A stretch of 64,000 nucleotides of DNA, from assembly GCA_938002965.1 (NCBI GenBank), contig CALKZY010000018.1, positions 186,001 to 250,000 on the forward strand, written 5' to 3'. This document shows positions 1 through 64,000 of the stretch, in pieces (positions within the stretch are counted from its first letter, which is position 1; each line of letters begins with the position of its first letter). The notes under the pieces were generated by a model. That model saw only the letters and a list, made by a program, of their open reading frames with translations, did no database searches and was not told where the DNA came from. This DNA comes from an uncultured Acidimicrobiales bacterium (GTDB lineage Bacteria > Actinomycetota > Acidimicrobiia > Acidimicrobiales > SZUA-35). The translations under genes were made by a program, and so were the position numbers.

Positions 1-1
1 T

Positions 2-601
2 CAACTCGTGATCCGAAATCTCGGTGGGGGTCGCCCGGGTGAAATCGACATGGCCGCTCATGGCTCGCCCGGCAAGTTGGCTTTTTGCTTTGCCGAACGA
101 GAATTCGATTCGCCCTTCGAACCTTTGGCCCAATCCCGAGGCATTGATTCGGACCAGAGCGCAATCACGTTGTTTGCCGGGCACGGTCCAAGCGGAATCG
201 TCGATCAGCTTTCTCGAACACCGGAGTCGTTGGCCAGATCGTTGGCCGACGGTCTTCGTTCAACCCACCACTCAAAGCTGGCCATCGGATTCGACGCCAT
301 GCTGGTCGTATCTCCCGAACATGGAAGAATATTCACCGAAGCCGGATGGGACCGCGAGCGACTGATGACCGAACTTGACACGCTGTTGACCCTGGAGGCC
401 GACGACATGCTCCGCGGGGCGAACGGCATCGCTGAGGGCCTTCCCGAGAAGTTGGCTGGCCACAAGATCCCAAAGTTCAGACCCGGCGGTCTGCTGATCG
501 CCCACGCCGGAGGCAATGCTGGCCTGTTCTCTTCCATCCTCGGCGGCTGGGTCGGCGGCGGTATGGGTAGCGCTCCAGTCACCGTACCGGTGGGCTCGTA
601 G
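2..601 (+). CDS. Conserved hypothetical protein, 5' end outside window; immediate upstream partner of the UGSC selenoprotein gene
   Basis: Open frame runs from the window edge (..QLVIRNLGGGRPGEIDMAAHGSPGKLAFCFAE..) to TAG at 599-601. Same strand and 70 bp upstream of the next gene. No family confidently recognised. Confidence 0.7.
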   Translation, partial: QLVIRNLGGGRPGEIDMAAHGSPGKLAFCFAEREFDSPFEPLAQSRGIDSDQSAITLFAGHGPSGIVDQLSRTPESLARSLADGLRSTHHSKLAIGFDAMLVVSPEHGRIFTEAGWDRERLMTELDTLLTLEADDMLRGANGIAEGLPEKLAGHKIPKFRPGGLLIAHAGGNAGLFSSILGGWVGGGMGSAPVTVPVGS

Positions 602-670
602 CACACAGGTGGCAACCAGCCACTCCAGACCATTCGATCCAAACCAACGCAGAGCCGCAGGAGCCCGTCC

Positions 671-1219
671 ATGACCGAAGCCAAACAACATCCGGAGCAA
701 CCGACGAACGTCGTCGTCCTCGACCCGACAGCAGGTAGAGCCGCAGCCGGCCTTTCGGCAGCCACGCGACCCGTCTCCCTGGAAGGCAAGACTGTCGGCC
801 TGCTCGACATATCTAAACCACGGGGCGACGTGTTCCTCAGCCACCTACAGCAAGGTCTTGAACGTCGTGGCGCCGTCGTGCGCACCTACCGCAAACCGAC
901 GTTCTCCAAACCTGCACCGGTTGATCTCCGACAAGAAATCGCCAGCCAGTGTGATGCTGTCATCGAGGCCCTAGCCGATTGAGGCAGCTGCACGTCGTGC
1001 AGTGTGCACGACTCAGTGGACTTTGAACGGCGCGGAGTCCCGGCCGTCTTCGTCTCCAGTGCTGTGTTCGACGAAGCCGCCCAACAACAGGGCGACGCCT
1101 TGGGCTTTCAGCCCCAACGGGTCTTTGTGGAGCATCCGATTCAGGATCGGACGGACGATGAAATTCGCCAGTTGGCCGATCGGGCCGTCGACAGCCTAAT
1201 CGCAGCGATAACGGCATAG
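671..1219 (+). CDS. UGSC-motif (seleno)protein; in-frame TGA at 980-982 predicted to encode selenocysteine
   Basis: ORFs 671-982 and 1004-1219 are in the same frame. The only interruption is TGA 980-982: ..CDAVIEALAD-U-GSCTSCSVHDSVDFERRGVPAVFVSSAVF... The U-G-S-C motif and flanks (VGLLDISKPRGDVFL, KPTFSKPAP, HPIQDRTDDE) match the UGSC family. A SECIS-like hairpin follows. Confidence 0.9.
988..1018 (+). promoter_or_regulatory. Candidate bacterial SECIS element
   Basis: GTCGTGCA (994-1001) / TGCACGAC (1005-1012) is a perfect 8-bp stem with a GTG loop (1002-1004), 19 nt between UGA and loop. Stem extends by CAC/GTG (991-993/1016-1018) across a 3-nt bulge. An alternative hairpin CTGCAC-GTC-GTGCAG lies at 988-1002. 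Confidence 0.8.
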
Positions 1220-1258
1220 ACCGAAGACAAAGACCACCTCTCGGCTCGGGATTGTCGG

Positions 1259-2143
1259 CTAGTCGGGCAATCTAAAGCTGTCGTTGTCGCGCACGACCAG
1301 ACCGTCGGCTAGGAGACCGCCCACTACCCGCTCGGCCCGCTCCGGGTCGTCACTCCAGCCCATCGCCGCCGCTACCTCTCCCCCACTGATCGATCCGCGC
1401 CGAAGAGCGTCGACCAATCGGCCACGGCCTTGGCGGTCGGAGCCTTCAAACGGCGACTGAGGGACCGAGACCGCTGCGCTGGCCAGCGCCGGGTCGGGCT
1501 CAGGATTCCCGCGTTGAAACCACGCACAGCAATCACGCAGTGGGCACTGTGCGCAGGTAACTGCCCGGGCGCAACAAAGCGACGCGCCGATGTCAAGGAG
1601 AGCCTGGTTCCAGGTCCACGGGTCATGCTCGCCCAGCGCCCGGTCGGCAACGGTCTGCACCTCGCTTCGCCCCAGTCGGACACCGGCAACCCGGGCCAAG
1701 ATCCTTCCGATGTTGGTATCAACCACGGCAGCCGGCTGCTCGAAGGCAAATACCAGCACCGCTCTAGCGGTATAGGGCCCGACGCCGGGCAGCTCGAGTA
1801 GCGCGTCGAGTGTCTCTGGAACGCTCCCTGAATGGTGGGCTACGATGCTGCCCGCCGCCCGGTGCAGGTTGATTGCTCGGCGGTTGTATCCCATCCCCGA
1901 CCAGAGCTCGATGACATCAGCTGCCCGCGCCTCAGCGCACTGACCAGGGGTGGGGAACCGGCGGAGAAAGACCGGCCACCGTTCACCGACACGTCCCACT
2001 TGAGTCTGTTGAAGCATCACTTCGGAGACCAAGATGGCCCATGGGTCGCGAGTATGTCGCCAGGGCATGTCCCGGCCGTTGCCGACAAACCAGTCTTGCA
2101 GATCGAGCGTTGATAGATCTTGGCCCGCTTGTTCAGCTGTCAC
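1259..2143 (-). CDS. mutY: A/G-specific adenine DNA glycosylase (MutY)
   Basis: WRHTRDPWAILVSEVMLQQTQV, LPGVGPYTARAV, VVDTNIGRIL and Fe-S cluster cysteines CARAVTCAQCPLRDC. Confidence 0.93.
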   Translation of the reverse strand: MTAEQAGQDLSTLDLQDWFVGNGRDMPWRHTRDPWAILVSEVMLQQTQVGRVGERWPVFLRRFPTPGQCAEARAADVIELWSGMGYNRRAINLHRAAGSIVAHHSGSVPETLDALLELPGVGPYTARAVLVFAFEQPAAVVDTNIGRILARVAGVRLGRSEVQTVADRALGEHDPWTWNQALLDIGASLCCARAVTCAQCPLRDCCAWFQRGNPEPDPALASAAVSVPQSPFEGSDRQGRGRLVDALRRGSISGGEVAAAMGWSDDPERAERVVGGLLADGLVVRDNDSFRLPD

Positions 2144-2264
2144 CGACCTGTCCTTCCTTCACCCTCAGCATCGTCTCAGATCCGGCCAGCGGGGCTGAGG
2201 CCAAACGCCCGGTGCTGCAACGCCCGGTGCCTCCCGCTGGAATCGAAGACCGTAGTCTATTGAC

Positions 2265-3872
2265 ATGTCCGATCCACGAACCGACATCCCACCAGCCGAT
2301 CTACAGCAGGCAGCTTCGGCCATTGAGGCAGCAGCCTCCGTCGTTCGGGCCGCCACCCGCCAGTTGGCCGAAACCGGATCGGTCGATGCCGACCAAGTAC
2401 TTGCCTACGACCTAGCTCACGCAGCGGCAGCAGTAGAAACCGCTCGGGCCATGATCGACTACGGGGCGAAAGGCGATCTTGAGGGCCAACTGACATCGGT
2501 CTTCGTAGCCGACGTCATCGCCAACCTCGCAGCCAAGCTTTGGGGCCGCGAATCCACGTGGGGGGTCAAGGCCGACGCTTTGGACTCAAGCCGCTCCTTC
2601 GTGTCCACATGGCGCGATCCGTCCGTTCTGGCCGCACTGGCATTCGAGGATGGCCCCCGCCACCTCGATTCCGACTTTGAATTGGTCCAAGACACATTCC
2701 GCCGCTTCGCCGAAGAGCAAGTGGCGCCGGTGGCCGAACACATCCATCGAAGTAACGATGACATCCCCGAAGACCTTATTTCCGGGTTGGCTGAGATGGG
2801 ACTGTTCGGCTTGTCAATCCCCGAGGAGTATGGCGGCTTCGCCGGAGGTGGCGAGTCTGACTACTACGGCATGGTCATCGCCACCGAAGAACTAAGCCGT
2901 GGATCTCTCGGTGCCGCCGGTTCCCTGATCACCCGGCCGGAAATCCTGGCCCGGGCACTGGAGGCCGGAGGAACCGAGGAGCAAAAGCACGAGTGGCTCC
3001 CGCGCCTCGCTTCGGGCGAAATCATGAACGCCGTGGCGGTGACCGAGCCCGACTACGGATCTGACGTCGCCAGCATCAAAGTCACAGCGACCGAAACCAA
3101 AGACGGTTGGGCGCTCAACGGCGTCAAGACCTGGTGTACGTTCGCCGCCCGTGCAGATGTTCTGATGGTGTTGGCACGGACAAACCCAGATCGATCGGCC
3201 GGACATCGCGGGCTTTCAATCCTGATAGTTCCCAAAGAGCGCGGCGACGGCCACGGATTTCAACTCACCCAGGACGACGGCGGCAAGCTGGAGGCCCGTC
3301 CGATCGACACCATCGGCTACCGAGGCATGCATTCCTACGAAATTGCTTTTGAGGATTGGATCGTCCCTCTCGACAATTTGATCGGCGGATCAGAGGGCAA
3401 CGGTCGGGGTTTCTACTACCAGATGGCGGGCTTTGAAAACGGTCGGCTTCAAACGGCGGCGCGAGCCGTGGGCGTCATGCAGGCAGCCTATGAGGCGGCC
3501 AAGCAGTACTCAGAAGACCGCGTCGTTTTCGACACCCCGATTGCCGACTATCAGTTGACCCGGGCCAAGCTGACTCGCATGGCCGCCATCATCCAAGCCT
3601 CCCGGCAGTTCAGCTACTCGGTCGGGCGAATGATGGCCAAGGGCGAGGGCAAGATGGAGGCCTCCATGGTCAAGGCCTACGTTTGCAAGGCAGCCGAGTG
3701 GGTCACCCGAGAAGCCATGCAGATCCATGGTGGAATGGGCTATGCCGAGGAGTACAACGTCAGTCGTTACTTCGTCGACGCGCGAGTGCTCAGCATCTTC
3801 GAAGGGGCAGACGAAACACTGTGCCTAAAAGTCATCGCCCGATCAATGCTCAGGGCGCTGGAAGACGCCTGA
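2265..3872 (+). CDS. Acyl-CoA dehydrogenase family protein
   Basis: Motifs MNAVAVTEPDYGSDVASIKVTA, GVKTWCTFA, QIHGGMGYAEEYNVSRYFVDARVLSIFEGADE. Confidence 0.92.
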   Translation: MSDPRTDIPPADLQQAASAIEAAASVVRAATRQLAETGSVDADQVLAYDLAHAAAAVETARAMIDYGAKGDLEGQLTSVFVADVIANLAAKLWGRESTWGVKADALDSSRSFVSTWRDPSVLAALAFEDGPRHLDSDFELVQDTFRRFAEEQVAPVAEHIHRSNDDIPEDLISGLAEMGLFGLSIPEEYGGFAGGGESDYYGMVIATEELSRGSLGAAGSLITRPEILARALEAGGTEEQKHEWLPRLASGEIMNAVAVTEPDYGSDVASIKVTATETKDGWALNGVKTWCTFAARADVLMVLARTNPDRSAGHRGLSILIVPKERGDGHGFQLTQDDGGKLEARPIDTIGYRGMHSYEIAFEDWIVPLDNLIGGSEGNGRGFYYQMAGFENGRLQTAARAVGVMQAAYEAAKQYSEDRVVFDTPIADYQLTRAKLTRMAAIIQASRQFSYSVGRMMAKGEGKMEASMVKAYVCKAAEWVTREAMQIHGGMGYAEEYNVSRYFVDARVLSIFEGADETLCLKVIARSMLRALEDA

Positions 3873-3897
3873 TCTCCAAGAGCCAACCGCCATCGCC

Positions 3898-4578
3898 TCA
3901 GGTCCGAAGTTGCTCCAGGGCTTCGAGCGTCCGATGCCAGGCAGTGGCTGAGTGAACAGGACTGTGGACTTCCGGCCTGGTGTCGTTGAAGAAGGCGTGT
4001 TCGGCCCCTTCGTACACATGGAACGTGGCGTCCTTATCCATCTGACGAAGCGTTCGCTCTAGCTTCGCTGCCTCGGGCGGACCGAAGAAGCCGTCATTTT
4101 CAGCAATGTGACCGACGACTTTCGCCTCAAGGTTTGACCATTCAGGCTGAGCGTTCTCCCAGGGAATGACGCCGTAGAACGGCACGGCGACGGCTACTGC
4201 GTCGGGACGCTGGGTGGCCAGAGTCAACGTCAATCCTCCGCCCATGCAAAATCCGGTGACTCCGACCTTGTCATGACCTGACCGATCTCGTACCAGGTCG
4301 ACGGCACCCGAAAGGTCCTGCGCAGCCTTACCCAGGTTGAGCGCCATCATTTCCTTGCCAGCCTCGTCCGGCTCTTCCATCACTCGACCGTGGTAGAGAT
4401 CCGGGGCCAGCGCAATGAAGCCCTTAGAGGCGAACCGTTCGGCCACATCCTTGATGTGATCGTTCAGACCCCACCACTCCTGGATCACGACCAAGCCAGG
4501 TCCCAGACCATTCGGTGGTGTAGCGAGGTAGCCGGGGGCGGATGTTCCGTTACTTGCGAACTCGACTAGATGTCCCAC
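3898..4578 (-). CDS. Dienelactone hydrolase family protein
   Basis: GLVVIQEWWGLNDHIKDVAERFA..GFIALAPDLYHG; nucleophile motif GFCMGGG; C-terminal EHAFFND. Confidence 0.92.
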   Translation of the reverse strand: MGHLVEFASNGTSAPGYLATPPNGLGPGLVVIQEWWGLNDHIKDVAERFASKGFIALAPDLYHGRVMEEPDEAGKEMMALNLGKAAQDLSGAVDLVRDRSGHDKVGVTGFCMGGGLTLTLATQRPDAVAVAVPFYGVIPWENAQPEWSNLEAKVVGHIAENDGFFGPPEAAKLERTLRQMDKDATFHVYEGAEHAFFNDTRPEVHSPVHSATAWHRTLEALEQLRT

Positions 4579-4645
4579 GAGGCGCAGCCTAGCTCAAGGC
4601 TCCGCCGAGGTCGGCGATCCTTACACGCGGCTGGTGCGTTGGGCC

Positions 4646-4876
4646 TCAGTTGTCCGAGGGAGGAGAGCTCGAAAACAGATCTGAGCTGTGCTCAGTCCAT
4701 GATGTGCCGTTCCAGAAGCGGTAAAGAGCCTCATCAGCAGGGTCGTAGTACCAACCCGGACTGGCCGTCTCCATGGAGGATCCATACACGGCCCCCGACG
4801 GTTTCACGGTAGAGAGATTAATCAACGTTGTCGGAGCAGAATCGCTGCAAGCAGCCCCGCGGCTTGGGATACCCAT
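4646..4876 (-). CDS. Small DUF2510-domain protein
   Basis: SPGWYYDPADEALYRFWNGTSWTEH matches the GWYxDP..xRxWdGxxWT signature; start chosen at internal ATG 4876. Confidence 0.55.
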   Translation of the reverse strand: MGIPSRGAACSDSAPTTLINLSTVKPSGAVYGSSMETASPGWYYDPADEALYRFWNGTSWTEHSSDLFSSSPPSDN

Positions 4877-4977
4877 GGGAGCGATCCTAGTCGATGCCCG
4901 TAGTCGGTTCGTCCCACTCACTTGATCGTCCAGGTGAATGGTGACACATCGACATTCTGCCGGTGCAGTCGCCGGCT

Positions 4978-5844
4978 TTAGGTCGCTGTGGGCCGAACCA
5001 CGCCGACCAACTCCGGGGCGGCGGACCAACCGCCGACCAGCCCAGAGCCAAGGCTTTGGCCGATGTCTTCGACCAACTCGTCGCCGCAGATCGCCACATC
5101 AACCGAGGCCAGCGGCAACAGCTCGGTAGGAGCCATCCACTCGGGCCCCAACCAGCGGTCATGGCCTGCTTCTACATCAGGCCACAGCGACTCCGGCACC
5201 ACTCTGGAAGGCGGACAGACAAGCCACACGGGCTTTCCCTGCGCCCTGGCGGCGGCAACTAATAGAAGACTCCCAACCTCGACAACTGCCGATGACAAAA
5301 AGGAGTCTGACGCTGCGGCGGCTTCAACGACGACAACATCCGATGCGGAGACGGCCCCTACGACTCGCTCAGCTGGTACCACTTCGGCATCGACACCAGA
5401 ACGCTCCAGTCGTCGAACCACTCCGTGACCGACACCGTCAACCTCAACAACGAGCACTGAGGCCAGTGACTCGGCCAGAGCGTTCACAGCGGAATCCGGC
5501 CACCCAGCGACAAGAACACGTGGCCATTCCCCATCAGCTTCCTCACCCTCGTGGTCCCGCAAAGCCTTGAGCAGGGTCGAAGCCGTCTGATCGGTGCGGC
5601 TGTCGGTGACAACAGCTCGTGCCTCGGCCAACGGGTCGGTCGCTGTCAGCATTCGACTGCACAACCACCACAGTCCCCCCACCATTGGTTGGCGGCTGAG
5701 AAGTTGTTTGCAGGCGACCAGGAGCGCTTGTGGATACCGGGCGAACATAGCCAGCGCCTGAGCGGCTTCCTCAACCAGCAACGATGAGTCCGCTCCGGTA
5801 GCTCGGGCCACGTATCGAAGCTGCTCCATGGGATGCATACCCAC
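4978..5844 (-). CDS. Hypothetical protein, possibly related to eIF-2B alpha/beta/delta-like proteins
   Basis: Long uninterrupted frame; C-terminal alternating hydrophobic pattern (VLVAGWPDSAVNAL.., SDVVVVEAAAASDS.., GKPVWLVCPPSRVVP) resembles IF2B-like folds. Confidence 0.6.
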   Translation of the reverse strand: MGMHPMEQLRYVARATGADSSLLVEEAAQALAMFARYPQALLVACKQLLSRQPMVGGLWWLCSRMLTATDPLAEARAVVTDSRTDQTASTLLKALRDHEGEEADGEWPRVLVAGWPDSAVNALAESLASVLVVEVDGVGHGVVRRLERSGVDAEVVPAERVVGAVSASDVVVVEAAAASDSFLSSAVVEVGSLLLVAAARAQGKPVWLVCPPSRVVPESLWPDVEAGHDRWLGPEWMAPTELLPLASVDVAICGDELVEDIGQSLGSGLVGGWSAAPELVGVVRPTAT

Positions 5845-5899
5845 ACGCTAGCCAACAATAACTTTTTGGAGACTTGTTCCACCGTGGCTTCGTAAGTGG

Positions 5900-6412
5900 A
5901 TGGATACCGCGCTAGTCTGCCCGGCCGTGGCCCTAGCATCCGCTGACCTCGAGTTCACAGCGTTGAATGGATCGTCGTATCCGCTACGCGACTGGCTGAC
6001 GAGCTACCCGTTTCTACTGGTAGCCATCGATCCCTACACGCACGAGAGTTCCTGGATACTCGAGACCGCAGGTCGACTTATCGACCACTACCGACCGGCC
6101 GATGTCCGCATCGGCTGGCTCGCCACGACCGATGCCGATGGCTGTCGTCAGTTCCTCGGTGAATGGGCTGATTCGTACCTGGTGTTTCCCGACCCGCAGC
6201 GCGAGCTGGTCAAGTCGCTCGGACTTGAACGGCTCCCCTCTCTGATCTACATCCGCCAGGACGGCTATATCGAGGCGGCAAACGGGTGGGATCCCCAGCG
6301 TTGGGGGTACATCGCCCACGGTGTGTCCAAGCTCTTGGCTTGGACGAAGCCGCTCGTCCCTCAGCCCGGTGACCCCACTGCGTTCCAAGGCACTCCAGCG
6401 CTCGACGCCTAG
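5900..6412 (+). CDS. Thioredoxin/peroxiredoxin-like protein without a CxxC
   Basis: AVALASADLEFTALNGSSYPLRDWLTSYPFLLVAIDPYTHESSW.. and LGLERLPSLIYIRQDGYIEAANGWDP are AhpC/TSA-like; no cysteine at the expected catalytic position. Confidence 0.65.
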   Translation: MDTALVCPAVALASADLEFTALNGSSYPLRDWLTSYPFLLVAIDPYTHESSWILETAGRLIDHYRPADVRIGWLATTDADGCRQFLGEWADSYLVFPDPQRELVKSLGLERLPSLIYIRQDGYIEAANGWDPQRWGYIAHGVSKLLAWTKPLVPQPGDPTAFQGTPALDA

Positions 6413-6445
6413 GCAAGCAGCCCTGGGCGCCGTCGACGACGGCGC

Positions 6446-7285
6446 CTACAGCAACATCGCAAGCTGCCTACTGCGAGCAACCAGCTTGCCGTTCTCATCC
6501 CACAGCGTGCCGTCTTCGATGAGCAGGTTGTCGCGCAAGTCGGCGGTGGTAAACGAGGCCTGAATCCAGCCCGGCGCCGGATCGGCCCGAACATGAACGG
6601 TGAGTTCCAGGGTTGGCACCCAGCCGATGCGTCCCAGCCGTGAGAAGATCGACGGCGGAAATGCATCGGCGAATAGTGGCAGGGCGACAACATCACTTGG
6701 CCTACCGTCGGCGAATCGAATCCAACCCCGCATTACCGCCGGCCGGTTGTCGTCGCTGACCGAAGCCGCAGTCGCTGCCGTCGCCGGATCAAGTCGGATA
6801 TCGAGTCGGGACATGATGGGAAGATCAACGCCTTGAGGAAGATCAGAGCGATCAAGGCATGAGTCGGGCGGCGGAATCGGGTCAGGACGCACCTCATCTA
6901 TTTGCGGTCCGCCGGGGTCTGAATTGAGCGAACCGAACGAGGCCACACATGTCAGTCGATCACTCAGCGCCTCGGGTTCGTCGACCGAGCCTTGAGCCAG
7001 GCCGGAGCGGTATACCGAGAGGCGCCGGCCCTGTTTGATGGGCTCGATGTCGATCACGGCGGGGCTATCGGCACTAGTGGGACGGAGGTAGTGGGTGGTA
7101 ACTGAGAGCGGAACGTCGTGGGAGCCGGCCAACTGCCGCATGGCACGCACAACAGGCGAAAGCGCGTATCCGCCGTTCGGAGTCATTCCGATGTTCCAGG
7201 CGCTGACCAGGTGACAGTTCCAGCGTCCGGGCTGGGCTGACGGTGAGGGTGCCGTTTCAGAATCGAACTGCCATGAGGTGGTCAC
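6446..7285 (-). CDS. Acyl-CoA thioesterase (hotdog/TesB-like) family protein
   Basis: SAWNIGMTPNGGYALSPVVRAMRQ, VTTHYLRPTSADSPAVIDIEPIKQGRRLSVYRSGLAQ, and C-terminal LTVHVRADPAPGW pattern. Confidence 0.8.
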   Translation of the reverse strand: MTTSWQFDSETAPSPSAQPGRWNCHLVSAWNIGMTPNGGYALSPVVRAMRQLAGSHDVPLSVTTHYLRPTSADSPAVIDIEPIKQGRRLSVYRSGLAQGSVDEPEALSDRLTCVASFGSLNSDPGGPQIDEVRPDPIPPPDSCLDRSDLPQGVDLPIMSRLDIRLDPATAATAASVSDDNRPAVMRGWIRFADGRPSDVVALPLFADAFPPSIFSRLGRIGWVPTLELTVHVRADPAPGWIQASFTTADLRDNLLIEDGTLWDENGKLVARSRQLAMLL

Positions 7286-7763
7286 GATCGGTCACGGTAG
7301 ACGCCCCCGCCGCTCCCTGTCACTTCAATCCGTGCCCGGCACTAGAGTTCGCTACGTGATCTACGACCCCCACAACCTTCCCGAGGAGGCTCTGGCGTTT
7401 CTGTCCGAACGTCATCTGGCCACATTGGCCATAAACCGGAGTGACCGGTCCCCCCAGTTGACACCGGTGGGAGTGACCTTCGACCCCTCCGAAGCCATGG
7501 CCCGCGTCATTACCTGGTCGGATTCGGTCAAAGCTCGGCTGGTAGACATCGCACCGGGCACACCGGTTTCCATCTGCCAGGTGGACGGCGGACGCTGGTT
7601 GACGCTCTACGGCTCAGCCCATCTCAGCAATGATTCACACGACGTCGATACGGCGGTTGTCATGTACACCGAGCGCTACCGACCGCCGAAGCAACGTTCC
7701 GATCGCGTTGTCATCATGGTGTCCGTCGATCGCATCGTCGGCCGTGTTCCCACTGTGAGCTAG
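7278..7763 (+). CDS. Pyridoxamine 5'-phosphate oxidase / F420-dependent family protein
   Basis: LPEEALAFLSERHLATLAINRSDRSPQLTPVGVTFDP..KARLVDIAPGTPVSICQVDGGRWLTLYGSAHL; true start probably a GTG near 7356. Confidence 0.7.
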   Translation: MVTIGHGRRPRRSLSLQSVPGTRVRYVIYDPHNLPEEALAFLSERHLATLAINRSDRSPQLTPVGVTFDPSEAMARVITWSDSVKARLVDIAPGTPVSICQVDGGRWLTLYGSAHLSNDSHDVDTAVVMYTERYRPPKQRSDRVVIMVSVDRIVGRVPTVS

Positions 7764-7886
7764 CCGAATCAGACGGGAAGCCCGGCCTGGGTCAAATGTC
7801 TCAATTTGCCTGACAGAGTGGCCGACGGTGGTCTAGAATGGCCTTCATAAGTCGCTCAACGTTGCGCGACATAGGAGATAATCAAA

Positions 7887-8066
7887 ATGCAGAGCATGAC
7901 CGACCCTACAAGGATGTTGGGACGTCAGACGCAGGTCGACACTTCGACCGGCTCGATTCGTGGAACGGTTCTCGCCGTTGGGGCCAAGGGAGTGTCCATC
8001 GCCATTGAGCGTCAGGTCGTTCGAGTGCACCCGTCGCAGATTTTGGGAATACACACCTACAACTAA
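7887..8066 (+). CDS. Small conserved-looking hypothetical protein (59 aa)
   Basis: ATG 7887 to TAA 8064-8066, preceded by AGGAGATAATCAAA (good RBS): MQSMTDPTRMLGRQTQVDTSTGSIRGTVLAVGAKGVSIAIERQVVRVHPSQILGIHTYN. Below the size cutoff of the supplied ORF track. Confidence 0.65.
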   Translation: MQSMTDPTRMLGRQTQVDTSTGSIRGTVLAVGAKGVSIAIERQVVRVHPSQILGIHTYN

Positions 8067-8310
8067 CGGGAGATCTCTAGCGGCGTCGCTGACCCATGTC
8101 GGAGACGGTGAAAGCCTGCTGTTCGGTCGCGTCCGCGCCATCGGGGCAAACCACCGGGTCGGACCCACAAGCATGAACAATGTCGCCTAACGTCCCGACA
8201 ACGGTTACCTTTTACACTTAGCTAGTTGCAATAGCTAGGCCGCGCTAGGTTTCGGGAGGCTCACAGGTGGTTTTGAGGGTGCTTGCAGAGTTGCGAGGAA
8301 TAGGTCTCTC

Positions 8311-10365
8311 GTGAACTCACGTGACATCGAGATTACCTGGCTGGGGAATACCGTCCGTTTTGATATGGACAGTTCACCCGTGGTGATCGGTCGTTCATCG
8401 GCTTCGTCGATCATGATTCCCGACGGGATTGTTTCGCGCCGCCATTTAGTCTTGACATGGACCGGAGAGCGTTGGGACGTCGAGGACGTGTCGACTCATG
8501 GCACCTTCGATCCGATAGGCGTAAAGCTCTCGCGCACCTGGGTCATCGGCTCCGACGGCGCAGTTCGACTCGGCAGCGGAGACGGCACCGAAATCTACTT
8601 TAGGTTGGTTTCGGCTGATGCCCCGCCGCCTATTGACGAGTCGGCGTACGGACCCAAGACCGTTGTGGATTACAGTCCGCCGCCTCGCCCCCGAAGCAGC
8701 GACGGCATGCTGGTGATCCCGGACGAGTCGGTTGTTGACGAGGCCGATCGGGTCGACATTGTCTCGGCCTCGGATCAGCCGTCAGCGCTTCCTGTCGATT
8801 CTCCTGCCATGGCTCAATCGAGTCTTGCCGACTCCCCCGCGGGGGCAAATTCGAACCTTGCCGGGGCTCCCGAATTTCCGCAACCAAACCTGGCCGACCC
8901 CCCAGCCCACGTCGGTGGTGGGCTCGCCCCCGCACCTTCAGCCCACAGCGAGTTGGATGGCCCCTCCATGGTCGACGGCCCGGCCTCTGTGGACGGCCTA
9001 GCCCCTGTGGACGGAACTGTGGTAATGGACGGCCCGGCCGACGGGTCCCAGCTCGTTGATCCGCTGCCCTCGACCCCTGAACCGGAGCTGGATCTGCGCG
9101 GCCCCAACCCGTCTGTAGACCTGAGCGGTTCCGGAGGCCTGGCGTTTCCGCCCCCACCTGATGGCATGTCCGACGACGGCGATCTCCCCAACCCGGCAGA
9201 GACCTTTGTCGAATCGTCCACTCTGCGGCTGCATGTTGACGGCGAGGACTACCTGTTCTTGCCCGGCGTAGAGATCACGATCGGTCGAGATCCAAGCTGC
9301 ACGGTTGTGGTCGATGAGCATCACACCCTGGTGTCACGAAAGCACCTTCGGGTTGTGCATCAGAGTGGCCGCTGGTGGTTCGAGGACATCTCATCGAAGG
9401 GGAGCTACGTCGACGGGCGCGCCTTGTCGGGCCCCTACAAGGCCGAAGGTGCCTTTGTTGTCGAGCTTGGCGATCGAGTTGGAGGAACGCCACTGCGGGT
9501 CGTAACCTCCGGCGAACACAAGGCCCCGCGCAACGTCGCCGCCATCGCCGTGGCCGCCATTGCCGGTGTTGCCCTTCTACTCGTCAGCTTTCTCGCCTGG
9601 TTGATGTTCCGTGGCGGGGCCGACGAGGCGGCAACTCTTGACGACGCCAAGCAGTCAACCGTCATGCTTCTGGCCGGAAACGGGCGAGGATCGGGCTTCT
9701 TTGTTTCTGACTCGTTGATCTTGACAAACCAGCACGTTGCCGCTCTGGCCGACCAGCTGGTCGTGGCGGTGTCGGAAGAATCCGATGAGCCAGCGCAAAT
9801 TCGCTACATCGCTCAGTTGGTTGAGAGCCACCCGTTCCTGGACCTGGCGGTCCTGAGAGTCACCAACAGCGCTCAAGTCAACGAGAGCGGCACCGTCGAC
9901 ATTGGATCGGAGATCGAATCTCTCGACGTGCCAACCCTCGACATCGGCTCATCCGGCGACGTAACGCTGGGTGACGCCATCTTCAGCACCGGTTTCCCCG
10001 GTCGTCTGGCTGTGGCCAGTACCGACGACAGCGGACAACTGCGACTGTCACCGGTTTCAACCAGTCGTGGAGAAGCCGCGAGCTTCACCATTTGGCCGGG
10101 CTGTTCCAATCCTGAATTCGAAAACTTCATCCCGGTCGACGCCCCGGAGGGCGTGACCTGTGACCCTGATGGCGACGTCAATCGAGGTGTCCTCATTGCG
10201 TCGTTCGTCAGCGGAGAGGGAGCCTCGGGTAGCCCGGTTGTCCACGACGGGAAGGTAGTGGCCGTCGTGTTCGCCGGCGAACGGACAGAGCCCAATGTGT
10301 CTCGCAGCATCACCAGCGAGGCGTTTGACGGCTGGCTGGACGAAGTGTTGGCGACCGAGGAGTAG
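8311..10365 (+). CDS. Dual FHA-domain transmembrane trypsin-like serine protease
   Basis: FHA-like blocks VVIGRSSASSIMIPDGIVSRRHLV and ITIGRDPSCTVVVDEHHTLVSRKHL..SSKGSYVDGR; TM IAVAAIAGVALLLVSFLAWLMF; protease motifs ILTNQHVAAL, HPFLDLAVLRV, GASGSPVVHDGKVVAV. Confidence 0.9.
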   Translation: MNSRDIEITWLGNTVRFDMDSSPVVIGRSSASSIMIPDGIVSRRHLVLTWTGERWDVEDVSTHGTFDPIGVKLSRTWVIGSDGAVRLGSGDGTEIYFRLVSADAPPPIDESAYGPKTVVDYSPPPRPRSSDGMLVIPDESVVDEADRVDIVSASDQPSALPVDSPAMAQSSLADSPAGANSNLAGAPEFPQPNLADPPAHVGGGLAPAPSAHSELDGPSMVDGPASVDGLAPVDGTVVMDGPADGSQLVDPLPSTPEPELDLRGPNPSVDLSGSGGLAFPPPPDGMSDDGDLPNPAETFVESSTLRLHVDGEDYLFLPGVEITIGRDPSCTVVVDEHHTLVSRKHLRVVHQSGRWWFEDISSKGSYVDGRALSGPYKAEGAFVVELGDRVGGTPLRVVTSGEHKAPRNVAAIAVAAIAGVALLLVSFLAWLMFRGGADEAATLDDAKQSTVMLLAGNGRGSGFFVSDSLILTNQHVAALADQLVVAVSEESDEPAQIRYIAQLVESHPFLDLAVLRVTNSAQVNESGTVDIGSEIESLDVPTLDIGSSGDVTLGDAIFSTGFPGRLAVASTDDSGQLRLSPVSTSRGEAASFTIWPGCSNPEFENFIPVDAPEGVTCDPDGDVNRGVLIASFVSGEGASGSPVVHDGKVVAVVFAGERTEPNVSRSITSEAFDGWLDEVLATEE

Positions 10366-10523
10366 GGCCCAACGTTCCATGCTGTCGGGAAGATCTCCCT
10401 GATGGCCGGGACGAGAGATCTGCCCCCAATGCTCACTTGTGGTGGCCTTCCGACCCTTCTGGTCGCAGACGATGCAACCTCGGACATTCTTCCGACTACT
10501 ATGGTTCGGAGGCGTAGGACCAT

Positions 10524-12623
10524 GTGTCCCGTAAAGGAGAGATTCTGAACGTTTCTGGCCTCGCTATCGAGGGCCTGGAAGATGTCGTCCAGATTGGGAC
10601 TGGCGGATCATCGCGTGTTTATCGCGCCCGCCAGACAGCATTGGACCGAGTTGTGGCTGTCAAGGTCATCAACGCCAGCCAGGACCCGAGTGTCGCCCGG
10701 CGGTTCGATCGCGAACGCAAAGCCATGGGACGTCTCTCCAGCCACGAGGGAATCGTTCCGGTCTACAGCACCGGTGTCACCGGTACGGGTGAACCGTACC
10801 TGGTCATGCCCTACTACCCCGATGGATCGCTTCAAGATCAGATAGATGCGGGGCCTGTCCCGTGGCAGATCGCTGTTCGCTATGTCGATGTGGCGGCAGA
10901 AACCATCTCAGTCGCTCATGGAGCCGGAATCGTCCACCTGGACATCAAGCCGGCTAACATCCTGCTGACCCCAAGCGGTGCTCCTCGTATTGCTGACTTT
11001 GGTATCGCCAAGCTGACCTCGTCGACGCACACCGCCCGTACGACCGGCACGGCTTTTACCCCGGCGTATAGCGCCCCCGAGACCTTCCTGGACGGCAAAG
11101 CAACGCCTGCCGCCGACGTCTACGGCCTCGGCGCCACCCTCTGGGCGCTGCTTGTTGGCCATCCGCCGTTCCTGGCTCCGGGCGACGATTCAAATCTGAT
11201 GGCTGTCATCGGCCGCGTAGTGAACAATCCGACCGCGCAGATAAACCATCTCGCACCTCAACAGATATGCGAAGTGGTGTACAAAGCGATGGAGAAAAGG
11301 CCCCAGGACCGCTTCGCCAGCGCCTCGGATTTCTCAGCCGCTCTAAAGCAAGCACTCGAGGCCGGGCAGAATACGGCGGCCAACACGCACGCCGCGGCAG
11401 CTCCTGCCCCAGTCCATGCCGGGGCGAGTACCCAGGTGTTCGCCGCCAGCGGCCCGGTTGTCGCATCGGCCCGCACGATGGAACCGGGTCCAGCTACGGT
11501 CCAACCCTACGACGAGCCGGCTCCGGTGTTCGAAACGGCCCCAACGCCCGGCCGAAGCCTTCTGCAGAGTGAAGCAGAAGTTGCACCTCATGCCGTGGCT
11601 TATCGCGAGCCGGTTCAACGCACACCCCTCGTCGATTTCGACCGCTTCAGGTTCGGACCGGCGTTGGTCGGGCTAATTGCCCTGCTTGGCATGGGAATGC
11701 TGGTGGCGTGGGCACTGAACCGACCGGCGTCAGATGATCTGGCTACCAGCGAGTCCGCTGTCCCAGCGGCTCCATCTGTCACGACGACAACCGAGGCTGT
11801 TCCTGCGGTCGAACCTTCGGTAAATACCCTGATCGGAAGCGGATTCGGAAACGAGTCCGGGACTGCCGACGAAGACTCTACGTCAACAACGGCCACTACT
11901 GTCGAACCTACCACCACGGCAACAACTGAGGTGGAACAGTCGAGTTCAACGGAAACTACCGAGACCACGGTCGAAGAGACGACAACTACGTCCGAAGACA
12001 ACACGACGACCACCGAAGAGACGACCACCACGTCTACGTCTGAGCCACAGGGTGAGCTGCAGGCGCCGGAGGGCGTCGACGCCCAGATGGACGGCACCTC
12101 GGTTCAGTTGACTTGGACCGCACCCACTTCTGGGCCGGCTCCTGAGTCCTATGTCGTGTATCGCGACGGTGAGCCTGTGGCCAACGTCGATAGCTCGCCC
12201 TACTCCGATGACGATGTCCCGCTGGGTGAGCGGTCATACCGCATCGGCTCGGTCAGTGAGGGCCCGGACGCAGTCACCGTACTGTCCAGCGCCGTACGCA
12301 TTGTCGTCGTTGAACAGCCGGTGGAGGAGTTCGCCATCACGGTGACAGTTCTTCGGGTAACCAGCGGTGCCATAACGCTCGAGATCACGGGCAACCAGTG
12401 TGTGTCCGCTTACCGGGTTGGCTACATGGTGACACCGGAACCGGGTGAGCCCGGGGCTCCGCTCGGACCGGTCGTTGAAGACGGCCTTCCATGTCCCGGC
12501 CAGCCGATTCGGATAGCGGGCCTCGATGCCGACACGTCGTATGACATTTCGGTAACGGCACTGAACGAGCTGGGCGAAAGCGCAACGTACCCGCTCCCGA
12601 CGCCCGTGATCACCCAGCCGTAG
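10524..12623 (+). CDS. Membrane Ser/Thr protein kinase with Thr-rich linker and fibronectin type III-like ectodomain
   Basis: GTG start; IGTGGSSRVYRA, VAVKVI, GIVHLDIKPANILLT, IADFGIAKL, YSAPETF, DVYGLGATLWALLVGHPPF; TM VGLIALLGMGMLVAWAL; two FN3-like segments. Confidence 0.93.
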   Translation: MSRKGEILNVSGLAIEGLEDVVQIGTGGSSRVYRARQTALDRVVAVKVINASQDPSVARRFDRERKAMGRLSSHEGIVPVYSTGVTGTGEPYLVMPYYPDGSLQDQIDAGPVPWQIAVRYVDVAAETISVAHGAGIVHLDIKPANILLTPSGAPRIADFGIAKLTSSTHTARTTGTAFTPAYSAPETFLDGKATPAADVYGLGATLWALLVGHPPFLAPGDDSNLMAVIGRVVNNPTAQINHLAPQQICEVVYKAMEKRPQDRFASASDFSAALKQALEAGQNTAANTHAAAAPAPVHAGASTQVFAASGPVVASARTMEPGPATVQPYDEPAPVFETAPTPGRSLLQSEAEVAPHAVAYREPVQRTPLVDFDRFRFGPALVGLIALLGMGMLVAWALNRPASDDLATSESAVPAAPSVTTTTEAVPAVEPSVNTLIGSGFGNESGTADEDSTSTTATTVEPTTTATTEVEQSSSTETTETTVEETTTTSEDNTTTTEETTTTSTSEPQGELQAPEGVDAQMDGTSVQLTWTAPTSGPAPESYVVYRDGEPVANVDSSPYSDDDVPLGERSYRIGSVSEGPDAVTVLSSAVRIVVVEQPVEEFAITVTVLRVTSGAITLEITGNQCVSAYRVGYMVTPEPGEPGAPLGPVVEDGLPCPGQPIRIAGLDADTSYDISVTALNELGESATYPLPTPVITQP

Positions 12624-12776
12624 GCACAATCACCCGCTCGATGCTGGCTCATCCATGATGCATCAAGCTCACTTTGTTTGCGTTTCCGTTTAGGTCCTGT
12701 ACAGCGCCTCAAACCTGCCAGTACAGTCGTTTTTGCAGCGATATTTTTGCAGTGCTTATTGGGAACTGGGTAGAAG

Positions 12777-13343
12777 GTGAGTCACTCTATGGGATCAACC
12801 ACGGCCGACGTCGAATTCTGTGAACACGACGAAGTCCCGGCAGCATGTCTTGAATGTCTGGCAATGCCGAAGAAAGTGATCCCTCGACCACCAAGCACTC
12901 CACGTGCCACGAAGAACCCGAGTTCGGCCAATGACAAGATCTCGCCTCTAGCTGGCGACCTCGACATGTCAATGCCCGTCCAAGACGTTGACAAGGCGAT
13001 CGGACTCCCAGAGCTGCCGACACGGGTATTCCCTCACTACCTCCGACGAGGCGGCTGGATCTACCTTCGGACCGGCGAGAAGCTTCAAGCCCGAGTCAAG
13101 GCTGTAAAGGTCATCTGGCAGGACGATCGCTCGGACCTCGCCGATCCCGATCGCCAGCTCGGTTCCGGGATTGCCATTAAGGTGGATCCGCAGACATGGG
13201 GCCCGGTTGACATCCCGCTGGGCGATCTGGCAGATCGTCAGCAAGACGGGTTCCGTTATCTCATGACCAACTCGGACGATTCGGTAACCCACTACCTCGG
13301 TGGTCGGCCCGTTTCAACCGACTCCAATATCGATCTTCGCTAG
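12777..13343 (+). CDS. Hypothetical protein with N-terminal CxHx6CxxC zinc-ribbon-like motif
   Basis: GTG start; VEFCEHDEVPAACLECLAMPKK; C-terminal part LPTRVFPHYLRRGGWIYLRTGEKLQARVKAVKVIWQDD. Co-directional and lying between two kinase-like genes. Confidence 0.7.
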   Translation: MSHSMGSTTADVEFCEHDEVPAACLECLAMPKKVIPRPPSTPRATKNPSSANDKISPLAGDLDMSMPVQDVDKAIGLPELPTRVFPHYLRRGGWIYLRTGEKLQARVKAVKVIWQDDRSDLADPDRQLGSGIAIKVDPQTWGPVDIPLGDLADRQQDGFRYLMTNSDDSVTHYLGGRPVSTDSNIDLR

Positions 13344-13598
13344 ACCGGTTGGCCTCGGCCAGAAGTCTACTGCTCAGCCTCCGTCTCGCTAGCGCATCGT
13401 AGCTCAGACTCCCTCCGAGCGGGCTTATTCGAGCGCTCTACGGGGAGCCATTCGTTCTGGTGACGCCGCCTGCACCTCGGGTGGCGTCCCGACGCGTCTG
13501 GCCCCGGCATTTCGGGTAGAATAATGTTGCTGTTGCGTGATTCGGCTGGCTGCAGGTAGTAGCTCATGTAGAAGCAGGCGTGCTTCGACACCAGTGTT

Positions 13599-15398
13599 GT
13601 GGAATCCGGCAGGCGGAAGGTTCCAAGCGTGGCGACCACCACAAGATTTGATATCCCGGGCTACGAGGTGGTACGCCTGCTCGATGAGCTTCGAAACCCC
13701 GTGTATGAAGTTCGCCGCATGCCGTCGGAGGACGTTTTCGTCGCAAAGATCGTCGGCGACGAGTACGAGCCTCACTTGCCCGGCCAGCGGGCCAAGGTGG
13801 CTCGCAGAATCAGTCGCATTGTTGGCACCACAGTCGGCTGGGTTCGAATCGATGACCACGGCCCTACTGCCGACGGTCAGACTTACGTTGTCTCTCCCCT
13901 GTTCGAACGAGGCAGTCTCGCCGATCTATTGGACGACGGTGACCCCACCCCCTGGGCCGATGCCGTTCGTTGGATAGCCGGCGCCTCACTATCGGTTGGA
14001 AACCTTCACGCCGAGGGCGTTGCCCTCGGCTTCTTGCGGCCGTCCTCAATTCTTCTGTCGGATGAGAACGAAGCACTGGTTGCCATCTACGGGTTGGCCA
14101 GCCGCCGCTTCGATGATGGAACGTTCCGATTCGAGGCTCCTGAGGTTGTCGACGGACACCCGCCCGACACTCCCAGTGACACCTACTCGTTGGCCCTCAT
14201 CTTGGCCACTCTTCTTATCGGTCGAACACCGGCGTTCGGCGAATCACTCGATGAGTACATAAGCAACCTGGGGCACAAGTGTCCGGAGCCAATCAGGGTC
14301 GTCATCACTAAGTCGTTGAGCTCCGACCCCGGGGCCCGCCATGCCACCGGGGCTGACTTTGCCTACAGCCTGCGAGGCACCACCGAGGAGATCCTCGCAG
14401 CCGAGTACACGGAACTAACCGTCACAACGCACTTTGACGAACAGGAACTGGCGCAGCATCTTCGCCAGTCCAGAGGTGCTCCTACGCCACCTCGGCTGCC
14501 GCCCGCCACTGAGGACCCGACGACGGTTCACCCGACGAGCCCAGGTGAGCAGACGGGTCCCTTAGCCGACCTGTTCGAGATGGCCTCGGTCACCGCCCCA
14601 ATCGACGCGTCGATTCTCAACGAGATTACGGATGCGGCCGAGAAGGCGAACGATGGCGGGACCGAAATCGCTGGGATAAGCGCCGACGAAGCCCTGGCCG
14701 AGCTCGACGAACTGATCGCGGATACGACCGACAACCCTTTTGACGTGCCGTCCATTGACGCCCCTGCCGAATCGTTGGCAGCGGCCTCCGATGAGCTTGA
14801 ATCGTCACATGAAGGTTCGTCTGACGAGACCGAGGATCGCCACGACGACAACGTTCCCTTTATTGCATCTCCCACTGCCGGGGCTAGGACTCAAACCGCC
14901 TCCCCTGACCGGATGCAAAACGTCGCGGTGCGAGTCGAGAACTTCTGGTTCGCAAACCGCCGATCGATCGCGTCGACATTAACCGCACTCGCTGTAGGGG
15001 CAATTGGAGCGGTAGCGATTGTTCTCGCTTTCCGAAGCTACCAGGATGGTCAAACAGCGGCCGTTGAAGGTGCACCGCCGCCGACAACCGAGCCTGTGGT
15101 GATGGCCAATCTCAACAACGATGTGGTATTCATCACCGAACCTCCTCAGACAAATACCACGACGACTACTGCCCCGCCCAGGCGCCGCACCACTACCTCA
15201 GCGGCACCGTCCTCCACCACCGGCACAACGGCAAAGCCTGCCGACGACAAGAAGGCGAAGCCTGACGACGAGGATGATACACCAGCGACGACAGAGGCCG
15301 CCCCTAGCCGATCATCAGCGGTGACGGTCACCGTCACGATTCCACCTGACGTTGACGAGGAGAACGGAAACCGACGGCGCCGGGGCCGAAATCCCTAG
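13599..15398 (+). CDS. Membrane protein with Ser/Thr kinase-like (predicted pseudokinase) domain
   Basis: Kinase-like layout (VFVAKIV; SLADLLDDG; LHAEGVALGFLRPSSILL; APEVVDGHPPDTPSDTYSLALILATLLIGRTP) but HRD and DFG aspartates are replaced (ALGFLRPSS; AIYGLAS). TM STLTALAVGAIGAVAIVLAF and Thr-rich tail. Confidence 0.85.
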   Translation: MESGRRKVPSVATTTRFDIPGYEVVRLLDELRNPVYEVRRMPSEDVFVAKIVGDEYEPHLPGQRAKVARRISRIVGTTVGWVRIDDHGPTADGQTYVVSPLFERGSLADLLDDGDPTPWADAVRWIAGASLSVGNLHAEGVALGFLRPSSILLSDENEALVAIYGLASRRFDDGTFRFEAPEVVDGHPPDTPSDTYSLALILATLLIGRTPAFGESLDEYISNLGHKCPEPIRVVITKSLSSDPGARHATGADFAYSLRGTTEEILAAEYTELTVTTHFDEQELAQHLRQSRGAPTPPRLPPATEDPTTVHPTSPGEQTGPLADLFEMASVTAPIDASILNEITDAAEKANDGGTEIAGISADEALAELDELIADTTDNPFDVPSIDAPAESLAAASDELESSHEGSSDETEDRHDDNVPFIASPTAGARTQTASPDRMQNVAVRVENFWFANRRSIASTLTALAVGAIGAVAIVLAFRSYQDGQTAAVEGAPPPTTEPVVMANLNNDVVFITEPPQTNTTTTTAPPRRRTTTSAAPSSTTGTTAKPADDKKAKPDDEDDTPATTEAAPSRSSAVTVTVTIPPDVDEENGNRRRRGRNP

Positions 15399-15586
15399 CC
15401 AGACCAGCTTGCGACACCGGCAAAGGCGTTTCGACTACATCCTGTTACCAAACCGATACGGAATGATTGTTTCCCAGCCCCCACGACAGAGGTAAGCTGA
15501 CACAGCTCCCCAGCAATTTGGCGGTACGGACGGTGACTGGGAGAATTTGAACCGTTCGGGTTACTCTAACTGAGCCTCAAAGATCG

Positions 15587-15621
15587 GGGCGTGGCCGATG
15601 CGCGGCGGCACGGCCACGCCC
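15587..15621. terminator. Likely (bidirectional) intrinsic terminator between convergent genes
   Basis: GGGCGTGGCC (15587-15596) / GGCCACGCCC (15612-15621), perfect 10-bp stem followed by TTCTGGGTTTT, between convergent genes ending at 15398 and 15652. Confidence 0.6.
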
Positions 15622-15651
15622 TTCTGGGTTTTCATGGCATTCTGCCCGTGT

Positions 15652-18600
15652 TCAACCACCCAATCGGGCCTCGGCCGCATCCAATTTGGCTTCGAGGATC
15701 TCGAGTCGTTCTAGTTTCAGATCCTCGTAGCCTCGGACGTCCATTGCCGCTTCCGCCACGGATGTCGCCCAGTCGATGCTCTCCGGTTGGAGATTGGTGA
15801 TCAGCTTGTCCAAGATGGTGATGTATCGACCAACCACGGCCCGCTCTAGTCGGCGCAGGCGAGCATAGCCAAAGGGGTCAAGCGGGGTTCCTCTCAGAAG
15901 CTTTCCTCTCGCCAGAGTCTTCATGACCGGACCGGCCCAGCGAGCGTTGAGACGAATCTTGTCCGTCATTCCCAGCGCTCGAAGCATCGGCGGGTGGAGT
16001 CGCCAGACGACCTTGGCGTTGGGACCACCCACCGCTGCTGCTGATGCAGCTCCCTCGGGCCCAATCAACAGCCTGGCCACCTCATACTCATCTTTGTAGG
16101 CCATCAGCTTGTGCAAGCCGGACGCAGTAGCCAGGCTGAGTGAGCTTGAGTCGGCGTCGACAGAACGCTCAGCGTCGACCACCCGCCCAAGAACATCGAG
16201 GTAGCGTTCTGCATACTTGATGTTCTGGTACTCAACCAGATCACCGGCCAGAAGTCGCACTCGCTCGGTTTCTTCGGTTGGCAGGGCCAAGTCTTCGATT
16301 ATGCGGTCAAGCCGCTGCGGAACCGGAGCAACAGTAATGTCTCCCTTGGCCAAACCCTGATCGGATGCGACCGCTGCACCAGCTAGACCCGCTACTGCCT
16401 CGATCTCATCAGGATCGCCATACCATGCCCTGCCCAGTCGAAAGGACTCGGTGTTGGCTTCCACCGCTACACCATTGAGAGCGATTGCACGCTCCATAGA
16501 TGCAGGAGAAACCGGTAGGCGCCCAGACTGAACGGCCACTCCGAGCAGGAACACATTGGCCGTGGCCGCGTCGCCGAAAACCGCCCGAGTCATGCCGGCA
16601 GCGTCGACGTACCTGTTCTCATCAACAATCGAGCAGGTTTCGATCCGCTCTCTCATCTCGCCTTGGGTCGGGTATTCGACATCGGGCTTGCCCACCATCT
16701 CACCGGTTGGCGTTGGTGTAGCCGAAGCAATGACTGTCGTCCGGCCCGACGAAGCTGATGCCAGGGTCTTGTCAGATACAGCAACCAACATGTCGAATCC
16801 TACGATTACGTCAGCCTCTCCGGCTCCAATCAGGTTTGAGTCGGATGCCTCATGGGCTGACAGGCGCAGATCGCTGACCACAGGGCCAGCCTTCTGAGAC
16901 AGACCGGTCTGATCCAGGCCGCGCACGACCCAGCCGTCGAACATGGCCGCCGTTCCCAGGATCTGAGAAGCCGTCACCACCCCTGTGCCGCCGATTCCGG
17001 CCATGCGGACATTGACAAGATCAACCTCGACCGCATGCGGCGTCTCCAACGGGTTATTGCCGTGGTCATCGTCGTTCCCAATGAGGTGCTGTAGAGCCGC
17101 TCGTCGATCCGTGGGTTTTCCGGTCGACGAGGACTCCTGCGGCTCCACCGTCATGAAACTGGGACAGTCCCCTTCAAGACACGAGAAGTCGAGGTTGCAC
17201 GACGTCTGATCGATTGTCGTCTTGGGCCCAAGAGCGGTCGACATGGTGTGTACGGACAGGCAATTGCTGACCTCACCGCAGTCCCCGCACGCTTCACAGA
17301 CCCGATGGTTGATCACCACCCGCGACGTTGGTTTGACGGCCAATCCTCGTTTGCGTAACCGCCTAGCCTGAGCGGCACAGGCTTGGTCGTGGATGAGAAG
17401 GGTCACGCCGGGTTGAGTAGCCAAGTACTCCTGGGCCTCAACGATTCTGGTTCGTTTCCAGACCCTTGTGGGCGAACCGCTGGCGTTGCTCGGAAGATCA
17501 ACATCTCGGTACTGCTCCGGGTCATCGGTGGTCACCACCACCTCGGTCACACCGTGGGTGAGAGCGAGGCGGGCGATATCCGCCACTCCCAACTGTCCTT
17601 CGGGATCTTGGCCACCGGTCATGGCTACGGTCCCGTTGTAGAGCAACTTGTAGGTCATCGACACGCCAGCGGCAACCGCAGCCTGTACGGCCAACTGTCC
17701 GGAGTGAAAGAACGTTCCATCACCCAGATTTTGGATGAAGTGATCGTCTTCGACGAATGACTGCATTCCTATCCATTGGGCGCCTTCCGACCCCATGCAG
17801 GTGATGCCGGTAACGTCACCTACCTTCTCCTCATCCATCAAGGTGGCGATACCGCTGCACCCGATCCCGGCGCCGATCATCACACCTTCGGGAGCCTTCG
17901 TGCCCCAGTTGTGGGGGCACCCGGAGCAGAAGTACGGCGTTCTCTGAGTGCTCAACGGAATGAGTACTCGTTCTCGTTTGGTCTCCTCCGGGGTGAGCCG
18001 ATCGCTCAGGCGCTCAGCCAAGTGATGGCGAAGCACCGGAGCAATCTTGTCGGCGGTCAAAAATCCATGCCGGGGCACCAAACCCGGGTCGGTCCCGTCT
18101 CCGGAGCCGAAGATCATCGGCCTGTCGGCAGACGAGTAGAGAAGGTCTTTGATCATCCACTCGAGGGCCGGCCCCTTCTCTTCCAGCACGACGACCTGCG
18201 ACAAGCCTTTGGCGAAGCGCCGTATAGGCTCGGCGGCCAGTGGGAACGGCATCGACAAGCGCATCAGTCGAATCCCGGCCGAAGCCAGGTCTTCCGGCTC
18301 TCCCAGGCCGAGTCTCCTTAGAGCCTCAAGCGTTTCCCGATAGGTGTAGCCAGGGGCAACAATGCCACACCAGGCGTTCGGAGCGTCGACTACGACTTCG
18401 TTCAGATTGTTTGCCTCGCTGTACCGGCGGGCCAGCGGAAGACGTACTTCGATAAGCTCCTGTTCCATCTGATTTGTGAACGGAGCGATCAGATTTCCGT
18501 TGGGGCGAACAACGGTTCCAGGTTGTCTGGGGTCTGCAGCGCTCAGCTCGGGCACAACCATCGTTCCGGTTGGGCTCAGCTCTACCGTGCCCGTTCCGTC

Positions 18601-19266
18601 GGCGACGGCGGTGACAATTTTGACCGCTGACCAACCACCGGTGAACCGTGAAAGCGTCACCGCGTGTCGGGTGAGGTTGAGGACTTCTTGAACATCACCG
18701 GGATACAAGGCCGGCATTTTCAGGTTCATCATTGTCATGTCCGACGATGATGGAAGTGTCGAACTCTTGCACTCCGGGTCGTCGCCGACGAGGGCAACTG
18801 CTCCGCTGAGTGAACCGGTACCGGCGAAGGTGGCGTGGCGAAGGGCGTCACTGGCCCGGTCGATGCCAGGAGCCTTTCCGTACCAAACCCCGACAACACC
18901 GTCGTAGCTCGGCCGTTTCATGGTTGGCGCCAGCTGACTTCCCATAACCGCGGTGGCGGCCAACTCTTCATTGACAGCAGGCTGGAAGGTAATTGGAAGA
19001 TCGGTGACGACGGTAAGTGCCCGGGCGACCTCTTGATCAAAGCTCCCGAGGGGCGATCCTTGGTACCCGGAAACGAAAGCCGCCGTGTTTAAGCCTGCTG
19101 CTCGGTCGGCGCGAAGCTGAGCGATCGGAAAACGCGCCAGCGCTTGAACACCGCTTAGGAATACTGTTCCGTCGTTTAGGGCATACCGGTCGGACAGTGA
19201 GTAGTTCGCCAGAGTTGTCACAGTTGCAAGGTTACTCGTCGGACCATTGGTCAGCCCAAGTCCCAC
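15652..19266 (-). CDS. Indolepyruvate ferredoxin oxidoreductase-like protein (fused alpha/beta/gamma type, 1204 aa)
   Basis: FLSGVQALARFPIAQLRADRAAGLNTAAFVSGYQGSPLGSFDQE; YFCSGCPHNWGT; GIGCSGIATLMD; MAGIGGTGVVTASQILGTAAMFDGW. Confidence 0.93.
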   Translation of the reverse strand: MGLGLTNGPTSNLATVTTLANYSLSDRYALNDGTVFLSGVQALARFPIAQLRADRAAGLNTAAFVSGYQGSPLGSFDQEVARALTVVTDLPITFQPAVNEELAATAVMGSQLAPTMKRPSYDGVVGVWYGKAPGIDRASDALRHATFAGTGSLSGAVALVGDDPECKSSTLPSSSDMTMMNLKMPALYPGDVQEVLNLTRHAVTLSRFTGGWSAVKIVTAVADGTGTVELSPTGTMVVPELSAADPRQPGTVVRPNGNLIAPFTNQMEQELIEVRLPLARRYSEANNLNEVVVDAPNAWCGIVAPGYTYRETLEALRRLGLGEPEDLASAGIRLMRLSMPFPLAAEPIRRFAKGLSQVVVLEEKGPALEWMIKDLLYSSADRPMIFGSGDGTDPGLVPRHGFLTADKIAPVLRHHLAERLSDRLTPEETKRERVLIPLSTQRTPYFCSGCPHNWGTKAPEGVMIGAGIGCSGIATLMDEEKVGDVTGITCMGSEGAQWIGMQSFVEDDHFIQNLGDGTFFHSGQLAVQAAVAAGVSMTYKLLYNGTVAMTGGQDPEGQLGVADIARLALTHGVTEVVVTTDDPEQYRDVDLPSNASGSPTRVWKRTRIVEAQEYLATQPGVTLLIHDQACAAQARRLRKRGLAVKPTSRVVINHRVCEACGDCGEVSNCLSVHTMSTALGPKTTIDQTSCNLDFSCLEGDCPSFMTVEPQESSSTGKPTDRRAALQHLIGNDDDHGNNPLETPHAVEVDLVNVRMAGIGGTGVVTASQILGTAAMFDGWVVRGLDQTGLSQKAGPVVSDLRLSAHEASDSNLIGAGEADVIVGFDMLVAVSDKTLASASSGRTTVIASATPTPTGEMVGKPDVEYPTQGEMRERIETCSIVDENRYVDAAGMTRAVFGDAATANVFLLGVAVQSGRLPVSPASMERAIALNGVAVEANTESFRLGRAWYGDPDEIEAVAGLAGAAVASDQGLAKGDITVAPVPQRLDRIIEDLALPTEETERVRLLAGDLVEYQNIKYAERYLDVLGRVVDAERSVDADSSSLSLATASGLHKLMAYKDEYEVARLLIGPEGAASAAAVGGPNAKVVWRLHPPMLRALGMTDKIRLNARWAGPVMKTLARGKLLRGTPLDPFGYARLRRLERAVVGRYITILDKLITNLQPESIDWATSVAEAAMDVRGYEDLKLERLEILEAKLDAAEARLGG

Positions 19267-19375
19267 GATTGCCGGTTCCGTCGGATTGTCGGCTCCAAGC
19301 GATCTTGCAGTGCGCCAGAACGCCGTGGCGAGATGTGACTCCTACAACGACCCGGGATACGCTCGCTGACGGCGG

Positions 19376-20494
19376 ATGCGACAGGCCGCCAGAGCCTGCA
19401 TGCCGGACGACAAAAGGAGCAAAATGACTGCTGGAACAGACGTGGATGCCAGGAAACTATTCGCACTCAAGGTCTGGCAGTACAAGATGGGCGAGGTTGT
19501 CTCCCTGATGATCCACCTCGGCGACCGGCTGGGTCTCTACCAATCCATGTTCTCCTTGAGTAAGCAAGACACCTTCTCCAGCAGCGACTTGGCGTCCGAG
19601 ACCGGGCTGAATCACCGCCTGCTTTCCGAATGGCTGCTTAGCCAGGCAGCAGCGGGGCTGGTTGACCGCCACGGCGCCGACCGCTATCGCTTCACTGATA
19701 TCCAAGCCGCCGTGTTGGCTGACGAGCAGGGATCGTTGGAATTCGCCGGGGGCGCCTTCGAGGGTGGTTGGGACACAAAAACCCTCGCTGCACTGGCCGA
19801 CTCGTTCCGAACAGGCCGTGGGATCACCTATGAGGAACAGGGCGAATCCGCCGCTCTAGGGCAGGCTCGCACCTCAGGACCCAGGCAACGACTTGAGCTT
19901 GAAGGCGTTCTAGCCGAGGTTGGCCTCGAGTCGAGAGTCTCCGACGGTGTGCGTATAGCCGAGATTGGTTGTGGTGCAGGCGTTGGCCTGATCGAACTAG
20001 CGGGCCGATTCCCCAATTCGACGTTCGCCGGATTTGATCCATCCGGGACCGCCATCGGCATCGGCCGCGCCGCTGCAGCCGAGCGAGGATTGACGAATGT
20101 CAGTTTCACCGAAGCGTTCGCGTCCGATCTCCCAATCGGTCAATTTGATTTGGTGTTCGCTTTCGACTGCTTGCACGACATGCCACGCCCAGACCTGGCA
20201 CTGACGGCTGCGTATGCCGCTCTCGGCGATGCCGGAACAGTCTTCATTAAGGAGATGCGGTCGAGCGGGGACTTCGAGTCTGACAGTCGGAATCCACTGT
20301 TGGCAATGTTCTACGGCTTCTCGGTCTCATCATGCCTTCAGTCAGCGTTGTCGGAGCCTGACGGGCTCGGACTGGGCACCCTCGGGCTACATCCCGATCG
20401 AATGACCGAGCTCCTGACCGGCGCTGGATTCGCTGACGTGACGATGTACGACTCGGGCGACCCTGCTCACCTTTACTACCTGGCTGGACTGTAG
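19376..20494 (+). CDS. SAM-dependent methyltransferase with N-terminal winged-helix region
   Basis: IAEIGCGAGVGLIELAGRFPNSTFAGFDPS (motif I/II) and FDLVFAFDCLHDMPRPDLAL; start may be downstream of 19376. Confidence 0.85.
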   Translation: MRQAARACMPDDKRSKMTAGTDVDARKLFALKVWQYKMGEVVSLMIHLGDRLGLYQSMFSLSKQDTFSSSDLASETGLNHRLLSEWLLSQAAAGLVDRHGADRYRFTDIQAAVLADEQGSLEFAGGAFEGGWDTKTLAALADSFRTGRGITYEEQGESAALGQARTSGPRQRLELEGVLAEVGLESRVSDGVRIAEIGCGAGVGLIELAGRFPNSTFAGFDPSGTAIGIGRAAAAERGLTNVSFTEAFASDLPIGQFDLVFAFDCLHDMPRPDLALTAAYAALGDAGTVFIKEMRSSGDFESDSRNPLLAMFYGFSVSSCLQSALSEPDGLGLGTLGLHPDRMTELLTGAGFADVTMYDSGDPAHLYYLAGL

Positions 20495-20499
20495 GCCCG

Positions 20500-21369
20500 C
20501 TAGATTCGCAGCAATGGTCGGGTTAGGCACGTTGGTCCCCCCTCACACGGCAAGCAGAGTTGATCGGCCGCAAACTCCGTCACTCGACATCCGGCAGACT
20601 TCATGGCCTGACGGGTCTTCGGAAATCCGGCGATTGACAGGACATCCTTGGGGCCGACGGCCAGGACGTTCAAACTGAGACCCATGCTGGAGTGGAACTC
20701 ATCGGCGGGGACGTCGATGAGCTCATATCCGCGCCGAAGTAACGATTGGTGCAGAGACACCGGCAGCAGCGGTAGGTGAACAAGCGCCAGCTTCTCATCC
20801 AGCGGATTGACAATTGAGAGCAAATGAAGACACACATCCGGTCCGAGGTGGAAGGGAAGATCGAAGACCTCCAGCGAAATACCGCTCTGGCCCACGATGT
20901 GCTCAAGCTGTTCGATGCCGGTCTGGTTGGTTCGAAACCCCCGGCCAACGGCCAGAGTCTTATCGTCTAGCCACATGAGGTCGCCACCCTCGACATATCC
21001 CGGTTCAGCGATTCGTCCCAAAATGGGAATGTCGGCCGATTGATAAAACCGCTCGTGCAACGAGACTTCTGGACCGCGCAGCGACTTGCCCGGCCGCAGC
21101 AGAACCGCACCGTCGCCGACTACGAACGACGGGTCGTAGGTGAAGATCGAGTCAGCCAGGTTGTCGGGTTCTTCTGGCATCCAGCGCACATCGACCCCGG
21201 CCTGCTCCAGCAGCTCAGCGAATCGTTGGAATTGCTCGGCCAATGCCGGGCCGTCGATTGGGCCCGCATAGTGCCATAGGTCTGGATCGGCGTCTAAGAT
21301 CGCTCCGGGCCGTCTCAACGCCACTGACTTCAGCGGGGCAACCATCGACCGCACCCCATAAGAGGTCAT
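20500..21369 (-). CDS. Dimethylarginine dimethylaminohydrolase / arginine deiminase-superfamily protein
   Basis: SIFTYDPSFVVGDGAVLLRPGK, YVEGGDLMWLDDKTLAVGRGFRTN, DVCLHLLSIVNPLD, FHSSMGLSLNVLAV. Confidence 0.85.
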   Translation of the reverse strand: MTSYGVRSMVAPLKSVALRRPGAILDADPDLWHYAGPIDGPALAEQFQRFAELLEQAGVDVRWMPEEPDNLADSIFTYDPSFVVGDGAVLLRPGKSLRGPEVSLHERFYQSADIPILGRIAEPGYVEGGDLMWLDDKTLAVGRGFRTNQTGIEQLEHIVGQSGISLEVFDLPFHLGPDVCLHLLSIVNPLDEKLALVHLPLLPVSLHQSLLRRGYELIDVPADEFHSSMGLSLNVLAVGPKDVLSIAGFPKTRQAMKSAGCRVTEFAADQLCLPCEGGPTCLTRPLLRI

Positions 21370-21670
21370 GCGTCGGCAACGGTGAGATAGCCACGGCGAG
21401 TCTGACTCCCATGAATCTGCGTCGGTGCGGGTTTGTTGAGACGAATCACGTTGCGACGGTAAACGGCCTAGGCCGCCGGCACCAAATCTGGTGGGCCAGG
21501 AGAATCACAACTAGCCTCCGATCCTGCAGATTCCATTCAAGGTCTACTCAGGTCGGTCTTCCTTCGTGCCGATCCGGGTAGTCGGTTGAGGAACTCCCAC
21601 ATTCCTCGGCACTCCACGGCTGCTGCCCACCGGCGACCGTGGCTAGCAGGACGATCAAGGATCTGGGCGA

Positions 21671-24310
21671 ATGAATCGCAAACTCGAAAGACTCTCCGCC
21701 GTACTTGTCGCCGTGGTTCTCACGGCTTCGATTGTTGTCGGAACCTCCCCCGCAGAGGCCGCTGAGGCAGCTGACGTCGACGTTTCGAGGCTAAACATGG
21801 TTCCCGAGCGGATGTGGGGTGTCTCAGGTCAAACACCGGATCAAACACAAACCCAGTCGCTCGACGTCCTGGTCTGGGACTTCGCCCAGATAGGCGACCG
21901 AATGTTCGTGGGTGGGGCTTTCCTCAATGTCCAGGAGCGAAAAGACTCCGAGCCCATCCCGCAGTCGTACGTCGCCGCCTTTGACGTCGACACCGGAGAC
22001 TGGATCGACACGTGGAGGCCAACATTCGATAGGGCCGTCTACGCTCTAGACGTATCCCCTACCGGCGACCTCTTGGTGGGCGGTGAATTTGAATCGGTCA
22101 ATGGCATCGGTCGCGAGGGTCTGGTAGCCCTCGACCCGACCTCCGGCGAGATTACCGGTTTCCCCGGTTCGGTCGAACGTCCTTGGTCTGAGTTCCGGGC
22201 AATGGTCCGCGAGATAGACGTGGTTGGCCACCACATCTACGTCGCCGGCAACTTCTCCCACATGAACGGCGCCGGCGGAACACGCCAGCGGGCCTTCAAG
22301 GCTGGCCGCTTTCTCGACGGTGCGGGAACGCTGGACCCTGTCTGGTTGCCGATGGTGACGGGCTCCGGAGTATGGGGCATGGACGTCAATGAATCCCGCA
22401 ACGAGGTGGTATTGGCCGGCTATTTCAGTGCGGTCAACAACGAATTGAATTCCGGATACTTTCATACCGTTAATGCCGCCAACGGCGGATCCAGCCCGGG
22501 CAAACTCCAGCTGCCGAGAAACTACCCCCGTTCTCAGCCGGAAATGTTCGACGTCGCATACGGGTCGGGAACGGTCTTCGCCATCGGCGAACAACACATC
22601 GCCCAGGTCCTTCGAGCCGACAATCATGAAATGATTGGCTATCACCACACCGGCGTCGGCAATGATGGCTTCAGCTACGGCAGCGGCTTCGCCGGAGGCG
22701 CCTACCAGGTGGCCGAGCGAGTGGGCGACGTTGTCATCGCCGGCTGCCACTGCACGTTCTCCATCAGAGACGGCAAAGTCTCCCACTATTCGTCGTTCAC
22801 CGGTCAGCGAACTCCGCACCGTCTGGCGATGGCCTACGATGCGGCCAGCGGAGAGCTCGTCGAGGACTTCATGCCTGACATCAACAGCCCGCAAGACGGT
22901 ACATGGGCTGTCGGAAGCGACACCAACGGCTGTCTCTACCTTGGCGGTGACTTCCACGTCGGTGGCGTGGACAGCGGACTCAGCCGATGGCTAGGTGGAT
23001 TCGGCAAGTTCTGCCCCGACGAAGAGCCAGTGGAAGACAACGTTGTAGATTGGCAGCTGATCGAGCCTCGCTCCACATGGAAGTTCGACGACAACGGCGA
23101 CTCGATCTCTCCCGAGTGGAAGCTCCCGAACTTCGACGATGGGACATGGGCCGAGGGTCGAGGTGAACTTGGCTTCGGCGACGGCGACGAAACGACGTTG
23201 GTCGAGCCCGGTCACGTCACCTACTACTTCCGAAAGACTTTCAACTTCGAAGGCTCGCCACCCGAGCGACTTGTGCTCGATCTCAAGTCTGACGACGGAT
23301 CCGTGGTCTACCTAAACGGAGTAGAGGTACTTCGCGAAAACATGCCCGATGGGGTTATCTCATACACGACCGTCGCCAACAACTTCAAGAGCGAGCTTGA
23401 GGAAGGCTTTCAATCCTTCGAGCTGCCGCCCGATGCGCTAGCTCAAGGCACAAACGTACTTGCCATTGAAGTCCACAACTTCTGGTCTGGTAACTCCGAC
23501 CTTGGTTTCGACGTCGAGATGAACGCAGCAGGAATGCCTGCTGGTGAAGAACCGGCGCCTCAGCCCGAACCCGAGCCAGAACCCGAACCCGAACCCGAAC
23601 CACAACCCGAACCCGAACCACAACCCAAACCCGAACCCGAGCCACAACCCGAACCCGAGCCACAACCCGAGCCAGAACCACAACCCGAGCCAGAACCACA
23701 ACCCGAGCCAGAACCCGAGCCCGAGCCAGAACCCGAGCCCGAGCCAGAACCCGAGCCAGAACCCGAGCCCGAGCCAGAACCCGAGCCCGAGCCAGAACCC
23801 GAGCCCGAGCCCGAGCCCGTACGGCAGACAGCGCCGTTTATGACTCTTACCTCCCGCTGGAAGTACGCCTACGCCAGCGAAACCGGCGCACCAATAGACT
23901 GGAAGGCTGGCCTGCGGGGCGAAGAGTTCCGAGCGCAATTCGGATACGGCGAAGGCGACGAGACAACCGTGCTCGAGCCGGACATGGATGCTTACTACTT
24001 CACAAAGAAGTTCGACGTCAACGTTCCGGACTTCTACCCAACACTTGACATGTCGCTACTGGCCGACGATGGCGCGGTCGTCTACCTCAACGGTGAAGAG
24101 GTCTATCGACATCAGATGCCCGAGGGTCCGATCACCTCGAAGAGCCGACCCACAGTCTGGGCCAGCGGTGACGCCGAGCGAATACCCATCGAGGTGATGA
24201 TCTCCGGTAAAAATCTCATTGAGGGAGTCAACGTCATTGCGGTCGAAGTGCACAACTTCTCCACCGCCAGCCGCGATCTCAGCTTCTCGCTAGCACTCAC
24301 ACCGAGCTAG
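21671..24310 (+). CDS. Secreted repeat/propeller-like surface protein with two copies of a beta-rich module separated by a Pro-Glu linker
   Basis: Signal peptide [30 protein letters not shown]; repeated GGxF/GNF blade-like motifs; two modules ending [29 protein letters not shown] and [29 protein letters not shown]; intervening (EP/QP)n. Confidence 0.85.
23561..23820 (+). repeat. Low-complexity GAACCC/GAGCCA hexamer repeat encoding Pro-Glu/Gln linker
   Basis: Visible tandem GAACCCGAACCC / GAGCCAGAACCC units encoding [12 protein letters not shown]... Confidence 0.95.
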
Positions 24311-24334
24311 TCGCCGGACTTCCAGCCAACCCCG

Positions 24335-25510
24335 TCAGTAAGAGCGTTTGGCAACTTCCTCAAGCATGACCTCGGTGGCACCGCCCCCGATAGGAAGGAT
24401 TCGGGCGTCTCGATACATCCGTTCGATGGCGGACTCACGCATATACCCCAAGCCACCGTGGAACTGGATGCAGTCATACATGACCTGGTTAACAACTTCA
24501 CAGCCGAAAGCCTTCACTCCCGACATCTCCTTGACGTTGTCGAGCCCTTGATCACCCAACCAGGCGGCGTGGTACATGGACGCCCTTACAGCGTCAACCT
24601 TCGCCTGGTTCATAGCCATTCGCTGGCGAATGGCGCCCAAATCATAGAGCGTGCCGCCGAACGCCGACCGGTTCTGGGTGTAGTCGTTGGTCATGTCGAT
24701 GGCGGCTTGGGCTGCGCCAACGCCCATTCCGACCAACACCATCCGCTCGTTTTGGAAGTTTCGCATGGTCTCGTAGAAGCCCCGGTGGACCGTTCCGAGA
24801 ACCTGAGTGTCGGGAACCCAGACATCCTCTAACACGAGTTCTGCGGTATCTGAGCAACGCCAGCCGTGCTTGTCCAGCTTCTTCGCCACCGAGAATCCGT
24901 CGGTATCAGCCGGGACCAGAAACATGGTGATGCCATACTTGTTATCAGGATCTGTCTTGGCAGCCACGATGGTCATGTCGCCGTAGACGGCGTTGGTGAT
25001 GAACGTCTTGGTGCCGTTGATGCGCCAACCATCACCATCTCGTACCGCCGACGTCCGGATTCCGGCCACGTCAGACCCGGCATCCGGCTCCGAGACACCG
25101 ATCGAGAGTATGGCCTCTCCAGTCAGCATTTTGGGAACGTACCGTTCAAGTTGTTCGGGGCTGCCTGAGTTGATGAGGTGCGGTCCGGCCATGTCGGTGT
25201 GGACCAGAACCGTCACATCGAAGCCGGCGAAGGTCGACGAGCCGAGCGCCTCGGAGAATGCGGCCGACGCCAACATTCCCATTCCGAGGCCACCCAGCTC
25301 CGTAGGCACCCTAAGTCCGAACATGCCCAACGCCCCCATCTGCTTCAGCACGTCGCGGGGGACCTTGCCATCTTCCTCCCACTGCTCCCCTACTGGCTTG
25401 ACCTCATTGGCTGCGAACTCAACGGTCTGATCGTAGATGGCCTGAAGCTCGTCGGTGAAGTAGGCGTTCATGTTGGCTCGCCCTGTAGCCGGAACAGTCG
25501 ATGTACTCAC
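24335..25510 (-). CDS. Acyl-CoA dehydrogenase
   Basis: AILSIGVSEPDAGSDVAGIRTSAVRDGDGWRINGTKTFITNA; IQFHGGLGYMRESAIERMYRDARILPIGGGATEVM; alternative start at 25630 is upstream. Confidence 0.93.
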   Translation of the reverse strand: MSTSTVPATGRANMNAYFTDELQAIYDQTVEFAANEVKPVGEQWEEDGKVPRDVLKQMGALGMFGLRVPTELGGLGMGMLASAAFSEALGSSTFAGFDVTVLVHTDMAGPHLINSGSPEQLERYVPKMLTGEAILSIGVSEPDAGSDVAGIRTSAVRDGDGWRINGTKTFITNAVYGDMTIVAAKTDPDNKYGITMFLVPADTDGFSVAKKLDKHGWRCSDTAELVLEDVWVPDTQVLGTVHRGFYETMRNFQNERMVLVGMGVGAAQAAIDMTNDYTQNRSAFGGTLYDLGAIRQRMAMNQAKVDAVRASMYHAAWLGDQGLDNVKEMSGVKAFGCEVVNQVMYDCIQFHGGLGYMRESAIERMYRDARILPIGGGATEVMLEEVAKRSY

Positions 25511-25541
25511 GGTGTAACCTCGGGTCGTTTTGATTGCTTGA

Positions 25542-27500
25542 TCACGGTGCGGACTCATTGTCTTCGTTGTTGCCCAACTCGGCGAACTGAATGAGAAGCT
25601 GGCCGGAGTCCACCTGGTCGCCCACGGCAACAGCCACCTCGGCGATGACTCCCGAGCCTGGCGCCGGGAGCGAGTGGAGCATCTTCATTGCTTCAATCAC
25701 CGCTACCGTCTCGCCTGCCTGTACTCGGTCTCCGGCGACCACCGGCAATTCGGCCACAAGGGCCGGGAATGGCGCGACAACGGCCGACGCGTCAGCCTCG
25801 GCCAGCATCCCCGCTGATGACCACATTTCGGATCGACTTACAACCTGGTAAGAGTGATTCGACCCGCTGACGTTGATGGCGACTCCGTCAGCGGAAAGGC
25901 TGACGGTGGTCAGCGAAGAATCTCCCACCGCACCAATGTCGACCTGGACAACCTCACCGCTGTGGTGGCGAAGAAACAACTGCTGTGTAGAGCCAGTGGG
26001 AGTTACCCGAAAGTCCGTCGACTGGCTCCAAACGTCGGCTTCCAACGCCATCCGTTGGTCGGCGATCCACATCGACGCCGCCAGCTCACCCGCAGCTTCA
26101 AGTGAAACTCTAGGTGCTGGGGGCGGATTGTCGTCTAGGAACCGGGTTGTTATCCGACCTTGGCGAAACTCCGGTTGGTCAATCAACCACCGGTGGAACC
26201 CGGTGTTGGTCGCCACTCCGCCGACGATCAGATCATCCAGTGCCGATTGGAGAAGTGCCAGAGCCGAAGTTCTATCAGAGGAGCCGACGATCAACTTGGC
26301 GATCATCGAGTCGTAGTGCGGACTGATGACGGTTCCCGCTTCTACTGCGGAGTCCCAGCGAACACCGGCTGGCACGCGCAAGTGGCTAACCGTTCCAGTC
26401 TGCGGAGTGAAACCTTCGGCTGGATCCTCGGCTGCGATCCGTACTTCAAAGGCATGACCAACCAGGTTGATATCGCTCAGATAGTCCGCCAAGGGCTCGC
26501 CGGCAGCGCTGCGCAGTTGCAGCTCAACCAGATCCAGGCCGGTGATGTATTCGGTAACGGGGTGTTCGACCTGCAGGCGGGTGTTCATCTCAAGAAAGAA
26601 GAATTCACCAGTATTGTCATCGACGATGAACTCGACCGTTCCGGCCGAGTCGTAGCCGATTGCCTCGGCCAGGCGGCAGGCCCGATCCCGCAGACCGTGA
26701 CGGGTCTCGTCCGTCAGGTTAGGGGCCGGAGCCTCCTCGATCAGCTTCTGATATCTCCGCTGGACCGAGCACTCCCGGGTACCCAGATCCACAACGAAAC
26801 CATGACGATCACCTATCAGCTGCACCTCGACATGACGCGGTCGGGTGATGTATCGCTCGACAATGACGTCGCCATTGCCAAACGAGCGCTCAGCCTCCGA
26901 GCGGGCCTCGTGAAGGGCGGCATCAAAGTGCTCAGGCTGATTGGCGACGCGAATACCTCTTCCGCCCCCACCGGCCGCAGCCTTGATGAGAACCGGAAAG
27001 CCGATGGTGGCCGCCGCAGCCGCCAGGTCACCATCGTCTTGTGAACTGTCGAAGCCGGGGATGATGGGAACACCGTGTTCGTCAGCCAGGCGACGAGCGT
27101 CGGTCTTCAAGCCCATCACGTCAATGGCCTCCGGTTTCGGTCCCACCCAGATCAACCCGGCGTCAACGACGGCGCGGGCAAAGTCGGCGTTTTCCGACAG
27201 AAAACCGTAGCCCGGGTGGATGGCCGTGGACCCGGTACGGCGGGCAGCCGTGAGAACGGCCTCGACGGACAGATAAGACTGGGCCAAGTCGGCCGGGCCA
27301 AGTCGGGTTGCCTCAGTAGCTTCGGAAACGAATGGGGCATGAGCGTCAGGATCGGCGTAGACAGCGACAGTGGGTACTCCAAGACGCTGCGCCGTGCGTA
27401 GAACACGACGGGCGATCTCTCCCCTGTTGGCGACCAAAAGCTTCATGTCCGACAGTCCAATTTTGGATGCCGAGTCGGATTCGGGCATAGCGGGCCTCAC
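25542..27500 (-). CDS. Biotin-dependent acyl-CoA carboxylase alpha subunit (biotin carboxylase + BCCP)
   Basis: KLLVANRGEIARRVLRTAQRLGV, HPGYGFLSENADFA, KAAAGGGGRGIRV, FFLEMNTRLQVEHPVTE, biotinylation motif VIEAMKMLHSL. Confidence 0.95.
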   Translation of the reverse strand: MRPAMPESDSASKIGLSDMKLLVANRGEIARRVLRTAQRLGVPTVAVYADPDAHAPFVSEATEATRLGPADLAQSYLSVEAVLTAARRTGSTAIHPGYGFLSENADFARAVVDAGLIWVGPKPEAIDVMGLKTDARRLADEHGVPIIPGFDSSQDDGDLAAAAATIGFPVLIKAAAGGGGRGIRVANQPEHFDAALHEARSEAERSFGNGDVIVERYITRPRHVEVQLIGDRHGFVVDLGTRECSVQRRYQKLIEEAPAPNLTDETRHGLRDRACRLAEAIGYDSAGTVEFIVDDNTGEFFFLEMNTRLQVEHPVTEYITGLDLVELQLRSAAGEPLADYLSDINLVGHAFEVRIAAEDPAEGFTPQTGTVSHLRVPAGVRWDSAVEAGTVISPHYDSMIAKLIVGSSDRTSALALLQSALDDLIVGGVATNTGFHRWLIDQPEFRQGRITTRFLDDNPPPAPRVSLEAAGELAASMWIADQRMALEADVWSQSTDFRVTPTGSTQQLFLRHHSGEVVQVDIGAVGDSSLTTVSLSADGVAINVSGSNHSYQVVSRSEMWSSAGMLAEADASAVVAPFPALVAELPVVAGDRVQAGETVAVIEAMKMLHSLPAPGSGVIAEVAVAVGDQVDSGQLLIQFAELGNNEDNESAP

Positions 27501-29185
27501 ATCCGGTAGACGAGCCCGTTACCGGGTTCGGGGGCGTCTTGGCGAGCGGCCAGGGCTAACGACATACCCAGAAGATCTCGGGTCTGAACCGGGTCGATCA
27601 GACCGTCATCCCAGAGCCTTGATGTGGCATGGTACGGGTCGGATTGTGTCTCGTATTGCTGTCTGATCTCCGCCTTGATAGCAGCGATCTCATCCTCAGT
27701 AGTTTCGGCCCCTTTGAGGCCACCGAGCCGGATATCGGTCAGAACCGTCTCGGCTGTTGCCGCGGCCATGGTGGCAATGCGAGAGTTCGGCCAGGCGTAA
27801 AGGAAACGAGGGTTGAAACCCCGACCACACATGCCGTAGTTTCCGGCTCCATACGATCCGCCGATCAAGACGGTGTACTTCGGAACAGTGGCGTTGGCTA
27901 CCGCAGCCACCATCTTGGCACCGTGCTTGGCTATTCCGGCTGCCTCGGAGTCCGAACCGACCATGTAGCCGGACGTGTTCTGAAGAAAGATCAAGGGAAT
28001 TCGACGCTGCTCGCAGAGCTCGATGAAGTGCGTCGCTTTCAGCGCCGACTCGGGAAAGATGATGCCGTTGTTGGCGATGATCCCTGTCAGGTGGCCCCAG
28101 ATACGAGAGAAGCCACAGACGATCGACGAGCCCCACTCCGGCTTGAACGAACGGAATCGCGAACCATCGACCAGTCGAGCGATGATCTCCAGGGCATCAA
28201 AGGGAATCCGATCGTCGGCCGACACGATTCCGTACAGTTCCTCGGCGGCGTAAGCCGGCGCGACAGGTTCGATCCAGTCGGCCCAAGGTTGCCGATCGAT
28301 GATCTTGCGTTGGTTTGTCGCCTCACAGAGGTCTCGGAGGAGGCCATACGCCTCCTTCTCAGTAGCTACCCGGTAGTCGCTGACCCCTGAAACCGTGGTG
28401 TGAACTTCAGCTCCACCGAGCTCGTCCGGACTGACGATTTCGCCCAGCGCAGCTTTGACAATAGGGGGACCGCCCAGAAAGATCCGTCCTATTCCCTCCA
28501 CCATGATGACCTCATCGCTCAAGGCAGGCACGTAGGCGCCTCCGGCGGTGCAACCGCCTAGAACAACTGACAGCTGCGGGAGGCCCTGTGCTGACAAGCG
28601 GGCCTGCCGATAGAACGATCCACCAAAGTGGTCTTTGTCCGGGAAGATCTCGTCTTGTAGCGGGAGAAATGCACCGCCCGAGTCAACCAGGTAGATAACG
28701 CCGAGACCGTTTTCAGCAGCGATGTCTTGGGCGCGCACATGCTTCTTGATCGCCATCGGTACCAAGGATCCGCCTTTGACGGTGGCGTCATTGGCGATGA
28801 ATACGTAAGGAACTCCGTGGACAAGGCCGATTCCGGTTACGATCCCGGCGCCGGGCACGGAGTTGTCGTACTGCTCCCAACCACTCAACGTAGAGAACTC
28901 GACAAAGGGACTACCAACGTCGATAACCATGTCGATTCGCTGCCGGACCATGACCTTGCCTCGACCGAGGTGTCGGTCGATGCTCCGCTGGCGGCCCGGC
29001 CCGCCATCAACCGCCCACTGCATACGCTCGTTGAGTGTCGACACGAGGTCGCGATAAGCCTTCTCGTTGCCGTGGAATGCCTCGGAACTCACGTCTATGG
29101 CTGATCGAATCGGTCGCAATTGGGTGGTTTCCGGGTTGACGGTGCTGTGGCAAAGACGCCGTGGTTTACACCACAAACCTAACAA
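27497..29185 (-). CDS. Acyl-CoA carboxylase carboxyltransferase (beta) subunit
   Basis: VIYLVDSGGAFLPLQDEIFPDKDHFGG, LGGCTAGGAYVPALSDEVIMVEG, GSYGAGNYGMCGRGFNPRFLYAWPNSRIATM; start may be internal; overlaps alpha subunit by ATGA-type junction. Confidence 0.93.
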   Translation of the reverse strand: MLGLWCKPRRLCHSTVNPETTQLRPIRSAIDVSSEAFHGNEKAYRDLVSTLNERMQWAVDGGPGRQRSIDRHLGRGKVMVRQRIDMVIDVGSPFVEFSTLSGWEQYDNSVPGAGIVTGIGLVHGVPYVFIANDATVKGGSLVPMAIKKHVRAQDIAAENGLGVIYLVDSGGAFLPLQDEIFPDKDHFGGSFYRQARLSAQGLPQLSVVLGGCTAGGAYVPALSDEVIMVEGIGRIFLGGPPIVKAALGEIVSPDELGGAEVHTTVSGVSDYRVATEKEAYGLLRDLCEATNQRKIIDRQPWADWIEPVAPAYAAEELYGIVSADDRIPFDALEIIARLVDGSRFRSFKPEWGSSIVCGFSRIWGHLTGIIANNGIIFPESALKATHFIELCEQRRIPLIFLQNTSGYMVGSDSEAAGIAKHGAKMVAAVANATVPKYTVLIGGSYGAGNYGMCGRGFNPRFLYAWPNSRIATMAAATAETVLTDIRLGGLKGAETTEDEIAAIKAEIRQQYETQSDPYHATSRLWDDGLIDPVQTRDLLGMSLALAARQDAPEPGNGLVYRM

Positions 29186-29236
29186 CTGGCGCGCTGCCTA
29201 TGCGAGATCACCTTGGCAAACTTGGTCGAGTTCCAT

Positions 29237-30661
29237 TTACGTGGCACGGACGAGAGAATCAAGCTCGTGCACGATGGCCTCGGCCAACTCGTTCACGTCC
29301 GGCACCAGGTCCCGATCGGCGACCACGCTGACATCTACACTGGCGTCGCGGGACAAGATGCAAATGGCAAGACCGCAACCGTCGACTAACGAAGGCAGCG
29401 CCCAACGATGATCAACCGGTGCACCCAAAATGCTCAACGGCGAGGTGGATCCGGGAACACTGACCACAACCACGTTGAAGGGCGGGTGAAACCTCGAAGC
29501 GGCGCTAGTACGGGCAACCAGTCGGGCGGCCATAGCCGCCACCGACGGCGAGGCCTGATATAGCTTACGAATCGTGTCAACCGACTGAGCACCCATCTGT
29601 TCGGCCAGCGCGGCCATGGTTTCATGAACGTGGTGAACTCGCCCAACCGGGTCAGCGGCATCGGTCTGGAGGCTGACCAATGCGGTTCCTAGAGGCTGAT
29701 CGGTTGCGTCAACCAGGATCGGGGCCAGCGCCACAACAGACTCATCGGGCAACTCTCCCCGTTCGGCTAGCCAACGACGGAGACCACCCCCCACGGTGGC
29801 CAACAGCACGTCGTTGAAGCGGACAGACAGGCGTTGGCGGACCTTGCGAATGTCGTCGACCGCCAACGTTCCCACAGCGACACGACGATTGGGGCCGAGG
29901 CTGCGGTTGAATGACAGTCGCGGCACGACGTGTTCTCCACTCTCGACTTCGACATCCCCGCTAGGGCTTGCCCACTGGGCAGCCAGGGTCGGCAGTATCT
30001 GCGATCCGACCACGGGGATGTTTCGAGCCAACGAGACGCCCAACCGGCCCCAGTTGTAAGGCGAAACCGCTTGAGATAGCGCTGCTCGTCGAAGAAGCTC
30101 CCCGTCGGAGAGGACGTCGGGCGTCGCCCTCGGCGACGGTACCACCTCACCGGGTTCATCCGGACTCGATCCATTCGGCGCCGACGACGGAGTCAGAGGG
30201 TCGACAAGATCAAGCCCGGTCACGCCATCCACGAGGGCATGATGAACCTTGGCAAACAATCCACTTCGACCGTCGGGACGGTCGATGAGATACAACTCCC
30301 AGAGCGGGCGGTTTCGATTGATCGGCCGCTCATGCAGGCGAGCCAGCAAAGCCAACTCCTTAATGGCCACATCGCCTCGGCCTGAGGCCGGAACACCTAT
30401 GTGTCGGACGTGGTACCCAAGATCGAAGTCGGGGTCGGGTTCCCACCACGGCCGGTCCAAACGCAGCGGAACCTCTCGGACCCGGTAGGTGAGCTCCGGA
30501 ACCTGCGCCAGACGGGCTTCGAGGCCGATCAGAAGCTCGTCAAACCCAAAGCCGGCTTTGCCGGCCCCATCGACCACGGCGTACACCGAGGTGTGGCCGA
30601 GATTGGTGTTGCTCTCAGCCGAGAGCAACATTGCCTCTCTGGGCGTAACTTGCCGCATCAC
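29237..30661 (-). CDS. WS/DGAT (wax ester synthase / diacylglycerol acyltransferase) family protein
   Basis: Active-site motif HHALVDG, RPLWELYLIDRPDGR, N-terminal MLLSAESNTNLGHTSVYAVVD. Confidence 0.9.
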   Translation of the reverse strand: MMRQVTPREAMLLSAESNTNLGHTSVYAVVDGAGKAGFGFDELLIGLEARLAQVPELTYRVREVPLRLDRPWWEPDPDFDLGYHVRHIGVPASGRGDVAIKELALLARLHERPINRNRPLWELYLIDRPDGRSGLFAKVHHALVDGVTGLDLVDPLTPSSAPNGSSPDEPGEVVPSPRATPDVLSDGELLRRAALSQAVSPYNWGRLGVSLARNIPVVGSQILPTLAAQWASPSGDVEVESGEHVVPRLSFNRSLGPNRRVAVGTLAVDDIRKVRQRLSVRFNDVLLATVGGGLRRWLAERGELPDESVVALAPILVDATDQPLGTALVSLQTDAADPVGRVHHVHETMAALAEQMGAQSVDTIRKLYQASPSVAAMAARLVARTSAASRFHPPFNVVVVSVPGSTSPLSILGAPVDHRWALPSLVDGCGLAICILSRDASVDVSVVADRDLVPDVNELAEAIVHELDSLVRAT

Positions 30662-30720
30662 CGCATGATAAGAGCAGGATGTTTGGACAGCCCGATCAAA
30701 GCAGGAATGCTCTGGCTGAA

Positions 30721-31449
30721 TTAGTCGGTCGGACGCAGTTTCAAGTCGAGTGACCGACCCTTCGACCAGTCGGAGACGAATCGGAGTCGATCACCTCGAA
30801 GGACGGTGGTACGCCACTCGATCTTCGTGTCGTTGAAACTGCCGAGTCGTTCGAGGTAGAAGGCGGCGTCGCTTTTGGCCAGACCCAGCAGATCTCGGTC
30901 GCCCGCTGTTGGCACAATCGGTGTCAACCGCTCCCAGCCCTGATTGGGTACCGGCGCTCCGGCAGAATCCAACTCGAAGTACAACGCCGTGTGGCTAAAG
31001 TCGGCCTGCAGTAGCGGCTCGGCCAAATCGAACGGTAGCCATACCCGATCGACAGCTAGCGGGCCGTCACCGGCGAGACGAAGCCGTTCCAGGAAGACAA
31101 ACTCAGTTTCCTCATCGCTCTCCAGATGAGCGGCGACCGCCGGATCGGTAACAACTTCAAGAGCAAGCACTTTGCTGTTCTGCTCCACTCCCTGGGACTC
31201 GACTGCTTGGAAGAGTGTGTAGAGCGTGCCTAGAGACTGCTCAAACTCCGAACGATTGACTACCGTGCCCTTGCCCCGCTCGCGTTTCAACAGGCCGGTC
31301 TTGTTGAGGTGGCGTACGGCCTCGCGAACCGTATGCCTGCTGACCTCGTAGGTCTCGGTCAACTGGAGATCAGTGGGGAACGAGGAGTCGAACTCCCCAG
31401 TGTCAAGACGACGACGTAACTCAGCCTCAAGCTGAGCCCACAACGGCAT
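30721..31449 (-). CDS. GntR-family transcriptional regulator (UTRA/HutC-like)
   Basis: LTETYEVSRHTVREAVRHLNKTGLLKRERGKGTVV wHTH, followed by UTRA-like ligand domain. Confidence 0.9.
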   Translation of the reverse strand: MPLWAQLEAELRRRLDTGEFDSSFPTDLQLTETYEVSRHTVREAVRHLNKTGLLKRERGKGTVVNRSEFEQSLGTLYTLFQAVESQGVEQNSKVLALEVVTDPAVAAHLESDEETEFVFLERLRLAGDGPLAVDRVWLPFDLAEPLLQADFSHTALYFELDSAGAPVPNQGWERLTPIVPTAGDRDLLGLAKSDAAFYLERLGSFNDTKIEWRTTVLRGDRLRFVSDWSKGRSLDLKLRPTD

Positions 31450-31627
31450 CGGGCTTGTGCGGTCAAGCGGTTTGGCGGTCAGCGTGCTCTCCGTTCAGAT
31501 CCGAGTCGTGACCCGAACTGAAATGTTCGGACTTTCACCTAAAGTATCGCATTTAGCTGCGCCTCGCGGTCTACGATTCAACATCGACGTGGCCCGCCCA
31601 CCGGCGGGAACTACACCGGGCAGGTTC

Positions 31628-32128
31628 ATGAACGAATCCAACGAGAGCAGTACTCGCACCCAGCTAGTCGGCTGGGGGTTCGTCGTTGCTCAATTCGTGT
31701 TGATCGCAGCACTGATCTTGACCGGCCAAGACGATCATTGGCCGATACCAGGCTGGCTCCGCCTCGTGTCGTGGGCCCTTTTCGTTGGAGGGTTCGTAAT
31801 CATGGCAGCGGCCGCGCTTCGCTTGGGCTGGTCATTGACCCCAACACCTGTTCCGCGAACAGTCGGACAGCTGAAGACCGATGGGTTGTACCGTTGGGCC
31901 CGCCACCCCATCTACAGCGGACTCTTGGTCGTCGTTGTTGCTATCACCCTCCGGTCGGCAAGTCTTGTTACCGCCGCCATTGCCGTCGCAATCATCATTT
32001 TCTTCAACGCAAAGGCAGCGTGGGAGGAAGGTCGGCTGAAGGATCGCTATCTGGGGTACGCAGCGTACGCAGCCCGAACCCCCCGCTTCATTCCCTCCAT
32101 CCGATCCTTAGTGGATCGCTCGGGCTAG
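31628..32128 (+). CDS. Isoprenylcysteine carboxyl methyltransferase / phospholipid methyltransferase-like membrane protein
   Basis: LKTDGLYRWARHPIYSGLLVVVVAITL and C-terminal EEGRLKDRYLGYAAYAARTPRFIP. Confidence 0.88.
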   Translation: MNESNESSTRTQLVGWGFVVAQFVLIAALILTGQDDHWPIPGWLRLVSWALFVGGFVIMAAAALRLGWSLTPTPVPRTVGQLKTDGLYRWARHPIYSGLLVVVVAITLRSASLVTAAIAVAIIIFFNAKAAWEEGRLKDRYLGYAAYAARTPRFIPSIRSLVDRSG

Positions 32129-33450
32129 GCCTCTGGTCGGCTGATCGCACCTGCCGCCTCAAGGTCGGCCAGATCAGCCGCAGTCAACTCAAGTACTTCG
32201 GTGAGGACCGCCTCGGTGTCAGCTCCCACCGCCGGCGCCGGACCTTGTGGAGCAATGTGAACGCCCTTCATTTTGATCGGCGAGGCGACGGTTCGCATGT
32301 TCTCGACGGATAGGTCTCCACTAGCCGTCGGCACGTCAACGACAAAGTCGTTGGCCACGACCTGCGGATCGTCGGCAACATCGACCGTGGACTGCACCGC
32401 CGACCATGGAATACCCACGGCGTCAAGGCGCTTACCCCATTCACCAACCGTGCGTGAGCGAGTCTGGTGGTCCATTATGTCCAACAGCTCCGCCATGTTC
32501 TGAAATCGGGCTTTGCCTGACTCGAATCTTGGATCGGCGGCCAAGCCGGCCAGATCGAATGCCGTGCAAAGATCCTGCCAAGCTGTCGGGTAGGTTCCCG
32601 GCATGGTCACCACGATCCATTTGTCCTCAGCGCAGGGGTAGGCGCTGCCCAGCGGGCTCAGCTGCCGGGATCGAGGGCGACGGCTCGGCTGATATCCGTC
32701 GACCAGCGTCGTGGACAAGTCGGTGGATGCCCCCCACAGGGCGGTACCAAGAAGGCTGGTCTCGACCACCTGATGTTCACCGGTCTGCTCAACCACTCTG
32801 AGCGCGGCTAGGACCGCGGCCAACAGCGCCAACCCGGTCATGTGATCGCCCAAGGCGTTGGGCATGACTCTTGGCTGACCTGTTTCCGGTTCAGCAGCCA
32901 ACGCGGCCAAACCGCTTCTTCCCCAGAAGGCCGTTACGTCGTAGCCGGGCCGATCGGCTTCGACACCCTCGGAGCCGTATCCGATCAGCGTGGCGTGAAC
33001 CAGTTTGGGATTGACCGCCACCAGCGAAGATGGGTCGATACCAAATCGACGCTGACGCTCAGGCAGAAGATTGCAAACAAAGACGTCGGATCGCTCAGCC
33101 AGGCGCCGGATCAAATCTGCACCCTGAGGGTCCTTCATGTTGACCGCCACCGACCGTTTGCCCCTGTTGTCGGCGGTAAAGGCGGCGTCGAATCCGGCTG
33201 CCGGGTGATCCTCGGCAACTCGAGGCGGTCGCATTGCCCCTCGCATGTAGTCACCACCGACGGGTTCGATCTTGATGACGTCGGCTCCCATGTCGGCCAT
33301 AATGGCCGCCGCGCTGGGTGCCGCCATCCAGCCGGCCACCTCGAGAACACGGATCCCGGCCATGGGGCCTGGAAGCGTGGCCGGGTTCACCGTGCCGGGT
33401 TGAGGGTTGTTTGCCGAATCGCCTGTTGTCACAATCATCGAGTATGGCAC
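32125..33450 (-). CDS. CaiB/BaiF CoA-transferase family protein
   Basis: GIRVLEVAGWMAAPSAAAIMADMGADVIKIEPVGGDYMRG; NLLPERQRRFGID; GYGSEG; TGLALLAAVLAAL. Confidence 0.93.
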   Translation of the reverse strand: MPYSMIVTTGDSANNPQPGTVNPATLPGPMAGIRVLEVAGWMAAPSAAAIMADMGADVIKIEPVGGDYMRGAMRPPRVAEDHPAAGFDAAFTADNRGKRSVAVNMKDPQGADLIRRLAERSDVFVCNLLPERQRRFGIDPSSLVAVNPKLVHATLIGYGSEGVEADRPGYDVTAFWGRSGLAALAAEPETGQPRVMPNALGDHMTGLALLAAVLAALRVVEQTGEHQVVETSLLGTALWGASTDLSTTLVDGYQPSRRPRSRQLSPLGSAYPCAEDKWIVVTMPGTYPTAWQDLCTAFDLAGLAADPRFESGKARFQNMAELLDIMDHQTRSRTVGEWGKRLDAVGIPWSAVQSTVDVADDPQVVANDFVVDVPTASGDLSVENMRTVASPIKMKGVHIAPQGPAPAVGADTEAVLTEVLELTAADLADLEAAGAISRPEA

Positions 33451-34261
33451 CCGGCGAGCACGCTTTACCTAACGGCCCAACCGACCCGGTCCCAGGCCAT
33501 CACCCCGGCACAGGTCATCTGGAAGGCCCCGAGGTTGATTGGCCGATGCAGCTAGTTGATCTTCACCGTCGAACGGCCGCCGACCAGGTTGTGCGAATCA
33601 CCCTGGCAACCGACACCAGCGGTCGGCTGAGACTGGGCGATGTCATCGTCGGGGGCGGCTTCGACATCGTCGATTCGCCAGACGATGAGGCCCTCGAGCG
33701 TCGGGCCGAGAGTAGCCCATCGGTCATCAGGGCCGTTCGTCGTTGGACCCTGCCAGACACCGTCTCAGCCGACATGCAACTACTGGTCTGCGGCCTCAAC
33801 CCCAGCCCCACATCGGCTGATCGCGGCGTCGGGTTCGGACGCCCGGGCAACAGATTCTGGCCGGCCGCCGTCCAGGCAGGACTTGTGTCCAGGCCCTTTG
33901 ATGCCGACAACGCCCTGCGTCAACACGGCATCGGGATGACCGATCTAGCCAAGCGAACCACAAAAAGGCCAGCGAACTCACCGCGGCGGAGTATCAAGCG
34001 GGTGTCGAGCGAGTCGAACGATTGATCTCGTGGCTACAACCGCAACGCATTTGTTTCGTCGGCCTGGCCGGATGGCGCAGTACCCGAAATCGTAAAGCCT
34101 GTGCCGGCTGGCAGGGTGAAGGTTTGGCTGGTCGCCCTCTATATCTGATGCCCAGCACCAGCGGTCTGAACGCTCACAGCCAGCTTCGGGACCTAACCGA
34201 GCATTTGGCCGCGGCTGCTGCAGGGCCGCCCAACATCGTCTCGAAATCCGATACCCGCTGA
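33444..34261 (+). pseudogene. mug: G/T(U) mismatch-specific DNA glycosylase (Mug/TDG-like), frameshifted at an A5 tract (33962-33966)
   Basis: LLVCGLNPSPTSADRGVGFGRPGNRFWPAAVQAGL then TDLAKRTT; frame changes near 33962 to continue KASELTAAEYQAGVERVERLISWLQPQRICFVGLAGWR..LYLMPSTSGLNAHSQ. May be sequence error rather than a true pseudogene. Confidence 0.75.
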
Positions 34262-34264
34262 GAA

Positions 34265-35932
34265 CTAGTACGTCACGTCGGCCATTTGCCGTCGCAGGAG
34301 ATCGAGTCCGACCGAGCCAACCGCCAATAGGTGCGAATGGAACGACTTCAGCTCGAAGCCCGGCCGCGATGAATGCTCGGTTCTCATATCCAAAATGGCC
34401 TGCTCACCCACCTTGTAGCTGATCGCCTGACCGGGCCAACCGAAGTACCGAGTCACTTCGGAGTCGGCTGCTGCTGTGCTCAGCAAGGCTCGCTCCACTA
34501 ATAGCTCGTTGGCCAGCTCAAAGCTCCATTGGCTGCCGGGGTGAAAGCTGACGTCTCCAGGAACAGGCAAGCCGCAGTGCGCCCCGATGTCGATGGCAAT
34601 CCGACACGATCTCAACAGCTGGCTGGACAACAGGCCCACTCGGTATTCTGGGCGCTCCAGGTAGCCGATTTCGTTCATAAATCGTTCGGCGTACAACGCC
34701 CATCCTTCGCCGGAACCAGGGTGCCAGACCATCGACTTGTGGAAACGCGAGAGGTCGTCGCCCTGAGTCATCTGAACACCGACCTGGAGGTGGTGTCCGG
34801 GGAAGCCTTCGTGATAAGCGGTGGTAACTTCGTCGAACAAGGGAAAGTGGCTGTTTCCCTCCACTGGGTACCAAACCGAACCGGTCCTGGAAAAGTCTTC
34901 TGACGGTGGGACGTAGTGAGCGGCGCTAGCCCCTCCTGCCGGCTCCACCTGAACGGCGATAGCGCGAATCTCACCTGGGACATCGAAGTGCACGCCTTCG
35001 AGATTCTCCAATGCCTGCAGTTGCCGCTCCGTCATCAACTCGACGAAATGCCCTTCGTCGCGGGCGGCGTACTCGGCACCTGTCTTCAAGCGACCTATGA
35101 CTTTGGCGACGGGCACGGTGCTGTCGATTTCTGCGCAAGCATCGTTCAGATCCGACCACAGCCGTTCGACTTCGTCCCATCCCCAACGGTATGTCTCGTC
35201 CATGTCGAGGGAACATCCGAGGTGTGCTTCTGCTTCAGCGGTGTACCGCTCTCGACCTACACCATCATCGTGCCTGGCGGCGGGAAGGTAGGTTTCGGTC
35301 AGGTAGGCACCAAGGTCATTGAAAGCCACCTTGGCGTGCGCAACCCCGTCACGCAATCGACTGACTAGTGCAGCGTCACCAAGGTTGGCTTCGTCCAGCT
35401 TTCCGACAAGCTGATCCAGAACCGAGTGATCGGACCCGAGTGAACGTCCCTGCTCCAGCACTGCCTCTACTTGCCGACGGGCCACGGTCTTGGATTGGTG
35501 CCGTCCTTCCTCAAGCGTGCGACGGTAGCCGTCCAGGGCCTCACCGGTTGAAGCCAGACGAGAACAGATGTCAGTCCAACCTTCAGCCGAGGTCATGTCC
35601 ATCGACCCGTAGACGAATCGAAGGCCCTGGTGTGAACTTGCGATGTTGTTCAGGTCGTAGAAAGGACGACCAGCATCAATGGAGCCAATCTCCAGGTCGC
35701 ACTCGTCGATCAACACTGCTTTGGCCAAGTCCGAGCGGGCATCGGTAGCCGGGCACTGCTGGGCTCGGGCCCTGAGGTCGCTCCACATCTTACGGGTGTC
35801 GACCACACCGTCGGGTGACATGTCGGGCCACCGCCCATCGTGACCCCTCACACCGACATAAGTGGCCAAAACAGGTTCCTGGGCGGCAACGATCTCAGTG
35901 GCCTCATCGCTAAGAGCAAAGATGTCGATCAT
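34265..35932 (-). CDS. DUF885-domain (M3-like) protein
   Basis: TAYHEGFPGHHLQVGVQMTQGDDLSRF (HExGH-like metal site), GEGWALYAERFMNEIGYLERPEYRVGLL, GWPGQAISYKVGEQAILDMR. Confidence 0.9.
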   Translation of the reverse strand: MIDIFALSDEATEIVAAQEPVLATYVGVRGHDGRWPDMSPDGVVDTRKMWSDLRARAQQCPATDARSDLAKAVLIDECDLEIGSIDAGRPFYDLNNIASSHQGLRFVYGSMDMTSAEGWTDICSRLASTGEALDGYRRTLEEGRHQSKTVARRQVEAVLEQGRSLGSDHSVLDQLVGKLDEANLGDAALVSRLRDGVAHAKVAFNDLGAYLTETYLPAARHDDGVGRERYTAEAEAHLGCSLDMDETYRWGWDEVERLWSDLNDACAEIDSTVPVAKVIGRLKTGAEYAARDEGHFVELMTERQLQALENLEGVHFDVPGEIRAIAVQVEPAGGASAAHYVPPSEDFSRTGSVWYPVEGNSHFPLFDEVTTAYHEGFPGHHLQVGVQMTQGDDLSRFHKSMVWHPGSGEGWALYAERFMNEIGYLERPEYRVGLLSSQLLRSCRIAIDIGAHCGLPVPGDVSFHPGSQWSFELANELLVERALLSTAAADSEVTRYFGWPGQAISYKVGEQAILDMRTEHSSRPGFELKSFHSHLLAVGSVGLDLLRRQMADVTY

Positions 35933-35941
35933 TGGCTCAGA

Positions 35942-36367
35942 CTAGTCGGGACTACTAGTTGAGGTTTCTCGATTCACCAGGAGCTGTGTGTCCACGGGTA
36001 CCGCCATCGAAGTGGCCAACGCATTGGTTTGGTGAGCCATGGCCACCACGGCCAAAAGCTCGCTGTGTTGCTCGGTACTCATTCCCTTGGCCCGGGCCGC
36101 AGCGGTGTGCGAGTGAAGACAGTAGTCACATCCATTGGCGGCCGAAACGGCGACGTAGATCATCTCCTTAGCCAAGGGATCGAGATGACCAGGACCCATA
36201 ACCAACTTCAGGCTCTCCCAAATCCGACGCAACGTAGCCGGGTCGTTGGCCAAGGCCTTCCAAAAGTTGTTGACCTCATCGATGTTTCGAGTCGATCGAA
36301 TGTCGTCGATCACCGATCGGGCCTCATCTGACATCTCGTCGTATGCCAGCAATTTGACTGTGCTCAT
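35942..36367 (-). CDS. Carboxymuconolactone decarboxylase / AhpD-like protein
   Basis: LAKEMIYVAVSAANGCDYCLHSHTAAARAKGMS (AhpD-like CxxC..H). Confidence 0.9.
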   Translation of the reverse strand: MSTVKLLAYDEMSDEARSVIDDIRSTRNIDEVNNFWKALANDPATLRRIWESLKLVMGPGHLDPLAKEMIYVAVSAANGCDYCLHSHTAAARAKGMSTEQHSELLAVVAMAHQTNALATSMAVPVDTQLLVNRETSTSSPD

Positions 36368-36487
36368 CTTGGTGCTCTCGATTCCTGCTAGATCTTGTGT
36401 TAGTTGTCTGTCGCTTGTGGTAGCCCACAATCGGCTCAATCTCAACTGCTCCAGCCGACGATCCATCGGTGACGTTCTGCCGATACG

Positions 36488-38257
36488 GTGCACTGGGTGA
36501 GCACAGAAAACCCAGTTGACGCCCCCAAAGACGGTGTCGACGACCGGTCTTCCGGCGAGTCGACGTCAACCGACTTCATCCGGCAAAAAGTAGTTGCCGA
36601 CAATGAGTCAGGTCGATTCTCACAGCGTGTCCAAACCCGATTTCCTCCTGAACCCAACGGCTACCTTCACATCGGGCACGCCAAGGCCATCAACCTGAAC
36701 TTCTCCATCGCCTCGGAGTTCGGCGGCACCTGCAACCTTCGTTTCGATGACACCAACCCTGACGGCGAGGACCAGGAGTTCATCGACGGCATCGAGGAGG
36801 ACCTGGCTTGGTTGGGCTACGAGCCCTCAGCTCCGGCACTCTACGCTTCGGACTACTTCGAACAGCTCTACCACTGGGCCGAGAGCCTGATCGAAAGGGG
36901 TCTCGCCTACGTCGACGATCAGGATGCCGAGACCATTTCCGCCCAACGGGGCGGTTTCGGGAAACCCGGCATCGAAAGCCCGCATCGAGGCCGAACACCC
37001 GAAGAGAACCTCCAGCTGTTCCGCGACATGCGTGACGGCCGCTACGGCGATGGCGAAAAGGTGCTGCGGGCCAAAATCGACATGCAGAGCGAAAACATGC
37101 AGCTGCGCGATCCAATCATGTACCGGATCAAGCGCATGGCGCACCATCGAACCGGTGACACCTGGATCATCTACCCCACCTACGACTGGGCGCATGGCCA
37201 ATCCGATGCCATCGAAGGGGTTACACACTCGCTGTGCACACTGGAGTTCACCGACAACCGAGCGCTGTACGACTGGTATCTCAGCAACCTTGAGCTTCCC
37301 GCCGAGCAACCTGAGCAAACCGAATACGCCCGGCTCGGGCTCACCTACACCCCCATGTCCAAGCGGGTCTTCGCCCGCCTGGTGGACCAGGGCATCGTGG
37401 ACGGTTGGGACGATCCTCGGATGCCGACGTTGCGAGGACTCCGCCGACGGGGCTACCCACCGGTGGCCATACGAGACTTCGTGGACAAGGTCGGTATCGC
37501 CCGCACCAACTCGACCACCGAAATCGAGTTGCTTGAGTCCTTTGTACGAACCGAACTGAACAGAACGGCGCTGCGTCGAATGGCCGTCCTTCGACCGTTG
37601 AAGGTGATTATCACCAACTGGCCGGAGGGTGACGAACGTCTGCTCACCGCCATCAACAATCCCGAAGACGAAACAGCCGGTACCAGGACAGTCGCATTCG
37701 GGCCCGAGCTGTGGATCGAACAAGACGACTTCAAACTCGAGCCGCCCTCCAAGTACTACCGCCTCTCCCCCGGCCGCGAAGTTCGACTGCGCGCCGGCTT
37801 CTACATCACTGCTCACGATGCAGACACCGATTCCGACGGCAATCCGGCCACCGTCTACTGCACGTACGACCCCGAGAGTGAAGGCGGATCGACCCCCGAC
37901 GGCCGCAAAGTGAAAGCCACCATCCACTGGGTTTCAGCCCAATACGCGGTCGGCGGCACCGTCAATCTTTACGATCGTCTATTCAGTCACGCTCACCCTG
38001 GAGAGGGTGGCGCAGATCCGCTCGACAGCGTAAACCCAAACTCAAGGGAAACGCTGGCCGATGTCCGGCTTGAGCGGTCATTGGCCCAGGTTCAACCCGG
38101 ACAGGTTGTCCAGTTCGAGCGGCTTGGCTACTTCGCCGTCGATTTGGATGACCCCCGCGTGTTTCACCGCACCGTGGGCCTCCGCGACGAGTGGGCCAAC
38201 ATCCAGAAGCGTCAGCAGAAACAGCAGCAGAACCAACAAAAGCAGCGCAAGCGGTAG
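36488..38257 (+). CDS. glnS: Glutaminyl-tRNA synthetase
   Basis: RFPPEPNGYLHIGHAKAINLNF, CNLRFDDTNP, YPTYDWAHGQSDAIEGVTHSLCTLEFTDNRALYDW, TPMSKR (KMSKS-like). Confidence 0.95.
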   Translation: MHWVSTENPVDAPKDGVDDRSSGESTSTDFIRQKVVADNESGRFSQRVQTRFPPEPNGYLHIGHAKAINLNFSIASEFGGTCNLRFDDTNPDGEDQEFIDGIEEDLAWLGYEPSAPALYASDYFEQLYHWAESLIERGLAYVDDQDAETISAQRGGFGKPGIESPHRGRTPEENLQLFRDMRDGRYGDGEKVLRAKIDMQSENMQLRDPIMYRIKRMAHHRTGDTWIIYPTYDWAHGQSDAIEGVTHSLCTLEFTDNRALYDWYLSNLELPAEQPEQTEYARLGLTYTPMSKRVFARLVDQGIVDGWDDPRMPTLRGLRRRGYPPVAIRDFVDKVGIARTNSTTEIELLESFVRTELNRTALRRMAVLRPLKVIITNWPEGDERLLTAINNPEDETAGTRTVAFGPELWIEQDDFKLEPPSKYYRLSPGREVRLRAGFYITAHDADTDSDGNPATVYCTYDPESEGGSTPDGRKVKATIHWVSAQYAVGGTVNLYDRLFSHAHPGEGGADPLDSVNPNSRETLADVRLERSLAQVQPGQVVQFERLGYFAVDLDDPRVFHRTVGLRDEWANIQKRQQKQQQNQQKQRKR

Positions 38258-38273
38258 CAGACACAGCAACCGG

Positions 38274-38293
38274 CCGGTACCTCGGTGTACCGG
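38274..38293. terminator. Hairpin downstream of glnS (terminator or regulatory)
   Basis: CCGGTAC-CTCGGT-GTACCGG, perfect 7-bp stem; no convincing T-run. Confidence 0.35.
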
Positions 38294-38368
38294 ACCGACC
38301 AGGATTTTGGCAAGCTTGCATGACATCGGATCGGGCCGAACACCGGCACACCCACGAGAGGAGTCGCG

Positions 38369-40777
38369 GTGACAGACACGGTTGACACAAAGCCGGTCAA
38401 CGACCAGGGCAACGGAGGCGCTCCCAGTTCAGGGTCGGTGGATTCAGGATCAGTGGGTTCAGAATCAGCGACGTCACAGAGCAGTCGACGCTTCGTTCGG
38501 GCCGACGGGCCGGACAAGGTCACCGGCTCAGGTCGCTACACAGCGGACTTACAGCTGACCGGAATGCTCTACGCCAAGTTTCTTTACGCTGGTGCTTCAA
38601 GTGCGCGAATTCAACGACTGAATCTCGATCCGGCACGCCGTGTACCAGGTGTCTTGGCCGTACTCAGCGACGCTGACGTCCCCGATGTCCGCTACAGCCC
38701 GGGGGTGGCCGATCGCCGGCTCTTCGCCCGCGACACCGTACGGTTCGAAGGCGAAATCGTAGCCGCTGTGGCCGCCACCACACCTGAAGCTGCCAAAGCG
38801 GCGATCTCTGCCATCGAGATGGACCTTCAGCCGCTGGAGCCGGTAACCGACCCGGAAAAAGCACTACTCGACAGCTCACCGCTGGTCCATCCCGACTGGG
38901 CTGAGTACGCCGCCGACGAAGGCGTCGTACGATCCGGAAATACCGCCTCGTTCTCGTCTCTCTCCCGCGGGGACGCTGCCTCGGCCATGGCGTCGGCCGA
39001 AACGGTGGTATCCAGCCGATACGTAGCCGACGGCTGCCATGCGGTGCCCATCGAACCACGAGCAATTGTGGCTCAGTGGGAAGGCGACAAGCTCACGGTT
39101 TGGACCTCAACCCAGGTTCCCTTCGACGCTCGGGCCGGCATCTGCGAAACCCTGGGCCTTCCGACCAATCGGGTTCGAGTCGTGGTGCCGCACCTTGGTG
39201 GCGGCTTCGGCGGCAAGTGCGGCTTTCACTTTGAGGCCCACGTAGCTGCCTTGGCTCGGGCCGCCAAACGCCCCGTCAAACTGGTCTTCTCCCGAGCAGA
39301 GGAGTTCCTGGCTCCTGATCGCCGTCGTGAAGGCATGGTCGTCGAACTCACCAGCGGCCTTGACGCTGAGGGCCGGATCACAGCCAGAACAGGTCGACTG
39401 GTGCTTGACAGTGGCGCCTACCTGGCCGACAAAGCATTCTTCCCCCAGTTGGCGGCCATGCAAGCCACGGGCCCGTATCAAATACCCAATCTTGAGATCG
39501 AAGCTCATCTGGCTTACACCAACCGCCAGCCTGCCGGTTCAGTACGGGCGCCGACCGCTCCTCAGGGGTGCTGGGCGGTCGAGTCCCACACCGACGAACT
39601 GGCCAAAGAAATCGGCATGGATCCGGTTGAGTTCCGCCGTCTCAATGCTCTCGATTCCGGGGCGACCGGGGCGACCGGACAGGTCTACGAAGCAATCGGC
39701 CTACAGGACTGCATCGACCAGGCCACTTCGATGCTCAACCCAGCCGCCGACGTCGGCGTTGACGAAGCCTGCGGAGTGGCAATTGGTTGGTGGCCGAGTT
39801 TCTCTTCCCCGTCGGGTGCCTATGTGAAGATCGACAGCGACGGCAAGGGCCAGATCATCACCGGTGCCCAAGAGTGCGGTACTGGAGCGGTAATGACACT
39901 TCGACAGCTAGCAGCCGATGAAGTCGGTCTCGAGCCAGAGGACTTCGAACTCGTCTATCAAGACACCAGCGCAGCGCCCTACGATATGGGCGCCACCGGC
40001 TCTCAAACACTGTTCAACAACGGTCGAGCAGTCTTGGCCGCCGCCGTCCAAATTGCCGACCAACTAAAGATCCTTGCCGCCGAGCGATTGGAAGCGGCGG
40101 AAGCCGACATCGTGCTGGCCGACGGCCAAGCATCTGTGGCTGGCACGCCAGCCGCCTCGGTTCCCATCGCTGAGCTGGCAGCAGAAGCCGCCGGAGGCGC
40201 TTTACTACTCGGACACGGATCATCGGCCGAAGTCACCCAACCCACCAGTACCGCCACCTGTGTCGGCGATCAGGGAGTGGCCGCCTGGCTATCGCCCCAG
40301 TTCTCCTGCCATGTGGTCAAGGTGAGGCTGGATCGCGATACCGGGGTCGCCCGCGTTACCGATGTTGCGGCCGCCCACGACTCGGGAGTCATCCTCAACC
40401 CAACGGGTGCCCTGGGGCAGGTCCACGGCGGAATCATGATGGGCATCGGACAGGCACTCACCGAAGGCACCGTCTACGACGATCAGGGCAATCAGCGAAA
40501 CCCCATGCTTCTCGAGTACAAGCTCCAAACAGCGGCCGACGGCCCGACGATCGACGTTGAGTTCATCCAGGCTTACCCGGGCGAAGGACCAGGCGGAGCC
40601 AAAGGCTTGGCCGAGGCACCGAACGTGGCCACAGCAGCCGCAGTCAACAACGCTCTGGCCAAACTGACGGGTCGTTCAATACGACAGATGCCGATGACGG
40701 CTGAACGAGTCTGGACCGAGATGCAGGTCGCATCCAGCGACGAGAACTCAGCCACCACCGGAGGTAGCGATCAATGA
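38369..40777 (+). CDS. Xanthine dehydrogenase/aldehyde oxidase-family molybdopterin-binding subunit
   Basis: VTGSGRYTADLQLTGMLYAKFLYA; HLGGGFGGKCGFHFEAHVAALAR; GGAKGLAEAPNVATAAAVNNAL. Confidence 0.95.
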   Translation: MTDTVDTKPVNDQGNGGAPSSGSVDSGSVGSESATSQSSRRFVRADGPDKVTGSGRYTADLQLTGMLYAKFLYAGASSARIQRLNLDPARRVPGVLAVLSDADVPDVRYSPGVADRRLFARDTVRFEGEIVAAVAATTPEAAKAAISAIEMDLQPLEPVTDPEKALLDSSPLVHPDWAEYAADEGVVRSGNTASFSSLSRGDAASAMASAETVVSSRYVADGCHAVPIEPRAIVAQWEGDKLTVWTSTQVPFDARAGICETLGLPTNRVRVVVPHLGGGFGGKCGFHFEAHVAALARAAKRPVKLVFSRAEEFLAPDRRREGMVVELTSGLDAEGRITARTGRLVLDSGAYLADKAFFPQLAAMQATGPYQIPNLEIEAHLAYTNRQPAGSVRAPTAPQGCWAVESHTDELAKEIGMDPVEFRRLNALDSGATGATGQVYEAIGLQDCIDQATSMLNPAADVGVDEACGVAIGWWPSFSSPSGAYVKIDSDGKGQIITGAQECGTGAVMTLRQLAADEVGLEPEDFELVYQDTSAAPYDMGATGSQTLFNNGRAVLAAAVQIADQLKILAAERLEAAEADIVLADGQASVAGTPAASVPIAELAAEAAGGALLLGHGSSAEVTQPTSTATCVGDQGVAAWLSPQFSCHVVKVRLDRDTGVARVTDVAAAHDSGVILNPTGALGQVHGGIMMGIGQALTEGTVYDDQGNQRNPMLLEYKLQTAADGPTIDVEFIQAYPGEGPGGAKGLAEAPNVATAAAVNNALAKLTGRSIRQMPMTAERVWTEMQVASSDENSATTGGSDQ

Positions 40778-41688
40778 CAGCCGGACCGTTCCTCATGGCC
40801 GACAACGTCGACGCTGCCCTGGCCGCCCTGGCGGCCGGGGCCAAACCGGTGGCGGGTGGCACCGACCTTGTCGTCGGCGCACGCCAGGGCAAAGACCCGC
40901 TTCCACCGAGCTTGGTAGCAATCGACCGAATAGCCGAGCTGGCCACTATCACCTCAACGGAAGAAACCGTTGCTATAGGCGCTGCTGTTACTCACGCCCG
41001 ACTGATGACCGACAATCTCATCGTGGGCGACTATACAGCCTTGGCCGATGCCGCTGCCCTGGTCGGGTCCCCTGCCACTCGTAACGTCGGAACCCTGGGT
41101 GGCAACGTTATGAACGGCTCACCCGCCATGGACACCGGCGCCCCGCTGGTGGTGTTCGGCGCCTTGGTAGAACTCAAATCTCAAGCAGGGGCTCGGCTCG
41201 TCCCCCCAGCCAACCTTTGGGTTGGCCCCGGCACCACATCGGCATCCAACGACGAGCTCTGCACTGCGTGTGTTCTTCCTCGACGACCTCCCCGGTCGGG
41301 AAGTGCCTACATACGCCTGGAGTACCGCAGGGCCATGGAAATTGCCGTGGTTGGTGCAGCGGCCAGTGTCGAGCTCAACGAAGCCGGAGAACTTCAACAC
41401 GTTGCGGTGGCTCTCACCGCCGTAGCTCCAACGATCATGGCCGTGGAGAACCTGGACACGGTCCTCGACCAACCGATGAGCGACGAGGTCCTGGACGCCG
41501 TTGCCTCATTGGCATCCTCCCAGGCGAAGCCCATTTCCGATCTCCGAGCCGGCGCCGAGTACCGGGCCCACGCTGTGGGCGTAATGGCTCGAAGAGCAGT
41601 CGATGCCGCAGCCCGAAGGGCCGGCGGCGAACACATTCCGGTTCCGGTCAATCGAGCCGAAGGTGTAGGAAGGACCGAACGATCATGA
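40774..41688 (+). CDS. Xanthine dehydrogenase-family FAD-binding subunit
   Basis: AKPVAGGTDLVVGARQGK; AAALVGSPATRNVGTLGGNVMNGSPAMDTGAPLVV; overlaps the large subunit by ATGA. Confidence 0.94.
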   Translation: MTAGPFLMADNVDAALAALAAGAKPVAGGTDLVVGARQGKDPLPPSLVAIDRIAELATITSTEETVAIGAAVTHARLMTDNLIVGDYTALADAAALVGSPATRNVGTLGGNVMNGSPAMDTGAPLVVFGALVELKSQAGARLVPPANLWVGPGTTSASNDELCTACVLPRRPPRSGSAYIRLEYRRAMEIAVVGAAASVELNEAGELQHVAVALTAVAPTIMAVENLDTVLDQPMSDEVLDAVASLASSQAKPISDLRAGAEYRAHAVGVMARRAVDAAARRAGGEHIPVPVNRAEGVGRTERS

Positions 41689-42206
41689 GCGAGACAACGC
41701 AAGGAGGCACATCGGGTGGCCAGACCACACCGCTTAACTACAGCCTCTCAGTGAACGACATCGACTACCCGGTCGTAGCCGATGTTGGTGCCTCGCTTCT
41801 CTCGGTCCTTCGCAATAACATAGGACTCACCGGAACCAAGGAAGGGTGTGACGATTGCGAGTGCGGGGCCTGCATGGTTCTCCTAGACGGTCGGCCGGTC
41901 AATTCCTGTAGTTTCCTGGCCGCTCAAGCACAGAATCGGACGGTCTCAACCGTCGAAGGTTTGGCCGAAGCCGCTGGCCTCCATCCGCTGCAACAGCTTC
42001 TGTTGGACGCTGGCGGGGTGCAATGCGGATTTTGCACGCCGGGGATGTTGATGTCTGCCCGAGCCCTCCTCGACAGCAACCCGCAGCCGACCGAAGACGA
42101 TATTCGAATCGGCTTGTCCGGAAACCTGTGCCGCTGTACCGGCTACGACTCGATCGTGGCCGCCGTGCAAGAGGCGGCCGTCCAACTGGGCGACTCCGCC
42201 AGCTAG
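41685..42206 (+). CDS. Xanthine dehydrogenase-family 2Fe-2S subunit
   Basis: GCDDCECGACMVLLDGRPVNSC and CGFCTPGMLM...LSGNLCRCTGY; ATG overlaps the FAD subunit stop. Confidence 0.95.
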   Translation: MSETTQGGTSGGQTTPLNYSLSVNDIDYPVVADVGASLLSVLRNNIGLTGTKEGCDDCECGACMVLLDGRPVNSCSFLAAQAQNRTVSTVEGLAEAAGLHPLQQLLLDAGGVQCGFCTPGMLMSARALLDSNPQPTEDDIRIGLSGNLCRCTGYDSIVAAVQEAAVQLGDSAS

Positions 42207-42324
42207 CAACACCCAGCAGGACGTTCGCTCTGCTCATATCCGGTCGCTCGGTCCCGCCGAAATTCGGCCTGTTACACAACTGTCACAGATGTGTACCAAG
42301 CTACTTTTAGCGGTTTTTGGGCCT

Positions 42325-42347
42325 CTGATTGTTGAGGCAACAATCAG
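42325..42347. promoter_or_regulatory. Perfect inverted repeat, candidate operator/terminator
   Basis: CTGATTGTTG-AGG-CAACAATCAG. Confidence 0.5.
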
Positions 42348-42449
42348 GAATCCACCATCGGACACCTCAGCGATCGTATTTTCTTCCTCAGCGAGACAGG
42401 AAGCCGCCGGCCTGGTCCGACCAGCCGGCACCCACGCGCCGGAGGTTCG

Positions 42450-43373
42450 ATGCGACAGGTTCTTACACTACGAGAACTCGGGGAGAGGTACGGAGTCGAT
42501 GTAGGCCAGATCAAAAGACTGGTCCGAGTCGGCGCGCTACCAGAAGCGATGAAAGAAAACGGTCCGTCGGGGAAACGATGGGTGATACCGGCCGACAAGA
42601 TCGAGGCCGTGGCGACACGACACGGATGGCACGTGAACGAAATCAACCTCAACGCCGACACGCACCCAGCAACGGTTTCGTTGGCTACAACAGACGCACA
42701 CGGAGAACAGATGACAGCATCTCAAGCATCAGATACCGGAATGCAGCCAGAGGCACAAACCGCGGCCACAACGACGCTGACTGATCGTTCGGCCGACGTC
42801 GACATCAGAACACACCAGGCGGCGCCGACCCAGACCGACGAACACATCCCGCCGCCGTCGCCGATGAGCCTCACTCCCCTACGACGCCAAACGGATCTGC
42901 AACCACCGCTTCCGCCCGAGGCGCTGAAGGTGAAACGCGCCGAGCCGGACATGTCGCTGATCCCCGCCCTTTCTGAAGTTCTCAATGAAGATCTTCTTAC
43001 CCGCCTGCTAGGCGCCCATGAGGACAAGGCAACGGCTCAGGCCCGGGTTAAAGAAACCGAGCGGGCTCTGACCTCGCTGACCGCAAGCCACCGTCACGTT
43101 TCAATGCAGCTGTCTGAAGAGCGCAAGGAACGGGAGATACTGGCCGAGCGGCTGCGCGAAGAGCGCAATACCCGGCTCCAATCGGAAGCCAAAGTGGCCG
43201 AACTTCATCAGCGAGTAGCCAGGGAGACGGCTATCGCCGAATCGGAACAGCGGGCCAGGCAGACCGCCACCGACAGAAGCATCAAAGCCGAACGAGACGC
43301 TGCCACGGCGCTTGGTTCGATGGGGCCGGTTTCGAGGCGCAAGTACGACCGACGGGCAAAGAAGCGGGGCTGA
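42450..43373 (+). CDS. MerR/excisionase-like HTH protein with long C-terminal coiled coil
   Basis: TLRELGERYGVDVGQIKRLVRVGALPEAMKENGPSGKRWVIP (HTH); C-terminal ERKEREILAERLREERNTRLQSEAKVAELHQRVARE. Confidence 0.75.
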   Translation: MRQVLTLRELGERYGVDVGQIKRLVRVGALPEAMKENGPSGKRWVIPADKIEAVATRHGWHVNEINLNADTHPATVSLATTDAHGEQMTASQASDTGMQPEAQTAATTTLTDRSADVDIRTHQAAPTQTDEHIPPPSPMSLTPLRRQTDLQPPLPPEALKVKRAEPDMSLIPALSEVLNEDLLTRLLGAHEDKATAQARVKETERALTSLTASHRHVSMQLSEERKEREILAERLREERNTRLQSEAKVAELHQRVARETAIAESEQRARQTATDRSIKAERDAATALGSMGPVSRRKYDRRAKKRG

Positions 43374-43391
43374 GCGTTCGGCAGCCTTGAT

Positions 43392-43901
43392 CTACGTGCC
43401 TGATCTCACACCGTCGGTGAACGGCAGCCAGGTTTGACGAAGTCGAGCCATCTCGACGGCCCCGTAGACCGCTTCCTCGCCGATGTTGTGACCGCCGGCC
43501 TCTTCGCTACGGGCTAGAGCTTGACCAGTGTCTTCAACCGTCAGAACGCCAAACAGGACCGGAACCAGGGTTTCCAGCTGCACTTGCTGGATTCCTCTGG
43601 CGCACTCTCCTGCCACCAACTCGTAGTGGGTGGTCTCACCTCGGATAACGGCACCCAGGCAGACAACCGCATCAACGCGGCCCGAACGGGCGATAACGGA
43701 GGCAGCCAGTGGCAGCTCGAAACTCCCAGGAACCTCGGAGCGTTCGACACGGGTTATGGAGAGCTGCTCGATTGCCCGCTCCGCACCACCGCGGAGTCGA
43801 CCGACGATCGTTTCGTTCCATCGGGCTGAGATCAAGCCCAGTGTCAAGCCGGTGCCACTTAGGCCGGCGGGCGTCTCTGCTCGTTGATCACCGCTAGCCA
43901 T
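43392..43901 (-). CDS. ribH: 6,7-dimethyl-8-ribityllumazine synthase
   Basis: LGLISARWNETIVGRLRGGA, VPGSFELPLAA, AVVCLGAVIRGETTHYE, PVLFGVLTVEDTGQAL. Confidence 0.95.
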   Translation of the reverse strand: MASGDQRAETPAGLSGTGLTLGLISARWNETIVGRLRGGAERAIEQLSITRVERSEVPGSFELPLAASVIARSGRVDAVVCLGAVIRGETTHYELVAGECARGIQQVQLETLVPVLFGVLTVEDTGQALARSEEAGGHNIGEEAVYGAVEMARLRQTWLPFTDGVRSGT

Positions 43902-43974
43902 CGTCTGCTCGCTCCTATCCAGCCCGCCCTTTGCCTACAGCTACGTGTCTAGCGGGCGGTGCGACACTTCGCAA

Positions 43975-45624
43975 TTATCTCAGCTGCGCGGTGCGACGCC
44001 GCCGCTGCTCAACTCGTATCCACTCCTCCGCGGCGCGACTACGTCGTCCGAGCTGGATGATCGTAGCCTCCGACACCTTGGCGATGCCGGCGCGCCGGTT
44101 GAGTTCGTCGTTGACCGTGGCGTGGGTTCGTCCGGTCAGCTCAGCCAGTTCCTTGGCCAGGTTAGTGTTAACCCGTCGTAGACGATCCCGCTCGTGCCTG
44201 GCCGATGGTCCACCTGCGGTGGGCGCAACAGCCGGGCCTCCGGCCGGAAGAGGAATCAGTCCAAGATCGAGTGTCAGCTCCTCGAAGTCCTGCCCTTCGA
44301 GTTCGTTGGCCGGATCCGGCCCGGGCAGATCGGTTAGCGCCAGAACATCATCCTCGGACGGTCCGTCAGTCGCCGTCGCCGACAACACGGCAAACAACGA
44401 CATCTGATCCGTTTCCCGCTCGGCATCGCGTTCGGGAGTCTCGCGATCAGACTTTCTCAGGGAGTGACGCCGAGAATCAGCGATGGCTACTGCGTAGGAG
44501 CGAAGACGGGCATCATCGGGAACGAACATGTAGGCCCGCTGCGTGCCGCCTCCGGGGATAAACCGGACTACGCGGCCAACCGCCTGCCTGAAGAACAGTT
44601 CAGTAGTCGTCGTGGTGGCATAAACCGCCAGTCGGAGCCGTGGAATGTCTACTCCCTCGGAGATCATCCGAACTGCGACGACCCACGGATCGTCACCAGC
44701 GGCAAATTTTGCGATCTTTTCCGATGCAGCCGGGTCATCGGACGTGGCCAGTTCGACAGCGACATTGAAGCGTTGCTTGAGGTAGTCGGCTATGTCGCGT
44801 GCGTGATCTTGATCGCTGGCAATGACCAGACCACCGGCACCGGGATGATGCTGGCGGATGGAGGTCAACTGCTGGTGAGCTGATTCGAGCACCGAAGGCA
44901 GCCATTGCCCTTCCATGCTGAGAGCTGCTCGCAACCGTTGATTTGCCTGAGTGCGTGCCAGCGGATCGTCAAACGTGGCTGACAGGATGTCGCCGCTGGG
45001 GGCCATCCACTCCATGTGTCCGCCGAACCGAGGAAAGAAGACGGGGCGAACCACTCTGCGGTCGGCCAACGCTTGTCCATAGCCGTACTCGATGTCGGGC
45101 ACGGCTTCGTCATCGTCATAGGTGACGAAGGGGATGGATCGAGTGTCGGAACGAAACGGAGTACCGGACAGCGCCAGTCGGCGCGACGCTCCTTCAAAGG
45201 CGTCACGAACCCCGTCACCCCAGGAACGTTCCTCACCGGCATGATGGATCTCATCCAGAATGACGAACCCACCTTGGCTAAGCGTGAAGAACGAAGCGGC
45301 CGAGGAGCCCACCTGCTGGTAGGTGGTCACGACGCCGTGAGAGTCAGCCGGTGGGCGGTCTCCGGGTTGCCAGTCGACAACCAACTGGAAGCCGAACCGT
45401 AGAGCGGCATCGGCCCACTGTTCTTTGAGATGCCGAGTTGGCACCACAACGACCAAAGGGCCGGGCAAATTGGGCATGGAAAGTCTGGCTGCGGCAAGGG
45501 CGAACGTCGTCTTACCTGCACCCGGGGTTGCCACCGCCAAGAAGTCGGCCTTGGCCGACGCTAGGAACAGATCTAGAGCTTTTCGCTGCCATAACCGCAG
45601 TCGAAGTCGAGAATGCTGAGTCAT
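43975..45624 (-). CDS. DEAD/DEAH-box (SF2) helicase
   Basis: ATPGAGKTTFALAAA, VVVVPTRHLKEQW, GFVILDEIHHAGEE, LALSGTPFRSD, AVGRVVRFIPGG. Confidence 0.93.
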   Translation of the reverse strand: MTQHSRLRLRLWQRKALDLFLASAKADFLAVATPGAGKTTFALAAARLSMPNLPGPLVVVVPTRHLKEQWADAALRFGFQLVVDWQPGDRPPADSHGVVTTYQQVGSSAASFFTLSQGGFVILDEIHHAGEERSWGDGVRDAFEGASRRLALSGTPFRSDTRSIPFVTYDDDEAVPDIEYGYGQALADRRVVRPVFFPRFGGHMEWMAPSGDILSATFDDPLARTQANQRLRAALSMEGQWLPSVLESAHQQLTSIRQHHPGAGGLVIASDQDHARDIADYLKQRFNVAVELATSDDPAASEKIAKFAAGDDPWVVAVRMISEGVDIPRLRLAVYATTTTTELFFRQAVGRVVRFIPGGGTQRAYMFVPDDARLRSYAVAIADSRRHSLRKSDRETPERDAERETDQMSLFAVLSATATDGPSEDDVLALTDLPGPDPANELEGQDFEELTLDLGLIPLPAGGPAVAPTAGGPSARHERDRLRRVNTNLAKELAELTGRTHATVNDELNRRAGIAKVSEATIIQLGRRSRAAEEWIRVEQRRRRTAQLR

Positions 45625-45752
45625 GGAAGCCGCCAGTTTGCCACACCTGTAGGGCCAAGCGGCGTCAAAAGGAAATGATGTTCCAAGACGTCGGGTCATC
45701 AGCCCCCGAAGAGGCTGAGACCCGCTGTCGAACTTGAGCGATCCGAGCCGAC

Positions 45753-47378
45753 TTAACCGTCGGTGTCGGTGCTCTCCGCCGAATCCTCAGCTGCCGGATC
45801 TTCTTCGGCTGCCGGATCCTCGGAGGTTTCAGCCGGGGCGGCACCTGAACCGGTGAACTCGGACGGGAAGCAATCAACAGGAACTTCCAGGCCGAACTCT
45901 TCGCAATAGGTCGCGGCGGCGGAGCGGTCCGGGAATCCCCCGACATAGATGTTCCAGTAGCCGGGCAGGAGCTCCGGGTAAGGATCGCTGGGGGTCAGAA
46001 CCAATTGCTCGTGACCGGCCCCTCGATAGTCGTCAAACTGCCGAACGGCTTCAGTCCATCCCTCGTTTAGGATGTCCACCGATGACAGGTTGGCTCGCCA
46101 ACCGATCAGCGGGGCCGGCGGCTCGACATAGACTTCGACGCCATTTGAATCGGCTGTTTGACCATTGTGAAGCACGCGAATAACAATCGAGTGGCGGCCT
46201 TCGGGCAATACCAGGTCAGGGACAAAGTCGATCGGGCCCGGCTGCTCTTGACCATCGACGATCACGATGTACTGCGAGTCGACGGGAACCGGCGACAGGT
46301 TAATCGTGTAGGCCACCTCTGTAGCCAACGGCCCACCGTCGGCACCGTCCAGCGACAGCGTCGGTGCTCCTTCGAGCGCCAGTGGAGCGGCCGGATCAAC
46401 CGGGGCGGTCGTCGCCTCTTCAACCGTTTCACCGGTCGGGTCGGGAACAGATTCATCGACCGGCTCGGTGGTTGCGTCTTCGGCCGTGGCCTCGAATTCA
46501 TCCGCCGGATCATCGGATCGCAGGAAGAAGAACCAGAATGCCGCGAGACTGACCAACGCAGCGAGCCCGAGCAAAGCGAACATACCGGTTCGTGAGCGGT
46601 CCTGCTGAACCGCCGGGGCCAGTTCAAGTCGAGGTCGACGAGGGGGTTCCGATGGATTGTCGAACGAGGGCACTTGACCTCTGGGTTCGGCTCCACCCGG
46701 CTGGGATGGGGCCATCCGGTCCCACCCAGGATCCGACTCGCCCCATCGATGGGGCGGGGCCTCGGTTCGAAGCTCACGTCGGGGACGACCCACGTCGGTT
46801 GCGCCAGAGGCTAACGACGGCATTGGATTAGCGTTCGGGTGCGGCGGTCGACCTGGGTTGGGTTGAGGGCCTTGTGAGCTGGCCATGGGACCAACCGTAG
46901 CCAGGTCGGGCCTGGGTGCCGCTCCGTTGGCGATTTGGCCGTTGGTCGGGCCGCCGGGATCACCGTTCGACGCCGGGTTCGGAGCATTACCTCCGAAGAC
47001 GCCGAGGTTTCGACCGGGCTGAGGCGACAGCGACGAGCCATTGCCATCGGGAGCCGACGGTGTGGAAGGGCCTGGCTTGGCCGGCGCCTTCGATCCGGCC
47101 TCCGAACCCCACTGCCAAAGATCGACATCCGCGCCGTCGGCCGACTTAGGAGCGGACGCGCCTGAGTCGGTAACCCCCTGATTCGACACCGCAGACCCTA
47201 TCCGTCGGATCTTGGCCGAACGAATGTCATTGCGGATGTCCTCTGGTGCTGGGGCGCGACGATCATTCGTGCCCCAGCCTGTCGTACCGGTGCTGGACCT
47301 GGGGGGCATCGGCTGAGCGGCTGCGCCCGGCTGGCCGATCCCAGGTCTGCGACTATTGTCCTCGCGTCCCCGCCACAT
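45753..47378 (-). CDS. Pro-rich single-pass membrane protein with SPOR-like C-terminal segment
   Basis: Pro/Gly/Asn-rich N-terminal half; TM GMFALLGLAALVSLAAFWFFFL; C-terminal YWNIYVGGFPDRSAAATYCEEFGLEVPVDCF resembles SPOR repeats. Confidence 0.7.
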   Translation of the reverse strand: MWRGREDNSRRPGIGQPGAAAQPMPPRSSTGTTGWGTNDRRAPAPEDIRNDIRSAKIRRIGSAVSNQGVTDSGASAPKSADGADVDLWQWGSEAGSKAPAKPGPSTPSAPDGNGSSLSPQPGRNLGVFGGNAPNPASNGDPGGPTNGQIANGAAPRPDLATVGPMASSQGPQPNPGRPPHPNANPMPSLASGATDVGRPRRELRTEAPPHRWGESDPGWDRMAPSQPGGAEPRGQVPSFDNPSEPPRRPRLELAPAVQQDRSRTGMFALLGLAALVSLAAFWFFFLRSDDPADEFEATAEDATTEPVDESVPDPTGETVEEATTAPVDPAAPLALEGAPTLSLDGADGGPLATEVAYTINLSPVPVDSQYIVIVDGQEQPGPIDFVPDLVLPEGRHSIVIRVLHNGQTADSNGVEVYVEPPAPLIGWRANLSSVDILNEGWTEAVRQFDDYRGAGHEQLVLTPSDPYPELLPGYWNIYVGGFPDRSAAATYCEEFGLEVPVDCFPSEFTGSGAAPAETSEDPAAEEDPAAEDSAESTDTDG

Positions 47379-47635
47379 GAGTTTCCTCCAAGCCTTTGGG
47401 TTTCGGTGTACAAATCGGAAGTGACCGCGTCGACGATGTTTGCGCTGTTTGCCTACAAACGCAAACTGAGCGGAACCGACCCACCGGTCGATTCAAGTCA
47501 CTCGCAGGAAGCTGGACAAATCGTTGTCGTGGTCCGTTGATCACTACCTGGCCGCAAACCCTTTCGATTGTCGCCGCAATTTACGACAACTGTAACCATA
47601 GTAGCGGCGCCGAAATACTGCTGCGGCCCTCCGCG

Positions 47636-47666
47636 GCGAAGCCAACCCGCCTAGATTTGGCTTCGC
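47636..47666. promoter_or_regulatory. Perfect inverted repeat upstream of the PrdB/GrdB-like selenoprotein gene
   Basis: GCGAAGCCAA (47636-47645) / TTGGCTTCGC (47657-47666), 11-nt spacer. Confidence 0.45.
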
Positions 47667-47822
47667 TGGGTGGATCATTCGGTCCACCTGAGCTCGGGCG
47701 GCAAACCTGCTCCCCCAATTCACCCGGCCCAGATGGCGATTCCCTATTCTGCGAAACGTTCGCCGGAGAACCCTTGGAACGGTGAATTGAGGCCGAATCA
47801 TCTGGACGGGTACGGTTCGAGG

Positions 47823-48665
47823 ATGCCCATTCACAGCGATGGATACAGCGATCCGGGTTTCCGAACCACAATCAGCTACATCGATAGGTCACGCCAGTAC
47901 TACGCGGCCAAGGGCTTCGATGTTCCTTATCGATGGGCCAAGCACCGTACAGCACCGTTCTCACCTCTTTCCAAACCGCTGGCTGAGGCCAACATCGCCC
48001 TCGTGACAACTGCCAAGCTGCACGGATCGACGGACGACACAGCAGGCCAAGAAGACAAGGCTGCGAGACAGACTCGGTTCCAGCCATTCGCCGTCAGCGC
48101 CGAAGAAGTCCCCCCGCTGTCGACCAGCGACCTCTTCTGGCACAAGTCGGCGACCCATACCGACGACCGCGAGACCTTTCTTCCTTTGGCCGCCCTACAG
48201 CGGATGGCAAGTGGCGGATCTATCGGGCGGGTCAATGACCGCATCTTCGGGGTACCTACCGTTTACAGCCACCGACGTACCAACTCCTTCGCCGACATGG
48301 TCTCCGCCTGGTGTGCCGAAGATGACGTTGACGTAGCCCTCCTGGTCCCCATTTGACCGGTTTGCCACCAGACCGTGAGTCTGGTCGCCCGGCAGCTGGA
48401 GGCCGACGGCATCTCGACGGTGATCCTCGGCAGCGCCCGCGACATTGTTGAAGAAATCGGGGTCCCACGCTTTGTCTTCACTGACATGCCACTCGGCAAC
48501 CCATGCGGGCCGCCATACGACACCGAGGGCCAATTCGACAATGTAGCGTTGGCCATGGACCTCGTCGATTCCGCAATTTCCGCTCGTACAACGGTTCAGT
48601 CAGAGACGACGTGGCCCGACGATGACTGGCGTGAGACGTTCATGCGACCGGATAGCTCGCCATGA
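47823..48665 (+). CDS. PrdB/GrdB-like (D-proline / glycine-betaine-sarcosine reductase selenoprotein B family) selenoprotein; in-frame TGA at 48354-48356 predicted as Sec
   Basis: ORFs 47670-48356 and 48375-48665 share a frame, separated only by the TGA: DDVDVALLVPI-U-PVCHQTVSLVARQLEADGISTVILGSARDIVEEIGVPRFVFTDMPLGNPCGPP. Sec aligns with the (U/C)PVCxQT motif of PrdB. SECIS-like hairpin follows. Confidence 0.9.
48367..48385 (+). promoter_or_regulatory. Candidate bacterial SECIS element
   Basis: ACCAGAC (48367-48373)-CGTGA-GTCTGGT (48379-48385), perfect 7-bp stem, 17 nt between UGA and loop. Confidence 0.8.
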
Positions 48666-48681
48666 GACTCGCTCGAAACCG

Positions 48682-49923
48682 CTACCGCTTCAGGAACGAC
48701 GAAACCGTCTCAACGTGCGAGGTGTGACCAAATAGATCGAAGACCGTGACCTTGGTCAGCTCGTACCCCGCTGCGGTCAACAGGGCCGCATCTCGGGCCA
48801 GCGAAGCCGGATCGCAGCTCACCAAGGCAATCGCAGCCGGGTCACAGGCCACCAAGGCAGCGACCCCGGCGGCTTGAAGGCCAATGCGAGCCGGATCGGC
48901 CACAGCGACCCCAACCGGCTGTGGTTGCCAGTCTTCGAACCGCTCGGCGAAGACAGTACCGTGCATGCGCAGATTCCAACGGGCATCGGCGGCAGCCGAC
49001 TCGTTTGACTCGACAGCCAGCACCGAACGGCCGAGTCCACACAGTGCCCCAAACAACCCGACTCCGGCGTAGGCGTCAAGCAAGACACCCTCGAACGGGG
49101 CGATGATGTCCGATACGGCCGAGGCCAACGCTTCGGCACCATCGGGTCGGCATTGAAAGAATGAACCGGCCGAAACCTGAAGTCGGATTCCCTCCAGAGT
49201 CTCATGAATATGTGGCCGTCGGCCTTCCGCCAACTCTTCGGCGCCTACGACTACCGTCGGGTTGCCGCCGCTGAGGTCCGGCACGGAAACCGAGTCGGCG
49301 ACCCGGGGCGAAATCACGACCATCGATTCGCCGGTTCGGTCGCCGACCCTGATGGTGACCTCATCAGCGTTCCCGTAGTAACCCTCCGCCAACAGTTGCT
49401 CGATCAGCGGGTGGCTTATCGTGCAAGCATCGACGGCGACAATGTCATGAGAACGACGGCTCCTGAAGCCGGCCCGACCGTCGACAACGGCGGCCCGAAC
49501 CGTCGTGCGATATGCCGAGGCTGCCAGCTTCGGACCGTTGACTACAGCCACATCAGGCAGCCTGGCCAGGCGCCTCAGGCAGTCTTTGACAACGTCCACT
49601 CGAAGTGCGCTTTGGCGTTCCTCAGCTATGTGCAGCCAGTCGCATCCACCGCAACCATCGTGGTAGGTCCGACACGGCGGGACGACTCGATCTGGCGAAG
49701 CCGAAACGACATCCAAAAGGCGGGCGTCGATCCGACGCTTATGGGCCTTCGCCACGTCGACCTCGACCTCTTCACCCGGGATAGCGTCGGGCACGAAAAC
49801 CGTTCGTCCGTCGGGCCCAGCACCGAGAGAGCTACCTCCGGTGGCGATCCGGTCCACCTTCAAGGTGAAGGAGCCGGATGGATTGTCAGCTGTTACCGAG
49901 TTCGCCTGATCGTGTGATGACAT
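48682..49923 (-). CDS. TrmA/RlmC/RlmD-family class I SAM-dependent RNA (uracil-5-)methyltransferase
   Basis: TRAM-like N-terminus, [16 protein letters not shown] Fe-S motif, [34 protein letters not shown]. Confidence 0.92.
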
Positions 49924-50488
49924 GGTCCAACAGGCCGTATTCCTTGGCCTCATCGGCCGTGAACCACTTGTCCCTGTCCGAATCTTCGATGATGGTGTCG
50001 ACTGACTGTCCGGAGTGATCGGCGATTAGCTGCGCCATCTCCCGCTTGATGTTGATCAGGTTCTCGGCCTGAATGGCAATGTCAGCCGCTTGGCCCTGAA
50101 CGCCAGCGCTCGGCTGATGCATCAAGATGCGGGCGTGAGGAAGGGCGTAGCGCTTACCGGGGGAACCTGCGGTCAGAAGGAACTGACCCATGGAGGCACC
50201 CAACCCAAGGCAAACGGTGGCGACATTCGGCTTCACAAACTGCATGGTGTCGTAGATCGCCATGCCCGCCGTGACCGAGCCGCCGGGCGAGTTGATGTAC
50301 AACCAAATGTCCTTCTCTTCATCCTGACCGGCAAGGTAGAGGATTTGAGCGGCAAGGGCGTTGGCGATGGTGTCGTCGACTTGTTGACCCAGAAAAACGA
50401 TCCGCTGTTTTAGCAGTTGTTGATAGATATCAAAACCGAAGGCGGAACTCGGGGTCTCGGCGGTGGGCAACCCAAGGGGACTTGTCAT
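49886..50488 (-). CDS. clpP: ATP-dependent Clp protease proteolytic subunit
   Basis: [86 protein letters not shown]. Confidence 0.95.
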
Positions 50489-50536
50489 AACCGTCAGGCT
50501 ACCGCCACAGAATCGGCTACCGTGGCATCTTGTCAC

Positions 50537-50620
50537 GCGGACGTGGCGGAATTGGCAGACGCACCAGGTTTAGGTCCTGGCGCCCTTAGGGGTATGGGGG
50601 TTCGACTCCCCCCGTCCGCA
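50537..50620 (+). tRNA. tRNA-Leu (anticodon TAG)
   Basis: GCGGACG acceptor pairs with CGTCCGC; anticodon arm CCAGG-TTTAGGT-CCTGG; long variable arm; T arm GGGGGTTCGACTCCCCC. CCA not encoded. Confidence 0.95.
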
Positions 50621-50657
50621 CTGAATCGAGTGATGTGGCCAGCTCGTGGCCACAGCC

Positions 50658-51242
50658 TTAGACCAGTTCTTGCCGTAGTGTCCGGAGCGCTCGCCCTCGA
50701 TGGCTGAACGTGTTCTTCTCATCGGCCGTCATCTCGGCAAAGGACCGTCCGTCGCCATCGAACGGCACGAAAACAGGGTCGTAGCCGAATCCCGCCCGTC
50801 CAGTTGACACCTCGGCGATGACACCTTCACATCGGCCGTTGACGACCGTTTCGTGGCCACGGGCATCCAACAGGACCAACACTGTTTCGAAATAGGCCGT
50901 GCGGTCGTCGGCACCGGACAGCTCGCTCAAAAGCAGCCGCACATTGTCAGCTGAGTCCGCATTCGGTCCGGCATACCGAGCCGAGAAGACGCCCGGTCGG
51001 CCACCTAAGGCGGCGACGAACAAGCCAGTATCGTCAGCCAAACAGGCGGAACCGGTTGCCATATGGACTTCTCGGGCTTTCTTGGCTGCGTTCTCGTAGA
51101 GAGTTGCGCCGTCCTCAATCGTCTCGGCCAGATCTTCGGGCCGACGCTTTATGGACCACCGGCCCCCGAGCAATTGCGCCAGCTCGGCCACCTTGTTTGG
51201 GTTGCCGGTGGCGAGAACGAGCTCGGTGATGGACTCCGACAC
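50658..51242 (-). CDS. rdgB: RdgB/HAM1-family non-canonical purine NTP pyrophosphatase
   Basis: ELVLATGNPNKVAELAQLL, LYENAAKKA, CLADDTGLFVAALGGRPGVFSARYAG, AGFGYDPVFVP, FAEMTADEKNTFSHRGRAL. Confidence 0.95.
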   Translation of the reverse strand: MSESITELVLATGNPNKVAELAQLLGGRWSIKRRPEDLAETIEDGATLYENAAKKAREVHMATGSACLADDTGLFVAALGGRPGVFSARYAGPNADSADNVRLLLSELSGADDRTAYFETVLVLLDARGHETVVNGRCEGVIAEVSTGRAGFGYDPVFVPFDGDGRSFAEMTADEKNTFSHRGRALRTLRQELV

Positions 51243-51258
51243 GTCGAGATGGCCGCTC

Positions 51259-51987
51259 TTAGGCGGACGCAGGCCGAGCGGCGGGCGGTGTGGAAACTGC
51301 CTGGCGCTGTGCTTCCACGATCGAAGCGATTCCACCGGTGGCAAGATCGAGCAGGTTGTTGAGGTGATCGCGCCCGAAGACGGCCCCCTCGGCTGTCCCC
51401 TGGACTTCGATGAAGTCGCCGCTACCGGTCATGACGACGTTCATATCAACTTCGGCTGCCGCGTCTTCAACGTAGGGAAGGTCAAGTCGGCACTCGCCGT
51501 CGATGATGCCAACGCTGACCGCTCCACAGAAATCGGTTAGTGGATGTTTGGCAATAGCCCCGCTGACCACGTGACGGGTCAACGCATCATGCAGAGCCAC
51601 ATACCCGCCACAAATTGAGGCGGTCCTGGTGCCACCGTCGGCTTGGAGCACGTCGCAATCAACGGTCACAGATCGCTCGCCAAGCACACCCATGTCGCAC
51701 ACCGCTCGAAGGCTGCGGCCAATCAAGCGCTGGATCTCCTGGTCGCGTCCCGATACCCGACGCCTAATGCGGTCGGTGCTTGAGCCCGGGAGCATGTTGT
51801 ATTCGGCCGTGACCCATCCGGTGCCGCTGTCGCGCATCCAGCGTGGCACGTCGGAGTCGATCGATGCGGTGCACAGAACCCGGGTTCGCCCGAAGCTCAC
51901 CAACACCGAGCCGTCAGCCATTTCGGTGAAGTCCCGCTCGAAACTCATCGGCCTCAACTCGTCAACGGCCCTTCCATCATGCCTCAT
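51259..51987 (-). CDS. rph: Ribonuclease PH
   Basis: [80 protein letters not shown]. Confidence 0.96.
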
Positions 51988-52099
51988 GGGCCCATCCTCT
52001 GCTTCGGTAGAAATTCACCTGCTTGAACCTACCGGCGCCCGACTCGCTTGACCCGGAAAAGCGGAGACCTACAGGCTTCTCGGTCGTATCAGATCAAGG

Positions 52100-52930
52100 C
52101 TATTGGGAGGGCATCCACCGCTCGGCCCCAACAAGCTCAGGACCGAGGAGGCGACTCCCGAGGTCGGTGAAGGCCGCTACGTCGCCCGACGAGATGAACA
52201 TTTGACGACCCACTCTCGGCCGATCCGGATGCTGGAGACCCAGCCGGCTCATGAGACCAGCCAAGGCAAATGCCGTTTCATCGGCCGACGACACCAAGAC
52301 CACCGACCGGCCAACGACATCGGAGATCGTGCGGGCCAAGTACGGATAATGGGTGCAGCCGAGCAACAAAGCATCGAGACCTGCATTGACTACCGGGGCC
52401 AACAGGCGATCGGCCAGCAACCGGACTTCGTTGCCAGAAGTCACTCCACGTTCGACGAACTCAACAAAGCCAGGGCAGGCGCAGCTCATCATCTCCGCCG
52501 TGGGCTCAATCTCAGCCAGAGCTTTGTCGTAGGCCCTCGACGCCATCGTCCCTATCGTCCCGACCACTCCGATTCGACCCGTTGTGGAAGCTTTCAGCAA
52601 CGCACGAATGCCGGGATCGATAACACCGATGACCGGCACCGGGAATCGGGCGCGGAGGTCCGGTAGTGCTGCCGCGGTCGCCGTATTGCAGGCAACAACG
52701 AGCATTTTGACGCCTCGATCGACCACGAGATGGTCGGCGATCTCCAGCGCATACTCACGTACCTGAGGTTGCGGTCGCGGACCATAGGGGTATCGAGCCG
52801 TGTCTCCCAGGTAGACCAAGTCCTCATGCGGCAGCAGGTCGATAGTCGCACGCGCCACGGTCAGGCCTCCGAAACCACTGTCGAACATACCGATGGGCTG
52901 GCGAGCATCGACACTCACAGTTCCATGCAT
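52100..52930 (-). CDS. murI: Glutamate racemase
   Basis: IGMFDSGFGGLTVARATIDLLPHEDLVYLGDTARYPYGP, VVACNTATAAAL, LLLGCTHYPYL. Confidence 0.96.
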   Translation of the reverse strand: MHGTVSVDARQPIGMFDSGFGGLTVARATIDLLPHEDLVYLGDTARYPYGPRPQPQVREYALEIADHLVVDRGVKMLVVACNTATAAALPDLRARFPVPVIGVIDPGIRALLKASTTGRIGVVGTIGTMASRAYDKALAEIEPTAEMMSCACPGFVEFVERGVTSGNEVRLLADRLLAPVVNAGLDALLLGCTHYPYLARTISDVVGRSVVLVSSADETAFALAGLMSRLGLQHPDRPRVGRQMFISSGDVAAFTDLGSRLLGPELVGAERWMPSQ

Positions 52931-52957
52931 ACCATCGCGGTCGGCGCGTCAGGCGCG

Positions 52958-53019
52958 TCTTTGACCCGTTTGGAACAATCACGCGGTGGTCCAAACGGCT
53001 CTCGAAGTTGGGTCAAAGA
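52958..53019. promoter_or_regulatory. Nested inverted repeat upstream of murI
   Basis: TCTTTGACCC (52958-52967) / GGGTCAAAGA (53010-53019) enclosing GTTTGGA (52968-52974) / TCCAAAC (52990-52996). Confidence 0.55.
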
Positions 53020-53219
53020 TCCGGCACCCCTATTGCGACGCCAATTGATCCTCTACTGTTCTGGGAACGGGAGATGCGCCGCCTCCCAAAGGTCTGGGGT
53101 GATGACCGGAAGAGCCGGGACCGGAACGGTCCCGGCCAAAACGGTCTCTGACCAACGCCGCTCGGCCTCGATCTCGGAGGGTTCTTGGTTTGACTCTTGA
53201 TCAGGTCTAGACTCCTTGC

Positions 53220-53978
53220 GTGAGTACAGCCGACGCCGCAACGGCCTTTCTCAGCACATCCCTCATGCCGCCGCAACCTCAGGAAGATCCGGGTCCGATT
53301 GGGCTCGGCACAGCCACCGTGAACAGCGATAGCCAGCTGCTCGATTTATCCGCGACCGTACGACATGAGCCGAGTTCCACGCTGACGATTGAGCCAATGA
53401 CAAGCGATGGGGGTCCAACCGGACTGACCCTCGCCCAATCCTCGACGAATTCGGCAGCAACAGTGGAAGCGCTCGACACCGAGCAGCTGGACCGACGTCG
53501 CCCCGAGAGCGACCGTGCCGAGGAGAATGCTGTCCTTCTGGCCAAGACTCAGGCCACCGCAGCGTGGGTTCAGTCCGAGACACTGTGGCGACAGATGAAG
53601 GAACTGGAACACGACCTCGCTGCGGAACGCGATCAAGCAGAACGGGTTGCCTCCGAGCTGAGTGCACTCCGCAGGGAGCTAGAAGTCGAGCGCCACGAAC
53701 GAGTCACAGCTCAAGCTGCCAGCAACGAACTGCGCCAATACTTGGATCAGCAGCAAGGCCACCTTGGTTTCCTTCGAGACCGAATCGTGTCGATGGAGTC
53801 CGAGCGTGATATCCAGCAAAGCTGTCTGGGTTGGTTTGGACGACGGCGGTTCCGCCGCCTCCTGCAACAGCGCTGGGAGGCCGACCCACGTTCGGTTCTA
53901 CTTGCCGACGGCGGTCAAGCTTCGGTCGGAAACCCACTTGCGGTAGCCGAGTCCTCGGCAGATCAGCAGTTGCGTTAG
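53220..53978 (+). CDS. Coiled-coil hypothetical protein
   Basis: GTG start; central heptad-rich region LWRQMKELEHDLAAERDQAERVASELSALRRELEVERHERVTAQAASNELRQYLDQQQ. Confidence 0.65.
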   Translation: MSTADAATAFLSTSLMPPQPQEDPGPIGLGTATVNSDSQLLDLSATVRHEPSSTLTIEPMTSDGGPTGLTLAQSSTNSAATVEALDTEQLDRRRPESDRAEENAVLLAKTQATAAWVQSETLWRQMKELEHDLAAERDQAERVASELSALRRELEVERHERVTAQAASNELRQYLDQQQGHLGFLRDRIVSMESERDIQQSCLGWFGRRRFRRLLQQRWEADPRSVLLADGGQASVGNPLAVAESSADQQLR

Positions 53979-54016
53979 CCAAACCAGCAGCGCTCGGTCG
54001 TCGCTAGGCTGAACCG

Positions 54017-54478
54017 ATGGCCGTCAAAATGGTCGCCACCAACAGGCAGGCCCGACGAAACTACGAGATCTCCGAGACCTTCGAAGCAGGCATCGTGCTG
54101 AGAGGCAGCGAGGTGAAGTCGCTGCGCGAGTCCAAGGTTCAGATCAGCGACACCTACGCTCGGTTCGAGAACGGGGAGCTGTGGCTGATCGGTCTACACG
54201 TCGCTCCCTACGTTCGGGCCTCGACCCATCAACGGGTGGAGCCCGCCCGCAAGCGCAAGTTGTTGTTGCACCGAGCCGAACTTGATCGTTTGTTCTCCAA
54301 GACCGAGCAAGACCACCTAGCCGTTGTTCCCATGGCCCTCTATTTCAAGGGCAACCGAGCGAAGGTCGAACTGGGCCTTGGGCGAGGGCGTAGGACGGTC
54401 GACAAGCGACAGGCCATCGCCAAGCGAGACGCCGACCGCGAAGCCCGGCGAGAACTCGCCAGGCGCAGTCGGCGCTAG
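54017..54478 (+). CDS. smpB: SsrA-binding protein
   Basis: NRQARRNYEISETFEAGIVLRGSEVKSLRESKVQISDTYARFENGELWLIGLHV. Confidence 0.97.
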   Translation: MAVKMVATNRQARRNYEISETFEAGIVLRGSEVKSLRESKVQISDTYARFENGELWLIGLHVAPYVRASTHQRVEPARKRKLLLHRAELDRLFSKTEQDHLAVVPMALYFKGNRAKVELGLGRGRRTVDKRQAIAKRDADREARRELARRSRR

Positions 54479-54640
54479 CCCATTGAAACAGTCCTTGGAA
54501 ATAACCCACTCCGATTTGTCGTTACACTGACGTAGCGTCGATCTGACAGTCACTGCCGGTGCCGTAATGAGCATCGGCGGTAGCCTAGCGATCGGGGTGT
54601 GTTACTTGAAATCGAGATCTTCACAGAAGACCTTGACCTC

Positions 54641-55031
54641 GGGGCTGATCGGTTTCGACGTTGAGACGAGAAGTCGTATTTGCGACCCGAGTTGCTCAGA
54701 CTCGTTAAACGGGGTTTTTCAGAAGCGCCAATCAGGATGACTTCGCTCTTGCTGCCTAGTTTTTACTAGTTAGCAAGAGGAACATTGCGAGCCGTAAGGC
54801 CACGCGGGGCCAGATCATCGCAGCCCGGCAACAGAAGCGGTGGTGGACGGTGGGAGAGACCACTGACGGCAGGGAAAGACCGCTGACCATCGGGAAAGAC
54901 TGATCGGTTCGAGCCGACAACGGTTCAGTTGACCCGGCAGCCAGGCAGCCGTAGAGCCTGATCGCGGGAATGGTCGTAGCGGATTCGGTAACTCCTCAGC
55001 GGACGGGGGTTCGATTCCCCCCAGCTCCACA
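54641..55031 (+). ncRNA. ssrA: tmRNA
   Basis: GGGGCUGAUCGGUUUCGAC 5' end pairs with GGGGGUUCGAUUCCCCCCAGCUCCACA 3' end; tag reading frame 54727-54759 GCC AAT CAG GAT GAC TTC GCT CTT GCT GCC TAG (ANQDDFALAA); directly after smpB. Confidence 0.93.
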
Positions 55032-55040
55032 ATTTATTGA

Positions 55041-55085
55041 TCGACCGGTCAGGCGGGACTTCAACGTCCTTGTTTGATCGGTCGA
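55041..55085 (+). terminator. Candidate terminator hairpin downstream of ssrA
   Basis: TCGACCGGTC (55041-55050) pairs with GATCGGTCGA (55076-55085) with one G-U; inner GGAC/GTCC stem. No strong T-run. Confidence 0.4.
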
Positions 55086-55157
55086 AATCGGTTGGGTGCC
55101 TCCAGCCGTTCGATTTTGGGCAGTTATACCCAAAGACAGCCAGGTACACTCAAGTTG

Positions 55158-56423
55158 ATGGCGCAAGCGCCGGTGTTGGCGAGAACCGATTCGAACACGA
55201 TCCCCTATGTAGGGGGATTCGTTTGCGCGCTGATAACACTGTTGGTGTTGGCCAACATCATCCTTGGCTCCCGCGACGCCGGGCAAACCCAGGTTGTCAG
55301 CGGCCTCGCTCTGTCGGTTGGTGACTGCGCAGACGTGGCTGTCGGCCCAGAAGATACGCAGATGTATCGGCAGGCCGAATGCACTGCCGCACACGATGTC
55401 CAGATCACAGGTCAGGTCGAACACCCTGACGCCGGCAAAGGCTTCCCTGGTGAGCGGGTGATGGCAGTCTGGTTCGACACCGAGTGCGACGAGGCAAGTG
55501 CCGACTTTTTGGGGTCCGATGTCTTGGACACCACGTTGACCGGTGATTTCGTGATGCCCGCCGAAGAAGAGTGGGAATCAGGCGACTACAGCGCATCGTG
55601 CTTCGTCACCACTTCGTCGGCTGAAGTTGAACTTGGACAATCAGTCGAGGGTTCTTGGCAAGACTTCGCGCGTGACGAGCAGGTGGTCATCTCCAGGCTC
55701 AAAGAAGGCGACTGCTTCGTCTCGGACCTCGCCGATCCCCGTGTTCTGCGAAGCAACGACCTAGTTGATCTCGCAGATTGCAACGAGGAATTCAACGGCA
55801 TCTTCTTCGGCCGTGGTCGACTTCCGTTCCCGGCTGGTGCCAGCCTTCCCAACGAAGCTGATCTGACCGATGCCAGCATCTCGGCATGCGCTGCCGAGTT
55901 CGAAGGCCATTTCGGCGAAGTAGCCACCGGCTTCAGTTACCGATTCTGGCGGCCGTCCGATGTTGCGTGGGAGCGAGGAGACCGGGGCGTACTTTGCGCT
56001 GTCCTCGACGACGAGCCGATCGAAGGGCCGTATGTACCGACGGACTATCCCAGCTTCTTCAATCTTGAACCTGAGCGCTGCTTCAATCTGACGCCCGAAC
56101 TTACTTCCAAAGACCTGTTACTAGATGGCCGGATACGGCCTGTCGAGTGCTCTGAGCCCCATGTCGGACAGAAGCTCGATCTCGGCACGTTGCTCGGCGG
56201 GCAGAGCTATCCGGGCGAAGCTGAGGTTAAGCGACTGGCCCAGGAAAGGTGCGAAACCCGATTCATCAACTTCATCGGCATCCCACCTCGAGACTCTGAA
56301 TTCCAACGCTTTCCGATTTGGTATCCCAACGCAACGAGCTGGGACACCGGCGATCGCAGATATGGATGCGCCATCCTGGGCGACGAAGTTCGTGTCGGAT
56401 CGCTTGAAGGTAGTCGGCGCTAG
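55158..56423 (+). CDS. Septum-formation-like family membrane protein
   Basis: TM YVGGFVCALITLLVLANIIL; repeated LSVGDCADV / LKEGDCFVSD ... CTAAHDVQITGQV type modules; internal ATG 55158 chosen as start. Confidence 0.75.
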   Translation: MAQAPVLARTDSNTIPYVGGFVCALITLLVLANIILGSRDAGQTQVVSGLALSVGDCADVAVGPEDTQMYRQAECTAAHDVQITGQVEHPDAGKGFPGERVMAVWFDTECDEASADFLGSDVLDTTLTGDFVMPAEEEWESGDYSASCFVTTSSAEVELGQSVEGSWQDFARDEQVVISRLKEGDCFVSDLADPRVLRSNDLVDLADCNEEFNGIFFGRGRLPFPAGASLPNEADLTDASISACAAEFEGHFGEVATGFSYRFWRPSDVAWERGDRGVLCAVLDDEPIEGPYVPTDYPSFFNLEPERCFNLTPELTSKDLLLDGRIRPVECSEPHVGQKLDLGTLLGGQSYPGEAEVKRLAQERCETRFINFIGIPPRDSEFQRFPIWYPNATSWDTGDRRYGCAILGDEVRVGSLEGSRR

Positions 56424-56461
56424 CGGCCGACGGCATTAATGCGCCCGCCGGCTCGGCGGGG

Positions 56462-57352
56462 CTACTCAAACTCCGGTTCGGTCTGCCAGGGCATGATGTC
56501 CGGGGTGTTGGCCGAGGGTCGCAGACTCCACTCTGGGGAACGCTTCTCCAAGAAACTCTGGACCCCCTCACGAGCGTCAGCTGTTGCTCCGAGATACTGC
56601 ACGGCACGTGAATCGGCCCTGTGCGCCTCCATCGGATGGTTGAAGGTCAAACCGCGCCATAGCATGCGGCGAGTCACAGCCACCGATACTGGGGCGGCGT
56701 TGTCAGCAATTTGGCGTGCTAGCGCCAGCGCCTCCCCCACTACGTTGCCGTCAGGCACCAATCGCACCAGACCGGCTTCGGCCGCCTCCGCCCCGTCAAA
56801 CACTCGACCGGTGTAACACCATTCGGCAGCCTTCGAGATGCCGACAATGCGGGGCAGGAACCATGACGAGCATGCCTCTGGAGCTATCCCGCGACTGGCG
56901 AAGACAAATCCGATCTTGGCGTCGGCCACGGCGAAACGAACGTCCATCGGCAACGTCATGGTAATTCCAACGCCAACGGCCGGACCGTTGATGGCGCCGA
57001 TCGTCGGCTTCGACATGTCAAAGATCCGAAGAGATACCCGACCTCCGCCATCACGGCGAACCGGAGCGCTTTCGGTCACTTCATCGGGACGGTGAAACGT
57101 ATTCCCGCCCCGCGCCAGATCGGCCCCAGCACAAAAGGCTCTTCCAGCGCCGGTAAAAACCACGGCTCTGACGTCGTCGTCTCCGTCAGCCATGTCCATT
57201 GCGGTCAGTAACTCTTCCATCATCTGACCATTGAAGGCGTTGAGGCTGTCCGGCCGGTTCAGCGTGATGATGGCAACCGACGAGTCAACTACGTACTCGA
57301 TGGCTCCAAAGTCTCCCAGCTTGGTCTTTTTGGTCTCGACTGATTCACTCAT
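56462..57352 (-). CDS. Enoyl-CoA hydratase/isomerase family protein
   Basis: AIITLNRPDSLNAFNGQMMEELLTAMD, VVFTGAGRAFCAGADLA, KPTIGAINGPAVGVGITMTLPMDVRFA. Confidence 0.94.
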   Translation of the reverse strand: MSESVETKKTKLGDFGAIEYVVDSSVAIITLNRPDSLNAFNGQMMEELLTAMDMADGDDDVRAVVFTGAGRAFCAGADLARGGNTFHRPDEVTESAPVRRDGGGRVSLRIFDMSKPTIGAINGPAVGVGITMTLPMDVRFAVADAKIGFVFASRGIAPEACSSWFLPRIVGISKAAEWCYTGRVFDGAEAAEAGLVRLVPDGNVVGEALALARQIADNAAPVSVAVTRRMLWRGLTFNHPMEAHRADSRAVQYLGATADAREGVQSFLEKRSPEWSLRPSANTPDIMPWQTEPEFE

Positions 57353-58896
57353 TTGCTCGTGCTCCGTTCCACCAGCTTTACCAGTTGCTCTCGCCGTTCG
57401 AGCGGTAGACCCCTACCTTCGGTCTCATACCCGTAATGGTCCCAGACCGAAGTCAACCGATTTCCACTGAGAAGCAGGTCGATCGCTTCGCCATCGACCA
57501 GTGCCGGATGGGCTTGACCGCAGGCGTGAGCCAAGTGAAGCAGCTCACGACGAAGATTCATAACGTAGTTGGCCACCCGCACAGACTTGTCGGTCGGGTC
57601 GAGGCCCCTGGTTAGCCACCGGCTATGGGTGGCGACCCCCGTCGGGCAGTGTCCGGTGTGACAAACTTGAGCCTGAATGCATCCGGCGGCCAGCATCACC
57701 TCGCGGCCTACGGCCAACATGTCGGCACCAAGGGTCATGGCCAGCAGGCCTTCAACCGGGAAGCCGAGCTTGCCAGCGCCGACCCATACCACTCGCTCGT
57801 GCATATTTCGTTGGGCGAACGACCGGTAGACCTCGGCCATCGCCACTCGATAGGGCAAAGACACGTGGTCGGAAAATGCCAGCGGTGCTGCTCCTGTCCC
57901 TCCTTCGCCGCCGTCGATGGCGATGAAATCGGGCCCTCGGCCGCTTTGGCTCATCTCTTCAGCCAGCTCGGTCCAGAATCGCCGGTCTCCTACTGCCGAC
58001 TTGATGCCTACCGGCACGCCGCAGGCATCAGACAGCGTTTCAACAAACGCGATCATCGACCGGACATCGCTAAACGCGCTGTGATGGGCGGGGCTGGCAA
58101 CAGTGACACCGACCTCAACACCCCGGGCTTCAGCAATCTCCGGAGTGACTTTCGCCGCCGGGAGGCGCCCTCCAAGTCCGGGTTTCGCCCCCTGGCTGAG
58201 TTTGACCTCGATGGCCTTGACTGCCGGGGTTCGTCCGACAAGATCAACGGCTTTGTCGAGGTCGAAACCACCGTCGGGCCGACGTGCCCCGAAATAGCCG
58301 GTACCAAGTTGAAAGATCAGGTCTCCACCGTGACGATGATGCTTGCTGACGCCACCCTCACCGGTGTTGTGTAGGCAGCCAGCGATGTCGGCCCCTCTGT
58401 TGAGCGCCTCGATTGCCGGACCCGACAGCGAGCCGAAACTCATGGCCGAAATATTGATAGCAGACGAAGGCCGAAAGGCCGACTCCCGGCCCCGCCATTC
58501 CCCTACGATCTTCCCGCACGGAACGTAAGTATCATCGCGCTGCTCATCTGACGAAACGTCACCGTTGACCGGCGGGCGATACGGAAAGGCGGCTTGTCGG
58601 ACGATCGGATATTGGGGCCGATCCATCTTGTTGTCCGTGCCAAACCCGAAGTACTGGTTCTCCTTCTTCGCCGTGGAATAGATCCAGCGGCGCTGATCTC
58701 GCGAGAACGGACGCTCCTCATCGTTGTCCGTGACAATGTATTGCCGAAGCTCCGGACCCAGCTTCTCCAAGAGGTACCGAAGCCGTCCGACAATCGGGTA
58801 GTTCCGTCTTATGGCGTGGCGCACCTGGACAACATCCTGAATGGCCAGGACAACGAGGATCACGATCACGATCGCCACTATCACGATGAAGGTTGT
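57349..58896 (-). CDS. FMN-binding glutamate synthase family protein
   Basis: NTGEGGVSKHHRHGGDLIFQLGTGYFGAR, KLSQGAKPGLGGRLPAAKVTPEIAEARGV, DFIAIDGGEGGTGAAPLAFSDHVSLP. Confidence 0.93.
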   Translation of the reverse strand, partial: TTFIVIVAIVIVILVVLAIQDVVQVRHAIRRNYPIVGRLRYLLEKLGPELRQYIVTDNDEERPFSRDQRRWIYSTAKKENQYFGFGTDNKMDRPQYPIVRQAAFPYRPPVNGDVSSDEQRDDTYVPCGKIVGEWRGRESAFRPSSAINISAMSFGSLSGPAIEALNRGADIAGCLHNTGEGGVSKHHRHGGDLIFQLGTGYFGARRPDGGFDLDKAVDLVGRTPAVKAIEVKLSQGAKPGLGGRLPAAKVTPEIAEARGVEVGVTVASPAHHSAFSDVRSMIAFVETLSDACGVPVGIKSAVGDRRFWTELAEEMSQSGRGPDFIAIDGGEGGTGAAPLAFSDHVSLPYRVAMAEVYRSFAQRNMHERVVWVGAGKLGFPVEGLLAMTLGADMLAVGREVMLAAGCIQAQVCHTGHCPTGVATHSRWLTRGLDPTDKSVRVANYVMNLRRELLHLAHACGQAHPALVDGEAIDLLLSGNRLTSVWDHYGYETEGRGLPLERREQLVKLVERSTSK

Positions 58897-58974
58897 CATT
58901 CCAGGCACGATAGCGAGCCGGGCCGTAGGAGCCGGGTTTCAACCAATCGGGTGAGCCGCCCGGACGGTACGCGA

Positions 58975-59868
58975 CTAGGCGTCGAGATATCGGGTGACGG
59001 CTACGCCAGCGCCAATAGCGCCGATAACCGCGCCGATCAAAAGGAGGATGACGCCGATACTCAGGACCTGGAGGTTGGGCACGGCGAAGTCCCGGAAGAC
59101 GTAACTGTCCAGCTCTTTGAAGAATCGGTCGGTGAGTCGATTCACGGCAAACACCGTGAATATCGACAAGAACGCGCCCATTAAGCCCTGAAGCAGGCCT
59201 TCGAGCATGAACGGGATACGGATAAACCACTTGGTGGCACCAACAAGGCGCATAACCTCGATCTCACGTCTTCGAGCAAAAACAGCGGTTCGAATCGAGT
59301 TGTACATCAACAGAGCAGCCGCGCCAGCAGCAAAAATAGCTGCCACCAGCATCACCGTCGACGAGCCCTGCGAAAACGTGCTGATAGCTCGAATATTGTC
59401 ACTGGCGAACTCGACGTCGCTGACCCCAGCGATGGTCTCGATTTCGGTCCCTAGCTCTCGTATCAGCTCAACGCTGGCATCACTGGGCTTGACCTGGAAC
59501 GAAGTCGGAAGGCTGTCCGGCTCGACCAGTTGGAGCAACTCGGGCTCCTCGGCGAAGAAGTTCTGGAACTCCTCATAGGTTGCTTCTCGGTCTATGTAGT
59601 CGGACGAGTCGACGAAGGGAGTCGAATCAAGGAAGTTCTGGACCGCCTGGATTTGCTCGTTCTGAATGTCGATGTCCAGCCACACCACGAACTCAACCTC
59701 GTTCTTGAACGAGGTGTTGATCCGATCGACGCCGCGCTGGACCAGAAGGGCGACGCCCATCAGAGACAGCGATACCGCGACCGTGAGAATGGTGGCGAGA
59801 CTTAGCGACGGGTTGCGGACAAGATTTTGCCCGGTTTCTTTGAATAGGTAGTCTATGCGAATTGCCAT
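58975..59868 (-). CDS. ftsX: Cell division protein FtsX
   Basis: Four-TM permease with large loop, IRTAVFARRREIEVMRLVGATKWFIRIPFMLEGLLQGLMGA; adjacent to ftsE. Confidence 0.94.
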   Translation of the reverse strand: MAIRIDYLFKETGQNLVRNPSLSLATILTVAVSLSLMGVALLVQRGVDRINTSFKNEVEFVVWLDIDIQNEQIQAVQNFLDSTPFVDSSDYIDREATYEEFQNFFAEEPELLQLVEPDSLPTSFQVKPSDASVELIRELGTEIETIAGVSDVEFASDNIRAISTFSQGSSTVMLVAAIFAAGAAALLMYNSIRTAVFARRREIEVMRLVGATKWFIRIPFMLEGLLQGLMGAFLSIFTVFAVNRLTDRFFKELDSYVFRDFAVPNLQVLSIGVILLLIGAVIGAIGAGVAVTRYLDA

Positions 59869-59907
59869 AAGGGTCTCGATCGCCGGTAGCGGCCGCCTCC
59901 GATGTCG

Positions 59908-60588
59908 TTACTCGTAGACGCCGCGGGCCTGGTCACGGACGATTGATCCGTGGGAAAGCTCGATGACTCGCTTGCGCATCGTGTCTACGATGCCGCGGTC
60001 ATGGCTGGCCATAACGACGGTGGTTCCGGTCTTGTTGATACGGTCCAGCAACCTCATGATGCCGATTGATGTTTGGGGGTCCAGGTTTCCCGTGGGCTCA
60101 TCGGCCAGCAGGATCAACGGGCGATTCACGAACGCTCTAGCGATGGACACACGTTGTTGCTCGCCGCCCGACAGTTGATCCGGATACTTGACCATCTTGT
60201 CGCCAAGTCCCACCAGTTCGCAGATGGCCGGCACCTGAGTCTTGATGACCCCTCGGGGGCGGCCGATGACCTCAAGGGCAAACGCCACGTTCTCGGCCAC
60301 CGTCTTGGTCGGAAGCAGTTTGAAGTCCTGGAAGATCGATCCGATGTTGCGACGCAGCATCGGCACCTTCCAGCCGGACATCTGTCCAATGTCCTTGCCT
60401 GCCACGAAGATTCGGCCGGTGTCGGGCTCTTCCTGTTTATTTAGAAGGCGGAGAAATGTCGACTTGCCCGATCCTGAGGGGCCAACGAGAAAGACGAACT
60501 CGCCCTTTGTGATGTCCACGTAGGCATCGAGCAATGCAGGGCGATCCTGTTGGGGATAGGCCTTCGAGACGCCTTCGAGTTTGATCAT
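59908..60588 (-). CDS. ftsE: Cell division ATP-binding protein FtsE
   Basis: [48 protein letters not shown]. Confidence 0.96.
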
Positions 60589-60696
60589 GCAGCTGCCGCT
60601 TCCTTTGCCGTGGGGCCCATGTCCGGCCGACCGGGAGGTTCATTGCCATCGGTACCCCGACCTGGTGGTCGCACTTCAAGCACCAACCTCTCCAGC

Positions 60697-61809
60697 TTAG
60701 TTCTTGTCGCCGCCCGCTCGGCGCCATCTCAGCCAGGCTTCCATGAACTGGGCGACTTCGCCGCCGAGAACACCCTCCGGATTGCCCGAGGTAAAACCGC
60801 TTCGCTCGTCCTTGACCTGTTGATATGGCTGAAGGACATAGCTGCGAATCTGACTGCCCCACTCGACCTTTTTTGATTCGCCTGCCTCCTCGGCAAGCTT
60901 GGCCTGGCGTTTCTGGTGCTCAAGGTCGACAAGCTTCATCGCCAGCATCTGCATGCAGCGATCCTTATTCTGATGCTGGCTTCGTTCATTCTGGCAGGAA
61001 ACCACGATGCCGGTCGGTAGGTGGGTGATTCTGACGGCCGAGTCAGTTGTATTCACGTGCTGGCCACCCGCACCGGATGACCGGAACACATCGACCCGAA
61101 GATCCTTCTCGTCGATGTCCACCTGGTCGGCGGCGTCCTCTATGTAGGGAACCACCCCAAAGGAGGCAAAGGCAGTATGACGCCGAGCGTTGGAGTCAAA
61201 CGGTGAAATACGAACCAGGCGGTGCACTCCCCGCTCCGCTTGGAGCCAGCCGTAAGCGTGGCGGCCACGGATAACAAACTGGGCCGAGGTGATTCCCGCT
61301 TCCTGACCGGCTTGGCTGTCGGTCAACTCAAATTCGAAACCGCGATTCTGGGCCCATTTGCGGTACATGGCCAGCAGCATCTCAGCCCAGTCCTGGGAGT
61401 CGGTTCCGCCCGCACCCGAGTGGACCTCGCATACCGCGTCGCCCTCGTCGTAGGTTCCGGTGAACAGCGCTCGCAACTGTAGGGCCGAGAACTCGTCAGC
61501 CAATCGGCCCATAAGCTCACCGGCCTCGACCTCAAGGTCCTGATCCGACTCCTCCCGAGCCAGGTCGATCATGGTTGCCCCATCGTCGATCTCGCCTGAG
61601 AGCCGGTCAAACAGGTCCAAGTCGTCCTTAACGGCTGTGAACTCGGTTTGGACCACCCGCGCCCGTTCAGGGTCGTCCCACAGGTCTGGGCGTCCCATTT
61701 CGGTCTCCAACTGTGGCAGCCTGGCCCGAAGCTCCTCTATCCGCAGATAGGTGTGAGCCTCGTCCAGCTCATGCCGGAGCGCCTTGAGTTCCTCGGTTAG
61801 ATCGGCCAT
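60697..61809 (-). CDS. prfB: Peptide chain release factor 2
   Basis: RISPFDSNARRHTAFASFGVVP (SPF motif), SSGAGGQHVNTTDSAVRITHLPTGIVVSCQNERSQHQNKD (GGQ motif). Confidence 0.96.
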   Translation of the reverse strand: MADLTEELKALRHELDEAHTYLRIEELRARLPQLETEMGRPDLWDDPERARVVQTEFTAVKDDLDLFDRLSGEIDDGATMIDLAREESDQDLEVEAGELMGRLADEFSALQLRALFTGTYDEGDAVCEVHSGAGGTDSQDWAEMLLAMYRKWAQNRGFEFELTDSQAGQEAGITSAQFVIRGRHAYGWLQAERGVHRLVRISPFDSNARRHTAFASFGVVPYIEDAADQVDIDEKDLRVDVFRSSGAGGQHVNTTDSAVRITHLPTGIVVSCQNERSQHQNKDRCMQMLAMKLVDLEHQKRQAKLAEEAGESKKVEWGSQIRSYVLQPYQQVKDERSGFTSGNPEGVLGGEVAQFMEAWLRWRRAGGDKN

Positions 61810-61840
61810 CGTAGTTCGACGCTAGCAACGTCTGTGGCTG

Positions 61841-64000
61841 TCAGCCGTGACAGTGCTTGAACTTCTTGCCGCTGCCACAAGGACAAGGGGCGTTGCGCGG
61901 TGTCTTGTCCCAATCGTCTTTGACGAAAGGCTTGGCCGCGTCGGCTCCCGCCGCCTCAGGCTCGGCCTGGTCGGACCCCTCCTTCGAGGCGACGACATCG
62001 GTCGTTTCAAGCCTCTTGCCGGTGGGCGCCTGTGCAACCTGTGCCTGTTGAGCGCTTGGCTCCGCCCCGTTGTCCGACGGCGCTTCGGCGGCCGGCCCAT
62101 CCGTAGCCGGTGCATCGCTCTCAGCCGGCTTGGGCTGGACGACCTCGACGTGCATGATGTAACGGATGTAGTCAACATTGAGCGAGTGCATCATGTCTCT
62201 GAAGAGATCAAAGCCTTCGCTTTGCCACTCGGTCAACGGGTCGCGTTGGCCCATGGCTCGCAGGTTGATACCTTCCCGCAGGTGAGCCATCTCCGTCAGA
62301 TGATCACGCCAGCGTTGGTCGATCAGCTGGAGCATCACCTGGCGTTCGACCTGGCGCATGACAGTCTCGCCAAGCTCGGCTTCCCTGGCTAGGTAGCGTT
62401 CGCTTCCTTCGTCGCTAACTCGCTGGCGAAGCTGATCGATGGTGCGAGCCTCGAACAGTGACTTGCTGTCGTAGTCGGTATCCCAAAAGGTTTGCAGCTC
62501 GGTCACCATCGAGTCGAGGTCCCAGCTGTCGTCGAGCTCGGAGTAGCAGTGGGTGGCGACCAGTGATTCGGCAACGTCTTCAATAGCTCCAAGTGAATCT
62601 TCTCGAAGGTCACCTTCGTCCAGGATCTGATCTCGACGCTGGTAGATCACCTTTCGCTGCTGGTTGTAGACCTCGTCATACTTCAGCACGTTCTTGCGGG
62701 TCTCGGCGTTGCGTTGCTCGACGGTGTTCTGGGCTCGCTCGACCGACTTGGTCACCATGTTCGATTCGATGGGGACATCGTCGGGCAATGCCCGGTCCAT
62801 CACCCAGTTCATGGCACCGGTGGCGAAGATCCTCATGAGATCGTCTTCCAGCGACAGGTAGAATCGACTTTCACCCGGGTCACCCTGGCGACCCGAGCGG
62901 CCTCGCAGCTGGTCGTCGATTCGGCGGGCTTCGTGCCGTTCGGTAGCCAGCACGTACAGGCCACCGGCATCGCGCACCTCATCGCCCCCACGTTCACACA
63001 CCGGCTTCCAATGAGCCAGCCGTTTCTCGAAGTAGGCGTTGGCCTCTTCGTCTCCCGGTTCGAGACCTTCAGCGTTCATGTCGGCTTCGGCCAGCTTTTC
63101 GGGATTGCCGCCGAGCATGATGTCTACGCCACGACCGGCCATGTTGGTGGCCACGGTTACCGCTCCGGGCTGGCCCGCCTGAGCCACGATGTCAGCCTCA
63201 CGAAAGTGAGCCTTGGCGTTGAGTACTTCGTGGTTCACACCACGCTGAGTCATCATCCGACTCAACTTTTCGGACTTTTCCACCGAAGCCGTACCCACAA
63301 GCACCGGCTGACCGGCCGAGACTCGTTGCTCGATGTCGTCGATGACCGCCCCGAACTTGCCGTCTTCGGTCTTGTAGATCAGATCGGGCTGATCGAGGCG
63401 AACCAGTGGCTTATTGGTTGGGATCTGCACCACACTCAACCCGTAGGTGGTTTCCAGCTCGACGGCGTCGCCTTGAGCGGTGCCGGTCATGCCCGCCAGC
63501 TTGTCGTACAGCCGGAAGTAATTCTGGAGAGTCACAGTGGCCAGCGTTTGCTGCTCGTCCTTAATCTTGACGCTTTCCTTGGCTTCGACAGCCTGATGCA
63601 GACCATCTGACCAGCGGCGACCGTCGAGAACGCGACCAGTGAATTCGTCGACGATTCGAACCTCCCCGTCGGTCACCAGGTAGTCCTTGTCCCGCTGGAA
63701 GAGTTCCTTAGCCTTGAGCGCCGAGTTCAGCTGATGAACCAAATCACCTTGAACACCGGCGTAGAGGTTCTCGATGTCAAGCATGTCCTCTACTCGACTG
63801 ATTCCAGCCTCGGTAACCGCTACCAGGCGCTTTTCCTCGTCGACTTCGTAGTCCTCGTCACGTCGAAGTCTCTTGGCGATATCGGAGAACTGATAGTAGA
63901 TGTCGGCGGCGCCCCGCACCTTGCCGGAAATGATCAACGGCGTTCGGGCCTCATCGATGAGGATCGAGTCAATCTCGTCGATGATGGCGTAGCTGTGCTT
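61841..64000 (-). CDS. secA: Preprotein translocase subunit SecA (C-terminal part; 5' end beyond window)
   Basis: IVDEFTGRVLDGRRWSDGLHQAVEAKE, AGMTGTAQGDAVELETTYGLSVVQIPTNKP, VATNMAGRGVDIMLGGNPE, DQLRGRSGRQGDPGESRFYLSLEDDLMRIF, SEC-C motif PCPCGSGKKFKHCHG. Confidence 0.96.
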   Translation of the reverse strand, partial: KHSYAIIDEIDSILIDEARTPLIISGKVRGAADIYYQFSDIAKRLRRDEDYEVDEEKRLVAVTEAGISRVEDMLDIENLYAGVQGDLVHQLNSALKAKELFQRDKDYLVTDGEVRIVDEFTGRVLDGRRWSDGLHQAVEAKESVKIKDEQQTLATVTLQNYFRLYDKLAGMTGTAQGDAVELETTYGLSVVQIPTNKPLVRLDQPDLIYKTEDGKFGAVIDDIEQRVSAGQPVLVGTASVEKSEKLSRMMTQRGVNHEVLNAKAHFREADIVAQAGQPGAVTVATNMAGRGVDIMLGGNPEKLAEADMNAEGLEPGDEEANAYFEKRLAHWKPVCERGGDEVRDAGGLYVLATERHEARRIDDQLRGRSGRQGDPGESRFYLSLEDDLMRIFATGAMNWVMDRALPDDVPIESNMVTKSVERAQNTVEQRNAETRKNVLKYDEVYNQQRKVIYQRRDQILDEGDLREDSLGAIEDVAESLVATHCYSELDDSWDLDSMVTELQTFWDTDYDSKSLFEARTIDQLRQRVSDEGSERYLAREAELGETVMRQVERQVMLQLIDQRWRDHLTEMAHLREGINLRAMGQRDPLTEWQSEGFDLFRDMMHSLNVDYIRYIMHVEVVQPKPAESDAPATDGPAAEAPSDNGAEPSAQQAQVAQAPTGKRLETTDVVASKEGSDQAEPEAAGADAAKPFVKDDWDKTPRNAPCPCGSGKKFKHCHG

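Follow-up and report, generated by a model that had tools for sequence, protein, structure and literature searches.

Among the pseudokinases described in bacteria, the ActPs3 type, that of MviN, shows degradation of each of the three catalytic motifs, the beta-3 Lys (VALT) among them, along with a deletion in the activation loop; PknB phosphorylates the C-terminal tail of MviN, and FhaA binds this tail (PMC12599244). In ActPs2, the beta-3 Lys is replaced by Arg and the HRD Asp by Asn, and the activation loop carries an insertion of about 250 aa; in the GLW group, GLW replaces HRD and a poly-Leu stretch with Leu/Trp is found at beta-3 (PMC12599244). The EssB/YukC pseudokinase of type VII secretion is a single-TM protein with its cytoplasmic pseudokinase as a scaffold, and SidJ and SelO are kinase folds able to change chemistry (PMC12599244).

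Here, we describe a pseudokinase encoded in a 64,000-nucleotide stretch of DNA (the window) from an uncultured Acidimicrobiales bacterium, which we set apart from ActPs1, ActPs2, ActPs3, and GLW by the published definitions of these groups (PMC12599244). Like MviN (ActPs3, Mycobacterium tuberculosis), it is actinobacterial and membrane-linked, with degraded catalytic motifs and the shortened activation loop that marks ActPs3, and its likely partners are an STPK and FHA proteins, one of the latter being encoded nearby. In contrast to MviN, it keeps the beta-3 Lys (13/14 orthologs, including the window copy), has no lipid-flippase part, and originated from a local STPK. ActPs1, ActPs2, and GLW are likewise pseudokinases derived from bacterial STKs, and a C-terminal TM is frequent in ActPs2 and GLW, but their motif patterns differ from that of the window protein: the retained Lys separates it from ActPs1; the Lys, the change of HRD to LGx, and the shortened activation loop separate it from ActPs2; and the Lys, together with the LG or FG plus variable residue found in the HRD region across its family, separates it from GLW. 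EssB/YukC resembles it in combining a single TM with a cytoplasmic pseudokinase, but belongs to Firmicutes, and no sequence closeness to the window protein was found. Because each of ActPs1, ActPs2, ActPs3, and GLW departs from it on at least one motif, mainly through the kept beta-3 Lys, the protein appears to represent a new, narrowly spread lineage of bSTK-type pseudokinases. Closest in sequence is the PknB-like STPK of the same gene cluster, which shares the kinase-linker-TM-Fn3-like layout but differs in having every catalytic motif and the activation-loop threonines.

Layout of the pseudokinase and residues lost from its kinase fold

The reading frame at 13599-15398 (+ strand) is open and translates to 599 aa. 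The likelier start is the GTG at 13629, as the purine-rich GGCGGAAGG lies just upstream, the ORF of the G010 ortholog starts there, and the G007 ortholog has an ATG there; the protein is therefore probably ~589 aa. The features of the gene and its neighbors are as follows.

8311..10365, + strand: FHA-FHA-TM-trypsin-like protease, constant neighbor of the pseudokinase (Pfam, synteny)
10524..12623, + strand: adjacent active STPK with HLDIKPAN, DFG, a TTG activation loop, a TM, and an Fn3 C-terminus (Pfam, profile scores, tree, alignment)
12777..13343, + strand: p188, conserved cluster protein with a C-x-H...C-x-x-C N-terminus (synteny, homology searches, structure model)
13629..15398, + strand: pseudokinase gene (ORF translation and ortholog starts; read from 13599 in the earlier note)
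13647..14384, + strand: kinase-fold domain, residues 17-262 (Pfam, alignment of 14 orthologs, AlphaFold, Foldseek)
13746..13748, + strand: retained beta-3 lysine, K50 (ortholog alignment: Lys in 13/14, Arg in one)
13770..13781, + strand: PHLP, residues 58-61, in the beta-3/alpha-C segment (alignment: both prolines invariant)
14025..14033, + strand: LGF replacing HRD, with F145 at the catalytic Asp (translation and column comparison)
14085..14093, + strand: IYG replacing DFG (translation and column comparison)
14103..14120, + strand: RRFDDG, residues 169-174, signature of the family within the shortened activation segment (ortholog alignment; pLDDT < 50)
14385..14963, + strand: variable cytoplasmic linker, residues 263-455 (45-48% identity to the nearest orthologs versus 74-80% for the kinase domain)
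14964..15041, + strand: single transmembrane helix, residues about 456-481 (hydropathy)
15042..15395, + strand: Thr/Pro-rich outer tail, without the C-terminal Fn3-like domain seen in four orthologs (hydropathy and ortholog comparison)

Several lines of evidence indicate a bSTK-type kinase fold. Pfam PF00069 scored 37.5 bits against a cut-off of 31.7 over residues 93-227, AlphaFold modeled the domain as a kinase fold (mean pLDDT 85.7, pTM 0.84), and the best PDB matches of this model in Foldseek were PknB and PknI of M. tuberculosis, with PknB again the first match of the family profile (98 bits, E 5e-27). On translation, the catalytic loop reads LHAEGVALGFLRPSSILL, with IYG at the DFG position. 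The earlier note, made from the sequence alone, had described a membrane pseudokinase with a degraded catalytic loop and IYG; translation, PF00069, the AlphaFold model, and column comparison confirm this description, and the one TM helix supports the proposed anchor.

Residues were called by column-by-column comparison with the adjacent active STPK (10524-12623), which keeps HLDIKPAN and DFG, as the earlier note had said. In the window pseudokinase, the HRD His is replaced by Leu and the HRD Asp by F145, the catalytic-loop Lys by Arg, the catalytic Asn by Ser, the DFG Asp by I163, and the alpha-C Glu by Val, the glycines of the Gly-rich loop are gone, and the activation loop is ~10 residues shorter than that of the STPK, with its TT deleted. 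K50, the APE Pro-Glu, the alpha-F Asp, and the C-lobe Arg are kept, in line with the claim that the APE and C-lobe layout remain. The catalytic Asn and the DFG Asp are the two canonical metal ligands of kinases. With both missing, normal Mg-ATP phosphotransfer would be very unlikely, and the sequence supports a putative non-catalytic role. The further claim, of a loss confined to this copy, is borne out by 18 of the 20 kinase domains in this genome, which retain HxD...N and D[FLIV]G, but not by L116, which also reads HRS. This second kinase-fold protein (G000:C17:82444-83181) has HRSIRPGN (Asp to Ser) with DVG intact, and an FHA gene lies ~1 kb away at C17:84171.

Distribution and conservation of the pseudokinase family

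The gene was found in 14 genomes, comprising the window's species and 13 others from one uncultured Acidimicrobiales family: 11 of the 12 members of the genus, both members of genus g3, and the single g7 member. In the twelfth genome of the genus, the contig stops at the STPK. Named ortholog records are metagenome-assembled Acidimicrobiales. Pseudokinases scored 308-366 bits against the family profile, and the next matches (≤ 196 bits) were active STPKs, mostly those of the cluster. No match at E ≤ 1e-40 was found outside the family among 395 genomes of the class, and two weak matches elsewhere had 22-30% identity; an initial scan of genome contigs with the single pseudokinase protein as query gave no match. 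A literature search found no paper on Acidimicrobiia pseudokinases.

Across the orthologs, the DFG Asp, catalytic Asn, HRD His, and alpha-C Glu are absent in 14/14, so that the lack of at least one of the beta-3 Lys, HRD Asp, and DFG Asp is conserved, and R-x-F-D-D-G is present in 14/14 (RRFDDG in 13/14, the second R varying). The HRD Asp is retained in seven orthologs and missing from the other seven, with D, F, R, Y, C, G, or N at this position. The description of the protein as lacking both aspartates therefore fits the window's sub-lineage and not the whole family: loss of the DFG Asp and catalytic Asn is fixed, but the HRD Asp was lost three times. Outside the kinase domain, the G005 ortholog has lost the TM helix and several species lack the Fn3-like domain. 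A repeated short motif like LPxGLxDI occurs in the linkers of L042, L043, L048, and L049 and is absent from the window copy.

The pseudokinase is kept under purifying selection, with a dN/dS of ~0.05-0.12 in both the kinase-fold domain and the outer region, although dS is near saturation. Its domain has a dN about six times that of the STPK domain. Such fast evolution, an HRD Asp lost more than once, an Fn3-like domain missing from several species, and a TM helix missing from one species are what might be expected of a decaying gene on its way out. Set against this, 14 species have intact frames and invariant motifs at a dN/dS of ~0.1, and we consider decay highly improbable. The earlier note had held that orthologs retaining D residues would signify recent decay; the DFG Asp is retained in 0/14 and the HRD Asp in 7/14, and recent decay is ruled out by the orthologs together with dN/dS. 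A frameshift or assembly error as the source of the motif loss is likewise ruled out, as independently assembled genomes share the motifs. Retention in at least 14 related uncultured actinobacteria instead argues for a real, probably regulatory pseudokinase.

Duplication of the neighboring STPK and the order of losses

In a tree of the pseudokinases, the cluster STPKs, and 18 other kinases of the window's genome, the pseudokinases formed one clade (100/100) that grouped with the cluster STPKs against the remaining kinases (99/98). The closest relative of the pseudokinase is thus the active STPK family of the same cluster, and it arose by duplication of that STPK. The Fn3-like C-termini of four pseudokinase orthologs match the STPK C-terminus (hhalign 96.7%, E 3.5e-10), so the duplication probably took in the entire gene.

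By parsimony on this tree, the HRD Asp was lost three times, and an AU test rejected a single clade of HRD-Asp losers (p = 0.0002). As the DFG Asp is gone in all orthologs and HRD Asp losses were multiple, the DFG side died first, once, and the HRD Asp was lost later, at least three times. The catalytic Asn, the alpha-C Glu, and the Gly loop went in the first step together with the DFG Asp, and losses of the HRD Asp followed more than once. The metal-binding residues and several of those for phosphate transfer had gone before the genera split.

Gene neighborhood

The FHA-FHA-TM-protease gene lies near the pseudokinase in all 12 loci with enough contig, and in 11 of these, the active STPK and p188 lie between the two, with the STPK 0.9-7 kb from the pseudokinase. 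The adjacent STPK is missing in G017, and together with the lost TM helix in G005, this implies that neither the neighbor nor the anchor is strictly required. SNF2 helicase and SWIM zinc-finger genes occupy the usual STPK/p188 place in G017 (L047:1764-6460).

p188 is 58-90% identical across the group and has no Pfam or NCBIfam match. It occurs in 25 of the 39 genomes of its family, some of which have just a weaker relative, and nowhere else in a 198-genome sample of the class; its structure model is weak (pLDDT 66.7) and gave no PDB match. Seven species encode a ~230-aa protein whose helix-turn-helix hits are weak and whose N-terminus looks FHA-like by eye (L043:9046-9735 and orthologs), in six of them between p188 and the pseudokinase. 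The same query that matches in these relatives found no such protein in the window's genome, and a relative of the protein adjoins a cluster-type STPK in G019 and G029. A tie between this gene and HRD-Asp retention was considered and rejected, since a close ortholog in 5/7 retainers versus 2/7 losers involves too few and too related species.

No T7SS genes were recognized in the pseudokinase neighborhood, and PADLOC defence-system matches (PD-T4-6, mad6) were rejected as reflecting the general kinase fold. Elsewhere in the window, a long Pro-Glu repeat (PEPEPEP...) at 23400-23940 lies within a probably secreted protein (21671-24310).

Possible roles of the pseudokinase

On balance, we think it probable that the pseudokinase is a catalytically dead, membrane-anchored paralogue of the adjacent STPK that acts as a non-catalytic partner in an STPK/FHA-FHA-TM-protease module. 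It would serve as a partner or scaffold of the active STPK in envelope phospho-signaling, its kinase-fold domain docking to the STPK and/or other module proteins through RRFDDG and the beta-3/alpha-C segment and thereby setting STPK activity or bringing substrates close; the linker, which is disordered, may become phosphorylated and be recognized by the FHA domains. In the AlphaFold monomer, pLDDT falls below 50 at residues 167-174 and 58-63, where the invariant RRFDDG and EPxLP segments lie, and segments so strongly conserved yet undefined in a monomer model have the look expected of a docking surface. The scaffold or allosteric sensor suggested in the earlier note is likewise a putative role.

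By analogy, the pseudokinase may work like MviN of M. tuberculosis. The mycobacterial comparison, already drawn in the earlier note, is useful as a possible mode of working but not as a sign of kinship, given the beta-3 Lys kept in 13/14 orthologs and the descent from its own neighbor kinase; the phrase "MviN-associated" was also inexact, as the pseudokinase domain belongs to MviN itself. Taken further, the analogy would make the protein an adaptor with no effect on kinase activity: the STPK would phosphorylate its linker or tail, which would recruit the FHA-protease. The place of the FHA-FHA-TM-protease as the most constant neighbor, the long, Thr-rich linker, and the precedent of the MviN tail, phosphorylated by PknB and bound by FhaA (PMC12599244), are consistent with this, but conservation is lowest in the linker (45-48% identity among near orthologs) and highest in the domain and RRFDDG, which places the conserved function in the domain and makes a pure adaptor rather unlikely.

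The retention of the beta-3 Lys in 13/14 orthologs and the near invariance of RRFDDG despite the missing canonical metal ligands could also reflect a new activity, or a nucleotide or other ligand bound at a rearranged site with K50 and the two aspartates of RRFDDG, for which SidJ and SelO offer precedents of changed kinase-fold chemistry (PMC12599244). We regard this as improbable, given the loss of the Gly loop, alpha-C Glu, catalytic Asn, and DFG Asp, the variable HRD Asp position, and the low confidence with which the AlphaFold model places RRFDDG. A fold rebuilt around K50 and these aspartates to carry out a non-kinase reaction, or to sense an intracellular small molecule and relay this to the neighboring STPK, seems more improbable still.

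Bacterial pseudokinases are little studied, and a live kinase and its dead duplicate lying close together in a dozen species form a clean natural series in which the order of losses is readable. With this system, one could ask directly whether pseudokinases of bacteria control a particular partner kinase in the way that many of their eukaryotic counterparts do.
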